Shown piece after piece: positions 1-64,000 of a DNA stretch of 64,000 bases. Position 1 is the stretch's first letter. Each line of letters starts with the position of its first letter. Position numbers and translations under genes: made by a program. Source of the stretch: Candidatus Didemnitutus mandela (GTDB lineage Bacteria > Verrucomicrobiota > Verrucomicrobiia > Opitutales > Opitutaceae); contig NJAL01000003.1 of assembly GCA_002591725.1 (NCBI GenBank), positions 1 to 64,000 of the forward strand. Direction: 5' to 3'. Under the pieces are notes generated by a model. It worked only from the letters and a program-made list of their open reading frames with translations. It ran no database searches and was not told where the DNA came from.

Positions 1-1174
1 ACGGTGTTTTGTCTGGGCGCGGACTTTAAGGAAGTAAGCGTGGGCGTTCCGGGAGGCGTAGCTGGCTTGTTGGATCTGGTTTTTAGCCCATCGTCTCCGT
101 CAGGGTAGGGCAGGCAGCGGTGGAGTCAACGAGAGGCTAGGACTAGGACGACGGTGCCGTGAAAACTCCGAATTGCGTTGGCCGTTGAAACGTCGGCGCC
201 GGGAACCGGTTCATGCGGATCGTTTCCATGCGACAAGTTTGAGGCGGAGTCCATCATGGTCGAAAACGGGAAAACGCTGTTGTCGAAGCGCCACTTCTGT
301 AGTAGCTTAGTTTTGCTCTGGATTTTTTGAAGAGCTTCTGCCAAAAGGCAAGAGAGCTGGTAGGGACGGAGAAAACAGTAGCGCAGGATATATATACAAT
401 AAGCCAGCCAAACCGAAAGTCTGCTCAGGGAGAAATGAGAAAGGCCAGGATCATTCCCGGGAGACCTGCGTCCGCGTAACCGCTGTAATGGAGGTGGTGC
501 GTACTGACATCAACCTAATCGACGTGGTTTTTCACGAATCGGAGCCCGAGAACCTCTGTATAGGAACGAAAGTTGGGGCGAGTATCGCTCGTAGTAGCGG
601 TTGATATTGCAGAGAGTAATGGGTTGCTGTTATAATATATAGTTTGATATTTCAGATTGGAGATTATGTCCGACTTTCTTGCAGAAACAGCTCAGACCCA
701 GAGCTTCGGTGGCGAAAAGCGTGCTTAACTTGCGAACGATCTTGATGACTACATTGGTGGAAGGTACGTAAATTAATAGATTTCTCGCCTTGGGTGGGCG
801 TCTTCACGACAAGTAAGCAATGATCAGCTGGATCGCACTTGCGGCTTATGTAGCCCGTCTTCTTCAAGGCTATCTTACCTGTGCCAAGCGTGTAAGGTTG
901 TCGCTGTTCTCTGCTAGTCCACCCTGGAAAAGAGAACCGAGATTATGGAGTACTTCCAAAACTACAAACTAGCTGACAGTAAATTTCCCGGGAAGAATTG
1001 AATGCCCCTTGTACGAGAGCGAGTTTCCTGTACGTTGTAGCTTGATAAAAGGATTTAGTTTATTGAACTCGATGTTGGTACTTTGACGTCTTGTTCTGAT
1101 GGGCAGCAGTTTTAATGTGAAAATAAAAAATAGATAGAACTCGTAGGTATTTTACTTTGTTTTATGTTAGCTAT
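1..1174. other. Eroded DNA, no supportable gene
   Basis: No reading frame here has a recognisable domain, and the short open frames on both strands do not align with one another as pieces of one protein. A plus-strand patch around 660-890 reads like broken coding sequence that changes frame, but I could not assign it to a family. I regard the stretch as decayed coding or spacer DNA downstream of rpiB. Confidence 0.5.
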
Positions 1175-1612
1175 TTAGGAGTCGATCTTATTGATCCGTG
1201 CCAAATGGCGACCGCCCTCGAATTCGGCGGCGAGCCAAGTTTTTACAATTTTCAATGCCGTTTCCTCGTCGATTGTTCTTTGTCCGAGCGAAAGCACGTT
1301 TCCATCGTTGTGCGAGCGATTCCAGATTGCGGTTTGTTCGGTCCAGCAAAGGCCACAACGGACTCCGCGCACTCTGTTGGCAACGATAGCTTCACCACTT
1401 CCGGAGCCACCTAGCACGATGCCACGCTCGTAGTTGCCGCGCGCAGCAGCTTCAGCCACGGGGCGAATAAAATCCGGGTAATCGCACGGAGCGTTCGAGG
1501 CCGTGCCGAAGTCCTTTACGGTGTGCCCTTCCTCCAAAAGCATGAACTTGATCTTCTCCTTGTAGGCGAACCCGGCGTGGTCCGAACCGATGGCGATCGT
1601 GAACTTTTTCAT
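1175..1612 (-). CDS. rpiB: Ribose-5-phosphate isomerase B (RpiB/LacAB family)
   Basis: A cytoplasmic sugar-phosphate isomerase that interconverts ribose 5-phosphate and ribulose 5-phosphate in the pentose phosphate pathway. The product is 145 residues, normal for the family. The N-terminal IGSDHAG loop and the DYPD phosphate-site segment are present. The active-site loop reads GGSGSGE, the type known from the Mycobacterium enzyme in which a glutamate does the proton transfer, rather than the cysteine loop of E. coli RpiB. The start is placed at the ATG preceding KKFTIAIGSDHAG. A second ATG lies nine bases upstream, and the open frame continues further without homology. It stands alone, with eroded DNA on both sides. 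The family assignment is firm. The exact substrate (ribose or another aldose phosphate) cannot be read from sequence alone. Confidence 0.93.
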   Translation of the reverse strand: MKKFTIAIGSDHAGFAYKEKIKFMLLEEGHTVKDFGTASNAPCDYPDFIRPVAEAAARGNYERGIVLGGSGSGEAIVANRVRGVRCGLCWTEQTAIWNRSHNDGNVLSLGQRTIDEETALKIVKTWLAAEFEGGRHLARINKIDS

Positions 1613-1675
1613 CAAGGCCATCAATGATGGCGGAAAAGAAATTTGCTGCGATATAAAAAACGATGGGAATATCAC

Positions 1676-3450
1676 CGAACTGCTTCAGCTATAGCGTGGT
1701 TATGAAACCCTTACTCCTTTGGCGACGAAGACTTCCTCTGCAACCTGTCTCGTGTCGACTTTGCCTCTGTCGGCGTTCTCGAGCGTGCTAGGAAAACGTA
1801 TCAAGCGAAAGATTCGTAATAGAAAAGTCGAAGTCGGATTTTTTGATCAGATTGTCTTGCTGGCGCTGGGCAAGTCGGATCATCGCTTTACCCAAGAAAT
1901 GGCGAAAGTGTGCACCAATTTTTAAATTTACGAAAACAGAAAACCACGTGTGAGCTTTGGCTCCGGCAGCTTTGGTTGATATTTTTTGTCAAATGACAAC
2001 TATGAAACCAAAAAAATCGACAAATGGATGTCGTCAGAGTTTTAATAAAATACGGTAATGAAACTCGATTATGCTGGGCATTGAAGCTTTATCGCAGCGC
2101 TTTTATCATATGGGAAATTCCCCTTTAGTTGTCAACAACCGCAGGAAAGACTTCCTGACGGAAAAATTGAGAAAGATTGAGGTTGGTTAGTGGTCCTTCA
2201 GTTTGGAATGCGAACAACGGTTTGGTGGCGAACTATGATTGCGCTGGCACCGATGGTCTTTCCTAATTCGATGTTGCGCTTGGGGGTGTCGTTGATAGTG
2301 AAGGTAGAATTTTGGGTAAAATTGATAGCGTGCAAATCCTTGGCACACAATGCAGGATATATGGTCCGAGATCGTTCCGACAGGGAGCTGTCCGCCGTGG
2401 AAAGCGCCGAATTGCAAAACAATGCCAGCCTTTCTACCTTTCTAGTGTGTAAGTTTTAGCTTCGTGCTTCGTTTGAGATTGTTGGTCAGCCAAAAATTTT
2501 GGCGACGGCGTTGCCATGGTGGCTCGTTCCTAGCAGTTCAAAGGCTACAGAAAGAACCTGGTCTTTCGGTCCGTTTTTTAAACTCTCTAGAAGGAAACTG
2601 TTAAAGGCAGGTTTCCAGATAATTGTGGCAGTTTTGCGGAGTTGGCGGCAGCCCGCTGTCGTTTGTCGGGCGGGATACCTCGCTCGTGGCCCATGTGTTG
2701 ATTCGGCCAGCCCAGTCGATACGACTGAAATTTCCGGCTCGGTCGAAAGCCTTAAGTAAAGGTTTTTCCCATGGCTCGCACGCGCCAACGCCGTGCGGCG
2801 GCGAGGGTTCTGTCGGATGCCTAAAAGGATGGGCTTTTTTACGTGGAGGTGGAAAATTTTCCAGAGCCAAAGACAATATTTTTGCGAACTGGTGCTTTTT
2901 GCGTTTGGTAGGAAAATGGCCAATCATTCACTACGAAAACGTTTACTTGAATGGCTTTGGCCGGAGCCAGCGAGACTGGGGGTTGTTTTTCTCCGGGTGT
3001 GCGATACGGAGCAGCCGCGCACCCAAAAAATCCCGCGGCCTTTCAATCAGCTTCCGTCTGAAGATCAGCATCTAGGTATAGGTTGGCTGCGTCGCTTTGA
3101 TCTTTACGAAGAAAACTGTTCGCCTCGCGCTGGGTGGCTCTGATTGGGTGCGAGCCAAGCAAAGTGTGGATGAGCAAGGATCGACCGGGGTGTGGATCTA
3201 TCTCGGTGTCGATTTGACGCACTGTCCTGCTTATTGGACTCTGGGTTACTTAGTACTATTAGTATTGATTTTGTCCCGGGACCGTAGAATCTTGGATGGA
3301 GTGATGGGGATGAAGATTATGATGCTTATTCCCGTTTGCACATTACATTTAAAGACGACCATGTGAGCAATACTGAACTGGAGGTTCGCTAAGCCTGCTT
3401 TGGAGATAGCACGATTCGACCAGAGGCCTGAATACCCCCTTGCCAAAATT
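1676..3450. other. Eroded region with unassigned coding remnants
   Basis: No intact gene is visible. On the plus strand around 2790-3370 there is a patch that reads like real protein but needs several frame changes. It includes a segment beginning MANHSLRKRLLEWL near 2916 and a later acidic stretch near 3300. On the minus strand around 2500-2920 another patch changes frame near 2650-2760. I could not assign either to a family. Both are best described as fragments of dead genes. Confidence 0.4.
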
Positions 3451-3451
3451 T

Positions 3452-3485
3452 AAAAAAATGCGCATCCCTATCACCGAGGGATAGG
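3452..3485 (-). terminator. Rho-independent terminator after lpdA
   Basis: Read on the minus strand just past the lpdA stop, a short hairpin (CCTATC at 3467-3472 pairing with GATAGG at 3480-3485, 7-base loop) is followed about nine bases later by a run of seven T residues. It lies about 24 bases beyond the stop codon, where the end of the sucA-sucB-lpdA transcript would be expected. The stem is only six base pairs, so strength is uncertain. Confidence 0.55.
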
Positions 3486-3508
3486 TCTAATTTTGAAAGA
3501 AGAGACGG

Positions 3509-4906
3509 CTAAATCGCATGAATAGCACTCTTCCTGACCGCGAGTCCCGCTTCCTTGGTCGCTTCACTCATGGTCGGATGGGCGTGGATGGTGCGGCCGA
3601 GGTCTTCGGCGCTACCACCGTATTCCATGTGGGTAACAATTTCGGAGATAAGTTCGCTAGCGTTTACCCCGAGGATTTGCGCACCGAGAATTTTGTCGGT
3701 CTTGGCATCCGCGATGATCTTCACGTAGCCGTCCATGGCGTCAGCGGCGATGGCGCGGCTGTTGGCGGAAAATTGGAATTTACCAACATTGATTGCGAGG
3801 CCTTGGGCCTTGGCGGCGTCTTCGCCGAGCCCGACGGAAGCGACTTCGGGATGCGTATAGACGATGCTGGCAACAAGATTCCAATTGATATGACCGTGCT
3901 TGCCGGCGATCCACTCGGCGACGGCCATGCCATCTTCCTCGGCCTTGTGCGCGAGCATCGGGCTAGCGACAACATCTCCAATTGCCCAGATGTTTTTAGC
4001 GGTCGTCCGAAGGTGGTTGTCAACTTCGACGTATTTTTTCTCGTTGAGTTTAACACCGGCTTTGTCGAGGCCGAGGCTGTCGGTGTAAGGCCGTCGGCCG
4101 ACGGCGACGAGCACCTTATTTGTGTGGAACTCCAACCTCTGGCCGTTGCGTTCGACGGTGAGAGTTCCGTTGGTGTAGCTTGTGGCTCTGGCACCGACTT
4201 CGATTTTTAGGCCCTGATTTTGCATCAGGCGGGTGAAATTGCGGACGATGTCGTCGTCATAGGCCGAAATGATCTTCGGCAGAAATTCAACTATCGTTAC
4301 ATCTGCGCCGAGACGCGACCAAACAGAGCCGAGCTCGATGCCGATGACGCCGCCGCCAACCACGACCAAGTTTTTCGGCACTTCACTGAACGCGATTGCC
4401 TGATCGGATGAGACGACCGATTCGCCATCGAACTTCATGAACGGCAATTCGACCGGTGCGGAACCTGTGGCGATAACGACGTTCTTTGCGCAGATTTTTC
4501 TGGTGCCCTCTTTGCTGCTTTTAACCGAGATGGTTGTGGCGGATTTGAAGGTGGCTTCGCCGGTTAGGACGGTGACTTTGCGTGCCTTGGCGAGCAGCTT
4601 GAGACCACCGGTGCTTTTCGCGACAACTTCGTCCTTACGCTTGAGCATCTGGGCGATATCGATGTTGACGGAACCCAGCTTGATCCCGTGCGCGGCGGCA
4701 CGGAATTTTGCAAAAGCGAAATGTTCCGAGGAATGAAGCAGCGTCTTGCTTGGAATGCAGCCGACGTTCAGGCAGGTTCCACCGAGAGTGGAGCGCTTTT
4801 CGATTAAGGCGACTTTCAGACCGAGCTGCGCGGCGCGAAAAGCACAGACATAGCCGCCGGGACCTGCGCCGATGACGACGACGTCGAAAGAAGGAGTGTC
4901 AGCCAT
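3509..4906 (-). CDS. lpdA: Dihydrolipoyl dehydrogenase (E3)
   Basis: The FAD flavoprotein that reoxidises dihydrolipoamide on the E2 core and reduces NAD+. The product is 465 residues, standard for E3. It shows the N-terminal FAD fold (VIGAGPGG), the redox disulfide GGTCLNVGCIPSK, the central NAD fold (VVGGGVIGIELG), and the C-terminal HAHPTMSE active-site segment with the catalytic His-Glu pair. The ATG at 4906 is chosen; a TTG six bases upstream is also possible. It begins two bases after the sucB stop, so the two genes are almost certainly translated from one transcript. It is the last gene of the operon, and its neighbours make it the E3 of the 2-oxoglutarate complex. In a small genome it may also serve pyruvate dehydrogenase. 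Confidence 0.97.
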   Translation of the reverse strand: MADTPSFDVVVIGAGPGGYVCAFRAAQLGLKVALIEKRSTLGGTCLNVGCIPSKTLLHSSEHFAFAKFRAAAHGIKLGSVNIDIAQMLKRKDEVVAKSTGGLKLLAKARKVTVLTGEATFKSATTISVKSSKEGTRKICAKNVVIATGSAPVELPFMKFDGESVVSSDQAIAFSEVPKNLVVVGGGVIGIELGSVWSRLGADVTIVEFLPKIISAYDDDIVRNFTRLMQNQGLKIEVGARATSYTNGTLTVERNGQRLEFHTNKVLVAVGRRPYTDSLGLDKAGVKLNEKKYVEVDNHLRTTAKNIWAIGDVVASPMLAHKAEEDGMAVAEWIAGKHGHINWNLVASIVYTHPEVASVGLGEDAAKAQGLAINVGKFQFSANSRAIAADAMDGYVKIIADAKTDKILGAQILGVNASELISEIVTHMEYGGSAEDLGRTIHAHPTMSEATKEAGLAVRKSAIHAI

Positions 4907-4908
4907 GG

Positions 4909-6126
4909 TCAAGCTAAGATGAAAAGATAGTAGGGATCTTCGATGGCTTGCTTGACCTTTATGAGGAACGTCACCGCTTCCTTGCCGTCGATGAGACGGT
5001 GATCGTAGCTCAGAGCGAGATACATCATCGGTCGGATGACGACCTGTCCGTTTACTGCGACGGGACGCTCGCTAATAGCGTGTAAACCGAGAATTGCGCT
5101 TTGCGGTGCGTTTATAATGGGTGTTGAGAGCATCGAGCCAAAAATGCCACCGTTGGTGATCGTGAATACTCCGCTTTCTAGGTCAGCGAGAGTGATCTTT
5201 CCGTCGCAGGCTTTCTTCGCGGCATCGCCGATCGCTTTTTCAATACTGGCCATGCTCAACGAATCGCAATCTCGAATGACGGGAACCATGAGCCCCTTGT
5301 CCACTGAGACCGCTATACTGATGTCGTAATAGCGATTCTGAACAATCGCGTCGTTATCGATGCGAGCATTGATTCTGGGCACTTCCTTAAGCGCGTAAAC
5401 GACAGCTTTCGTGAAAAAAGACATGAAGCCGAGCTTCACGCCGTTCTTTTGGGTGAAATCGGCCTGGTGTTTTTTCCGCAGCTCTATAACGGCGGACATG
5501 TCGCACTCGTTGAAGGTAGTAAGCATTGCTGCTTCGTGCTGTGTAGCGACTAGGCGGTCGGCGATCGTTTGGCGGAGCTTGGTCATCTTTGTGACTATAT
5601 GGCGATCGCCCGTGGCAACCGGAGCCGCATGTTTCGACGCGGCAGCTAGATCTGGCATAAGATCTGGCATAGAGTCTGCCAGGGGCGTGGCTGGCGCTTT
5701 TTCGGCGGCTGCGAGTATGTCGCCCTTAGTTACGCGGCCACCTTTCCCGGAGCCTTCGATGGAGGCAGGGTCAATGCTGCTTTCGGCGGCCAGGCGCCGC
5801 ACCGCTGGCGACTGGGCGTTGCTCTTTTGTGTGGCTTTTGCTTCGCCTTTGACTTCGGTTGTGTGGTCGGGATCACCCGCGGAGGCGATGGTCGTCTCAT
5901 CGATGATCGCGACAACCTGACCGATTTTTACTTCGGTGCCTGGCTCCACCTTTAGAAAAATCTTTCCGGCGGATTCCGCGGTGCTTTCGGAGGTGATTTT
6001 GTCAGTCTCTAGCTCGAAGAGCAGTTGATCTTTTTTGACGATGTCGCTGCCCTTGACATGCCATTTTGCAAGCACTCCGGAGGTAATCGATTCACCCATC
6101 GAGGGAATTTTAACTTCGATAGCCAT
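4909..6126 (-). CDS. sucB: Dihydrolipoamide succinyltransferase (E2 of 2-oxoglutarate dehydrogenase)
   Basis: The E2 core of the TCA-cycle complex, transferring the succinyl group from E1 to CoA. The 405-residue product has all three parts in order: an N-terminal lipoyl domain with [10 protein letters not shown] (lipoyl lysine), a hinge and E3-binding domain starting [10 protein letters not shown], and a C-terminal acyltransferase domain ending with the DHRLIDG catalytic motif. The ATG at 6126 is used because [13 protein letters not shown] is the standard beginning of the family; the frame stays open upstream only because it overlaps sucA out of phase. It starts 11 bases after the sucA stop and ends two bases before lpdA. 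Confidence 0.97.
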
Positions 6127-6137
6127 GATTACAATAA

Positions 6138-8957
6138 TTAACGAGCGATTCTCTGCTTTCTTACGTGTTTGTTGGGAAGGCAGGAGAAGCTCGGAGAAGG
6201 TTGGACTGTAAAGGCGGTTCTTAGAAGTTTTTCGAGTTGCGCGCGGTGGATGGCTAGAAGGCCGACGGCCGGAGAAGCTGCGGCATCGCGCCCGGCATAG
6301 AGTGGCTGGTGCCCGAAGATTTCGGATAGATGCGGAGTGATCCAGCGAGCAGCGCCCATATTCTCGGGCTCTTCCTGGCACCAGACAAGCTTGGCGTTGG
6401 CGTATTTTTTTGAAACTTCCTCGAGGCGATTTTTGTGTAGCGGGTAGAGCTGTTCAGCACGCACGATTGCGACGTTGTCGATTTTGTTTTTTTCGCGATA
6501 GTCGATGAGATCGTAGTAAACCTTGCCCGAACAAAAAATCAGACGCTCGGCTTTTCCCGTTGCGTTGGCGTCATCGATGATTTCTTCGAATGTTCCTTGT
6601 GTGAAGTCTTCGAGTCTCGAAACAGCGGCCGGATGACGCAGAAGTGATTTCGGCAACATGACAATTAGGGGCTTGCGAAAATTTTGCTTCATTTGGCGGC
6701 GAAGGGCATGGAACAACTGGGCTGGCGTCGTGAAGTTGGCGACTTGGATGTTGTCCTGAGCGCAGAGTTGGAGAAAACGCTCGAGACGAGCGGAAGAGTG
6801 CTCCGGTCCCTGGCCTTCGTAACCGTGCGGGAGCAGCAGGACAATGCTGCTAGTGTGTTGCCACTTGGATTCGCCGGCGGTGAGAAACTGGTCGATGACG
6901 ACCTGGGCGCCGTTGGCGAAATCGCCGAACTGGGCCTCCCAGAGGCAGAGCATTTCGGGGTAGTCAAGCGTATAGCCGTAGTCGAAGCCGAGCACGGCAG
7001 ATTCGGAGAGCAGGGAGTTGTAGACGCAGAATTTCGCCTGTTTCTCGGTAAGCGCGGTTAGTGCCGTGTGAGTGGCGTTTGATTCTATGTCGTGGAAAAC
7101 GGCGTGGCGGTGCGTGAAGGTGCCGCGTTCGCAATCCTGGCCGCTGAGGCGAACGGGGGTACCCTCGATCAGCAGCGAACCGAAGGCGAGAGCCTCACCC
7201 ATGCCCCAGTCGAACGGACCGCCGCTTTTGAAAGCGCTCGTCCGTGCATCCACGAAACGTTGGACCTTTGGGTGGATTTTGAAATTGGCCGGAACTGTGG
7301 TCAGACCGCGGAAGACTTGCTCGACGACTTTTTTGCTGATGGCTGTGGCCACAGATTTGTGGGGGTATTTTGGCTGAAATTGGGCGTTGGAGTCGGAAAA
7401 AACGACGGTTGTATTGATGGCTGGTCTCCGTTTTCCCGCCTTGGCGGCCTCGCGCGTTTTCGCTTTCGTGAGGTTCTCGTCGAGAGCCTGTGAGTATTCT
7501 GCTTTGATCGCTTCGGCTTCGGTATTGTTGAGGGAGCCTTCTCCGGTGAGCCGTTTGGTATAGGTGGCCGATATGAGCGGGTGCGCGGCAATTTTTTTAT
7601 ACATCAGTGGCTGCGTGAACGATGGCTCGTCGGTCTCGTTGTGGCCGTGACGGCGATAGCAATACATGTCGACGAAAATATCACGCTTGAACTGAACGCG
7701 GAAGTCGAGTGCAAATTGTGTAACCATGCAAACGGCTTCCGGGTCGTCCCCGTTGACGTGGAAAACTGGGGCTTCGATCATCTTTGCAATGTCAGTGCAA
7801 TAACGGGTTGAACGTGCGTCGATCGGATCGGTCGTGAATCCGATCTGGTTGTTGATCACGAAGTGAAGCGTTCCACCGGTGCGGTAGCCGGGGAGCTGTG
7901 AAAAATTGAGCGTTTCGGCTACGACACCCTGACCGGCGACGGCTGCATCGCCGTGGATGAGCAGCGGGAGGACTTTGCGGCGTTCGACAGTGTCTCCGCG
8001 GATGCGCTGGCGTGCGCGTGCTTTTCCTTCGACCACGGGATTAACCATTTCGAGGTGGGAGGGATTCGCCGAGAGCCTCACTTCCACTTGTTGGCCGGAG
8101 GTCGTCTTGAGCGACGACTCGTAGCCGAGGTGATACTTTACGTCACCATCACCGGCAATGGTGTCGGAAATGTAGTTTTCCGAAAATTGTTCGAAAAGCT
8201 CATCGAAAGACTTACGGAGGATATTGCACATGACGTTGAGGCGTCCGCGGTGGGCCATGCCCATGACGACCTCGTCGACGCCCACTTTCGGGCAGTGTTC
8301 GACGAGGGAGTCGATGGCGGTGATTATTGTTTCTCCGCCTTCGAGCGAGAAACGTTTTTGACCGATATATTTTGTATGAAGAAATTTTTCGAAGAGTTCG
8401 GCCTTGTGTAGATGTCGGAGGATGCGGCCTTTTTTCTCCTTGGAAAACGCGGGATTGAGACGGCTGTTTTCCACACATTCTTGCAGCCAGTGACGGGCAT
8501 TCTGATCCTGCACATGCGCGTATTCGACGCCGACGGTTCCGCAGTAGATTTCCTGAAGGGCGGCGACGATGTTACGCAATTTCATCTGTCCGCTACCTAG
8601 GAAGGTTCCGACGTTGAAGACAGTGTCCAAATCCACATTATTCAGGTTGAATTGTGGAAGTAGCAGTTTTGGGGAAGCCACTGGCGGGTCGGGGTCGAGA
8701 GGGTTGAGGTGCGCTTGGAGGTGGCCAAATGAACGGTAAGCGTTTATGAGGTAATCAATCGAGGCCTGCTTCAAGCTGTTGCCCACCAAGCCGGAGGTAG
8801 ATATACCGATTGCACCTTTGCTGTTGCTGCCAAGAGTGAAACCTTGGAAGAAAGCACGCCAGGAGGGATCAACGGACTCGGGGTGGTCAAGCCAACGCTG
8901 GTAATATTCCTCGAAAAGCGAGGTATTGGGACTTTCGGAGACATTGACGGGATCCAT
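6138..8957 (-). CDS. sucA: 2-oxoglutarate dehydrogenase E1 component
   Basis: The thiamine-diphosphate decarboxylase subunit of the TCA-cycle 2-oxoglutarate dehydrogenase. The product is 939 residues, normal for SucA. Visible signatures include the N-terminal [10 protein letters not shown] region, AHRGRLNVM, the thiamine-diphosphate/Mg site [13 protein letters not shown] with NNQIGFTT, the GHNETDEP segment, and the transketolase-like C-terminal half with [19 protein letters not shown]. The start is placed at the ATG of [11 protein letters not shown]; about 27 additional open codons upstream show no similarity to the family. It is first in the sucA-sucB-lpdA operon. The presence of the whole complex indicates a complete oxidative TCA cycle despite genome erosion. 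Confidence 0.97.
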
Positions 8958-9140
8958 AAGAGAAAGGGGAATAGAAGCTAGCGTCCTCGAAACGGCCGAC
9001 GTCACGAGCACGTGAAACGGAAAAAATAATGCGAACACTAACGGGTTTTTGACACAAGTCTAGCTCAGGATGTGGAATTTAACTCGCTATTATTCGTTAC
9101 TTGCCTCTGTTTGATAAACGAAGCTTAAGTCTATCTCCGC

Positions 9141-9389
9141 ATGACCGTTGAAGAACAGATCAAAGACACTCTAGTCCGGTTAATGGATGGCATAAAGGGC
9201 CATGGTGGCGCTGCAATCTCTGCCAGCCTTGCTGAAGCCGATTCGCTGCTTAAAGAAAGACGCGGTCGGATCGATCCCCGATTGGAGCACTTTCTAGAAA
9301 AGCGAAGTTATTCCAAGGCGCTGGCGTGGTTCGAGAGAAATACGGAATTCGGACGAGCGCAAACTCCGACAGGTGGCTGTCGGCGTTAA
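9141..9389 (+). CDS. Small conserved-looking hypothetical protein
   Basis: An 82-residue protein with an ATG start, divergent from sucA and 12 bases upstream of the SUI1-like gene. It is rich in Lys, Arg and Glu, predicted soluble, with no signal peptide or membrane segment. The C-terminal half (FLEKRSYSKALAWFE) looks helical. I do not recognise a family. Its tight spacing to the next gene and its codon usage, similar to intact neighbours, suggest it is real. A role in translation or RNA binding would be a guess from the neighbour only. Confidence 0.65.
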   Translation: MTVEEQIKDTLVRLMDGIKGHGGAAISASLAEADSLLKERRGRIDPRLEHFLEKRSYSKALAWFERNTEFGRAQTPTGGCRR

Positions 9390-9401
9390 CTAATCGTATG
9401 C

Positions 9402-9773
9402 ATGAAACGAGAAAAGGTCTCGACAAAAGGCGGACAACCGCTGTGTCAAAATCCATTCGCGGCACTCAGCGGAGACGGGTTGGTAGAAGCGGTTTTGAAA
9501 GCGTCTGAATCCAAGACACCGGCAAAGAATCGCGCGCGCGTGGACATTAAGCATACGGCGGCTGGGCGGAGTAACAAGACGGTGACCTTAGTGACAGGCT
9601 TTGTCGGAATTGGTTTTCCGGAAAAAAGATTACTGGCGAAAAAGATGCGAGCTGTGTGCGGCTGCGGCGGCACAGTCAAGAACGGGGATATCCAAATCCA
9701 GGGTGAGCAGCGAAAAAAGATCGCGCAAATCCTGGTCGAGGCCGGGTTCCGTCCGGTGTTTGCCGACGGCTAG
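9402..9773 (+). CDS. SUI1/YciH-family translation factor (eIF1-like)
   Basis: A bacterial relative of eukaryotic initiation factor eIF1, thought to take part in start-codon or initiation-complex quality control. The product is 123 residues: a basic, poorly ordered N-terminal half of about 55 residues, then the compact SUI1 fold. The fold is recognised by VTLVTGF, then LAKKMRAVCGCGGTVK, DIQIQG and the C-terminal helix KIAQILVEAGF. The ATG at 9402 begins MKREKVSTKGG. It follows the small hypothetical gene by 12 bases, so the two are probably co-transcribed. It converges on metF, leaving only about 10 bases between stop codons. Confidence 0.9.
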   Translation: MKREKVSTKGGQPLCQNPFAALSGDGLVEAVLKASESKTPAKNRARVDIKHTAAGRSNKTVTLVTGFVGIGFPEKRLLAKKMRAVCGCGGTVKNGDIQIQGEQRKKIAQILVEAGFRPVFADG

Positions 9774-9783
9774 AAGACTTCTT

Positions 9784-10650
9784 TCAGGCGGCGAGGGTCA
9801 GCGCGCTTTTTGCACGGTTCATAATATAAAGATGATAGCCGGGAGCACCGTTGGCGAGGAGCTCACGAATTTGCGAAAATGCCCAATCGATTCCGATCAT
9901 TTCCATTGCATCAGTGTTTTTAGCCGTGATTTCCAGTTGAGTTATGAGCTTTTTCGGGAGCGAGGCACCGCACATGGCGGTAAGGCGTTGAATCTGCTTC
10001 AGCGATAGCACCGGCATGATGCCCGGAAGGATCGGAACGGTGACACCAAGCGCTCGGCATTTGTCGACATAGCGATAGTAGACATCGTTATTGAAGAAGA
10101 GCTGAGTCGTTACGAAAGCGGCGCCAAGATCTACTTTGCGTTTCAAGTTTTCCAAATCGTTTTCCAGCGACGGTGCTTCCGGGTGACGTTCCGGATAACC
10201 AGCAACGCCCAGACAGAAGTCGGGATGACGGCCTTTGAGCAGTGACACCAATTCGCTGGCGTAGCACAGGCCGTCGGGGGCGGCTTGAAACGTGGATGCA
10301 CCTTTGGGTGGATCGCCGCGCAGGGTCATGATGTTTCGGAACCCGCTTGAGTGAATCCGGTCGGCAACCTCATTGAGTTCGGTTTTGGAATGCCCAACGC
10401 AGGTCAGGTGAGGCATGACTGTGAATCCAAAATCGTTTCTAAGAATCGTGCTCGCTTGTGCTGTGCGCTCACGGGTGGTGCCACCTGCGCCGTAAGTAAC
10501 GGAAACGAAATCCGGCTGAATCTTTTTCAGCGATGCTGCGGAGCTTTGTAGCGCGGCGAGCTGTATCTCATCCTTTGGAGGGAAAAACTCAAACGAACGC
10601 AATGAACGATGGGCCGCAAAAAAAAGGGAGATTTGGCGGTCGGGGATCAA
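9784..10650 (-). CDS. metF: 5,10-methylenetetrahydrofolate reductase
   Basis: An FAD enzyme that reduces methylenetetrahydrofolate to methyltetrahydrofolate for methionine synthesis. The product is about 288 residues, the usual bacterial length. It contains the N-terminal FEFFPPKDE segment with the catalytic glutamate, VSVTYGAGG, the HLTCVGH motif, a LRGDPPKG loop, and FVTTQLFFNNDVYYRYVD near the folate site. No ATG is available at the N-terminus: the frame is closed by a TAA directly before a TTG at 10650, so TTG is the only reasonable start. Convergent with the SUI1-like gene. Confidence 0.95.
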   Translation of the reverse strand: MIPDRQISLFFAAHRSLRSFEFFPPKDEIQLAALQSSAASLKKIQPDFVSVTYGAGGTTRERTAQASTILRNDFGFTVMPHLTCVGHSKTELNEVADRIHSSGFRNIMTLRGDPPKGASTFQAAPDGLCYASELVSLLKGRHPDFCLGVAGYPERHPEAPSLENDLENLKRKVDLGAAFVTTQLFFNNDVYYRYVDKCRALGVTVPILPGIMPVLSLKQIQRLTAMCGASLPKKLITQLEITAKNTDAMEMIGIDWAFSQIRELLANGAPGYHLYIMNRAKSALTLAA

Positions 10651-10879
10651 TTAATAATCAAAACATCAAGATTTGATGATATGTAAAGTTGATAAATTAA
10701 TCGACTCGTTAGTGAAATCTTTAAATTCAAAATCAATAAATCTTTAGCCAACCCAACGGTTTTTTAAGGCCCCCAAGGGCTGGCTCCCGCTGCTGAAGGC
10801 TTCGCTTGCTACGTGGGTTTTATCCAGCAGCTTTGATTTTCCAAAAAAATGAGTCCTTTCTGGAGGTTTGGAAAAAATC

Positions 10880-11560
10880 AGCTACTCGTTTCGAAACCTT
10901 GTTTTTTTATCCTGGTGCTCACTTTGGCGGCGGCCTGGAAACTGGTGGTTTTTGCGAAGACCCGCCCGAATGGAATCGCTTCGTAGCTGGGTCCCTTGAG
11001 ATTCTCTGCCAACACGTTTTTCCAGTATCTGCTTATCTGCTTTCTCCGGGGCTGGTTTCAGTCTCTTCCCCTCAGGTTTGCGACCGATTTTGAAGGTGTA
11101 AGTTTGGTGATCGAAGGCCGTGGGTGCAATTATTAAAATTATATGTTCGTGTTCGCGGATGGCTTCCACTTAGGAGTCGTTCAAGGCGTTCGCGGTTACA
11201 AAACGAAGCGATCCTAGACTATTTAGCAACATTTCGAGCTTTCTGGAATTGATTTTTTCCCAGCGGATATGTTGGGGGAGAGGGTGTGTTGGGTCTTTTT
11301 TTACGCGATCCGATGAACGCTCCGCCAGATGAAAAGTCTGATTTCGGTTTTGGCGATGTCTTTCGATTTCAAAGCCACAAGAGCAGAGTCAGCCCAATTC
11401 TTTTCTTCAACGTCGAGGTAGGTGGAGAGACCCGGCGATATAGCTTGGGGGGCCTTGTTATAACGCAAATAGCGACCGCCGAAATTCCGCGATTTTTTCA
11501 AGTAAAGTGTCTTTCCGCTTCTGTTAGTAAGTTATTAAGTTATAGTTTAGCGTCCTTGAA
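10880..11560 (-). pseudogene. Dead DUF4340-like protein of an ABC export operon
   Basis: Minus-strand fragments in several frames resemble the DUF4340 proteins that follow GldG in gliding-type ABC clusters. The segment at about 11300-11500 (containing WADSALVALKSKDIAK) resembles the early part of the domain, and a second segment near 11085-11130 (YTFKIGRKPEGK) a later part. They are separated by stops and frame changes, so the gene cannot make a full product. Position directly downstream of the GldG-like remnant, on the same strand, supports the assignment. Family recognition is from memory and moderate. Confidence 0.5.
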
Positions 11561-11819
11561 CTCCAATTGCTCTAGCCGTTTTGGGGCGTGTTATGGCTAG
11601 TCAGGTGGTTTTGTGTTGGTTAAATTGCGAAAGCAACTTGCTGAAATCAGTTCAATGGATTTTCCCCTGTGGTTTTCGCGGTAGCTGCTTGTGTGGTGAT
11701 GTCAGGGGCCAACGCAGGTTGGTGAACGCGAGGGGGGGCCTGAGCTGCCGATGTGGGCGGTTGCTGCACGAGCCATCCATAGATGGCTGATGATGACAAA
11801 AACACAGGCGACGGAGAGT

Positions 11820-13090
11820 ACGAGTGGGGGGAGCCTCATAGCAAGGATAAAATTATTCGCGCTGTGGTGACGGTGGAACCAAAGGACGAAAACACTGACA
11901 AGCAGCCGGGTGGCGAGCAGGTTGATGAGGAGTAGACAACGGTCCAGCGACTCAATGCCCTTGGGCAGCACGGCGCTGCCTCCCACAGATTTCCGCCTCT
12001 TGCTTTTTTTAATCTTCGATTACCTTCCGCATCTCGGACATTCAAACAATAAGATTGCTTCCGGCGCACTTTCCTTTGAATCCGGTTAAATTGAGCTTTT
12101 TGTTGATGAGCGCTGCGCGCCGTTGCAACGTCTGAGAGCACGATTTTTCGGACCAGCTCGTCCAGCTATCTTGAACTAAAACATTTGATCCGTGGCCACG
12201 CTGATTTTGCGGCGAGGGTTTTATAAACGGTGTGAAATAGAGGTGTGTGTCAGGTTTTAGCACAGCTACTGCTACTCTGCAGCTCGATTCGAGCTCAATC
12301 TGGTTTAAGAATTTTATTGAGCGAATTGTCTATCAGTCAAGCTAAAAAACCTCGCAACATGTGATTGGTAATGGTTTTTGTTTGCACCTGCAATGCATTG
12401 TCTGAGATCTGCGATGTACGTTTTGGATTGTAGGTAATGCCCCAGCCGTTGATCAAAGTTGGTAGGTTGCTGGGAGCCCTTCTCCTTCTCGCTGTGCGCC
12501 CATCATGGCTATTTAGCTGTTTTGGCGGCGGAAGCGATGGACCAACCGTTAGGAAGACGGAGTTGCTTCGAGAGAAGGAATTTATCGATTGCAAGCTGAA
12601 GCTGAGGCGAGACGTTTTTCTGATGCACGATCGCGAGTGCGTCGAGATTTGGAGACAAAGATTGTCGCACTGTTCTCCGTGTTGACGATGTCGAGGGAAT
12701 TGTTACCATTCGTTTAGAATTAGGCTGGTCCTACGGCGCGTTGCCGTCTTGGAGAGCTTACATGTCCAACTGGACAGCGGAGTAGCAGCGAGGTTATCAG
12801 GCTGAGTTTACGCTTGTAGAATAGTTACTAGTTACGTACTTGTAGGTTATCTGTGGTAGGTGTGTATTCTAGAAAGTTACTCCCGGTTGGGACTGAAAAA
12901 CGTGATATTCTTTTGTTGATTGGCCTCTACGGCCACGAGGCTGAAGTAGGATTCCAGCCGATTGCTAATCGGCTGGCCGATGAGTCGGCGGCGGTGGTTT
13001 GTTCCCGGCATGTCGGGCCCGGAATCGACGATCGTGAGATCGAGTTTTCCGTGCGCGGCGCGCACGTATTTCTTAACATTCTTTCACACA
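11820..13090 (-). pseudogene. Dead GldG-like ABC-transporter-associated protein
   Basis: Pieces in different minus-strand frames follow the order of a GldG-type membrane protein. Near 12880-12930 is an N-terminal-like patch (EANQQKNITFFSPNRE). Near 12560-12650 is the patch DALAIVHQKNVSPQLQLAID, which matches the conserved hydrolase-like GldG core. Near 12400-12450 is NGWGITYNPKRT. Near 11880-11960 is the C-terminal anchor (IESLDRCLLLINLLATRLL) ending in a basic tail. Each piece is in a different frame or is followed by a stop. The gene sits between the GldF-like and DUF4340-like remnants. Confidence 0.6.
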
Positions 13091-13099
13091 CTTGGCGTA

Positions 13100-13840
13100 G
13101 TTTTTTAGGAGATTGGAAGGCGACGACGATGCTGCAGGAAAAAGCTCCAGCTTGGTCGGCTCTTCGACCTTGTCGGGGATCGCTTTTGTGTTGAATGAAA
13201 GCGCGCAGATTTTTTGAGTAGTGGTGTCGAAACGGTCGTACAATTGAAGCTCGCGAGCAGATCGATCAACACACCAAAAGATGGAGGATGGCATTAAGCA
13301 GATTCGAAAAGACGTTCCGCCCAAGAAGAGCAGACGAGGTATGCGAACACGCTGATGACGAAGTTGATGACCTAATTTTTTGTTAAGGACAAGGTGGGTG
13401 GGTAGATACCGATAATACGCATCCGCTACCAGCGACCAGAATGTTGCCAAGATAGCTTGTAAGAGTGATGCTCCAGTTCGGTGCTCCGAAGTAAGCGACC
13501 GATGAGAGCCATCGGGAAGCTCAGTAAAATGGCCAGAGCGAGACAAGCCAAAGCCGCCAGACACTGCTTTCGGCAGCATATGTTGGCCCGTTTCCCCCTT
13601 TTCCCTCTGACCACAACTGGATGTTGGCGGCGGGAATCGGGAAGAGGAACAACCAGGGATGAAAGGCGAAGTAGCTTCCCAGGGTGGCGAAGTTCCTACG
13701 ATACAACTTGCCAACGAAAGATGCCAGACCGGCAGCAACCATCGGAAACACAATAAAGAGAATGCAAGCGATGGAAGAGCGAAAATAGCCGAGAGATTCG
13801 CGCTTAAAAAAGAGTGGAACAACTTGTTTCATGGCGCGAG
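13100..13840 (-). pseudogene. Dead ABC-2 type permease (GldF-like)
   Basis: The reading starts well at about 13832 with MKQVVPLFFKRESLGYFRSS, the typical start of GldF/NatB-like permeases. It continues through FAFHPWLFLFPIPAANIQLW, then shifts frame near 13530-13610, where LAALACLALAILLSFPMAL continues the next membrane segment. Further membrane-like pieces occur downstream in a third frame. Several frameshifts and stops make it non-functional. The start-to-end order and its place between the ATPase and GldG remnants support the identity. Confidence 0.65.
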
Positions 13841-13889
13841 CCAGCGGGCTTTAAAGATCTTCTTTTTGTGAGTTCATTAAAAACTCCGT

Positions 13890-14545
13890 CGAGCCGTGTG
13901 CCGCGTCTTGCGGGCGTGAAACATCTCCGGAATCTCGTCGACGGCCAACCATCCGTAAGAAATGAGAAAGAGACGGTTGCAAATGGTATCGGTCTATTCG
14001 AAGGTGTAGAGTGAAGGAATTATACCCTTTTTCTCCGATATCTGTTTAGTGATCGTGAGCATCGTGATCACCTCCCTTTTGGATTTAAGATAGAATCCGT
14101 TTGGACGCTCCCCCAAAAATAAAAACAGATGGGGATCCTGGAGTAGTACCTGAGTAAAACTAAAACTTCTGTGCTGTTTGTAGCCCTAGCTATCTCCAAG
14201 ATGACAGAGAAAAACGACCCGTTGTATGCAGGCGAGCTCCCCGACCCTCTCGTGATGCCGCGTACTTCGGCAGTAAAAAACAGGAATTTGCTTACCATCA
14301 TCTCCACATAAACTAAACTGGCGCACTCTCGTCGAAGTAACCAAACTGGCTCTTCAAGCGGATGTGATCGAACACGTACATCACCCCGTCTATCGACGGC
14401 AGGTCCTGCTTGTGTCTCGTTGCAGCGGGCTGGTAATCAGCTTCATCATCGTCGACTTTCCTGCGCCGTTGAGCCCATTTTAGACCGTAGCCCTTTACCA
14501 GGTTTTTTGGTCTTTTCAGCCTGCAAGCAGAGTTATACACGGGGT
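13890..14545 (-). pseudogene. Dead ABC transporter ATPase (GldA-like)
   Basis: Minus-strand fragments retain the order of an ABC ATPase. Near 14313-14440 the reading DGVMYVFDHIRLKSQFGYFD followed by ESAPV matches the region after Walker A, in which the regulatory segment GYLPESAPVY is typical of GldA/NatA. The next fragment (14068-14307) begins EMMVSKFLFFTAEVRGI, the expected continuation in another frame. Walker A and the ABC signature are damaged. It would have driven the GldF/GldG permease encoded next to it. Confidence 0.6.
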
Positions 14546-14549
14546 GTTG

Positions 14550-15660
14550 CGACGTCGTGTCCCTTTCCCCGGCGCAGCGCCACGGGCAGGCGGGAGGCGG
14601 CTCAGGGTATCGGCGGAGCGTTCTTGGCGAGTGTGCCTGGTCGGTTTCCAGGGAAGCCTTCCGTAGTGTTGTGAGGGATCAAGTTGACGTGGAAATGAAG
14701 GTCACGCTGGAATATCGTGTAGCCTTTTCCCTTCTCGCTGGCCCAAGGGAATCATTGACTTCTTCGAGTAGAATAAATTTCGGCGTGACCATCCGTCTGT
14801 ATTCTCAGGATAAGATTCTAACTGCCGGGAGCAGCTCTGAAAGCTGGTAGCGCTTGCAGATCGACAATGACCTGGTCTCACACTTCGCTGGCGTGTGTCG
14901 CGCAGAGAATGGCGAGCTAGAGGCCAAGATGCTCGTTGGCGAGCTCCAGAATTCTGGTACTAATCCGGAGGTGGAAATCGTGCTGCGACGAGTACCGAAG
15001 GCGAGGCCTAATTGGGTATTGGCGATGGTTGGCCCATGGGTGATCGCATTTTAGTTGTGGATCGATTCACCCATGCCTATAACGATGGCGTTGTCTAACG
15101 AAGTTAGCTCAGGACGGACGCGTGAACATCCTCGAGCCGGAGAATCTGGATTAGCTGGTGCAATATTTTATCTTGCCGACGCTTAGACTGTGCTTGGGGT
15201 AAGCGAAAGCCTAACTGCTGAAAAAACTTGCAGCCTATCATATTGGACGACTTTGGATAGAAAATCCAGATCATATTTTGCAACTTTTTGATGTCAATGA
15301 CGATTACAGGCGCGCGGATGGTGACAGTTTGGATCAAATGACCAATGAGTGGTTGCGCAATTCGAGAAGCAGCTTGTCTGTTTTTTCGTGCGACCTAGCG
15401 ACCACACGAGAAACGTGCTCGGTGCTAGGTCGGAGTTGACGTCGAGGCGTTGACGGAGCAATTCGAGAAAAAATGTTATTTAGTTCCAGGTCGCGACTCG
15501 TTTTTTGTAGGGCAGCTTGAGAACTTGGCGCTTACAAAACGCCGACTGACCTTCGGTTTGTAAGCGAGTGGTTAGCGAGTCGAGGGGGGACTGTAGTGGG
15601 GAGAGACAGGCACAAATCCCATGAAAATCCTTTGTGTAGAAATCCGATGAACGCCAGCTT
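14550..15660 (+). pseudogene. Unassigned coding remnant upstream of lptF/G remnant
   Basis: Two blocks of convincing but broken coding sequence lie on the plus strand. One is at about 14690-15055, interrupted by a stop near 14850. A second near 15220-15400 contains LWIENPDHILQLFDVNDD followed by an acidic helix, and a further piece lies near 15440-15560. All appear in the same direction as the LptF/G remnant. I could not name the family. Stops and frame changes exclude an intact product. Confidence 0.4.
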
Positions 15661-15671
15661 TACAAGAAAGC

Positions 15672-16811
15672 ATGAAGCTCCTCCAAAGGTATATTTTCAT
15701 AAACGTCGCTACGATGTCCCTGATTTTAATCGGGTTGTTTGCTTTCGTACTGATGTTGGCGAATGCTCTAAAAGATCTTTTGGGCTATGTGTTTGCGGGA
15801 CAAATCTCGGTTGGCACGTTGTTGCGGTTGATTGCCCTACTTGTTCCGTTTGTCGCATCTTATGCGCTGCCGGTGGGCATTTTGGCCGGCGTACTTTTGG
15901 TGCTTGGACGGATGTCGTCGTACCGTGAAATCATCGCGTTGCGGGCCGCTGGTATCAGTGTGGCAAGCATCTCTGCGCCGATCTTATTTTTTGCTGTGTT
16001 GGGCGTTGGACTGAATGCGACAGTTAATTTTTATCTTATGCCGTTGGCGCGTATAACGTATCGCCGCGAATTGGCGGAGGCATTGCAGTCGAATCCGCTG
16101 GGCTTTATCAAGTTGAAGACCTTTACACGAGAATTTCCAGCCTGCTCGTCTACGTCGGCGACAAAGAGGGGCCTACGTTGAAGGACATCTGGATGTGGAA
16201 ACTAGATAAACAAAATCGGGTCGTGCATTTTGCGCGCGCCATCTCGGGCGACATTTCCCTGGACGAAAGGGAAAACACGCTTATCCTTACACTGAACTAC
16301 ATACGGGCTGAGGTGCATGATCGCAGTGATCCCGAAGACACTTCCAAGGTGCACAGTGGCGGATCAGATAAGGCGACTTTCGATTTGCCACTCGATCGGA
16401 TTTCAGGAACGCAGGGTGTGTACATCAAGCGGAAATGGCGTATGCTCTCCCAACTGCTTGCTGAGTGGAGGGCACTAGGTTGCGCCGGCCCCAAGTCAAA
16501 AATGACGGCAAAGGCCCGCGCTTTGGAACAGATTTGCGTGCAGTCGGTTATTCAGGAAAAAGCGGCTATGGCCTTTTCGGTTTTTTCGTTCGCGGTACTG
16601 GCGATTCCGCTTGGGATCAAGGTCTCGTGCAAGGAAACCTCCGCCAATCTTGGTGTCGCGCTTGTGTTGGCGCTCGTCTACTATTTTTCACGGTCGCTGT
16701 TGGCTGGTTTGATGAAAAACCGACATTCCGACCAGATTTGTTGATGTGGGCCCCAACCCTCTGTTTCCAAGCGCTGGGGGGGTGTGGCTGTTTTATCGTG
16801 CGAATCGCTGA
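15672..16811 (+). pseudogene. LptF/LptG family permease, broken by three frameshifts
   Basis: An inner-membrane subunit of the lipopolysaccharide exporter LptB2FG (YjgP/YjgQ family). The first 155 residues are intact (MKLLQRYIFINVATMSL, with several membrane helices). Near 16142 a one-base loss changes the frame; reading on in the next frame gives SLLVYVGDKEGPTLKD and the periplasmic domain. A second shift lies at a T5 run near 16687, after which FTVAVGWFDEKPTFRPDLL continues. A third lies in a G7 run near 16780, after which the natural end VWLFYRANR and a stop at 16811 appear. Only three single-base indels separate this from a full gene, so it is one of the youngest pseudogenes here, or it contains consensus errors. 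Confidence 0.85.
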
Positions 16812-16859
16812 CCAAGCGGCAATGCGAAGGTGGATCTGACACGGCGAGCAGGTTGAAAC

Positions 16860-17830
16860 GGGCGCCGCCGAAACCCGTTTTTGAATACCATAGACAGTAC
16901 TATTACTTTCCCGAAATAAAGTATTAACCGGAGGGAACAGTAGACGTTTTAACTGCTTTTACATGATTGGCATAGTCGAGTGGTCTTAAATGTCCAGATG
17001 ATGAGCTCTGTAAGCGTGAGCCACACTGACTTCGCTCTTGTTGTTGCCGAGATTGAAGATCTAGGCAGGGCGCGCAGCAATCCTTGTTTTCAGTTCAGTA
17101 ATCCGCAGCAGCGCAATTGATCCGTTTATCAATTAAGGTGAAGGAATAGGCTTGCCTTCTCCCGCTGATGGGTTAAAAGTGACATTGAAAACGAATTGTG
17201 TAAAGCAGCTGTAAGCTGCCTTCCTTGGGTTCGAAAAAATCATCGATTTTTTGTATCGGTCCAGTTGAAATGGATGAAACAACGTGTAATCTGAACCGTC
17301 GTCCATGACGTTGTCGAGGAACTACTTCGAACAGGTGTAAGCCTAGCGCCGGTACTCGATGGGTTCGTAAACGAACAAACTTATGGCTTAGTCGAGCTGC
17401 TTTGTCCGACGGTATGCCGTAGACTTTCGAAGTCGAGTGGAAGATGATGCGTTTTTTGTGCTTTGCGCTGGTGCAACGACAGAGAGGTTGGCTTCAAAAT
17501 GAAATTCGAAGACGCTCAAGGCAGTATTCATGTATTGCATTGGCGATTGCGGCCAAAGGAAGAACTGCGTCACATTCCTTGTGTGTGGTTCGGTCGAGTA
17601 ACGCGAGATAATTATACGATATTTGAAATTTTATTGTATAAAATAAATAATAAAACATTTTATTTGACATGAGGTCAAGGCCGTAAATTTCCGAATCGAT
17701 TTGGCGGAAGATTGCTTCAGTAAGCGAGCTGCCAATGAAATCGATGACGCTGAAAATGAGGACTTTCTTTCTCATTGAAAGGTTAGAAACTTGGCCGATC
17801 CTTAGCGAGGACGTTTGAGACGTCACTCGG
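16860..17830 (-). pseudogene. Dead ArnA dehydrogenase-like (UDP-glucuronate decarboxylase) gene
   Basis: An SDR-family enzyme of lipid A aminoarabinose synthesis. The start is clear near 17770 (MRKKVLIFSVIDFIGSSLTE, then EIYGLDLMSNK). Frame-shifted continuations follow: CDAVLPLAAIANAI, then LSVFEFHFEANLSVV. On the minus strand near 17190-17250 there is a fragment reading IDDFFEPKEGS, corresponding to the FGPKLDD-FEPKEGS stretch typical of ArnA. Only the dehydrogenase half is represented, so it was probably a stand-alone gene. At least four disruptions are needed to trace it. Confidence 0.65.
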
Positions 17831-17869
17831 ATCGGTTAAGTTCGAGCGCGCTGTCGCTGGTGGCAACGA

Positions 17870-18200
17870 CCAAGGGAGTTAAGGAAAGAATCTCGCCCGG
17901 CTGTCCGCGATAGCTATGGGCGGCCGGCGAATCCGACTGCTACCCACCAGGCCATGAGTTGCGCGCGCACCATTAAAAATTCGTGAAAAATCGGGATATG
18001 GGCTAATGGCATCGCAGCTGGGATTGAAGATTTGTGTTGACGTTTGTTTCGAATCGATATGTCGGTTCTCGAGCTTGCAGCAGCCGAAGTGCATCGCCTG
18101 GGAATCCTCCTGTAGTATAGCGCGGCGTTGGCGAGCAGCGCGTTGACCTGACGTTCGAGCATGCGGCAGGTGTCGGGAAAAGATTTTACGAAATGCCTGT
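17870..18200 (-). other. Unassigned remnant between ArnA-like and ArnB-like pseudogenes
   Basis: About 330 bases with open minus-strand frames that look coding (for example FHEFLMVRAQLMAWWVAVGF near 17930-18000) but match no family I can name. It may be a small dead gene of the same operon or the far end of the ArnB-like gene. Confidence 0.3.
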
Positions 18201-19310
18201 TTACTTGTACCGCGCTGATCGATCACCGATACCTTTCTGATCGATGATGCTTTTGAGATGCGCGCTTTTGGCTATGCGATAAGATCGTAATACTGAGTCG
18301 TGGCTCGCCATGGGAGACAGCCCAAATGATGGTCGCGCGGCCCGATACTTGATGACCAGCGAACTGTGCATATCCCAAACGCCGAGGCGGGGCTGCGCGA
18401 AAACTTTGGGGCCGGTCATGTGCTGGCAATAAACCGACAGGACCAGATCAGTAGAAAAGGCTGCGGCTTTTTGGCGTATTCACGCATTCGGATTTATAAG
18501 AATGGAATAGTTGGCGTGGAAGAGCAACATGCTTTCGATGCGAGTGAGTGTGAGTTTGTCTAGAGGCAACAGCATACATGAAACGTGCACCAATTTTTCT
18601 GGACGAAGTTGGCGGCAGGCGATTGCAGACCGATCTCCCATGTGGCAGGGACGTCGAAAGCGGCGGAGTAAGCGCTGGCGAGCATGTGGTTCTTGGGCGT
18701 GAATTTGTCGAGATGGCGGAGCGGGACTAGACCGACACCTGCGGCAACTCCGGTTAGCTTAAGATTAAGACCGGGCACTTTGGCTTCCATACCGGAGTGC
18801 AGGATACGATAGGTCCGATATTGATCGGCGAGGCGTGTTTTCTGTCGTCTTTATCACGAGACAGTCGCCTTCGGTTATGGTGACGTTTTGTTGGGATGGA
18901 GACTAAACGAAACAAGATCGCTGCTTGCGCCAATGGATTTCCCAGAGCCTTCGCTTACGTACAAAGCGGTGTTTCGCGGCGGACACGCAGGGAGCGCGGC
19001 CATCGACGGTCAGGCCGGTAAGGTCCACGGGAATAATCGCATGCATGGGGGGCGCTGATGGCAGCTTCGATGCGAGTGACCAGGCCGAATCGATGAGGAC
19101 CGACCTGAAGCCGGCGGTGAAAATTGTGTTGTTTGTGGCGACCCACGAAAGCGGTGTGGTGGTGACTTCGTAGGCCGGTCTGATACGACGAGATGGATAG
19201 CAATCCTCGAGCGTGGCGGTGCTGGAATTTAAGGCACGCATGGAATGCTACGGAAAAGTCGCGAAAGATTCGCTTCGAGTCCCTTTTAACATTTGGGTCC
19301 AAATTAACCT
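18200..19310 (-). pseudogene. Dead ArnB-like aminotransferase (DegT/DnrJ/EryC1 family)
   Basis: A PLP aminotransferase of the kind that makes UDP-4-amino-4-deoxy-arabinose. The N-terminal third is visible at about 19030-19230: a patch resembling the conserved substrate-loop region (TTTPLSWVATNNTIF), followed after a short gap by MHAIIPVDLTGLTVD, the stretch preceding the internal aldimine region. Near 18620-18790 another frame gives PGLNLKLTGVAAGVGLVPL, the conserved DegT segment, then LDKFTPKNHMLASAY. The C-terminal part near 18210-18420 is weaker. Stops and frame changes throughout. Confidence 0.6.
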
Positions 19311-19609
19311 AGCATAAAAACATAGTACTATACTATGCCGATGGCTTCTTTGTCAATCCTGGATTGGAAAATCGGGGAAAGGGACGACAGGAAACAGAAA
19401 CATTATTCATAGGTGGTTGACGACCAAAAGATGCTTGTACGATTTGGCGATCACGCTCGTATATAAAAGATAGGATGTCGGCGGGAGCTTTTTCAAATCA
19501 GCCCGACGAGCAGCGAGTAAAATTGTGCTTGGCCAACCCAAATTGCTGGAAATTCTGTTTCGATGATGAAATGGCCGGCACGGACGGTGTTGGAATCGAA
19601 GAAGAAACC

Positions 19610-21150
19610 AAATACGCTTTAATACCCGGCGGTTCCGAACGCATGGCCGAATAGAATAAAAGTAGACGAAGTCGTGAAAAAACTTATGGTACGTGAAGTA
19701 CGATGCCTCTGGACTCGATCTTGTGGGCCGTGGGCGCGTGCAATCTCACCCATTTCCGAATGGGTGATGGCGGGCAATGCAATCATGAGCACGACCGCGA
19801 AGGCGGCCATTGTTAATATAGGAGCAGAATGCCATGCGGAGATGGCTGCACCAAGTTAGGACAAACACGCCCTATGCCGCTGCGCCAGAAAAAGGATACT
19901 TACGGGCAGCGTGAAAGTGTACAAAATGGTCAAGATGCTCGACATTTCGAATATAGCCGGTGACAAGCGCGGAAGCTTAGCAGGGCCGCTATCACTGCGA
20001 AAATGCTGAGGCCAACGTTCAGTTACTCTTTTTGTTTCGTTGGCTGTCTGTCCAAGGAACCTCCGATCAGGAACGCAAGCGACGGGAAGATTAGTGGCAT
20101 GTAAGGAACTAGTTCCGACTGCGATGCGCTGAAAAGGAGAAGGATAAAAATGGTCTAAACGAAAAAGAATACGGGGGCAGCCTGAGTAGGATCGCTTTTC
20201 CAGCTGCAAGATCAGTTTCTCCTTACAGCTGCGACAAAAACCCGACCCACAAGAAAAGCCGAAGAGCACGGCTGGAAGGGGAAGGGAACACCACAAAAAT
20301 CTGTAGCAGCCATGCTCCGTAGTGGTGAAGCGTTCCCAGCGTTCCTGGATGAAGTAGAAGTGCGCCCATTCCGGGTTGCGTTAGGCAATCAGCACATGTT
20401 AGGGGACAACCAATGGCAGCGAAGTTTAGAAGCTAGGTAGGAAAATAGAAGGGCATCAGCTTTCTGCTGCTGGTCGAAAAACAGCAGCAGAAAAAACACC
20501 ACGGCGCCTGGCAGCAGGAAGCCGATTAACCCTTTGGCGAACGTGAGCGTGGCCCCGGCTCCGTAGATGGTGTAGATGTAGAGCCCGTAAAAAATCACCA
20601 GCGCTTCCGATCTGCCGTGGTAAGTTGAACTACTAAAATAAAACAATAAGATGTACCTGTGATTAACACCGAGATAATCATATCGGTCAGCAAAGCGCAG
20701 GAATGAGTAAAGTAGAAGCAGGCTGAGCAGGCTGGTGGTCTGCACGATCGCTGCCTGCCAACTGGGGCTGCGGCGCACTAGCCGCACTAGCCGCACTAGC
20801 ATGTACCCGGGGCTGCATAAGCGAGGAGAACATCAAGCGCGGTAAAAAAGAGGGAACGAGGCGGACTGCTATTTCGTTGCGGTCGAAAAGACACAAAATT
20901 TTGGCTGCCAGCCAGCAATCCAGTTGTGGCTTTTTGAAGTGTTTAATTCGATCTAGCCCCGGGGAGGCGAAGTCCGACTTAGCCAGCACTTTCCGGAGAA
21001 TCTCGAGATAACGGGCTGAATCGGGGTTGCGAGTGGGGGAGAACCCGAATCACAATCCGTAAAGAACGAAGCACAGAAAGAATGGCCGCTATAGGTCTGC
21101 ATGCAAGGATGCGGGCTTCGCTAAGCGAAAACGGAATTGGCAAATGGACG
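19610..21150 (-). pseudogene. Dead ArnT-like glycosyltransferase (GT39/PMT family)
   Basis: A polytopic membrane transferase that would move aminoarabinose from undecaprenyl phosphate to lipid A. N-terminal pieces near 20880-20990 read SDFASPGLDRIKHFKKP and FDRNEIAVRLVPSF, which are characteristic of the family. Around 20400-20700 a membrane-rich frame contains ATLTFAKGLIGFLLPGAVV, and around 19900-20300 further membrane helices follow in other frames. A 9-base unit (gcactagcc) is tandemly repeated almost three times at 20775-20800, inside the remnant. It lies on the same strand as the ArnB-like and ArnA-like remnants, which supports a former arn operon. Confidence 0.65.
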
Positions 21151-22700
21151 GCGTCGCGAACGGTACGTGAAAGCTGAATATTTTCCCAGGAGGAGCGGTC
21201 TGAAAAGCAGATTGCGGATGACGGCAACGGCCTTCAAACTTGTGAAAGGTTGCGTGCCGGCAAGAATCGCCTTGGTTAATGGCATCAGGTGGTTTTAACT
21301 ACGTTTCCATGTTTTTCTTGTGGCCAGTAACTATAAAATCGGGAGAGCCGTTATAAACGGTGTGTCCATTCCATTTTTTGCTCTCCCTAGTTGCTGAGCC
21401 CTCGAACCCTCGATCTCGTGTACTAGTGTACTACTTTATTAATGGTTCATCTGCATCGGTGGTTTTCCGAAAAGGATCTTATCCAAAGCATCTTCCTGAA
21501 AATGGCCAGTTACCACGCCCAGTACCAAGGCAATATGTCGTTTACCTACTTGGCTTCCAACATTGCGGTGTCCATTTGTATCGATCAGTTCTGCATCTAG
21601 AAACGGTGGCCGGAGCTGCCTTATTCGGATTGGTAGAAAACTGAGACCCAGACGTTCGGTAACGTGTTGACAGATCAGAGCGCGGAGGTGTCCGATTATG
21701 CGCTAGAACTCGTAAAACCAAACTACTCGATCAGTTCAACTAAGAGGATCGTGCGCTGATCCAACTGATCGACTTGGAACAGAAAAATATTGCAGAAATT
21801 AGCCAACTTGCCTGCTGGGAACAGTCGATGATCAAGGCTTAGTCTTTCTAGCCAGCCGAAGACTGAAAAAGCTTTTTTAAGAACTGAAAAGTAAGGATAA
21901 ATCTCTATTTAACGAGCTTGGCTGCGTCTTGCCGACGAAGCGCGTTTCGCGTTCGGCGAGTCTGAAACGATTGCTCCTTATGATTCCAGCGCCCGCGTCG
22001 CGGTCTTAGCGGATTACCCCTTCCACGCACTTCCACCCCCCTTTATTTTGAGAAGCTAGCTGTGTATGCTTTGCTGGAAGCTTGCATCTGAACCATTGTG
22101 TATCGTCGCCTTCGGATTCCGTGGCTGGGCGGAAGAGAAAGGCTTTGCTAGGGATGTTATGGGTGAAGTGCTGAAATCTCGCTGCCGCCTAAATTAGATA
22201 AACCTTTGGGAAACCATTCTTCTGCTCGTGGGCATTTTTTATCTCTGGCGGTGTGGCTGAAGCTTTCGTCGGGATACAGGTCAAACATAACATGGCCTCT
22301 GCCAGCTAGCTCCGGAGCAGTAGAACCCCGCCTGGCTGAAAGTTTTGACGGAGTGGATCGATCTCGTTTCTGATTAAGTAGAACGCCTTCGTCTCATTAT
22401 CTGGAGCGATGCCGATGACCTGGCTCGCATCTGCAATACTTCGGCCTTGGATACCCGGGCGCATTTTTCGCCGGATGGAGAAGGATATCACTGCGATCCA
22501 TATACCGACGCATAAGGAGAAATGCGACGCATTGAAAAAGAAGTTCAAGGATCTGTATAAATATTTATAGAATAAACGGTTGTAAAAATAAAAGTACGAC
22601 CGCCTGCTACCTTCGGATGATAAGGGTGCAGAGTTTTTGTCTAAGCAGGGCAGGCTGGCGTCCTTAGCGCGCTTTGTTCGAGCTCCCTTCGAATTGATTT
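21151..22700. other. Eroded region without an assignable gene
   Basis: No intact frame is visible. Plus-strand patches near 21470-21650 and 21770-21870 (for example LIDLEQKNIAEISQLACW after correcting frame) look like former coding sequence, and a hydrophobic patch occurs near 22215-22300. None could be assigned. No tRNA or transposase was seen. Confidence 0.4.
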
Positions 22701-22737
22701 TTGTTGCAGAGCGAAACCTTGAACCTATGTTTTGCCT

Positions 22738-22836
22738 TGGCCAGGTGCCATGCATGAGCATGGCGCGTGAACTCCGCCAGGACCGGAAGGTAGCAACGGC
22801 AACGACGTTCTCTCAGTGCCGTGGACTGCCTGGCCA
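22738..22836 (+). ncRNA. ffs: Signal recognition particle RNA (4.5S RNA)
   Basis: A small bacterial SRP RNA that binds Ffh and targets membrane proteins to the translocon. The 5' end TGGCCAGG (22738-22745) pairs with CCTGGCCA (22829-22836), closing a rod of about 99 bases. Internally the universally conserved domain IV core is visible: CAGGACCGGAAGGTAGCAAC at 22778-22797, with the GGAA tetraloop and the asymmetric internal loop required for Ffh binding. A C and T-rich stretch follows directly and may help termination. It lies immediately upstream of dnaX on the same strand, an arrangement common in bacteria. Confidence 0.9.
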
Positions 22837-22925
22837 CTTTTCTTTTTCGATCCGGTCTTGCGCGAACGAGGCATTTTTTAAACGAGTGCTTGCGCAGCTG
22901 GTCCCTTGTCTATTCAATTGGTATT

Positions 22926-24068
22926 TTGATTTCCGGTTCCTACCAAGTTATCGCTCGTAAATGGCGCCCCCAGTCGTTTGGCGACATTGTCGGGCAGGAT
23001 CATGTCGTGCGGACGCTAAAAAACGCTATCGCGCGCAACCGTATCGCTCACGCTTACCTTTTTGTTGGTTCGCGTGGCACGGGCAAGACGAGCACCGCCC
23101 GAATTTTTGCCAAGGCTCTTAACGTGACGAACGGCCCGAAAGCCGATTTCGATCCGGAAGATCCCATAGCAAAGTCCATTGCCGAAGGTTCGTGTCTCGA
23201 TGTAGTCGAGATCGATGGTGCCTCTAACAACGGCGTAGAGCAGATTCGCGAGTTGCGCGAGACCGTTCGATACGCTCCGGCGTATGGCAAATACAAAGTC
23301 TACATAATCGACGAGGTGCACATGCTGTCACCGGCGGCCTTCAATGCGCTGCTCAAAACACTCGAAGAGCCGCCGGCACATGTTAAATTTATCTTTGCGA
23401 CAACGAATATTCAGAAGGTGCTACCTACGATCATTTCACGCTGTCAGCGCTTCGACTTGAAGCCGATTCCGACGGATTTGATCGTGCATCGGTTGAAAAA
23501 GATCGCAGCGGCTGAAAAAATCAAGGCGACCGACGTTGCGCTCGCTAGCATCGCCCGCATGACGGATGGCGGTATGCGCGATGCCCAATCTATCTTCGAT
23601 CAGATGATTTCGTTTTGCGGAAACGAAATCGGCGAAGCCGACGTGCTGAACGTCTACGGGCTTGTTTCCGCGGAAACTATTGCGGCATTTTCGCGAGCAC
23701 TCGCGGCTGGCGACCACAAGAAGATAATCGGCCTTGTCGACGAATGTGACGAGAACGGCCGCGATCTCTATCGGTTGTTGGTGGACGTGCAGTCGCATCT
23801 GCACACCGCGCTACTCGACTCCATCGCCAAGGGCGGTTCTACCACTGCGCTCGATACGCCCATGACGACCGAGCAACTGACACGCTTGCTCTGTGGTCTG
23901 CGGGAAGGAGAGAACAATGTGAAACACGGCCTCTCCGAGAAGATAAACTTTGAAGTAGCGTTGCTGAAAGCTGTAGAGGCTAGTCGGGCGCGGGCGATCG
24001 ATTCTCTTATCAAAGAAATCGCGACGCTTGCTGAAAGCCTGCCGGATGACAGCTTAAAAAAAAAATGA
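22926..24068 (+). CDS. dnaX: DNA polymerase III subunit gamma/tau, short form
   Basis: The clamp-loader ATPase that loads the sliding clamp. The product in this frame is 380 residues: the family opening [20 protein letters not shown], Walker [11 protein letters not shown], Walker B with [10 protein letters not shown], the sensor-1 region FIFATTN, and the SRC arginine-finger motif ISRCQRFDL, followed by domain III. The zinc-binding cysteines of E. coli DnaX between Walker A and B appear reduced here. No ATG or GTG lies near the conserved start, so I use the TTG at 22926; the frame is open back into the SRP RNA. The gene ends abruptly at TGA directly after a run of ten A residues (24056-24065), where a C-terminal extension continues in the -1 frame. 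Confidence 0.9.
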
Positions 24069-24337
24069 GCGGTTGCAATAAAAACGGTATCGCGCCGGCT
24101 GCGAAAAGTTTTAGTACAGGTACTGCGGAAGAAGACACGTTGCCCAGTCAGTTCGGAGCCGAGAAGTCAATTGATGTGGCACCGGAAGAGGAGGCACTGC
24201 TGTCGCTACCGTCACTCGAAGACTTGGTAAAACGAGTTCCGGCTGAGACGCGGCAACTGATCGATGAATTGTTTCGGGCTCGTTTCGTGGGCGTTCGGCG
24301 GGTGCCGAAGTCCTCCCTCCCTACCTCAAAACAGTAA
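24065..24337 (+). CDS. C-terminal DnaX extension in the -1 frame
   Basis: A 90-residue open frame that begins at an ATG overlapping the dnaX stop (AATGA) right after the A10 run. It is acidic at first ([18 protein letters not shown]), then ends with a helical segment [20 protein letters not shown] and a basic tail. The end looks like the far C-terminus of DnaX, so the frame is most simply read as the longer (tau-like) form reached by slippage on the A tract. That would give a 470-residue protein. Re-initiation at the overlapping ATG is an alternative. It may also just be the product of a recent one-base change in the homopolymer. Confidence 0.6.
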
Positions 24338-24455
24338 ACTTTTGTGCAAAAGAATATCCGCTTTGAGGCTCTTTGTACGAAAAAAACTTTGTTTGGGATG
24401 GGTTTTGGAATCTAGACTAAGGTTTGTCTCTAATAATTCCCTCCCGCAAAGAAAC

Positions 24456-26624
24456 ATGAGCGTTAGACCTTCACACCTTACAGCAATTTTGTCAGCGAAC
24501 TCGCTTTGTACACCTTCCACGCGAGCTTTCAAGGAGCCCCATTTCGCCGCCTACTTTGGCCAGAATGTCTTTCATGACAAAGTTATGCAGCAGCGTCTGC
24601 CGAAGGCCTGCTACAAATCAATCAAGAAGACGATCGAAACCGGAGCACCTCTTGATGTCTCCGTGCTCGATATTGTTGCCACGGCGCTCAAAGATTGGGC
24701 GCTCGAGCGCTGTGCTACACACTATGCGCACGTTTTCCAGCCGCTTACCGGAATCACCGCCGAAAGGCACGATAGCTTTCTCGAGCCCGATGGTTGCGGT
24801 GGCGCGATCGTTGAATTTTCCGGAAAACAGCTTGCACAAGGTGAGCCTGACGCTTCTTCTTTCCCTTCGGGTGGTATTCGTGCGACGTTCGAGGCCCGTG
24901 GTTACACAGTTTGGGATGTCACTAGCCCTTGCTATCTGATCGAAAGCGCCAACGACGTTACGCTTTGTATCCCGACCGCGTTTGTTTCTTGGACGGGCGA
25001 GGTGCTCGATTTGAAGACCCCGGTGTTGCGTTCGATGGCGGCCTTGGATGTCCAGGCCCGTCGGGTTTTGAAGCTTTTGGGTCACTCCAACATTTCGATG
25101 GTGGCCGCGACTGCCGGTCCGGAACAGGAATACTTTCTGATCGATCGCAATTTCTATCTCTCGCGTCCAGACTTGGTCTCTTCCGGCCGCACGCTGTTCG
25201 GTGCCAAACCGCCGAAGGGCCAGGAGTTTGAAGATCAATACTTCGGCGTGATCCACGAGCGCGTGCTCGCGTTTATGCACGAGTCCGAAATGGAACTCTA
25301 CAAGCTTGGCGTCCCGGTTAAGACGCGCCACAACGAAGTGGCTCCATCCCAATACGAAATCGCGCCGTTTTACGAAAACGCCAGTATCGCCGCCGATCAT
25401 CAGCAGTTGATCATGATTACGCTTAAGAGGATTGCGCGCAAGTGTGGCCTCGAGGCACTGATCCACGAAAAGCCGTTCTCCGGCGTCAACGGTTCGGGCA
25501 AGCACCTGAACTGGTCGCTCGGCAACTCAACACAGGGTAACCTGCTCGAGCCAGGGAGCACGCCGCACGAGAACATGCAGTTTCTCGTGTTCTGCGCTGC
25601 TGTTGTTCGCGCTGTCCACAGGCATGGAGCTCTCCTCCGTGCGATGGTAGCTTCCGCTTCTAATGATCACCGTCTCGGTACGAGCGAGGCGCCCCCGGCG
25701 ATCATTTCCATCTTTCTAGGCTCGCAACTTACCGATGTCTTCGAACAGCTCAAGAAGGGCAAGGCGAAGTCGTCCCAAAGTGCGAGCACGCTGCACCTCG
25801 GTGTCGACACGCTGCCTATCCTGATGAAGGACGCCGGCGATCGTAACCGCACTTCTCCCTTTGCCTTCACGGGTAATAAATTCGAATACCGCGCTGTCGC
25901 TTCGAGTCAGTCCATTGCTGCTCCTTTGGCTGCGCTGAATACGATTATGGCCGAGTCGCTTGATTACATTGCGACGAAACTCGAAAAAGCTTCGAAAGAC
26001 AAACTCAACAACGCTGTCGCCTCTGTGCTCACTGAGATCGCCAAGGAAAACAGCGCAGTCATTTTTAACGGGAACGGTTACTCTGATGAGTGGCACAAGG
26101 AAGCGGCCAAGCGCGGCCTACCCAACTTCAAAACTACGGTCGATGCCGTTCCGGCTATCGCTGCGAAAATTACCGTGGCTGCCTACGAGAAGTACAGCGT
26201 GCTCACGAAACGCGAACTCGAGGCCCGTCGCGACATCGCTTTGGAGAAGTATGTCAAAGAGGTTAACGTTGAGGCCAATCTCGTTCTTGAACTTGTGGCG
26301 ACAAAGTTCATTTCTGCTGCAGTCCGTTATCAAACAGAGCTTGCGGCCAACGTTGCTGCGCTCAAGTCCGCCGGAATCGAAGCTAACTTCGCGCTTCTAA
26401 CGAAGGTAACTAATTTGATTAACGAGTTGAATTCTGGCTTGGAAAAACTAGCCGAGATACGCGGCAACTCCCCTTCGGGCCTCGAAGAGGAAGCTTCTCA
26501 CATGTGCCACGAGATCCTGCCCCAACTTCTCGCTATCCGCAAGACCGTGGATGCACTGGAAGCCATTTGCCCAGACGACAGCTGGCCGATGCCGACCTAT
26601 GAAGAGATGCTTTTCATTCGCTAA
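24456..26624 (+). CDS. glnN: Glutamine synthetase type III
   Basis: Assimilates ammonium by ATP-dependent amidation of glutamate. The product is 722 residues, the large size that distinguishes type III (GlnN) from type I (about 470). Diagnostic features include the N-terminal [17 protein letters not shown] segment, [14 protein letters not shown] with the metal-binding glutamates, the glutamate-site region [13 protein letters not shown], the [18 protein letters not shown] arginine-containing segment, and the long type III C-terminal helical tail. The ATG at 24456 ([11 protein letters not shown]) is chosen because the preceding open codons show no similarity. It is downstream of dnaX in the same direction but about 120 bases away and functionally unrelated. 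Confidence 0.97.
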
Positions 26625-26639
26625 TTTGGGCAGAATGCT

Positions 26640-28250
26640 CATAAAGAGAAATATACACCGGTCTTTAACCCAGTCGGGCGTTTTTTGGGGGTGATTCTTG
26701 TTCCGGGGGATTTGCTGCCGATGGCTTGTTTATCGCTTGTAGATCTCCGCTCTGTTTCGCCTTCCTGCATTGCCTCAGTGTTTACCGCTGGTGGTGATTG
26801 GCTGGGGCGCAGTGGAAATCGGTGTTAAATTGGATTTGGTGGTGCTTCCCCTGGATGGCTAGCTTCGAGACGGTGATCCTGAGTTCGTGGGGGGGTGTGT
26901 TTTTAACGGATAGCCGTTTCAAAAACGGTTGCGGCCTTGGCTATTTTTTGTCTACACTTTTAATTAGTAATCTATGGACTACATCCGTCTGGCGGTTGTA
27001 GCTGGCGGGGATCGTTATTGTGGTTTGAGACCGCATTGCTTTTCCTCCTGCCCTTTTCAGCATGTGGCAACGAGGCGTTTTCCTTGGCTAGTATTTTGGT
27101 TTTTTGTGGCCGTTGCCATGGGAGATGTTGGCATGGCCATTTACCACTGACTCTTTGGCCCTGGCTGGCTGACGCTTATCCTACAGAAAGCAAAGTGGTT
27201 TTTCGGTCACTCTCCAGGAATGTTTGTAATTTGAACAGCTTTTTGGATCTGCTAGAGCTATTAATCTCGCTTGGATTGGTGACGGTTTCCCCCTTGCCAT
27301 ATCCAGTCGATGGCGAGTACTCGCGGCAGCTGGAACCTTATTGATTGGCTCGTCTTTTGTAGGGGATTTGGCCGGAGGGGAAGCTCGACATGGCTGTGAC
27401 GGTGGCTGGTGCCGTTTTACTTTTTTCAGTTTGTGCGTTAGTATTGGTAGCACTTTATAATTTTAGTGAACTGGCGAGAAGCTGCATGCAGATTTTTTCA
27501 CAGCTGAATCGAGCGGTTGCATCCGCTTGTCTGGAAGGTTGTGTGGAAACTTTGGCGCACGTTCCCATTTTTCGATATTGGAGGGGGCAGCATCCTACAA
27601 CTTTCTGTTGATTATTTCTGTCCACCCTGGATTTCTAAATTAAATGAGCCAGAGAGGGCATTATGATAACTGCCTGAATACGTTGAGTGACTACGGAGCG
27701 ATCGGCTTTCTTACGGCGTTTATCCGTGGAGTAGGGGGGGCGGAATAGCAGGGCGGAGCGGAAGCTGCTCCGGGGCCTGTCGCTGGGGATGGCTGCGTTT
27801 GCGATTCACTTGTTGGTGGGCTCTCATACCAAGCTCCCGGAGTTGGCCTTTGCCGCTGCGACTAGGTCGGAGCTGTTTCTTTAAAAAGATATTGGTTCGG
27901 CGACATGATGCCAACCGATTATTCGACTTGGGCTTGGTCTGCTTGACGCGAGGGCAGCCGCCACGGCGGCGTTGGCCGATCCGTTTTATCGCGTAAAAGC
28001 TTTGCGCTATCGCTGGCGATAGGAATTGGGCAAGACGGCATCAGTGGCGGTCCAGTTGCACGCGTTGGTGCCGATGGCGCTCATCAGCCTTGAACGAGCG
28101 GTCCTCATTTTCCCTAGCGATGGCGAAACGTGGTCCAGTTTTGCTTACGCTACGGAATACGATGTAAACCTAAACCGCGGCCAACCACCGCCGCCATCAG
28201 ATATCGGGCGGAAGAGGTGGCAAGGCTGGTAATCTCACTTTTCCCAAAAT
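26640..28250 (+). pseudogene. Dead polytopic membrane protein, probably O-antigen ligase/polymerase-like
   Basis: A series of plus-strand hydrophobic pieces changes frame repeatedly. Near 27550-27700 a set of frames reads through FDIGGGSILQLSVDYF and then a segment corresponding to LNEPE, a pattern reminiscent of the periplasmic loop of WaaL/O-antigen polymerase-like proteins, where a dead-end loop is followed by a 'sDYGa-iGfl' motif. The continuation YGAIGFLTA appears near 27690-27720 after correcting frame. Identification is from pattern memory and is tentative; the decay itself is certain. Confidence 0.4.
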
Positions 28251-29240
28251 GGCGGAGTTTTGGGCGCGCGCGGTGAGGTTTACTTTGACATATCCGGACT
28301 TTCATTATTTCTACGGTTGCCGTTTTAGGCTTCTGTTCCGAAATGGCGTGTCGTTGTCAAGCTCAGTTTGGCTGCTTGTTTAGCTATTGGCTTCCAAGAA
28401 ACGGAAGCTATTAACTAGTTTGCGTACGCGATTGGGATAATCAGCTTGCTCCGGTGCAGCCCATTATATAACCTATAACTATATTTGCATTTTGGTCTGT
28501 TTTTGTGGTAGCTTTTGGCGTGATCGTTTGGTCAAGCTAGCTACAGTGATCGAAAAACGAGCCAGATGCATGGAAACGATGGATTGAATCGAGACCGATT
28601 CCGTAACGGTTGGAATCGGCCTCGTATTTTCCTTTCCCAACGAAGCTTTGGTGCGGGGGGGGGGCCGTGACACCAAGTTTCCGATTGCGGAATACAAAGT
28701 CGATCTGGTGGAGTAGGGATATCTACTTTGGTGAGCTTTAGGCGGAGCCCAGCGTTTTGCACATCCGCTTGCGGATCTCGCAGAGCCGAAATCATTCGGG
28801 ACTTTGAAATCTATCTTAACAAAGGTCGCAGATCGACCTACGTGTCGAAGCTCTGGAGGTGTGGCCGGCATCCGTGACACGGAATTTCGAGTCGTCTTCC
28901 GCCCGACCTGATGTGGGAGGACGTATGTGTCCGAATTCAACACGCTTGAGGGCGAAGTTGGTTTCAGCTAGGTGGGACGGAACCGCCGAGGTCGGCGTTC
29001 CCGCCAACTAAAAGATCGAAGCGGCGATTGAATTCAACTTGGCGACTAACTAGATCAAATCGACTCACATGGACTTGCTAGATCCTCTTTTTGAAGAAGC
29101 GAAACAATAAATCATCGGCGCTATTTTCAACGCGATCCAGCTTGTAGTGGCTTAAACCGTGGCGACTGTCAGCGGATTAAAAGACGGTGGCCAAGGAGAT
29201 ATCGCGGACGGGGAAGGTCGACTTTCCATCGGCCGGCTCT
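28251..29240 (+). pseudogene. Remnant, possibly FecR-domain protein
   Basis: Broken plus-strand coding sequence is seen with a reading near 28860-28900 that resembles the FecR core (a DTEFRVVFRP patch, compare RGTEFRV). It is followed near 28930-29010 by EFNTLEGEVGFS and a GTAEVGVPAN patch in other frames. FecR-domain proteins are often encoded next to CHASE2 adenylate cyclases, which is what follows here. Stops and frame changes are frequent, and a G10 run interrupts the region near 28665. The assignment is tentative. Confidence 0.35.
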
Positions 29241-29279
29241 CCGGGCGTTGTCAAAGATCTGTCAGTCCTGCCAGCTAAC

Positions 29280-31500
29280 GAGGAACGCTGAATTTTTTAT
29301 TGTTTGTGGCTGTTGGATTTTTTCTTCTTCCATTAAAGCTCAGCTGTGCTATAATCTTTTGCACGTTGGAAAGTATGGGGAAGGTCTGGCCGCCGTTCGT
29401 GGCTTTCCCCCTTATTTTACATTTCATGGGCGTTTCCCCGGTATCCGCTCTAGAACAGGAAAACTTTGTTTTGCGACTGATGTTTCAAGTTCCGGGGCGA
29501 CGAACGGAAGCCGCCAGTCGAAATCGACTATTTGGATGCTGCCATTCGCACCCTGCAGTCGATCGGAGAACAACCGTGAAATCATGCCGATTTTTCCGAA
29601 GCGGCTCGGCTTCTGGTAGAACAGGGCCAGGCGAAATTCGTGGGGGGACTGACCCTTTTTTTACGCGGCAGGACATTCGGCGCTTGTCGATAAAACGCAG
29701 ATTCGTGAAGATAATTTCGCCCTAGTTTTTGTGCGGCACGAGACCTATCCGCAGATTGTTCTTTCTGCCCAATATACGAATGGTGATGCAGGGCGTGCGG
29801 CAGTTTTCGCTGTTGCGATCCGTACTCGGTGTGCTGGCGAACAATGACGTTTCCGGAACTTCCTGAATATACGATCGTGAATCCAGCTTCCTCGGCGACA
29901 ACTGGAATGGCCGATTCCGATTACGGTTTTGGTGGCGATGCTACGTTGCGTTTGGCACTACTTTTAGCCCAGACATTCGGAATGTCGGCGGACTCCACCC
30001 GCTACAGCAGCTGTGATTCGATCGAAGTGATGGATGCACAGAGCGAAGTGCTGCTGTGAATTCCATTGACCTCGGGACAACTGGTCGAAGTGAATTAGTT
30101 TTCTTGCTGGTGTAGCTTCGATTGGAATCCTGGATACGAGTCTAGTTGACGTACTAATTACGAAAAATGATCATGTTGGAAAAAGAAAGCGAACATCGCG
30201 GAATATTTTCAACGTTTTGCTATTATTGGTGATGTTAATCGGTCCGACCGATCAGCTGTTGCAGGACATGGCGTCGATTTTGTTCGATGCGACGCTAGTG
30301 TCCAAAGTCAGTGCGCACGGAAATTTGGTGAATACAATTGTGAGCGGGGGACTTCCCCGTCGGTCTACCCTGTGCGGTACTTTTTTTGGTAAGTCTGGGG
30401 CCTGACTCTGGCGGTCACTGTTTTGACCGTTCTTGGTGAGACGTGGAGCGTTCTCACTAAATCGGAGACGTTGCTTGCTTGCCCCCTGGCTACAGGGTCG
30501 GCGTATTTTTCGTGTTTTTGCGCTCGAATTGAGTGCTGCCAGTTAGGGCGCTCGTTGAGCGCAGCGTTTGCCATCGGATTTATCGCGATTCTTTTTCAAC
30601 TGCTGGTGGGGGAAGCGCCAAAAATGGAGTAGACCAAATCCATACTTAAAACTTATGTATTGTCTTAGACCTTGGAGTGTTTGGTGGCGGCCTACTAGGA
30701 TCTGAAAATGGGCGGCCATTGAGGAATAAGCTACTGCTTATTTTTCAGACATTCAGTCGTTCTCGGTTTTCTCCTAACAACTTATGCCGTTAAAGTTTGT
30801 TGAGTTGATAAATTAATATCTAACTGCGTGTATCGGCCTTTTTCAGAAATAAGGCTGTACCTTGGCCAAATACATTGGTTTTTTGGCAGTGCTTCTCGAT
30901 CATACCCATCGCGAGGTGGTCAGCAGCTTAGCTGACTCTACAAAAGCGGCGAGCCTCTGGGATCAAATGACGGTAGGACAGAAGGCCCTGTCCGGAGGGT
31001 TGTATACCAGTTGCAGATTCGCGTGAAATTTAACACGGGTGCGATCGTCATTAGCAACATAGAAAGTCATACGCGATTTAATTATACGATGATAGGCAAT
31101 AATGTGAACCTGGCCGCGCGGATGGAATCTGCGGCCAAAGCTTATGGCGTTCATACCATGGTGACGGACATTACCAAGCAGGCCTGAAAAAAATGCGGGG
31201 ACCGGTCGGTGTTTCGTTACCTCGACAAAACCGTGGTGCAAGTCTGTTCGTGATCCACGAAGTCATCGGCTTGAAAGAAAATTTTACCGTGCGAACGGTC
31301 GAACACCTCCCGGTCTACGCCGAGAAAATTGAACGTTATTCTGAGTAATCGATTGGAAGAGACGGAGACGCGTTTTGCGCGTAGCTGGAGCCCCGCCAGC
31401 CTGGTATAACCTAAGATGTAAAGAGGAATTCTTCCTTGACCATGATCGCGCACTGCGAAGGTTGCTGGGAGAACTTGTCAGCCGCCCGAGTGAAACGGTG
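29280..31500 (+). pseudogene. Dead CHASE2-domain adenylate/guanylate cyclase
   Basis: A former membrane receptor cyclase. The periplasmic CHASE2 part is visible in pieces: LPEYTIVNPASSATTGMADS then DYGFGGDATLRL near 29855-29960, and an IGPTDQLLQDMAS patch near 30238-30275 that matches the end of CHASE2 before the membrane helices. The catalytic domain is clear near 31010-31190: reading VKFNTGAIVISNIESHTRFN then YTMIGNNVNLAARMESAAKA, the hallmark nucleotidyl cyclase sequence, followed by GVHTMVTD. The segment between them is degraded and the N- and C-terminal ends are out of frame. Confidence 0.75.
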
Positions 31501-32735
31501 TTTGTCTAATTAAAAAATGGGGCTGGCAGCCCCGCCTATTGGACTGGACGATCCCGTGTTGAGGATGCGATCCAGATTTTCCAGCGCCGCTTGTGGTCCC
31601 GTGTAGATAGAGCTATTGTAAGAGTCGACAAGCACTTTGTCGGATCCATCGGTCAATTGTGAGCTATGGAATGCCGTCCTTCACATTAGGTAAAAAGGGC
31701 ATTTGTGTGCTCAGTTCGGAGAGAGGAATCGCGCCCCAAAGTCGCATGTCGCCCCAAGTATGTCCGCATTTTTTTGTTTCTCATAAGCACGCTTATTAAG
31801 TGATGTTTTTCGGGCCGACTTCGTTGGTATATTTTACGAGGGTTAGAGAAAATTTGGGATAAAGACTATACCAGATTGTTCCATACTGGGAGCAAACTTT
31901 TGTGTTCCCTGAAGGGTATGTCCGGGCCATCTTTTTTCGGCATCGACCAGGTGGCCTTGAATCGCGGCGACGATTCGGATGGACGTTTTTCTACAGGAGC
32001 GAGTGAAAATTTGCGGGCCGGGGCAGTGATGTCGGTTTCCTTCAGATCCGATGTGAGCTGCTTACTGTCGTATTATGTTTCCTGGGGGGCCATGTTTGCT
32101 CTAAGCTAAGTTAGGTCTGCATCTCGTATTCTTTCTTCTCCCGCGGTTAGGGTCGTTCTGTTGTTGAACATGAAGCCGAGGGAACACGTGGCGTGCAGAT
32201 GGGCAGAACGATTGGCCTTTTAGTAAAGGCGCGCGGTTGGTTTTGCAGTAGGCGAGAGTAAGACTTCTACAGACTTTGTTGTCCTTGGCAGCGAGGTAAG
32301 TTCACGCGACCGGAAGATTAAGACGAAGCTATTGCCGGCGTTGGCTGCGATTTGGGCGCCACTAAAATCGAAAAGGCTCACCATCTGGCCTTTCTTTACG
32401 GTGACGTTGCCATCAAATGCGATATTGCTAGTAATGGTAAAGTTTTTTCTGGACAGTAATTTAGTGTGTTTTTTGAAGGTCTTTGAGGATGGGACATGCG
32501 GATGCCGGATACAGCTCGGATGCTGGCCAAAGAGAGTTGTGAAAAACCAGCGTGAAAAAACGGTGTTGAGGTTTTCTCATAAAATAACCCAGGGCAGGCA
32601 GCTGCAGATTGTCGAGAGCTGAAGAAGTCCGTTCGGTTGGAGTAAAATTTCGGCTCAAATTCGATTTTGTGCCGCGCTAGAAAGGATTATTGGCACAAAA
32701 AAGCGGAGGTTGAAAGCGCCGGCTGAGAGCGAGTG
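31501..32735. other. Eroded region downstream of the cyclase remnant
   Basis: No intact gene. A short plus-strand frame at 31876-32109 and mixed minus-strand fragments near 32330-32460 (for example VKKGQMVSLFDFSG) look like old coding sequence without recognisable family. The stretch separates the dead cyclase from sodA. Confidence 0.4.
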
Positions 32736-32741
32736 AAAACG

Positions 32742-33368
32742 TTATTTTGTGGCGGCGAAAACCTTGTCTGCAGCATCCCAGTCAACGACGTTCCAGAACG
32801 CTGCAATGTAGTCAGGACGCTTGTTTTGATAGTGAAGATAATAGGCGTGCTCCCACACATCCAACCCGATTATTGGCTTTCCGGAAATTCCGGTGGTGGC
32901 TTTGCCCATCAGCGGGCTGTCTTGATTTGCGGTGGAGCCTACCGCGAGCTTGCTGCCATCGGAATAGAGCCACGCCCAACCGGAGCCAAATCTGGCGCTG
33001 GCAGCTTTCGTAAATTCTTCTTTCAGCTTATCGAATGACCCAAAGGTTGTCGTGATGGCTTCCGCTAGCGCGCCTTTGGGAGCGCCGCCCTTGCCCGGGC
33101 TGAGGATTTTCCAGAAGAAGGAGTGATTGGCGTGACCGCCTCCGTTGTTACGGACTGTGGTGCGGATTACATCCGGAACCTTGTCGAGACCGGCTATTAG
33201 GTCCTCGATGCTCTTGGCGGCGAGCTCAGGCTGGTCCTTAAGGGCATTGTTGACGTTGGTAATGTAAGATTGGTGATGCTTCGTGTGGTGAACCTCCATT
33301 GTCCGCGCATCGGTATACGGCTCGAGTGCGTTATAGACGTAGGGAAGTGTCGGAAGTTCGTATGCCAT
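32742..33368 (-). CDS. sodA: Superoxide dismutase (Fe/Mn family)
   Basis: Dismutates superoxide in the cytoplasm. The product is 208 residues, normal for a Fe/Mn dismutase, with no signal peptide. All four metal ligands are present: His27 (in [10 protein letters not shown]), His82 (in GHANHSFFW), Asp170 and His174 (in [10 protein letters not shown]). The second-sphere region with [10 protein letters not shown] is typical for Mn-containing forms, as is [10 protein letters not shown]-type spacing, so manganese is more likely, but metal choice cannot be fixed from sequence. An ATG start with no upstream extension. It is flanked by eroded DNA downstream and tadA upstream, about 60 bases away on the same strand. 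Confidence 0.97.
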
Positions 33369-33428
33369 AATGTTTTTTAGGTTGAGATTAACACATTAGA
33401 TATCGGTGCGCCAAAAGCTTTATTTTTA

Positions 33429-33878
33429 TCAACTTCTCCCCTTGGCTTTGCAACGTTTTAGTTGAAAATAAGCGCGAAGCAAAGCGAGACAGGGTGCATT
33501 GAGGATTCCTGATGTGATTTCAAGATGGTGGTTTACTTGCGGCAAGGTGTTCAGATCAGTGGCACCGCCCAGGCATCCCATCTTAGGATCCGAGATGGCG
33601 TAAACGATCCTCTTAAGACGCGCCATCAGTGTGGCTCCGGAGCACATGGGGCAGGGCTCTTTGATGACATAGAGGGTCGCTCCGTTTAGCCGCCAATCAC
33701 CAATCGACTTGGCCGCCTGGCCGAGCGCGAGGATCTCTGCGTGCGCAGTGGGGTCGCGGGTGCTCTCCCGATGGTTGTGGGTGGCGGCGATTACCTCGCT
33801 ACCCAGTGCGATGACCGCGCCAATGGGGACTTCGCCGTTGTGCCAAGCGTCGATTGCTTGGTTATAGGCAAGACTCAT
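33429..33878 (-). CDS. tadA: tRNA adenosine(34) deaminase
   Basis: Deaminates A34 to inosine in tRNA-Arg(ACG); essential in most bacteria. The zinc site is complete: HAEILAL with the proton-shuttle glutamate, and PCPMCSGA with the two cysteine ligands. With the ATG at 33878 the protein is 149 residues, the family norm. The frame remains open to a TTG at 34034, adding 52 residues that end in [12 protein letters not shown]; part of this extension may be real in relatives, so the start is not certain. Divergent from infA, 185 bases apart. Confidence 0.93.
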   Translation of the reverse strand: MSLAYNQAIDAWHNGEVPIGAVIALGSEVIAATHNHRESTRDPTAHAEILALGQAAKSIGDWRLNGATLYVIKEPCPMCSGATLMARLKRIVYAISDPKMGCLGGATDLNTLPQVNHHLEITSGILNAPCLALLRAYFQLKRCKAKGRS

Positions 33879-34063
33879 GAAAAAGGTGTCGTCGCGTTGG
33901 AACTGCGAGGGGAAGCATTTTTCGAATGGGCAGTCGGGCTTGGGCTGGGAGGAAAGTCCATGCGGCAAAGAACAATAGCGCGAATGAAGACCTTGACTTA
34001 GTTCATCTTCTTGAATTTTATAATATTTCTTCAACGTTTACAAAAACTTATGATTTCCCTTTC

Positions 34064-34336
34064 ATGCCTGACAGTAAAGCGGTAGAAGTCGAAGGTAAAA
34101 TTGTTACTGTTCTTCCCGGGACAATGTTTCGGGTGCAACTCGATAACGGCCATACCGTGCTGGCGCATATATCGGGAAGGTTGAGGAAACATTTTATCAA
34201 GATCGCTACAGGTGATCGTGTGAAAATGGAAATGAGTGCTTATGATTTGGGGAAGGCACGCATCACCTTTCGTCTGCGTGGAACGAACGTTCCACCGACT
34301 TCCATCTACGCCCGTCGCGGTCCGTCGCGTCGCTGA
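34064..34336 (+). CDS. infA: Translation initiation factor IF-1
   Basis: Binds the ribosomal A site during initiation. The first 70 residues form the complete S1/OB-fold with the family signature [39 protein letters not shown] and [18 protein letters not shown]. The product is 90 residues, about 18 longer than E. coli IF-1, owing to a basic C-terminal tail (ARRGPSRR). The ATG at 34064 gives the standard M-P-D-S start. It is 15 bases upstream of xerD on the same strand, so the two are probably co-transcribed. Confidence 0.97.
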
Positions 34337-34351
34337 TCGGATCTCTGGGGG

Positions 34352-35311
34352 ATGAAGTCGCTGCGCCAGCCGGCTACCAAAAGAAGCGATGTTTCGAAGA
34401 CGGAGAGCGCTTTCGCTGACGATCTTGATCAGTTTCTCGGCTACATCGAGCTGGAAAAAGGACTGTCGCGTAATACGGTAAAGTCGTACGAGAGCGACCT
34501 CCGGCATGCCGGAGGCTTTCTTGCCAAGCTCGGAGCAAAGGACTGGCGTTGCGTCACTCATTATCAGCTCACCGCGTGGTTGCACGCATTAAGCGACGAA
34601 GCTTTTTCCGAATCGAGCCAAGCACGGAAACTTACGGCAGTGCGCATGCTGTGCCGCTACTTGGCCTGTGAGAATCACCGGGCTGACGATCCCACCGAGC
34701 TCTTGGACGGGCCAAAATTTCGCCGCAAACTGCCTCAGATGCTTTCAACCGCGGAGATAGCGAAACTGCTCGCGGCTCCCTCTTGCGGTGATGCCTACGC
34801 GGTGCGGGATCGCGCTATGCTAGAATTGTTTTATTCGAGCGGTCTGCGCATTTCCGAGCTGTGCAGTCTGCTTCTCCAGCAGATCGACTTCGAGCACGGC
34901 TTTGTGCGTGTCTTCGGTAAGGGATCGAAGGAACGCGTCGTGCCGCTTGGCAAAAAAGCGGCTAAGGCTGTGCAAGCCTACCTGGCGGATGCCCGGTCGC
35001 GGCTGGTTAAACCTCGCACCGGCAGTGAACTTTTCCTTAGCGGGCGCGGGCGGGCGATTTCGCGAAAGACCCTTTGGGTGATTGTAAAAAAGTACACGGT
35101 GCGCTCCGGTCTGAAAAAAACAGTGAAGCCACATCTGTTGCGGCACTCGTTTGCAACGCACCTGCTCAGCGGCGGGGCGGATTTGCGCGCCATTCAGGAA
35201 ATGCTCGGTCATGCAAACATTGGCACGACACAAATCTACACGGCGGTGGAAAATTCCCGTCTTATCTCGGAACATGCGCGCCATCATCCGCGCGCCAAAT
35301 GCAAACCCTAG
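34352..35311 (+). CDS. Tyrosine recombinase XerC/XerD
   Basis: A site-specific recombinase that resolves chromosome dimers at dif. The 319-residue protein has an N-terminal SAM-like DNA-binding domain (LELEKGLSRNTVKSYESDL) and a C-terminal catalytic domain with all active residues: Arg166 in GLRISEL, Lys190 in FGKGSKER, His261 and Arg264 in HLLRHSFATHLL, His287 in LGHANI and the nucleophile Tyr296 in IYTAVE. Its length and GKGSKER core fit the Xer family rather than phage integrases. Whether it is XerC or XerD cannot be settled here. It survives intact next to heavily eroded DNA. Confidence 0.95.
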   Translation: MKSLRQPATKRSDVSKTESAFADDLDQFLGYIELEKGLSRNTVKSYESDLRHAGGFLAKLGAKDWRCVTHYQLTAWLHALSDEAFSESSQARKLTAVRMLCRYLACENHRADDPTELLDGPKFRRKLPQMLSTAEIAKLLAAPSCGDAYAVRDRAMLELFYSSGLRISELCSLLLQQIDFEHGFVRVFGKGSKERVVPLGKKAAKAVQAYLADARSRLVKPRTGSELFLSGRGRAISRKTLWVIVKKYTVRSGLKKTVKPHLLRHSFATHLLSGGADLRAIQEMLGHANIGTTQIYTAVENSRLISEHARHHPRAKCKP

Positions 35312-35399
35312 CTGGCGGTGTGGCAATCGTTGCCGATTGCGTTTCCTTGTTTAAAAGAATGGCTGATCAGCGTGAGGATTGCGATTGTTCTGAAGTATT

Positions 35400-36345
35400 A
35401 GCCTACGGCGGTAAGGCCGTGATAGATGCCGGCATAGGACTTGAGCGATACGCCAAAAAAAATGGCGAAGGTTAATGCCGTTGACTCGTTGGTGTAGCGG
35501 GCCGAGGTGAAAAATGGCTCAGAAAACAGTGTGCCGAGCGGGCATAGGCTAGCTCGATTAGCGTGAAAACGACGATCATGGCAATGATGGCGCTGGCGAG
35601 GCCAATACTGAAAATGGGGGCGAAAAAGAGTTCGAAAAGAAGGATCGCCGCGGTGACACGCGTTAGAGCCGGCAACCTTGTTGGTCAGTGAAGAGGGCAG
35701 CAATGGCGATGGGGATGCCGAGAGCAAGCGCAACCGTGTGTTCTTTGAGCAGAGCACGGACAGCAACGGGGCAGCGATTCGCTCCTACTTCTCTACGGCG
35801 CGCTGGGAGCGGGTATTTTGGTGATTTTTTAGTTGTATCTACAGCCAGACAAGAACCAACAGACTGATCTCGGTAAGTTGTTTATTCGCCGAGCATCTCG
35901 GAAATGCAGGAGAAAACTCAATCCGATGCCAAAGAGCCGAGCGGGGCACCGAGTTTGGAAAATATGCCACGCTACGCGTGTTTTCGGTGGCCAGAAGTAC
36001 GGCAACCGCTACACTCGCTACCGAATCCGATGCTCTCGTAAGTGGGAAGCCGGCCGATCACTACGGTCGAGGTGCTCACTGTGGGCGTGGCCCCGTAGAT
36101 AGCACGGCTTTGCGTCCGATAACGGCCGCCAAGATGGCTTAAGAACGCGGAGCCGATCGGGTGTTGCAAAAAAGCGAGTGCAAACGTTGGCAGCAGTTGT
36201 AACGTGGCCGAGGCCTAATCGAAATAGGGAAAACAATTTTGGAAGCACGAGCACCGTTCCCGTTGTGTAGATATAGAAGTCGGAAAAAATCGATCGTCGT
36301 GCCAGCCAGGCTGGCCATCGGCACGCGACGTTGGGATGGGTCGTA
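35400..36345 (-). pseudogene. Dead MFS metabolite:H+ symporter
   Basis: A major facilitator transporter of the ProP/ShiA-like branch. The N-terminal end is readable near 36280-36330 (MASLAGTTIDFF, compare the typical start before the first loop). Near 36090-36170 another frame reads HPIGSAFLSHLGGRYRTQ, the conserved loop 2-3 motif (G.lfG.lGDr.GRk). Farther down, near 35560-35670, AAILLFELFFAPIFSIGLA represents a membrane helix. Several frame changes and stops are needed. It converges with xerD. Confidence 0.6.
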
Positions 36346-36427
36346 TGGGGCGGTGCTAGTCGGGTGTCGACATGGTTGTATGCTCTCAGAGAAACGAGTT
36401 AACGCGCTGTTGCTCTGACCGAGGCTG

Positions 36428-37130
36428 GTGGGCTATTTTACCGACGAAGGAAGAGCTCTTTTAGCCCTGGTTGACCAGGTTATGCAGCGTGTCCGCATTG
36501 AGGAGGGAAGGACGTTTTGCTCCGGCAGCGGGCTAGCGTTTACGACCGGCATCCTGCTAGCAAAGGCTCGAACAGCTCGACTCCTGCCACACGAAGGTGC
36601 AGATCGAACAGTAGGACTTCTCCCAACTGGAGATGGTAGGGAAAAACTGCCGGGTAACTCGACGACGACATCACATCGGCGGGATTGGAGGCCAAATTGC
36701 CGGAATCCTAATAAGGCGAACTACGCTACGTTTCCCTGTTGCTGGTGCTGTTTCCAGACCATCAGCTGGCTAAATTAAAACTGGTGCTGCTGGTGCGTTT
36801 GCAGAATATATTGTTGCATGCCTTGGGATGGAAAATTTTACTGTATTATGTGTCGCGGTTGCGCACCTTGCTCCGGACCTTGAGCGTGACGCCGGATTTC
36901 GAAACATCCATCGAAGGTGGCACGAATGTACTTTTTGCATCTCTTCTCTTCAATGTCAGGCGTCGGGCAGCGATCTTCACTGAGAGAATCGCCAATCTCT
37001 TGCCGTGCTTGCTTGAGGTGCGGACATTCTACCCCGGCACTGCTGTGGCGCGTCAGAACGTGTATGCGGATAGTTTTATCAGGCTTCTGGAGAAAGAGGC
37101 TCGACGTGCTGATAATTAATCCACCTGAAT
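36428..37130 (+). other. Unassigned coding remnant
   Basis: Plus-strand coding-like sequence in two frames (36428-36778 and 36739-37119). The second contains a hydrophobic helix region and ends with a charged helix (FIRLLEKEARRADN). No family is recognised. It directly precedes the purine nucleoside phosphorylase remnant. Confidence 0.35.
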
Positions 37131-37179
37131 AATCGAGATAAGCGGCAAAATGCTGGCCTTTGCACGGTCGGCCGTTTCA

Positions 37180-38040
37180 GTGGTGTACCCCTAATGAACG
37201 AGCAGCGAACCCATGCGGGAAATGTGCAGCGGGAGGTGAAAAAATTGTCGTGGCAGCCGGATCATTTCGCCCCCCTGATTGCCTGATCGCGATTGTCATT
37301 GGGTCGGGGCTCGGTGGCCTTGCTGCGCAGCTTGGGGAGGGGGTGTGGCGATCGACTATTCGCGGTCTGTCCGCGATTTTCCACAGTGGGCGGTTGTTGA
37401 TCGGCACAATCGCAGGTACGCCGGCGATTGTGCTCAGTGGTCCCGTCGCAACCACTTTTTCGAAACGAACAATCTTTATCCGCTGAAAACGATTGTACGA
37501 GTCGTCAAAGTAGCATAGGCTGAAATTTTGTTTCTCTCCAACGCTGCGGGCAGCCTGTGAACGTCGATCAAGGGGAGCAAGCTGATGTTTATTCCTGGCC
37601 ACATCAACTTCCTTGACTTTGAATCCACTGACCGGTTTGAGTAACCGAATAGTTTGGCCCGGGCTTTCCTCCGATGACTAATGCTTGGAACGTAGAACTT
37701 TGCCGGCGTGTCAAAGCCGCCGCTGCGGAAGATGGCATCACGCTGCCCCAATGTGTTTATTTATCCTTTCGCGGAACCGTCCTTCGAAACTCCAGCGAAA
37801 TATTCGCATGGCGCCAGGGGGGACGCTGATGCCGTGGACATGTCGAGAGTGCCGGAATGTTTGGTCGCGCGCCGCTGTAGCTTGAGTGTAGTTGGTGCTT
37901 CCTGCACCACGAACACATGGGCGCGGGTTTCTCGGATGAAAATCTCTTTCACCCCTGCACATTCGAAAATGGCTTGTATGGTGCTGCTGGTTTCGAAGCG
38001 CTTATTAAGGCTGCGCTGAAAACAGCTGTGATTATCGCCA
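37180..38040 (+). pseudogene. Dead purine nucleoside phosphorylase
   Basis: A purine salvage enzyme (PNP, trimeric type). The order of motifs is preserved across frames. The first is GSGLGGLAAQLGEGV near 37300-37345. Next is RDFPQWAVVDRHN near 37373-37411, and IAGTPAIVLSG near 37410-37440. Then comes NHFFETNNLYPLKTIVRVVK near 37450-37510. AEILFLSNAAGSL follows near 37519-37557. The last is ECLVARRCSLSVVGASC near 37855-37905, followed by TNTWA near 37912. These match the phosphate-binding, purine-binding and C-terminal regions of the enzyme in correct order. At least four frameshifts or stops interrupt it. Confidence 0.75.
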
Positions 38041-38520
38041 GCTGGCCAGTTTTCTGAGTGCGCGGACAGTCTCTTTAGTTGAGGATACCCGGCTTATGTG
38101 AGGAATGATATGGGCAACTGAGGTGCAATGAGAGGTTTTGTCGGCGCTTTTCCAGAAATCTTCGGCGAGCACGACGGCATAGTTGCCGTGCCAGATGTCG
38201 GGAACCCAGCCGAGCATTATAGTCATGATTCTGCGGCGGCGCAGTTGGTGATCAAATTTGGTGCGATAGAAGGCGCGCCTAATTTCGCTTGGCGATCAGT
38301 ACGTATGCTGGGAGTCGATGATAATCGACTCAATAAGTTCGAAGGTTGCGAGTGGGGAAACTGCGGGGGCGAACTGTTGGCCGATTGGCTGTTCCAGCGC
38401 CTCTGGCAAGACCTGGAGAAAAGACCACTCGAACTAAAACCAACGTGCTGCTGCGTTTGCTTAAGCGCGCTTTGTGTGACCACCTCTTTGGAGTGAGGCG
38501 GTAGAACGCAGAACGCGCCT
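38041..38520 (+). other. Open frame of uncertain status
   Basis: A plus-strand frame at 38128-38496 (122 codons) reads smoothly through a convincing globular sequence (GEHDGIVAVPDVGNPAEHYS, then KFGAIEGAPNFAWRSVRMLG) but has no good start signal, and its C-terminus turns into low-quality sequence with a cysteine cluster. I could not name the family. It is more likely the surviving middle of a dead gene than an intact small gene. Confidence 0.35.
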
Positions 38521-39600
38521 GAGGGCAGGATATGGAAAATTGTTGAGAGCTAGAGTCGTTTTGATGGGATCGAGATTAGCCATGATGCCACTAGTGTCAT
38601 TCCACGCGATCTAGCAATGATCTCATTTCTCTACGGAAGTTAATCAAGACAGATAGCTCCAGAAGTTCCCTCCGAGATTACCATCCTTGCGGACAATAAT
38701 GAACAGCATCCATTCAAGGCTAATTGTTTGCTTCTTCGGCTTGTTTATTAGCTAAGCGTTGTTTGTCAAGCCAGGGCGGGGCCTCAGGTCCTAGGTCCTG
38801 GCTTTTGGCAGGAAGCACTGCGGTTTTTCCACCATGCCTTCTGGGCTTCGGTATGCAACAGATGACGCTGGGCAAATTGACCCTCCGGGGCAGGCTGGGG
38901 CCCATACGCTGAGCCGCAGCGCCACCTATCTATTCGAACCCAATGTGTTTTGCTTAAGCGCCGCTTCCAACCGGACCTTGTCGAAATGCAATTTTTGGCA
39001 CGGGTAGGTGGCTGAGACTTACTTTGGCCAGCGCCGTCAGGCTCTCTACTATACTGCTTTGCATCCCCCGGGGGCGGTCTTTGGCTCTAGGCCGGCGAAA
39101 ATGCTCCAGTTCGTTCACGCGCTACAAATGCTCTTTTTCATCAGGATTTTGGATTCTCCGTTTCCAAGGCACTAGCCCTGACTGAGCTACTTCGCTACCA
39201 ACTACCAACGACTCTTGCGACGGCTCGTCCTCTTCCCCAAAGTGCAGCTAGCACCGATAACTTTTCTGGCCCCCTGGCTCGAGTCAGTAGGGATTGGGAC
39301 AGCCGAAAAACTATTGGCAGGCTTTGGACGAGCGCGTGCTTATAACCTCCCCCAAAAAGGCCTTGTAACGCTGAACCCACGTGCTCTGGAGCATATTTTA
39401 TGCCTTCGATGTCCTCGCTCAGGTTCGAGTTCTGTTAGTTCCATTGCGATATGATAATGATTGCTCTACTTCTACTATTACATATAGGTATAGGTAAGCT
39501 GTAGATCTGCATGCAATTGGTTGAAATTTATGACTACTATCTACCAGCGCTTGCTCAAACGCCCCTGCAATATCTTTTTCTCATAAAAACGGATTTAGGC
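38521..39600. other. Eroded region without an assignable gene
   Basis: Short frames on both strands without recognisable domains. Near 39160-39200 a minus-strand string resembles a tRNA D-arm, but no cloverleaf can be built. Coding-like fragments near 39200-39410 change frame. Confidence 0.4.
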
Positions 39601-39608
39601 TATTATCC

Positions 39609-40400
39609 TTACCCACTAGATAGTGGGTAACGTTGGAGATGTAGTTAGTAAAAAATAGAAAAAAGTGACAGTCTTGTCAAGTCTGTCAAACGTCAAAATC
39701 AGACGTTTTTGTCTTAGCCCAGCCTTGCGGCTGGCGTGAAAATTTACGTACATGCTAGAGGACTTTAAATTGGATAGAGCCTGAGAGGACTCTGCTTTTG
39801 TTTTATCGGGCTGGTCGCTTTGCTCTAGGGCATAGCCAGAAAGGATACTAACCTATCGCCACGGGGAATGCACTATCAATGCTCCCGATCCGCACCCGGC
39901 CAAAATGTTATCTGTCCTGCTTGTTCTACCCCATTGTTGCACAATGGGGTAGAATATTTCCTGAAAGATGCATCGATGCCGCCCGCTTGGTTGTGTTTAT
40001 CCTGATAGGTTCAAGTGCAAGTGTACGGGCAACTTTTTATTGCTCCAAGTTTTCTTTTAGAGCCCCAACTTTAATTAACAGCAATTACCCAGTTACTGTT
40101 AGAAAGACTGGCTCTTGGTCTGCTTGTTAATTAATGAGCCAGCCTTCTAGGCTGGCTCAATCGAACGTTTTCGTTGGTATGATGAAAGGAACTTTCTGTC
40201 TAACGTCTGTTATTATTATGTATGTATTTTCCTCGACAATAACCAATAAAAACGATTATTGCATTTATACTTATGGAACAACAGAAAGTTTTTTCTACTA
40301 TCCTGATAGCAGTTATTAAAAAAATGCAATATTTTAAGTATGCGGCTAATGGATCAAGGCCCCAGCTGTAAGGGCCGCAGCAAAAACTGAAACTTGCTGC
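39609..40400. repeat. Cluster of perfect inverted repeats
   Basis: Six hairpins occur within 800 bases of AT-rich, gene-free DNA. One is 39609-39630 (10-bp arms, TTACCCACTA, 2-base loop). Another is 39688-39708 (7-bp arms, AAACGTC). A third is 39719-39734 (6-bp arms, CCAGCC, TTGC loop). The longest is 39924-39954 (14-bp arms, TTCTACCCCATTGT, 3-base loop). The fifth is 40135-40159 (11-bp arms, TGAGCCAGCCT, 3-base loop). The last is 40377-40400 (7-bp arms, GCAGCAA). Two of them share a CCAGCC/GGCTGG core. They lack consistent T runs, so not all are simple terminators. Remnants of a REP-like or miniature mobile element are possible; nothing decides this. Confidence 0.6.
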
Positions 40401-40449
40401 TGCGCTGTATTTCCCGATTAGGCTTTGTCCGCCGTAGACGAGCTTCAAA

Positions 40450-40985
40450 TCAGTGACGATTGTAGCTATTGAAACCACCGTAGACGGTCTTTTCGATGCA
40501 GCGTCCTAGGTAATCGTGTTTAAATTCCAACCTTCGCGCCTCGGCGATTCGAGATTGCGGCAATAGCGGCGGAATGCGTCTGGATGAAGACAATGCGGTT
40601 TTCGATATTGTAGACCGTAGCTTCGGGGATCTGCTGGTGAAGATGTTGTGCGTGATACTTGCTGCCGACGGCGTCATTACTCTCATTAAGGCGAAGCAAG
40701 GCATCTTGCTTCGGACGAGTAGAGGGATATGACCGCCGTTTAGGTAACTTAGGCGCTAGGCGTAAACCAGTTTTTCGGTCGGACCGAAATCTGGCGCGGA
40801 GGTAAACGAGTCAGAAGGCTAAACCAGAAGGAACTGTGGTCCACAGAATCCAGGGCCGGAATTCGCCTGAATAGGATTCTATGCGATCGGAAAGTGCGCC
40901 GATGACAAAATCGAAGGCGGCATCGGCCAAGGAGCAGGACCAGGAATATCGTGCTGACGACTGTCTCAGAAAGCTTCACAGTACC
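40450..40985 (-). pseudogene. Remnant, probably GPH-family sugar symporter
   Basis: A minus-strand frame beginning near 40980 (MKLSETVVSTIFLVLLL) continues, after a frame change, as DFVIGALSDRIESYSGEFRP and WILWTTVPSGLAF. This matches the GPH/MelB loop 'D.i.G.laDrt.srwGkfRPwi'. Downstream sequence to about 40450 is unassigned. It sits just downstream of the xylA remnant on the same strand, where a xyloside symporter would be expected. The assignment rests mainly on one motif. Confidence 0.45.
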
Positions 40986-41179
40986 TGCATAGAAACGGGT
41001 CTGGCGGGAGGATAATCGAATTGGAAAAGAAATTAGTCTCGATTTTGCTGAGGCTGTAACCGATTTTCTTGATAGCAGAGAGTAGACAAGGAAACGCGAA
41101 AAATCGCTCTTTCGGCTGTGGGAACAAAAAAACCAAAAGAACGGCCAAACTACGGGTGGGGCGACTGGTGGCTCTGGAA

Positions 41180-42490
41180 TTTAGCCGTGCAGACACTGGG
41201 TCAGCAGTTTTTTGAGGTACTTCTGCTTGCGGGAGCAAAGCGTTAGCTTGCCGAGTTTCGTGGGCGCAAGCTTTCCGAGAGACTTGAACGTGGCTTCGCT
41301 CATTTTGGTATCCTTGCTGTAGCTGCTGTCTAGTTACAAATAATGCTCGGTGGCGAGTTGCTAGAATTTGCTGCTGGCGAGGATGCGGCGCGCGATCTTG
41401 AAGGCTAGCGCACAGGTCACAGGTATCCATTCGGCTGATGTAGAAGATCAAAAGGCTTTGAGGTTGATCGAGAGACGGTAGAATTTGGCGTCGAAGTTGA
41501 AACTACTTGTGCCGAGGCTGCCGTCCTTCAGGACGGCGATAATCACTAATGTGAGTTGACGAACATTGGTGAAGAGCTTACTTGTATCCAAACTGAGGAA
41601 TCCGTCGTCGATCGAACCGAGTATCTCGCTGCCGACTGGAATCTTATTAATTGAAGGTGTGGCCGGTAAGCGTGGCGTGATTGGTTTGGATGTTGAACCT
41701 AAAAATCTTGTTGAGACTGTAGATGTGTAGGAAGACAATTCCCCTGGCGATGTCGAAGCTGTATTGTTGATTCGTGGGGTCGTTCGGCTCGATGAGACTG
41801 GCCATTGATGCTGATCAATGTTGGCGCGAATCTTTCGCCATTTGTATGAAGCACGCAAGGTGATTCTTGCTCGTGTTTCAAATTGGTGTTGTTAAAGCGT
41901 CTGGTGGCCTTCGCTATTGCCCCGGAACACGTAGAGTTCTTCTTGTCGCCGAGCTCCCGAGTGACTTGGAGAGCTTTCTACACTTGTGCGGCAGCATAGG
42001 CGAAGACGTGCATATCGGGACTGGTAGCGGAGCGGCGCTGGCCATGAAGCGTGGGTTGGAGAAAAGGCTGGCGGGTGTCCCAGAGCAGCTTCACGCTGGT
42101 CACTTTTGGCAGCTGTTTAACGTGGGCGGTCATTGAATTGGGATTCTTGTTGGACTCTGCGAGCGTGCAGCATGTTGCGAATAATTGAAGCACCAGAAGG
42201 ATTCCTCGGCTTTGGGGAAGAACTTGAAGGTGGCCCCATTTGGCCCTTGCTGACACTGATGGTATCCTTGTCGGTTTCCCACGGGTGGCCGGTACAACCG
42301 GCCGCCAAACGGAATCGCTTTCGGCTCTGCGAAAGGAGTGCTAGTAGGTAATTTAGAAGCGTAGGTGGCCCGTCAGCGTTTTGCTGTCGACCATCCTATT
42401 CAGGTCGTAATGGCGGAGTGATGGGGGTAGTGACGCACGGACCTTCGTAGGCGACCTTGGCGATTCTGGGAAGGTGAGACTGAGGCTTTC
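41180..42490 (-). pseudogene. Dead xylose isomerase
   Basis: An isomerase converting xylose to xylulose. Fragments in order along the minus strand: TLTGHLRF near 42360-42385 (compare GKTMKDHLRFS); ESNKNPNSMTAHVKQLPKVT then SVKLLWDT near 42080-42160; TSPDMHVFAYAAAQV near 41978-42025; VPVGSEILGSIDDG near 41600-41640 (compare LLGSIDANRGD); and LGTSSFNFDAKFYRLSINL near 41465-41525 (compare GGFNFDAK.RR). MDTC near 41425-41437 corresponds to the GGMDTCARALK segment. Catalytic residues are interrupted by several frame changes. Confidence 0.75.
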
Positions 42491-42595
42491 ATGTTGAGTA
42501 GAACAACACAGAGACGATTGACGTCTCAAGCCGAGCTTTCGACTGAAATTAGGTTGGAAAGGTTTTCAGTGATTGGCCAATCCTAACTGTTAGGC

Positions 42596-43690
42596 TTGAG
42601 TACGGATCAGCGGTCGAATGGCTTCCCGATGAACAAGAAAGACGCGACTTTGGCCAGTTTGGTCTGCGAAACTAAAGTCGATGCAACGACCGTTTCCTTG
42701 GCGCTGCGCAATTGCCCGCGGCTTCCGAAAGAGACGCAGAAACAAATGCGGGCGATGGCGGACAAGCTCGGTTACCGAACCGACTCGCTTTTGCAGGCGC
42801 TCGTTGCCTGCCTATCGAGGAAAAATGGTGGAACACTATAGTCTACCGGCGCTTGCCTATGTGACAAACTGGAACACGCGCTGGGGATAGAAAAAGCGAC
42901 GGCACACCCGCAGTTTTCCTCCAGTGTCTAAACTAAAACATGGGAAACCCTGGGGCTAATCTAGAGCGTTTTTGAATGTGGAAACTCGGCATTAGTCACG
43001 ACCGGCTTAGCCGAGATCCTACATAATCTCATGCCCATCATTTCATTCCACATGTGCGAGGTGGACGTGACTTTTACATTCGACTGGTCGAAGTTTAGTG
43101 CAGTAAAGATCAACTACTTCCCCTGCGAACCGAAGTTGCACAACGTCAAGAACAACCAATGTGACATCGTGAGGCTGGCGATGCCGTAGCTGATCGCCAG
43201 CGGTTGCAGTCCGGTTGGCTTTGTGATAAACTAAAAGTAGGACTGTAGTATCGATCACTATCACTTTTCCCCGACAGAATTTTTCTGAGAACGGGTGAAT
43301 CTTGCTCTGCGTGACTACATTCCGGCTTCCTTTCTCCGGTCTGCATTAGGTCGATGCTTGGATGAGCGAGAACAAGTCCGAGGTCGCCGAGCCTACGGAC
43401 GAGTTTGCTGTGTGGTTCGAAAAACACCGTATGGAAGTCGTGATCGGCAAGCCTTTTGTTTATGCAGTCGTTTTTTGAGATAAAACTGAAAGTATCGGGG
43501 GATGTGGCCTTCGTGGAAGTGTTTTTGGAGGATGCGTTTGGTTGCACCGTAGGTAACAGAGTTACCAAACGACCGGCATGCTGGTAGCCGAAATTCTCGC
43601 TGGCCAGCTCTATCATAATAACAAATTCGGAATTCAGAGAATTTCAGCGACTACTTTTGTCGAGGTTGTTTTGTTTGACGGGAAATCGTG
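42596..43690 (+). pseudogene. Dead LacI-family regulator, divergent from the xylose isomerase remnant
   Basis: The N-terminal helix-turn-helix is intact in one frame: ATLASLVCETKVDATTVSLA, then NCPRLPKETQKQMRAMADKL and GYRTDSLLQALVACLSR. The sensor domain continues in other frames (ALAYVTNWNTRWG near 42855) and ends near 43580-43680 with a piece reading LAGQLYHNNKFGIQ, the typical C-terminal 'd.l..qi..ne.GiP' stretch. Stops begin right after the DNA-binding domain. Its divergent position suggests it once controlled the xylose genes. Confidence 0.7.
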
Positions 43691-43807
43691 TCCAAGTTCT
43701 CAGTCCCAGCCGGATAGGTGCGGGCTGCCGTCGCTTGAGGCTGAAGCGGCGATACACCTGATGAACGATTGCTCTGGCCGTAGTGGCTATATTTAATTTG
43801 TACCGGC

Positions 43808-44356
43808 ATGAACTCAGTGGGGGTAAATCTCTATTTGGTTGGCTTCCCCGGGACTGGGAAAAGCACCGTTGGCCGGCAGGTGGCAAAACAACTAAATTTC
43901 GAATTTTTCGACAGCGACCACGAGATCGAGCGCCTGCTTGGGAAAAGCGTGGCCGATATATTCACCCAAGATGGCGAGCTGGTTTTTCGTGACTGGGAAC
44001 GGCGCTATATCGACCGCGAGCATCCGGTGCATGGTTCTGTGGTCGCGTGCGGTGGGGGATTGGCGATTATGGACGGCATGCTGGAAAAACTACGGTCCAA
44101 AGGCGTCGTGCTCTGCTTCCATGCTTCGTTGGAAACGATCATCGATCGTACGGCGCGCGGAGTTCATCGGCCATTGATGCAAAGCGGTGACGGGCGCGAG
44201 AAGCGCATTCGTGAACTCTATCGGCGGCGCGAGGAGGCTTACTCCCGGGCGGGCACAATGATTTTGACAGACTACCGACCGCTGCTGGAGATTACGCTGC
44301 ATGTGTTGCGTGTCTATCGCTGCGAAGCGGCCAAATGGATTTTGCAGCACCTATGA
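43808..44356 (+). CDS. aroK: Shikimate kinase
   Basis: Phosphorylates shikimate in the pathway to aromatic amino acids and folate. The product is 182 residues, normal. It shows Walker A GFPGTGKST, the shikimate-binding FDSDHEIE and FRDWERR (Asp and Arg ligands), the CGGGLA glycine loop and the lid region HRPLM. The ATG at 43808 begins MNSVGVNLYLVG. It stands alone between the LacI and QueG remnants and survives intact, so aromatic synthesis is presumably still needed. Confidence 0.95.
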   Translation: MNSVGVNLYLVGFPGTGKSTVGRQVAKQLNFEFFDSDHEIERLLGKSVADIFTQDGELVFRDWERRYIDREHPVHGSVVACGGGLAIMDGMLEKLRSKGVVLCFHASLETIIDRTARGVHRPLMQSGDGREKRIRELYRRREEAYSRAGTMILTDYRPLLEITLHVLRVYRCEAAKWILQHL

Positions 44357-44980
44357 GCGAGGCGCGTATGCCGACATGGACTAGATATGGCTTGCAGTGC
44401 GGGGAAACAGACCCAAGTGGGGAAGGTGTTTCCGGGTGTTCGCACGCTGGTCGTACTGAGCGTAAATTATTGGTCGTAAAAAATCCGCCATACTGCATTG
44501 GGCAGTCAGATCTGGGCATGCTACGCACTGCACAAGGGATCAAACGCGGCCCGGCGGCCGGCCGGGCGATTGCTGGAAGAACGGGTGGATTTGGAATTGA
44601 CCGACTATCGCTGTTTTGTCGACATAGCGTCTACTTTTCGTTTCTTTCGATCGAACGTAACCGGTTAGCAGCGCCCGGGGAGAGCCCGTTGTCCGGGGGT
44701 GGAAAATTCATCGATAGTAGCCCAATTGGTGGCAATGACTAGTCTATCGAGATACATGCATCCGGCGCGACCGCAAAGGCCAACTCTTTTGGAGCAATGC
44801 AGTGGGACAAAACAGTTTCAAGCGGTCTCCAGTTTGTAGATCCTACTGGCGATGCTATTTTGCGTCGAGATAATGGCCTGTACCAAGTGGGTTCGGAAAG
44901 CTGGAGCGATAGCAGAAATTCTCGTCGTTACGACGGCTTGCACCGGCTCAACTAGCTAGCGACGTAGCGAAGCAGACATT
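44345..44980 (+). pseudogene. Remnant of epoxyqueuosine reductase (QueG)
   Basis: Plus-strand frame-shifted fragments resemble QueG: near 44430-44480 the reading GVRTLVVLSVNYW (compare GARTLIVLGVNYW), near 44520-44560 WACYALHKG (compare ARYALG.DYH), and near 44565-44630 AGRLLEERVDLELTDYRCFV followed by D (compare the start of the Fe-S domain region). The downstream two thirds, including the Fe-S cysteines, cannot be traced. QueG performs the last step of queuosine synthesis. It abuts aroK. Confidence 0.55.
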
Positions 44981-45719
44981 TTTTTAGCTATACTAGGTCT
45001 TTAAGGCCTGTGGTTTGGGCGCGGAGGGCAGAAGGGCAAGATATACCGCTCCTCCCCCTTGCCGCCGTTGCGAAACCGGAAATCGAAGCTGCCGAGGCGT
45101 TGTTATGTTTCCCGCTGGATGGCGAAACAGACACCGGTGAGCGTGGCGACGGGGCCGATTCAAGCGGGGCGGGCAAGCTTCGGACGTATCGTTGAGCGGA
45201 ACCAGCACGGTTTTTTGATCGAATGGCACTGTGATCCAATGCGCTGGTGAGGGTATTGTCCCGGACGTTGCCAACAAGGCTGGCGCGGGGATCGGCGTTA
45301 AAGATTTTCGCTATCGGCTCGGACCAGCCAGGGTGCTGGAATGAGATCCTTGTTGAGGGAAAAGCAACTCGCTATGTACGACAACGAGCACAGGTTTCGG
45401 CGAAACAGAGACTCTGCTTTTCGCAGAGAGAAACAACATGGCGCAGAAACATTTTAAGGGAGTTGTCACGCATGCCTTTGTCAACAAAAAGAATCTTTAT
45501 TCGTCGAACCCGGCCGGGGAGCCTTGCCTGAAGCGTGTGCAAGTATTCCCACTTGAAGGATAGCTTTTTTAAGAACGGAATGATAAACGAAATTTGCATG
45601 CGATAGAAAACATTTAGTAAGCGCTGAAGCGGCGCCGTACGCTGAACATGCGTGCGCTCTTCCGATCTTACTGACACCGATCCAGCTTGGCCGGTGTCGA
45701 ATATCGGAGCCGAGCCTGC
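44981..45719. other. Eroded region with unassigned fragment
   Basis: A plus-strand patch near 45050-45240 reads like a basic beta-rich protein (ATGPIQAGRASFGRI, then RNQHGFLIE) in a changing frame; I could not assign it. The rest is featureless up to the rfbA 3' end, apart from the hairpin at 45673-45698 and an adapter-like 14-mer described among the findings. Confidence 0.4.
45673..45698 (-). terminator. Hairpin after rfbA
   Basis: A 7-bp perfect stem (GACACCG/CGGTGTC) lies about 22 bases past the rfbA stop on the operon's downstream side. No T run follows, so it may be a weak terminator or an mRNA end stabiliser. Confidence 0.4.
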
Positions 45720-46598
45720 TTAGTACAGCAGGCGGCGGAGATAATCTCCGTAGGAAGACTTCCTGAGCTTTTTTATGTTGACTTCGAGGTTAGCGCGGTC
45801 GATCCAGCCATGTTTGTAGGCGATTTCTTCTAAGCATGCGATCTTCAGGCCGGTACGGCTTTCGATAACCTCAACGAAATGAGCGGCTTGCATGAGTGAA
45901 TCGTGCGTGCCGGTGTCAAGCCAGGCTATACCACGGCCGAACAGCTCGGCGCGGAGCGAATCGCACTCAAGGTAAAGACGATTGAGGTCGGTGATTTCCA
46001 GTTCGCCACGGGCCGAGGGGGTCAGGCTGCGGGCGAGCGAGACAGCTTTCTTATCATAAAAATAGAGACCTGGGACTGCGTAGTTTGATTTTGGCTGGGC
46101 TGGTTTTTCCTCGAGGGAGAGGACCCGGCCGTTGGATGCAAATTCCACCACTCCGTAAGCCGTCGGATTGGCGACATGATAGCCGAAAATGGTCGCGCCT
46201 GTTTCCCTGCAATGTGCGTCGCCCAAGGCTTGAATGAAATCAACGCCGTAAAAAATATTGTCGCCCAGCACGAGGGCTGATGGCTCCTGGCCGGTAAGAA
46301 AACCGACGTTGGCGGCTATATGAAACGCTTGAGCGAGACCGTCAGGACTGGCCTGTTCGGCGAAGGAAAAGCGGAGGCCGAGATTTTCTCCGTTGCCGAG
46401 GAGTCTCTTGAAAAGAGGCAAGTCCTGCGGCGAGGAGATGACGAGGATGTTTCGGATCCCGGCTAGCATAAGGACCGAGATCGGGTAGTAGATCAGCGGT
46501 TTGTCGTAAACCGGCATGAGCTGTTTCGAGACTGCGATGGTGAGCGGGTAGAGACGGGTTCCGGAGCCGCCGGCGAGGACGATGCCTTTGCGATTCAT
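45720..46598 (-). CDS. rfbA: Glucose-1-phosphate thymidylyltransferase
   Basis: Makes dTDP-glucose from dTTP and glucose 1-phosphate, the first step to dTDP-L-rhamnose. The product is 292 residues, standard. The nucleotide-binding signature [11 protein letters not shown] with [11 protein letters not shown] is present, followed by LGDNIFYG (metal-binding Asp) and [12 protein letters not shown] near the sugar site. It is the last gene of a three-gene operon, 13 bases after rfbB. A complete catalytic core and normal ends indicate function. Confidence 0.97.
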
Positions 46599-46611
46599 GG
46601 AGCGGAAAGTT

Positions 46612-47679
46612 TTAGACCCTCGTGCCGAGGCGCTCGCGCGAATATTTTTTTGCTGTGATGTCGGCGGCCCAAGAGCGATTGGTTAGATACCAGCCGACGG
46701 TTTTTTCGATTCCTGTGTCGAAAGTCTCGGTGGGCTTCCAACCGAGTTCTCGGTGGATTTTTGTCGCGTCGATCGCGTAGCGTCGATCATGACCAGGTCG
46801 GTCAGTGACGTGCGTGATCTGCGAGGCATAGGCCTGGCTGTCGGTCCGCGGAGACTTGGCGTCGAGGAGCGCGCAGATGGTTTTCACGATTTCGATATTT
46901 TGCTTCTCGTTCCAGCCGCCGATGTTGTAGGTCTCGCCAATGCGACCTTTTCGCAAAACGATCCAAATGGCGGTGGCGTGGTCCTCGACGTAGAGCCAGT
47001 CACGGATCTGCACACCGTCGCCGTAGACTGGTAGCGCTTTCCCCTCGAGCGCGTTGAGGATCATAAGAGGGATCAGTTTCTCGGGGAAATGAAACGGTCC
47101 GTAGTTGTTTGAACAGTTGGTGGTGAGAGTTGGCAGGCCATAGGTGTACTGGTAAGCGCGCACCAAATGATCGCTTGATGCTTTGGAGGCGGCGTATGGC
47201 GAATTGGGCTCGAAATTGTGGCCTTCCGTGAATGCGGCGGCACTTGGCAGCAGCGAGCCGTAAACTTCATCGGTGGAAACATGCAGGAAGCGGAAGGCCC
47301 TTTTTTTTGCTTCGGACAACTTGGCCCAATATTGCTTGGCGCAGTTGAGGAGGCGCAGCGTGCCGACGACATTGGTCTGGATAAAGGGCTCTGGCGAATC
47401 GATGGAACGGTCAACGTGTGATTCGGCAGCGAAATTGACGATGGCGTCGATCTCATGTCTGGCGAGCAACTGCGCGACAAAAGCTGCTTTGCCGATGTCG
47501 CCGTGCGCAAAGATATAGCGGGGATCAGTCGCGAGATCGGCGAGGTTGGCCAGGTTGGCTGCATAGGTGAGCGCATCGAGGTTAACGAGTTTGCGCAGAG
47601 GCGAGTTTTTTTCGGTCAGACGCTGGCGAATGAAATTGGAACCGATGAAGCCGCAGCCGCCGGTGACAAGGAGGTTCAT
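46612..47679 (-). CDS. rfbB: dTDP-glucose 4,6-dehydratase
   Basis: Second step of dTDP-L-rhamnose synthesis. The product is 355 residues. The NAD-binding [10 protein letters not shown], the STDEVYG loop with the catalytic Asp-Glu pair, and the [10 protein letters not shown] active-site Tyr-Lys motif are all present. The ATG at 47679 begins MNLLVTGG; 12 additional upstream open codons are out of family. It lies between the epimerase/reductase-like gene (17 bases upstream) and rfbA (13 bases downstream). Confidence 0.97.
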
Positions 47680-47696
47680 GAGGAGCAGAATCTGTT

Positions 47697-48569
47697 TCAG
47701 GCAGCTTTTACCCAACGACGTAGGTCACGGTCGATGGCTTCGTGCACCTCGGCAATTTGGATGCCGACGGCGGCGAGTTTGGCGGAGCTCATCACGCAGT
47801 TCGATCGGGGAGTCTTAGCAGCTTTTTTCATAAAGTCGGATTCGTCGCGAAAGAAGTGGAAGTTCTTGTCGGATACACCACTCTTTTTGATGGAGTAGAC
47901 TACCTCGTGAGTTGTCACCTGGCCGGGGTTTGTGACGTTATATGTGCCGAAGGGCACACGCTTTTCCCAGCACGTGAAGGTAGCGGTGACGAAATCCTCG
48001 AGCTGCGAAATGGAATTGGTAGCTTCGAGGAGCGTCTCGTAACGCAGAAGCTTGGTTAGGTAATTTCGCGGGTTGTCGATCTCATTGAAAGGAATGCGGA
48101 GACGCCAGATGAAGACGTTGGGCTGGCCGGCGAGCACTTCCTCGCCGAGCGCTTTTGTTCCCGAATAGAAGCTGCAGTGGTTCGTGCGAAAAGTGAAATT
48201 GGGTGTGTCATCCTCTGTGAAACCTGACCCATCGGCCCGCGTTCCACTGTAGATGCAGCCGGAGGAAACGTGGCCCCACGGGACGCCGGCGGCGTTGCAG
48301 GCATTGGCAATGATGCCGGGGAACGTGGCATTTCCCAAAAGACATTGGGTCTTGTGTAGCTCGCAGGTGTCGACGTTGGGTTTCCCGGTGTAACCAGCGG
48401 CATTGATAAGAAACTCGGGGCTGGTTTGGCGGAGGAGCGCAGTTAGCTTGGATTCATTGCTGTAATCGACCTCGGTACGGCACAGGTTGCGAAAGGGAAT
48501 GCCCTTCTTTTGCAACATCACTTGGTAAGCAGAACCGACATAACCGGAACCTCCGAGTAGATAAATCAT
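47697..48569 (-). CDS. dTDP-4-keto-rhamnose 3,5-epimerase/4-reductase-like SDR
   Basis: A 290-residue SDR protein at the head of the operon. It has GGSGYVGSAY (NAD(P) site), NAAGYTGKPNVDTCELHKTQ, and an active-site YSGTKALGEE (Tyr-Lys). The stretches GKPNVDTCE, FTEDDTPNF, LRIPFNEIDNPRNYLTKL and NPGQVTTHE resemble the plant RHM C-terminal/UER1 enzyme, which does both 3,5-epimerisation and 4-reduction. The usual RmlC and RmlD genes are not in this operon. The operon would therefore form a complete dTDP-L-rhamnose route with three proteins. An ordinary RmlD-like reductase is the alternative; I judge the bifunctional reading likelier but unproven. Confidence 0.82.
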   Translation of the reverse strand: MIYLLGGSGYVGSAYQVMLQKKGIPFRNLCRTEVDYSNESKLTALLRQTSPEFLINAAGYTGKPNVDTCELHKTQCLLGNATFPGIIANACNAAGVPWGHVSSGCIYSGTRADGSGFTEDDTPNFTFRTNHCSFYSGTKALGEEVLAGQPNVFIWRLRIPFNEIDNPRNYLTKLLRYETLLEATNSISQLEDFVTATFTCWEKRVPFGTYNVTNPGQVTTHEVVYSIKKSGVSDKNFHFFRDESDFMKKAAKTPRSNCVMSSAKLAAVGIQIAEVHEAIDRDLRRWVKAA

Positions 48570-48969
48570 GATTATATCTTATGGAACAGGTCGGCCAAAA
48601 GGTCAACCGCTGGTGACTATTTACAGCGAGAACCGCTGCTGGCTGAAATATCTTTTAAGCCAAACTTAGACGCTGCTTAGAAAGTAGCAGCTGTCCATCT
48701 CCTTGATTCTTGATTTTGCAGCATTTGTAGTTGTTCTAGGAAGCAGGAACGAAAGTCCATAGATAGCGATATACTGTAGCTTTGAAAGGTCGAAGCTACG
48801 ATTGCTAAATTATAAATGATACGCGGAGAAAAAACGACAGCCTTTCACACACGGTGTGTCGGCAGGTTTTTAAAGCGTTTGTAGTGTTACTCAGCGAGGC
48901 GTTAAAAGTGAGCGGGACGAGGAAATTGGCAAGGCGGTTGGCAAGTAATATTAAGGCTGAAGTAATTGG
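48570..48969. other. Upstream region of the rhamnose operon, no gene seen
   Basis: About 400 bases without supportable coding sequence. It probably contains the operon promoter, but I cannot point to a convincing -35/-10 pair. Confidence 0.5.
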
Positions 48970-49345
48970 ACTGTTTCACCACCCTTGATAAATCATAAAT
49001 CGCTTCCTAAAGCGTATTCCGATCCGTAGTTGAACAAGCGCCAGCATTTGACTAGATCGACGGGAGGAATGGAGACGTAGGCCATCATGACCGCGACGGA
49101 GTTGCTGCAGAAGTGGCCCAGGCCGTAGCTTACGATGTGTTCCTAAATCTATGCGGAGCGGAGTTTTTCACTGGAGCCAGTGTGGGGATTTGCGTGCGAA
49201 ACTTTTGAAGGGGTTCCCCATGTATTATCCTTGCTACCGCCTTCGAGGGCGACGACTTTGTGAAATATTTTTGTGGTCATTAACATCTCGTAGACCTTGG
49301 CGATAGTTTGGGAAGAGATTTGCCATCATTGCCAGCGGGAATGAT
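48970..49345 (-). pseudogene. Remnant of a GT2-family glycosyltransferase
   Basis: On the minus strand near 49200-49320 one frame reads QTIAKVYEMLMTTKIFHKVV then ALEGGSKDNTWG. This matches the start of GT2 enzymes, where the conserved 'NEe.ti..vl......evivvDDGSkDnTw' motif binds the nucleotide sugar; the central DDGS has become LEGGS. The rest is out of frame. It is next to other dead sugar genes. Confidence 0.5.
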
Positions 49346-49399
49346 GGCGGTAATAGAGTTGAAGCGGGCCGGACATCGAGACCGAGACAGAACGGCAAC

Positions 49400-50430
49400 G
49401 CTAAACTAGCTGTATGCTGGAGTTGCCAAACCAGCTCGGGGCGCGCTTTTGGTGTGGCGAGGCGCTCTAGCTCTACAGGCGTGCAGGCGTGTGGGCCCCC
49501 GGCGTGATCCAGCACGATCTGTAAGATGTCGAAGCGGCTCGGCGCTAGGGTGCTGAGCTGGTTGGGCGACACGGCCGATGCGATGCTGCCAGAGAAGTTG
49601 GCGATGCGTTCGGCCGGGCCGGGGCGAGCGCTGGTATGGCTAATTGCTTTCCAACACCGGCATCTCAATCGCGCGGGTGCAGGTAAGTGCGTGCCTGGCA
49701 ACCGGAACTGTGAAAACTGAGATACTTTGGTAGGCGGCGGTGTAGCCTAGCTGCTGGTCCAAAAGAGGAAGATACTCTGATCCGCGCGGAAAAGCTGGCC
49801 CGGGGCTGGCTGTACGGCTGCAGCGAGCGATGAATCCGCGAAAGTCAAACGCGGTGATGTGTTCAAGCGTAAGCGCTTCGAAGGCAAGCCTTATCGCTCT
49901 GTACTGAGAAAGCGAGACCAGAGTTTAAAAACCTCTGCCGTACCATCAGAGCCGACGCCCGGAGAAAACTGGCGGATGGAAAGGAAGGCATCGCGTTCGA
50001 TAGTGACACCCAAATGGCAGAATAGCTAGATGGTGTAGACGCGGCTTGTCGAGAGGAGAATGAAACCGGTTTTTGTTGCTCGGAAGTATTTGCGGAGGTT
50101 AATTGTTCCGGCAGGATTATGAGCGGCGAGTTCGCTGAAACTCGTGCGGTTCTAAATACCGGCGAGCACGCTCGTATTGGCTGCTCCATTGATTTTGAAG
50201 TCGCTTCCCGGTAGGTCGTCGATCTGCTGCAGGAAACGCAGGTCGGCGGTGATGGTTTTTGCACCAAAGGCTGCGAGCGTCTCGCGGCTGGTTGGTTCCC
50301 CTGCCGGTGCGGATGAAATTATCGAAGCCATTGACTTAGTGGCTGCCGACAAGCAGCTGCTGGAAAACGTGCTGTTGACGAAGTCGTATATAGATTAGAT
50401 GTTGTAAATTAGGATGTGTATGTGGAGGCG
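49400..50430 (-). pseudogene. Dead NAD-dependent nucleotide-sugar epimerase (CDP-sugar type), first copy
   Basis: Minus-strand pieces include AAFGAKTITADLRFLQQID near 50210-50270, NGAANTSVLAGI near 50152-50187, and AGTINLRKYFRATKTGFILL then STSRVYTI near 50045-50125. These follow the order of CDP-paratose/tyvelose 2-epimerase-like enzymes (compare the nGTiNlLEyarr...f.fLSTSRVYs segment). Stops and frame changes are frequent. The C-terminal third near 49440-49600 is only faintly traceable. Confidence 0.55.
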
Positions 50431-51435
50431 AAGGCTGATTAACGTAGATTCAGGTTCTGGCGGTGCGCTTTTGCGAGACCTCGACGACTTGGTGTCGATA
50501 GTTTCTTCGAGGGTGACTGAAATTCTACGACGGGCAATCCGCATGCGTTTTTCTCAGATTGAAATAGCAAAAGACTTGGTTGCCAATGCGGCTCTGATCG
50601 TTTAGATATAAATCTGTTTTTGCCAAAAACTCTCCAACAATCACGAAGGCTTCGAGAATCGAAAAAAGTTGGCTTTGCTGGCACCAATGTTGTAGGTTTC
50701 ATTGGTGCATGGGGCTACGGCGAAGATGGCCACGGAGTGGGAATGCGTGTAGGGTGAAATGTTTATCTCGGCCCTCGAAATTGTATTTAACATTTAACAA
50801 GGTAGATGAGAAAGCCACCAGCCACCGCACAATGGCTAGCAGGTGGACATGTTGGAATATGCGGCTTTATTCCTGCACCATGGCGTTGGCGGCGGCCTTG
50901 GAAGCTCCGCTAAGATAGCGACTTGGCTCATCAATAGTAAACGTTTTGGCGATTCCGTGAGCGTAAGCGGGGATCGGCATAATCCAAGCGCGTTTCCAAC
51001 TCTGGCGGTTTGATGATCTTCGACGTATCACCGCAGGCCTTGTTCGTGCTCATATGCACGAAAGGAAATTTCGCGCAGACTTGACGCACAGCTTTTAGGG
51101 GATTAAGCGTGCTGATGGCGTACGGCGTTAGTGTCGAAATAGCCGAAACGAATGAGCAGTGAGCAGTAGCCCCATTTGCGAGAGGGGAGCGCGGCGGTCT
51201 GGACTATGGCGGGGGATGGAGGAGCTGGAGCACGCTGGCGCGGTTACAGTTACAGGTGCCCAGCTTTTGATGCTGTAATTCGCTGGTACAGATATACGTT
51301 CTTGGCTTAAATGAGTGTCGACTTGACGCCGAAGACAGCGCGTGTGGCTGTTGTCCACCCCCGTGGACCCTAGGTAGCCGAGATCGGGAAAATACACGCA
51401 AGCTTCATAGGCCGATGATGCCAGAAAAACCATTG
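50431..51435 (-). pseudogene. Dead NAD-dependent nucleotide-sugar epimerase, second copy
   Basis: An N-terminal region near 51290-51420 (FPDLGYLGSTGVDNSH) and a patch near 51020-51070 reading FVHMSTNKACGDTSK match the 'fihlSTNKVYGd.pn' signature of CDP-tyvelose 2-epimerase-like proteins. At 50640-50705 the reading YNIGASKANFF corresponds to the conserved 'vYNiGGg..ns.S' end segment, and ISVTLEETID near 50495-50525 to the family C-terminus. All are in different minus-strand frames. It appears to be a second epimerase directly upstream of the other remnant, on the same strand. Confidence 0.55.
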
Positions 51436-52440
51436 GTGAGTATAGTCTTATGCTTAATAATAAAGAAAGGAATGCAACTTGTAAAGCACAAGCGGTCGCG
51501 CCCTTATTAGCAGTATTTCCTTCCTTGAGTCAAGTGTGGATGGGTGAATACCTTCTCTTTTGTTACTTGGTTTTATTATTTTATTACTACACGGTGTGGG
51601 GCATGGGATTTCGACTATCGACTATTATAACTGCTCGATCTTAACAGCTTTCGGCGGTTGCCGGTTGCTATGGGTAAAAAACGTTGCTGGAACGCAGCAC
51701 CTTGTACGAAGAAATTCAGCGGCTGGCTGATCGATGACCGCTGAGGTGCGAAAAAAGACCGAGCGTTGATTCTCCGAGCGGCTTGCAGATGGCCGAAAAT
51801 TGGGCCTGGGCCAAGGTTAAATTCTATGTTATTGGAATCGAGTAAGATGCGAGCTTTTCCTCTTCGGCAAAGGAGCGTGATTCGCAAAAAACAAGAACTT
51901 CGATTGGGCAGTGAAGTCGGCGCATGGCGCGGAGTTGAGTCCGTATTTGGCAAAGGCGAAAGGCGCTGGGCTGATTCGCATCTTATTATCATACGATAGT
52001 AGGATGACGCTGGCAACAAGTACGTATCGGCCATTTTTGTTATCGCGCGTATTGCGGAGTCGTTCGGGAACGGCGGAAAAACCGAGTCCCGCTGCGACCG
52101 TGTGAAAAAGTAAATCAAGGCGAGGCCTAAGGAACCGTTGATATGATGAATATTATAAATGGGAGCTGGTTCGATCTATGGATCGGTCACCGGTACCATG
52201 GGAAAGACCACCAAGACCGGAAACAGTGTCCAAACAGTGATAGTGATGCCCATCCTGTGACTGTGGCGGAAAGGGCAGCGAATTTTGGCCACAAGCAGCA
52301 ACTCGCTGGCCAGTAGCAGAAGTCTTATTTGAGGAAAGGCAGGTGCGATGACTTGTTTTTCGAAAAACAGGCGAAATAACAACTCGCTGAACGAGCCGAG
52401 CACGAAAGCAGGAAACTCAGTTACACCTCACCCTAATAAG
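51436..52440. other. Eroded region without an assignable gene
   Basis: Frames on both strands are short and uninformative. A minus-strand hydrophobic frame near 52176-52403 looks like a membrane helix pair but has no motif I recognise. Confidence 0.4.
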
Positions 52441-52770
52441 CGAGGCTTTCGTGATAGCTGGAGTAGGAATTGTGGACCGAACGGTAGAATGCTAGAATGT
52501 GTTAGTGACTTATTGTATCAGCGCATGCCTATTCGTGTCCACGGTATTTTCGCTAATTATCACTTTATTGTTGCTTGGTCAACCCAGCCTACGCTGCGGT
52601 AGTGGTGACTGCAGTGATCATGGTTTTGCGGCGTCTCTAGTTCCGGAACGGTACGCCTTGAATCGGGTGGTGTTATTTACGGTATTAGTATATAATGATC
52701 ACTTATAATTCCAGCTATTCTACGGTTCCATTGTCCTTTGCTGCACTAACTTCCAACTTGGGTCGGTTCC
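52441..52770 (+). pseudogene. Possible C-terminal remnant of a LolC/E-type permease
   Basis: Immediately upstream of the LolD-like remnant, plus-strand frames read a pattern like that of ABC permease C-termini: RMPIRVHGIFANYHFIVAWS near 52525-52585 and then, in another frame, VVVTAVIMVLRRL near 52600-52640, the usual last membrane helix. Position next to a LolD-like ATPase is the main support. Weak. Confidence 0.3.
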
Positions 52771-53370
52771 TTGAGTAGGTGGGGAGGAGGGTGTATGTGC
52801 TAAAAGGCGTTTTTCTCGAGACCAAACGCGGCGATGTTTGCGCGGTCGTCGGCACTTCTGGCTGTGGCAAGGTCACTTTGTTTTTATCTGCTCGTACTGT
52901 TCGACAAACCAGACGGCGGTTCGACCTGGGTCGTCGGTGGCCTCATATTCAATTCAACGCGAGTGATCTGAAGCGTACGGCCGCTTGCAGCGAGCATATT
53001 GGTTTTGTTTTTCAATTTCACTTTCCGATGCTTGAGTTCACCACGTTGGGAAACGTGATGATGCACATGCACAAGCTCGACTGGTGTACGGAGAAGCAGG
53101 TGGCTGAGCGTGTGCGCTCGCTTCTCAAGAACTTTGGCTTGGGAGAAAAACGCACCGTTTCGGTCCGTAGCTTTCTGGCGCTGAACAGCAATGGCAATGT
53201 ATGGCGGTCGTCCGGGTGCTCACCGAGCAATGGTAATTATTTTGGCCGACGAGCTGACGCTGACGGTCAATCTCGACCACAAAAAACTGCTCCTGTTTTC
53301 GGCCTTTTGACTCAACTCGCGATATTGCAAATCGCTGTTGTGAGACTCGCCTGATGTGCGACAGAAAATT
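52770..53370 (+). pseudogene. Dead LolD-type ABC ATPase
   Basis: An ABC ATPase of lipoprotein export or a related MacB-like system. Walker A is altered (GTSGCGKVTL, with the serine/threonine after the lysine replaced by valine). The LolD-like Q-loop region FVFQFHFPMLEFTTLGNVM is clear. The ABC signature region is shifted out of frame after about 53160, where an alternative frame would give a Walker B-like ILADE sequence near 53237. The open frame of 191 codons is thus a chimera of frames and not functional. Confidence 0.7.
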
Positions 53371-53803
53371 TATAAATAGTCCGCTGCTGCTGGAACTTGG
53401 AGGAAAAATTTACTGCGGAGCGATTGCTAGTTTCTTGGCTAGTTCGAGCAAGTTGCTGAACCAAAAATCCCAATAATCGTAGAGAATAGGTAAAAATAGG
53501 TTAGGTAATAGGTGAGGGGTTGAAAATTTTATTTTACATGTATTCTGCGGCTTATTTTGGTTATAGCTTGAAATAACGCATGTACGTGAGCTTAAATTAT
53601 TCGCGCAAATTTTTTTTTAGCTAAAACCGACGGAATGGTTGCCGCCGTGTGGTTAGAGCTCCCAAAGCTTTTGCCCAAAAAGAGACCAACGGTGCTGCTG
53701 CTCCTGAGTATTCTGTCGTCCCCTCTGAAGTCCAAGGCGCACGCTGTATCTCGCCAACGAGACATCTACAAAAGACATCTACTAAATCGCGAATTTACGG
53801 CCC
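53371..53803. other. Upstream region of the alternative complex III operon
   Basis: AT-rich and gene-free. A possible sigma70-like pair is TTGAAA at 53568-53573 and TTAAAT at 53592-53597 (18-base spacer), about 200 bases before actA; this is only suggestive. Between about 53640 and 53780 there is low-grade coding-like sequence that changes frame and is probably a remnant. Confidence 0.35.
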
Positions 53804-54457
53804 ATGTCGAAAATTTTTCCCAAGTCCGCAAACGCGCTTCCGTTGCAGATCGTTATCTTTGTTGCAGTACTTGGCGGCGTGGTGACCGCGGGAGTGACCT
53901 ATTATGCGACTCCGAAATATTTGCGCGTTGGCTTCCAGCCCGTACAGCCGGTCCCGTTCCCTCACGACCTGCACGCTGGCCAGCTCGGCATCGATTGCCG
54001 CTATTGTCACGCCAGCGTTGAAAAGTCTGCAACTTCGAGCATCCCGAGCTCGCAGACCTGTATGAATTGCCACAACACTATAAAAGCAACGAGTCCGCTG
54101 TTTGAGCCGATCGTTAAGAGCTATAAGACCGGCCAGCCTGTGCCGTGGGTAAAGATCCACCAGTTGCCAGATTATGTGTATTTCAACCACTCTGCACATG
54201 TGAATCGCGGCGTTGGCTGTGTTGAGTGCCACGGCAAAGTGAACGAGATGCCGGTCGTCTATCATGCGAAATCGCTTTCGATGGGCTTCTGTCTTGATTG
54301 CCATCGGGATCCGGTGTCTCACTTTCGTTATCCAAAGGACGTCTTTAATCTCAATCGCCAGACGCTTCTCGACCAAGGCAAGCTCGCCGAGGCCAGCAAA
54401 TTCATCGCGGACTGGAAAGTTAAGCCCCCGCAAAGCTGCTCTGGTTGTCATCGTTAA
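53804..54457 (+). CDS. actA: Alternative complex III pentahaem cytochrome c subunit
   Basis: A membrane-anchored multihaem subunit of the quinol:electron acceptor oxidoreductase ACIII, passing electrons to periplasmic acceptors. The 217-residue protein has one N-terminal membrane helix (about residues 14-34) and five CxxCH haem motifs at 65-69, 86-90, 139-143, 163-167 and 212-216, the normal pattern for ActA. Its stop overlaps the actB start by one base (TAATG), the first of many tight junctions in this operon. Confidence 0.96.
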   Translation: MSKIFPKSANALPLQIVIFVAVLGGVVTAGVTYYATPKYLRVGFQPVQPVPFPHDLHAGQLGIDCRYCHASVEKSATSSIPSSQTCMNCHNTIKATSPLFEPIVKSYKTGQPVPWVKIHQLPDYVYFNHSAHVNRGVGCVECHGKVNEMPVVYHAKSLSMGFCLDCHRDPVSHFRYPKDVFNLNRQTLLDQGKLAEASKFIADWKVKPPQSCSGCHR

Positions 54458-57400
54458 TGAAACGCAAATTCAAACATCCCGCCCCCTCCCAACGTGAGCT
54501 CACCGGCCCCCGTTATTGGCGCAGTCTTGACGAACTCGCGGAAACGCCTGCCTTCCGTGAACAGCTCGCCCGGGAATTCCCTGAAGGTTCATCTTTGACC
54601 GAAGGTGTTGATCGCCGGATTTTTCTCAAGATTATGGCCGCGTCTTTCGCACTCGGCGGCCTTGGCCTTGCTGGTTGCCGTCGTCCGGAGACGAAGATTC
54701 TGCCTTACGGTAAGTCCGTCGAATACATCATTCCCGGCCTTCCGCTCTATTACGCTACAGCGATGTCATTGCGCAAATCAGCCATCCCGCTGTTGGCGGA
54801 GACGCACCAAGGTCGCCCGACCAAGATTGAAGGTAACCCAACCTACACTCCGCTTGGTGGCGCCACGTCTGTTTTCGCCCAAGCCTCTGTTCTCGACCTC
54901 TATGATCCGGAGCGCGCTCGTGAGCACACAAAGGGTAGCCAGGTGCTGGACAGTACTGCCGTTAACGATCTGCTCCCAAAAATTCGCCAACAACACAGTG
55001 CCAATGGCGGACGAAGCCTTGCGTTTCTCGCCGATACTTCCGCTTCGCCAACCCGCTCTCGGTTGGTGGCGAGCATTCGCAAACAGTTTCCTCAGGCGAT
55101 CTGGGCTGAATACGAGCCCATCCAAGACGAAGTTCCTGCTGAGGCGATCTCCGCCTCCTTTGGCCGCCCGGTAAAACCTCTCTACCGTTTTTCGAAAGCG
55201 AAGTGCATAATCTCGCTCGATTCCGATTTCCTCCAAGCTGAGGCTGGCGCCCCCATCTACGCTCGCGATTTCTCGAAAGGTCGCCGCGCGGAAAAACCCG
55301 GCGATGAGATGAACCGCCTCTACGTTGCCGAGAGCGGTTTCACGATCACGGGCAGCATGGCGGATCATCGCCTGCGTGTTTCTAGCAGTCACGTTCAGGC
55401 TTTCGCTGCCGCACTTGCCGGAAAGATCCTTTGTTCAAGCGAATTTGCTTCGCTCGCGGCTGGTCTTGAGGATGACACTTTGGCTTGGATCGACGAATGT
55501 GCTAAGGATCTCGCGGCACATGCGGGCAAATCGCTTGTGCTCGCGGGTGCTCATCAGACGCCGGCGGTCCACGTGATCGTCAATGCGATCAACGCTAAGC
55601 TCGGCAACCTTGGCAAGACGGTCGATTATGTGGCGCTCCCCGAGGAAGCGACTCCGGCCTCGATTTCGGATCTTGCTGGTGTCATCAACGCCGGAGCAGT
55701 TGACACGCTAATCGTCATTAACGGCAACCCGGCCTACAATGCACCGGCCGATCTAAATTTCCCCGCTCTTCTGAAAAAGATACCGTCCGTGATCCGCTAT
55801 GGCTATCACATCGACGAAACCTCCGAGTTGGCTGGCGTGCAGCTCGCTGCGACGCACTATCTCGAATCGTGGGGCGATGCCCGCACGGTCGACGGTACGA
55901 TCGTTGCGATCCAGCCAATGATCCTTCCGCTCTTTGATGGTCTGATGGAAGTTGAGCTGTTGGCCCGTCTTGCAGGCGAAGCGAAGACTGGTGCCTACGA
56001 ACAGGTTTTTGCCACGATCGGCTCCATCACTGGCGGCGGCCAGAAATCTTTTAATAAGTTTCTCCACGACGGAGTGCTCGCCGGCTCGGAATACAAGCTG
56101 GTTTCGGTTTCGTTCAACCCCAATGCAGGCAGCAGCGTGATCGGATCGACGAAATCTTCCGTTACTGTGACGGAAGAACAGGTCGAGGTGCGTTTCGCGC
56201 CCGATTTGAAGATTGACGATGGTCGCTTTGCTTCTAACGGCTGGCTGCAGGAATTGCCAGAATCGATCACCAAACTGGCTTGGGACAACGCAATTCTTGT
56301 AAGTCCGCGTCTTGCCAAAAGACTAGGCGTCGTGCCCGATAGCGTCAAGCTCCAGGTTGCCAGAAAAGATCTTTCCGAGAATTTTAATTACAAAGAAATT
56401 GCCTATATCGCCGAAATTACTGTTGGCGATCGCAAAATTTCTGGTCCGATCCACATCCAGCCGGGTCTCGCCAATTATACCGTGATCGTTCCACTCGGCT
56501 ACGGCCGTAAGTGTGCCGGTCATGTAGGCACCGATATTGGTTTTAGCGCTTATCCGCTGCGCACGACAGGGGCGATGGGGTTCGTCACCGGTGCCAAAAT
56601 CACGGTGAGTGGTGAGCGCAAAAGCATCGCAACTACTCAGGAACACTGGTCGATGGAAGGCCGCGGTATCGTTCGCGAAGCTAACCTCGAGGAATTCGAC
56701 GAGAATCCGAACTTCGTAAAAGAAATCGGTATAGAGGCGGAAACGCCCCCGATCTTGGGCCCGGAAAGCGCTAAGCGGCCTGACGAAACTGAAGCGACCT
56801 ATCTGGCGCGCATCCATGGGGGAAATCCGAGTCTCACGCAAAAGTTCCCGCCGCGTGGCAACTCGCTTTACGAAACGCCGAACTTCGACGGCATCCATCA
56901 ATGGGGCATGTCGATTGATCTCAACACCTGCATCGGCTGCAACACCTGTGTGATTGCCTGCCAGGCGGAAAACAACATTCCGATCGTCGGTCGCGAGCAA
57001 GTGAAGCGTGGTCGCGAGATGCATTGGATTCGTCTCGATCGTTATTACTCGGATGGTCGGATCGATTCCGAGGCTTTTGGTGCCGAGGGCAATCGCGAGA
57101 TTCCGGAGGATCCTCAGGCGGTCGTCCAGCCGATGACATGCCAGCATTGCGAACTCGCACCCTGCGAAACTGTTTGTCCGGTCAACGCGACCGTCCACGA
57201 TGACGAAGGCCTGAATGTGATGGCTTACAACCGTTGCATCGGTACCCGTTACTGTGCCAATAACTGCCCCTATAAGGTTCGACGGTTTAACTATTTCGAT
57301 TGGAACAAACGTGCTACCGATGATCTTTACATGGGCCCGCTTGGTCACCAAAAGGAAATGCCCGAGCTAATCAAGATGGTGAAGAACCCGGACGTGACCG

Positions 57401-57836
57401 TGCGCATGCGCGGCGTTATGGAAAAGTGTACCTACTGCGTGCAGCGCATCCAGCAAGCGAAGATCGCCCAACTCCGCAAAGCCGGACCCTCGGGTAACGT
57501 CGAAGTTCCGGACGGCACCTTTACGACTGCCTGTGCCCAGTCTTGTCCGACTGAATCCATTGTTTTCGGTAACATCAAGGATCCGGACAGCCAAGTGGCG
57601 AAGCTCAAGGCTCAGCCGCGCGGTTACGCGGTGCTGGGTTACTTGAATGTTCGTCCCCGCACAACTTACCTCGGTAAACTCCGAAATCCCAACCCGAAGA
57701 TGCCTGACTACAAAAAGCTCCCGCTTAGCCGCGTCGAACAAAACAAGAAGAACCATCCGACGCACAGCGACGGAGCCGCTGAAGACTACGAAGCCAAAGC
57801 GGAAAAACATGAAACTGCTCGCGCAGAAAAACCCTA

Positions 57837-57837
<1 letters not shown>
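54457..57837 (+). CDS. actB: Alternative complex III iron-sulfur/molybdopterin-like subunit
   Basis: The large periplasmic subunit, a fusion of a molybdopterin-oxidoreductase-like part (B1, which in ACIII carries no molybdenum) and a ferredoxin-like part (B2). The product is 1126 residues. A twin-arginine sequence [13 protein letters not shown] (Arg53-Arg54) is followed by a hydrophobic core and LAGC (Cys74), so it is probably exported folded by Tat and lipidated. Fe-S cysteine motifs in the C-terminal third include CIGCNTC (from 825), [14 protein letters not shown] (from 895), [12 protein letters not shown] (from 927) and CTYC (991), plus CAQSCP (from about 1026). The ATG overlaps the actA stop and the end overlaps actC by one base. 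Confidence 0.96.
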
Positions 57838-59309
<1,472 letters not shown>

Positions 59310-59313
59310 AAAG

Positions 59314-59844
59314 ATGAAAACGACTTACGGACTTCTGGCCACCTTCGATACTACGCCCGCGCTCTACCATGCGTGCGAGCACGTGCGCGATGCTGGCTTC
59401 AAAAAATGGGATGCGATCACGCCATTCCCCGTCCATGGCCTCGATGTCGCGATGGGCATGCCGCGTTCGAAGCTTCCCCGGGCATCTTTGTGCGGAGGGA
59501 TCACCGGTTTTTGCACTGGTATCTCGCTGATTTGGTTTACCGGTGCGTTTGACTACAAGCTTATGGTCGGTGGTAAGCCGTTCTTTTCGCCGCTCTTTGC
59601 CTTCCCAGTGAGCTATGAGCTTACGATTCTCTTCACGGCCTTCGCGAGCATTATTGGAATGTTCGTGCTCAACCGTCTTCCCATGCACTACCACCCGGTG
59701 CAAAAAGCCCCGCAGTTTATGCGACTGTTGGATGATCGTTTTCATATCGTGATCGAAGCGACTGACCCAAAATTCAATGCCCACGAGGTCCGCGATTTCT
59801 TTGCGAAAATAAATGGCAAGGATATTGTCGAACTAGAGCAATAA
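59314..59844 (+). CDS. actD: Alternative complex III subunit ActD
   Basis: A small membrane subunit with two helices and an N-terminal domain, recognised by DUF3341-like features: MKTTYGLLATFDTTPALYHA, the FPVHGLDVAMGMPRSKLPR segment, and two helices around residues 60-80 and 100-125. The length, 176 residues, fits. The ATG at 59314 is four bases past the actC stop; an upstream open extension in this frame overlaps actC and is rejected. Its neighbours fix its role. Confidence 0.93.
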   Translation: MKTTYGLLATFDTTPALYHACEHVRDAGFKKWDAITPFPVHGLDVAMGMPRSKLPRASLCGGITGFCTGISLIWFTGAFDYKLMVGGKPFFSPLFAFPVSYELTILFTAFASIIGMFVLNRLPMHYHPVQKAPQFMRLLDDRFHIVIEATDPKFNAHEVRDFFAKINGKDIVELEQ

Positions 59845-59845
59845 A

Positions 59846-60484
59846 ATGCGCTATGCCTACTACACGCTTGCGTTCTTCTGTTTGCTCGTGATTTCGGTCA
59901 TGGGATTCCGTGGCCTCCTCAGCGATAAACCGCCAATCATTGTTTTCCCGGACATGGACTTCCAGTCCAAATACAAACCGCAGATGGAGTCGAAATTCTT
60001 TGCAGATGGCTGCGCCGACCGCATGCCCGTGCCTGGTACCATTCCATTCGGCCGTTCAACCGAAGTCAACGATCCAGATTTTCTCCGTACCGACGATCGT
60101 ATTTATCAGGGTAAGGAACCCGACGGCTCCTTTTCCCGTGGCTTTCCAGTCTCGGTGACAAAAGAGATGATTTTCCGAGGGCAGAATCGCTTCAACATCT
60201 ACTGCCGCCCGTGCCACGGTGCACTAGGTGACGGCATGGGCATCACCAAATCCTATGGCATGGTTGCAACGCCGAGCTACCACGACGATCGCCTGCGACG
60301 GATGGCAGAGGGCGAGATTTTCAACACTATTACCCATGGCAAGAATACAATGATGCCTTATGCCGATAAATTGTCGCCGGAAGACCGCTGGGCTGTTATC
60401 GCTTACGTGCGCGCTTTGCAGCGCGCTCAACACGCCAGTATCGACGATGTGCCGCGAGAGCACCGGGGAGGGAATTTGAAGTAA
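59846..60484 (+). CDS. actE: Alternative complex III monohaem cytochrome c subunit
   Basis: A periplasmic monohaem cytochrome c anchored by one N-terminal helix. The product is 212 residues with a single haem site CRPCH at 120-124 and a downstream methionine in MMPYADKLSPEDRW as likely axial ligand. It begins one base after the actD stop. The pattern 'iYCrpCHG..GdG' is typical of ActE. Confidence 0.95.
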   Translation: MRYAYYTLAFFCLLVISVMGFRGLLSDKPPIIVFPDMDFQSKYKPQMESKFFADGCADRMPVPGTIPFGRSTEVNDPDFLRTDDRIYQGKEPDGSFSRGFPVSVTKEMIFRGQNRFNIYCRPCHGALGDGMGITKSYGMVATPSYHDDRLRRMAEGEIFNTITHGKNTMMPYADKLSPEDRWAVIAYVRALQRAQHASIDDVPREHRGGNLK

Positions 60485-60485
60485 A

Positions 60486-61763
60486 ATGAGTACCACTTCT
60501 GGCACCTCGGCTCCAACCGCCAGCAATTCCGCAGGCAAAGCTCTTGCGATCGGCTTCTTCGGCCTCGTCTTGACGGCGTTTGGTTTCCTTTTTATGCCCG
60601 CGAAAAACGTCGCTTTGTCCTACCTTGTGGGTGTCATCTACTGGACGGCCACTGCGATCGGCATGCTGATGCTGGTGATGATTCATCATATTTTTGACGC
60701 CGGCTGGTCTGTGGTTCCGCGCCGCCAATTAGAACATGGACTTACTGCTTTTAAATGGCTTTTTGTCCTTTTTGTTCCATTGCTGGTTTCGGTTTTTGTG
60801 AAGCCGGGCTTGATCTGGCCGTGGATGAATCCAGCGCACAAGCTTCACGAAAGTCTGACCGTTGGCAACGACATACTCTACGTGAAAAAGTCTAGTTTCC
60901 TCAATGTCCGTATGTTCGTCGGCCTGACCGTGGTTTTCTACGGCATCTGGATTTTCCTTTCCTACTTGCTTCGCTCCGCCTCTTTCGCACAGGACAAGGA
61001 CGGCTCTTTCAAGTGGACCATCCGCTGCCGCAAGATCGCTGCTGCTGGCATCCCGCTTACTGCTCTTTCTCTCACGGGCGGGGCGATTTTCTGGATGAAG
61101 AGCCTCGAGTATCACTGGTTTTCCACGATGTATGGCGTTTGGTTCTTTGCCAATTGTATGCGTGGTGCGCTTTGCGTACTGATGTTCATTCTTATATGGT
61201 CTTGGCACCGTGGCGACCTGAGGGGTGCGCTCAACACCAACCATTGGCATTGTATCGGCACGCTTACTCATGCTTTCTCGATTTTCTGGGCCTACGTTAC
61301 TTTTTCACAATACTTCCTGATCTGGAACGCTAACGTTCCTGAAGAAACCTTCTGGTATAACCTGCGCGAAATTAACAACAGCAATGGAGAACCCAATCAA
61401 TGGAAGTGGGTGGGGTTCGTGATCCTCTTCGGACATTTTTTCTTTCCTTTTCTCTATCTCCTCAGTTACCGATTGAAGAGCACGTGGACCGGCTTGCTCC
61501 CCATCTGCATCAGCATTGGTCTCACCACCCTTATTGATCTTTGTTATAACGTGCTTCCCACCATCAAAGATGCTCATGGTGACCCACTGCCTTTCTTCTC
61601 GCTGAATCTCCTGTGGGTTACCTCGTCCTTGGTAGGTACCGGCGGCATTTTTTTCTGGGCATTTCTTTGCAGCTACGCTTCCGGTGCTGCGAAACTTATC
61701 CCGATTCGCGATCCACGTATTAAAGAGTCGCTCTCTTTCCACCCAGCTGCCACGAACTCATGA
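60486..61763 (+). CDS. actF: Alternative complex III membrane subunit ActF
   Basis: The second NrfD-like membrane subunit, about ten helices, 425 residues. Helices occur regularly from residue 20 onward, and the region YWTATAIGMLMLVMIHHIFD with conserved charged residues in the membrane is typical. It begins one base after the actE stop. Together with ActC it would form the membrane part of ACIII. Confidence 0.95.
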   Translation: MSTTSGTSAPTASNSAGKALAIGFFGLVLTAFGFLFMPAKNVALSYLVGVIYWTATAIGMLMLVMIHHIFDAGWSVVPRRQLEHGLTAFKWLFVLFVPLLVSVFVKPGLIWPWMNPAHKLHESLTVGNDILYVKKSSFLNVRMFVGLTVVFYGIWIFLSYLLRSASFAQDKDGSFKWTIRCRKIAAAGIPLTALSLTGGAIFWMKSLEYHWFSTMYGVWFFANCMRGALCVLMFILIWSWHRGDLRGALNTNHWHCIGTLTHAFSIFWAYVTFSQYFLIWNANVPEETFWYNLREINNSNGEPNQWKWVGFVILFGHFFFPFLYLLSYRLKSTWTGLLPICISIGLTTLIDLCYNVLPTIKDAHGDPLPFFSLNLLWVTSSLVGTGGIFFWAFLCSYASGAAKLIPIRDPRIKESLSFHPAATNS

Positions 61764-61766
61764 ATC

Positions 61767-62135
61767 ATGAATCCGCAACGTACGCCGGTCTTTACGACAG
61801 TGATCGTGATCCTTAGTGTACTATTCTTCGGCTGGCTGGTCAATAAGTCCTACCACCCGACTCCAAAGGGCTTTGCTACCGTGACTGCCGATCCGGCCGA
61901 TTTCTCTGAGGACCAACGCTGGAAACTAACGGCCGAAGGTCGAGCACAGCACCTCACTGAAATGCAACAGAAAGAAGAAGTCGAGGCTACCACTTACAGT
62001 TGGGTAGACCAGCCAGCCGGTGTTGTTCATATTCCCATTGACCGGGCTATCGAATTGACCGCGCATGATCTTTTGCTCAAAAAAAATAATGAACGCCACG
62101 GCAACAAACCTGCGTGCGGAACAGCAAAAGATTGA
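61767..62135 (+). CDS. Small single-helix membrane protein between actF and the CcoN-like gene
   Basis: A 122-residue protein with one N-terminal membrane helix (about residues 10-26, TVIVILSVLFFGWLVNK) and a soluble acidic domain. It is not one of the standard named act subunits that I recognise. It starts three bases after the actF stop and overlaps the CcoN-like gene by 47 bases, so it belongs to the operon and probably to the respiratory assembly. The C-terminal part is in the overlap and may be less constrained. Confidence 0.8.
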   Translation: MNPQRTPVFTTVIVILSVLFFGWLVNKSYHPTPKGFATVTADPADFSEDQRWKLTAEGRAQHLTEMQQKEEVEATTYSWVDQPAGVVHIPIDRAIELTAHDLLLKKNNERHGNKPACGTAKD

Positions 62136-63537
62136 CCGTTCGCTTTTCGGACCGACCTTGCTACTTCTTGGTTCAGCCCTCGCTTGGCTGATCCTTGGTG
62201 ACATCGCCCAGCTGTTTAGCTCGATCCAGCTGCACACCCCGTCTTTTCTGGCTGGTTGGGAGTGGACTACCCATGGTCGCCTCGCTCCGGTTGGACGCGA
62301 TGCTTTCGTTTACGGCTGGGGCATGAATGTCGCCTGTGCCTTCTCCTTCTGGTTGATGGCTCGTCTTTCCGCTACCACGTTGCGGCATGGCGGCTGGCCT
62401 TATGTGGCCACGTTTTTCTGGAATTTCGGACTTACTCTTGGATTGATCGGCATCCTGAATGGAGCTAGTACGTCCTTTGGCCTTTTCGAAATGCCACGAT
62501 TTGTGGTGTTATTGCTTTTCAGCTCCTACCTATTGCTCGCTGTGTGGTGCGTCACGACGTTTAGCGTGCGCAATACAGAAAACGTATTTGCCTCGCAATG
62601 GTATTTGCTTGGCGCGGCGTTTTGGTTTCCATGGCTCTTTCTCGCAGCAGCCCTCATGTTGGTCGAGCAGCCGGTTCAAGGCACTGTTCAAGCCGTGGTC
62701 AATTCCTGGTATTTGAATGGTATCTATAGCCTTTTTTTTGTCCAGCTTGCGCTTGCTGCGATCTATTACTTCTTGCCGAAGATCCTTGGTAAGGCGATCT
62801 ACTATTACCACATGGCTCCGATCGGTTTCTGGTGGTTCGCGATTTGTTCGGCTTTTTCCGGCGGCACCCGTCTGCTTGGTGGCCCTGTCCCAGTGTGGGT
62901 CTCTACGCTCGGTACGGCGGCAAACTTCACGATCATTCCCGCCATTATCATCATCAGCGTGAACATTTTTGGCACGCTTGCGGGCGATCGCAGTAAGGCC
63001 AAAGGAAGTACCACGATGAAGTTCATTTACCTTAGCGTCGCTGGCTTTTTGGGCGTCGCTATTCTTAACTTTCTTCTCTCGCTTCGCGATTTTGCTTCCA
63101 TCGTGCAGTTTACCATACTGCCCGAATTTCGCGACTGGCTAACGATGTATGGCTGCTTCTCCACAGCGATGTTTGCTGCAGCCTACTTCTTCCTCCCACG
63201 CCTTACAGGGCTTTCGTGGCGATCGGTGACGTTGATTAAGATCCATTATTATGCAGTTATTGCCGGCTTTATTTTGATGGCGTTTTCCGGCTTCTACGGT
63301 GGCTGGATCCAAGGTGGCCTGCTCAACGCGCCCAGCCAATCGTTTACGGAGATATCTCAACAGATGTCGCCTTGGTTCTTAATTCAGACGATTGCGCGCG
63401 TGGCTTTGATCGTCGGCCACATCGCTTTCTTCATTAATTTTTCCTGGCTAGTTTGTCCGGTTAACTCCCGCGGCACCACGGCTGCCGCTGTCGAGAATCC
63501 TTCTATTCTCGAAACTTCTGCAGGAGATCGCGCATGA
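62089..63537 (+). CDS. CcoN-like haem-copper oxidase homologue lacking the cofactor histidines
   Basis: A 482-residue membrane protein that aligns along its length with cbb3 oxidase subunit I. For example, SWYLNGIYSLFFVQLALAAI and AIYYYHMAPIGFWWFAIC fall on the helices that carry the CuB site, and RDWLTMYGCFSTAMFAAAY on the haem helix. At every expected ligand the histidine is missing: the low-spin haem His (P-L-H) is Gly69, the first CuB His is Asn210, the His-His pair is Thr260-Arg261, and the His-x-His pair of the haem helix falls at about Arg348/Trp350. The ATG at 62089 is chosen; it overlaps the preceding gene by 47 bases. The alignment was made by eye. Confidence 0.85.
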   Translation: MNATATNLRAEQQKIDRSLFGPTLLLLGSALAWLILGDIAQLFSSIQLHTPSFLAGWEWTTHGRLAPVGRDAFVYGWGMNVACAFSFWLMARLSATTLRHGGWPYVATFFWNFGLTLGLIGILNGASTSFGLFEMPRFVVLLLFSSYLLLAVWCVTTFSVRNTENVFASQWYLLGAAFWFPWLFLAAALMLVEQPVQGTVQAVVNSWYLNGIYSLFFVQLALAAIYYFLPKILGKAIYYYHMAPIGFWWFAICSAFSGGTRLLGGPVPVWVSTLGTAANFTIIPAIIIISVNIFGTLAGDRSKAKGSTTMKFIYLSVAGFLGVAILNFLLSLRDFASIVQFTILPEFRDWLTMYGCFSTAMFAAAYFFLPRLTGLSWRSVTLIKIHYYAVIAGFILMAFSGFYGGWIQGGLLNAPSQSFTEISQQMSPWFLIQTIARVALIVGHIAFFINFSWLVCPVNSRGTTAAAVENPSILETSAGDRA

Positions 63538-64000
63538 AAAGCGGTTTGCTCATTTTTCTAGGTGCTCTTGGCGTTGCGGTTATTTCTTGGAGTGGCGTGG
63601 TTCTCATGGCCCAGCGTCAATATGGGGCCCTGACTCAATTCAAGGATCCGGCGGAAGAAGCGCTCTATCCGCTTCCGCTCAGCGGTATCGCAGCCCAAGG
63701 TGCAATGGTTTACAAGGATCTTGGTTGCGCTTCCTGCCACACGCAGCAAGTTCGCCGAGCTGGCATCGGTGGCGACATCGAGCGGGGTTGGGGCACGCGG
63801 CAGAGCGTTGCTCGCGATTACATTCGTGAAACCACAGCCCAACTGGGATCCATTCGGGTCGGTCCTGACTTACGTAATCTTGCCGATCGGAGTTACGCGA
63901 CCGATGAATATCTCTTTAACTTGCTGTATGCTCCGGAAAGCGTTGCCTCTCATGCGGCTATGCCGGCCTATCGCTTCCTCTTCGAGGTGCGCCCAATCAC
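63534..64000 (+). CDS. CcoO-like monohaem cytochrome c (partial, runs off the window)
   Basis: Start of a CcoO/FixO-type membrane-anchored cytochrome c. The ATG overlaps the CcoN-like stop by four bases (ATGA). Visible are one N-terminal helix (residues 4-25), the haem site CASCH at 65-69 in YKDLGCASCHTQQVR, a VGPDLRNL segment and the likely axial methionine in AAMPAYRF. The last 155 residues in the window end without a stop. In true cbb3 oxidases CcoO passes electrons to CcoN; here its partner appears to lack cofactors, so it may act as an electron relay only. Confidence 0.9.
   Translation, partial: MKSGLLIFLGALGVAVISWSGVVLMAQRQYGALTQFKDPAEEALYPLPLSGIAAQGAMVYKDLGCASCHTQQVRRAGIGGDIERGWGTRQSVARDYIRETTAQLGSIRVGPDLRNLADRSYATDEYLFNLLYAPESVASHAAMPAYRFLFEVRPI

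Follow-up and report, generated by a model that had tools for sequence, protein, structure and literature searches.

In many Verrucomicrobiota a CcoN-like protein without haem and copper ligands, encoded with alternative complex III, probably serves as a mount for electron-carrying cytochromes

A cbb3-type oxidase has been assigned to verrucomicrobial methanotrophs (PMC8498564, PMC10205796), and several papers place a cbb3-type oxidase beside the genes for alternative complex III (ACIII; PMC6688271, PMC8498564, PMC11102522). A review, citing Refojo 2010, describes an ACIII-linked C-type oxidase for both Opitutaceae and verrucomicrobial methanotrophs (PMC8498564), and in Methylacidiphilum caldifontis IT6 the nos genes lie within the ACIII cluster (PMC11102522). 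In Flavobacterium johnsoniae, aa3 oxidase activity was abolished by deleting actA but not by deleting actE (PMC8552683); ACIII can therefore feed an A-type oxidase without the haem of ActE.

The locus described here comes from 'Candidatus Didemnitutus mandela', a tunicate symbiont that belongs to the Opitutaceae and has a 2.17 Mbp genome (PMC5698493). The window, i.e., the whole stretch of DNA that was analysed, is 64,000 nucleotides long and contains an operon with the order actABCDEF, a 122-aa open reading frame (ORF), a CcoN-like gene, a CcoO-like gene and a CcoP-like gene, the last two extending beyond the window (Table 1). The actABCDEF genes (53804-61763) adjoin the CcoN-like gene; their subunit names were given by order and type. 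The CcoP-like protein is a monohaem cytochrome with a single CxxCH, encoded 3' of CcoO outside the window, and both cytochromes are encoded alongside as in a cbb3 oxidase and score below their NCBIfam cut-offs. A first-pass annotation, made from the window sequence by eye, had described the CcoN-like gene as encoded with ACIII and a haem-motif cytochrome, which agrees with actABCDEF upstream and the CASCH of CcoO. It had also set the gene tightly between actF and the CcoO-like cytochrome; CcoO does adjoin and keeps its haem motif, but the 122-aa ORF separates the gene from actF. This ORF has no Pfam match at E 1 and no NCBIfam match at 0.01. In several class-level operons (L175, L177, L178, L217, L220 and others) an extra monohaem cytochrome stands in its place, and at locus L211 (genome G267, 10223-17143) actF and the 122-aa ORF are separated by other genes spanning about 7 kb; G267 may be the M. 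caldifontis IT6 genome. Upstream of actA in the window, an ORF at 52779-53354 resembles by eye a degraded ABC-transporter ATPase.

Table 1. Features of the ACIII-linked operon, with the codons of the CcoN-like protein that align with cofactor ligands and the cross-linked tyrosine of P. stutzeri CcoN
Feature	Position in window	Strand	Basis or alignment
ActA-like cytochrome, five CxxCH motifs	53804..54457	+	sequence; five-motif relatives at other loci
ActB-like subunit	54445..57837	+	likeness between loci; name from place and length
ActC, NrfD-like	57837..59309	+	PF03916, 3.2e-24
ActD-like	59314..59844	+	within ORF 59149-59844; name from place
ActE-like monohaem cytochrome c	59846..60484	+	Pfam search, likeness between loci
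ActF-like	60486..61763	+	operon place and likeness between loci; without Pfam match
Conserved 122-aa ORF, no known family	61767..62135	+	relative in 141/156 loci
CcoN-like protein, 482 aa	62089..63537	+	COX1 Pfam, PDB matches, alignments
G69 codon	62293..62295	+	at haem b ligand H60
N210 codon	62716..62718	+	at CuB ligand H207
S254 codon	62848..62850	+	at cross-linked tyrosine Y251
T260-R261 codons	62866..62871	+	at CuB ligands H257-H258
R348 codon	63130..63132	+	at haem b3 ligand H345
W350 codon	63136..63138	+	at haem b ligand H347
CcoO-like monohaem cytochrome (CASCH)	63534..64000, on to ~64196 outside the window	+	Pfam, NCBIfam searches

The CcoN-like protein passes the cut-off of the Pfam COX1 family (3.7e-32; 112.2 bits, cut-off 34.8), and each of the five PDB chains that it matches is either a cbb3 subunit I or a 'cytochrome-c oxidase' chain, with 9g6b_A (4.8e-14) and 3mk7_A (1.8e-13) at the top. 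A profile-profile comparison of 13 ligand-lost with 8 ligand-bearing rows was collinear over 437 columns (E 1.8e-57), in keeping with the earlier claim of colinearity with cbb3 subunit I. An AlphaFold model from a two-row alignment had a mean pLDDT of 40.5. The likeness to CcoN of the cbb3 (C-type haem-copper) oxidases lies in collinear sequence, the top PDB match and the CcoO and CcoP-like proteins encoded alongside, whereas the window protein differs in having no haem or copper ligands and in scoring 81.8 bits against the NCBIfam ccoN equivalog TIGR00780, for which the cut-off is 583.15. An ACIII-linked relative that does have the ligands (L213; 253.7 bits) likewise stays below this cut-off.

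For P. stutzeri CcoN we take H60 and H347 to be the ligands of haem b, H345 that of haem b3 and H207, H257 and H258 those of CuB, and Y251 to be the cross-linked tyrosine. When the window protein is aligned with this CcoN, all six histidines are replaced and Y251 falls on S254. The first-pass annotation had read the same replacements at the same positions (Gly69, Asn210, Thr260-Arg261, about Arg348 and Trp350) and had noticed the altered active-site tyrosine region. By sequence alignment none of the protein's own six histidines (49, 62, 100, 241, 386 and 444) sits on a haem or copper column; H386 corresponds to H384 in CcoN, a non-ligand histidine that is present in 96% of 105 ligand-lost rows. 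The letters at the ligand columns were identical for all 156 rows between two alignments of differing settings. Judged by these alignments, the protein is predicted to keep the CcoN fold but to be unable to bind any of the three cofactors (haem b, haem b3, CuB) in the manner known for CcoN.

A gene in this state could be a pseudogene decaying in a reduced genome, since the genome is small (2.17 Mb; assembly of 2,171,216 bases) and the published assembly counts 226 pseudogenes (PMC5698493). We rejected this reading, which is scarcely credible given that the window protein retains 43/43 of the columns whose conservation among the other 104 ligand-lost rows reaches 95% or more, that dN/dS is near 0.13 in relatives and that many genomes with sizes of 3 to 8 Mb share the ligand loss. 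The retained columns indicate that the protein is not decaying, and with the open frame of 482 residues they uphold the earlier description of the gene as intact. It also keeps 96 of the 110 columns that do not vary among the remaining 21 rows of its subclade. For the ligand-lost pairs (all from relatives of the window gene; the first 16 of 27 selected were analysed) median dN/dS was 0.129 for the CcoN-like gene, 0.124 for ActF, 0.176 for CcoO and 0.146 for the CcoP-like gene, with ORFs taken from stop to stop so that untrimmed ends are possible. The ligand-bearing pairs (13 usable of 16 analysed, 18 in all) gave 0.107, 0.159, 0.083 and 0.206, respectively. Constraint on the CcoN-like gene is therefore about equal with or without ligands and that on CcoO is looser without them, and these medians indicate that the ligand-lost relatives are under purifying selection.

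Matches were found in 189/200 genomes of the family at 1e-8 and in 122/387 genomes of the phylum at 1e-30, although other COX1 proteins may be counted in both figures. Ligand columns were read at 200 loci from 199 genomes, of which 156 were aligned jointly, one (L202, from G504) with outgroups and 43 added at fixed alignment length; eleven further listed matches (G031, G036, G062, G076, G082, G146, G168, G174, G180, G195, G471) were left out of this set. Loci from the genome search carry only ~1.5 kb of flank each, and a search for related loci in named genomes yielded one locus. Among the matches listed, six histidines were present at 49 loci, four or five at 3 and three or fewer at 148, while 37 of the 200, including the window, had no histidine at any ligand column. 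ActF was upstream at 197/200 loci. We therefore hold with high confidence that ligand loss is a family-level pattern. The first-pass annotation had asked whether homologues are ligand-free too, as these counts bear out, but its picture of one eroded genome, in which the window gene is indeed intact, was too narrow.

An oxidase or nitric oxide reductase that still works with unusual ligands might be sought in those rows that keep some histidines, namely H60 where the ligand columns read HSAQKFI, and H60 with H347 where they read HNSQRYH. We consider this very unlikely and rejected it, because the 37 loci without a histidine at any ligand column include the window, Y251 occurs in none of the 105 ligand-lost rows and the replacements are diverse (Q, R, W, A, L and others).

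Every ligand is present in each of the 19 outgroup proteins (L183-L201), and ligand loss is therefore derived. A quick tree of 177 rows, built with the ligand columns removed, gave ligand-lost clades of 92 rows (with the window; SH-aLRT 95), 11 rows (89) and 3 rows (98), and in addition three partial losses, each of one row, that lie among the ligand-bearing ones. A more careful tree, with 36 lost and 40 full rows (76 in all), is less clear-cut: the lost/full split takes three changes, two of them forced by starred branches. Three changes are likewise required for the rows of the 92-row clade and two for those of the 11-row clade, and the members of the 3-row clade come apart. Forcing all lost rows into one clade was rejected on this tree (p-AU 0.00033), in which long branches are present (G239, G291, G385, L202 and others). 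Given these long branches, the safe statement from the trees is that ligand loss arose at least twice.

The partial losses read HHYSHHH, HHQRHHH and HHSARHH, with CuB-site residues gone and haem ligands kept; two of the genomes, G100 and G103, are drafts with completeness of 68% and 65%. In G211 and G349 (the HNSQRYH rows) only the haem b pair remains. Together, these few rows suggest that ligands were lost in the order CuB, then b3, then b. As full, partly lost and wholly lost orthologues occur in the same operon, the steps of loss can be studied.

The losses have not fallen evenly on the protein. The residues W24, G54, R83, W162, W204, Y223, Y224, P227, K228, W267 and H384 are each kept in at least 95% of the 105 ligand-lost rows, as opposed to Y251 in 0%, H257 in 0%, H337 in 6%, R57 in 9% and S240 in 11%. 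The former being framework residues and the latter belonging to the ligands and pocket, loss falls mainly on the pocket while the frame stays. The emptied core could have taken up a new role, for instance in binding quinone or lipid or in moving ions, and lineage-specific polar residues at former ligand sites, among them R261, R348, D349 and W350, are invariant in the window subclade of 22 rows. We regard this as improbable: S240, Y251 and T215, which belong to the cbb3 proton path, are kept in just 11%, 0% and 10% of the 105 ligand-lost rows, respectively.

At the ligand-lost loci (among the matches listed) ActF was upstream in 147/148, a CcoP-like gene downstream in 146/148 and CcoO in 140/148, where the distance rule overlooks some CcoO inside long open frames and ActD was left out of the counts. 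For the 105 ligand-lost loci of the first 156, CxxCH was present in 103 of the 104 CcoO proteins found and in all 103 CcoP-like proteins found, and the methionine of the CcoP-like protein was kept in 99%. The methionine of CcoO (M143 in window numbering) was kept in 77% of ligand-lost versus 100% of ligand-bearing rows; CcoO thus seems to be under weaker constraint at ligand-lost loci, and the M143 result speaks against a uniform relay.

We favour, with some reserve, the reading that the CcoN-like protein is a redox-inert scaffold which holds two c-type haems on ACIII and feeds a separate oxidase; the first-pass annotation had likewise put forward a scaffold or docking subunit as a possibility. 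The protein would descend from the catalytic subunit of a cbb3-type oxidase linked to ACIII, would itself be redox-inert and would serve in the membrane as the scaffold on which the haems of CcoO and CcoP are held on ACIII, and electrons would pass from quinol to ActA/ActE, then to CcoO/CcoP and on to the separate oxidase. The physical complex, the absence of haem from the CcoN-like protein and the electron path are all things that we infer from sequence. Such a chain would be like that of F. johnsoniae and Rhodothermus marinus, in which ACIII is wired to an A-type oxidase via c-type haems, but different in its CcoN-like, CcoO and CcoP subunits, which are not mentioned in the available part of that work (PMC8552683).

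A factor that helps ACIII or the CcoO/CcoP cytochromes to assemble or to remain stable, and that stands outside electron transfer, would account for framework residues and purifying selection that persist without cofactor ligands, and for ActF upstream at all but one of the ligand-lost loci. A pure assembly role would however have no need of the haem motifs kept in CcoO and the CcoP-like protein, nor of their place ahead of CoxA in 26 loci, and we think it rather unlikely. An A-type CoxA lies within 4 kb downstream on the same strand at no fewer than these 26, i.e., at least 26/148 ligand-lost versus at least 1/49 ligand-bearing loci, both lower bounds because loci with short flanks (~1.5 kb) were scored as having no CoxA. 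In the 20 of the 26 loci where CoxB is in the stretch it has no CxxCH, and CcoO/CcoP are therefore the obvious c-haems to feed CoxA. Against the scaffold reading stand the 122/148 ligand-lost loci without CoxA within 4 kb downstream, some of them with flanks of ~1.5 kb, too short to tell.

The window genome has one other COX1-family protein, an A-type CoxA on the same contig (G000:C4:212462-213823), and the CoxB beside it carries a haem motif. The separate terminal oxidase of which the first-pass annotation had spoken is thus at hand, and in this genome it would be this A-type enzyme with its cytochrome c domain on CoxB. We scanned 140 genomes for COX1 proteins, taking more than 400 bits with PF00115 as A-type; ligand state was known for 134 (44 full, 87 lost, 3 partial). 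The ACIII-linked protein was the sole COX1 match in 3/44 ligand-bearing (G200, G331, G083) versus 0/87 ligand-lost genomes (Fisher 0.036, kinship ignored), and an A-type oxidase was present in 35/44 versus 84/87 (Fisher 0.0027, kinship ignored). This association between ligand loss and A-type oxidase is not independent of phylogeny: the tree offers two independent pairs on supported branches and three on all, which leaves no power. The three ligand-lost genomes without an A-type match are G009 and G091, which have a fused cbb3, and G149, too fragmented to tell; the partial-loss genome G103, with its assembly 65% complete, shows no other COX1 match. Within the family, G002 and G051 (99-100% complete), which belong to a single genus, have no COX1-family match.

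The published ACIII-linked C-type oxidase shares its operon place with the ligand-free form and very probably consists of the same genes, but it is called an oxidase in print, whereas the ligand columns of G337 (presumed Kam1) and G239 (presumed SolV) read SESSHFV, and in both the operon continues with CoxA. The 'cbb3 oxidase next to ACIII' of Methylacidiphilum (PMC6688271, PMC8498564) is thus, in the presumed Kam1 and SolV genomes, very probably the ligand-free form. G239 has six COX1-family matches, namely two A-type, two ba3-like (L203 called from sequence, L204 from the NCBIfam pattern alone), one NorB and one ligand-free CcoN-like protein; no working cbb3 was therefore found in it. Within our incomplete coverage of the literature we found no published mention of the missing ligands of the ACIII-linked CcoN-like protein.

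Taken across the phylum, the ligand-free CcoN-like form stands intact beside ACIII in many Verrucomicrobiota and probably serves to carry cytochromes that pass electrons on, without being an enzyme itself. The chances seem to us evenly balanced for the broader claim that redox-inert catalytic subunits of haem-copper oxidases, derived more than once from active ACIII-linked cbb3 enzymes, are a standing structural part of an ACIII-CcoN'OP-aa3 chain throughout the phylum, and that the methanotroph 'cbb3 oxidase' is no oxidase. If true, this would be a rare catalytic respiratory subunit kept under selection after the loss of its cofactor ligands, and pipelines that count COX1 or 'ccoN' matches would overstate oxygen-reducing capacity in the phylum. 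One of the loci without ActF upstream, L047 (G013, 9695-12691), codes in a 999-aa open frame for the second CcoN-like copy of its genome; this copy has the ligands, and its neighbours are CoxA and CoxB in place of ACIII genes.
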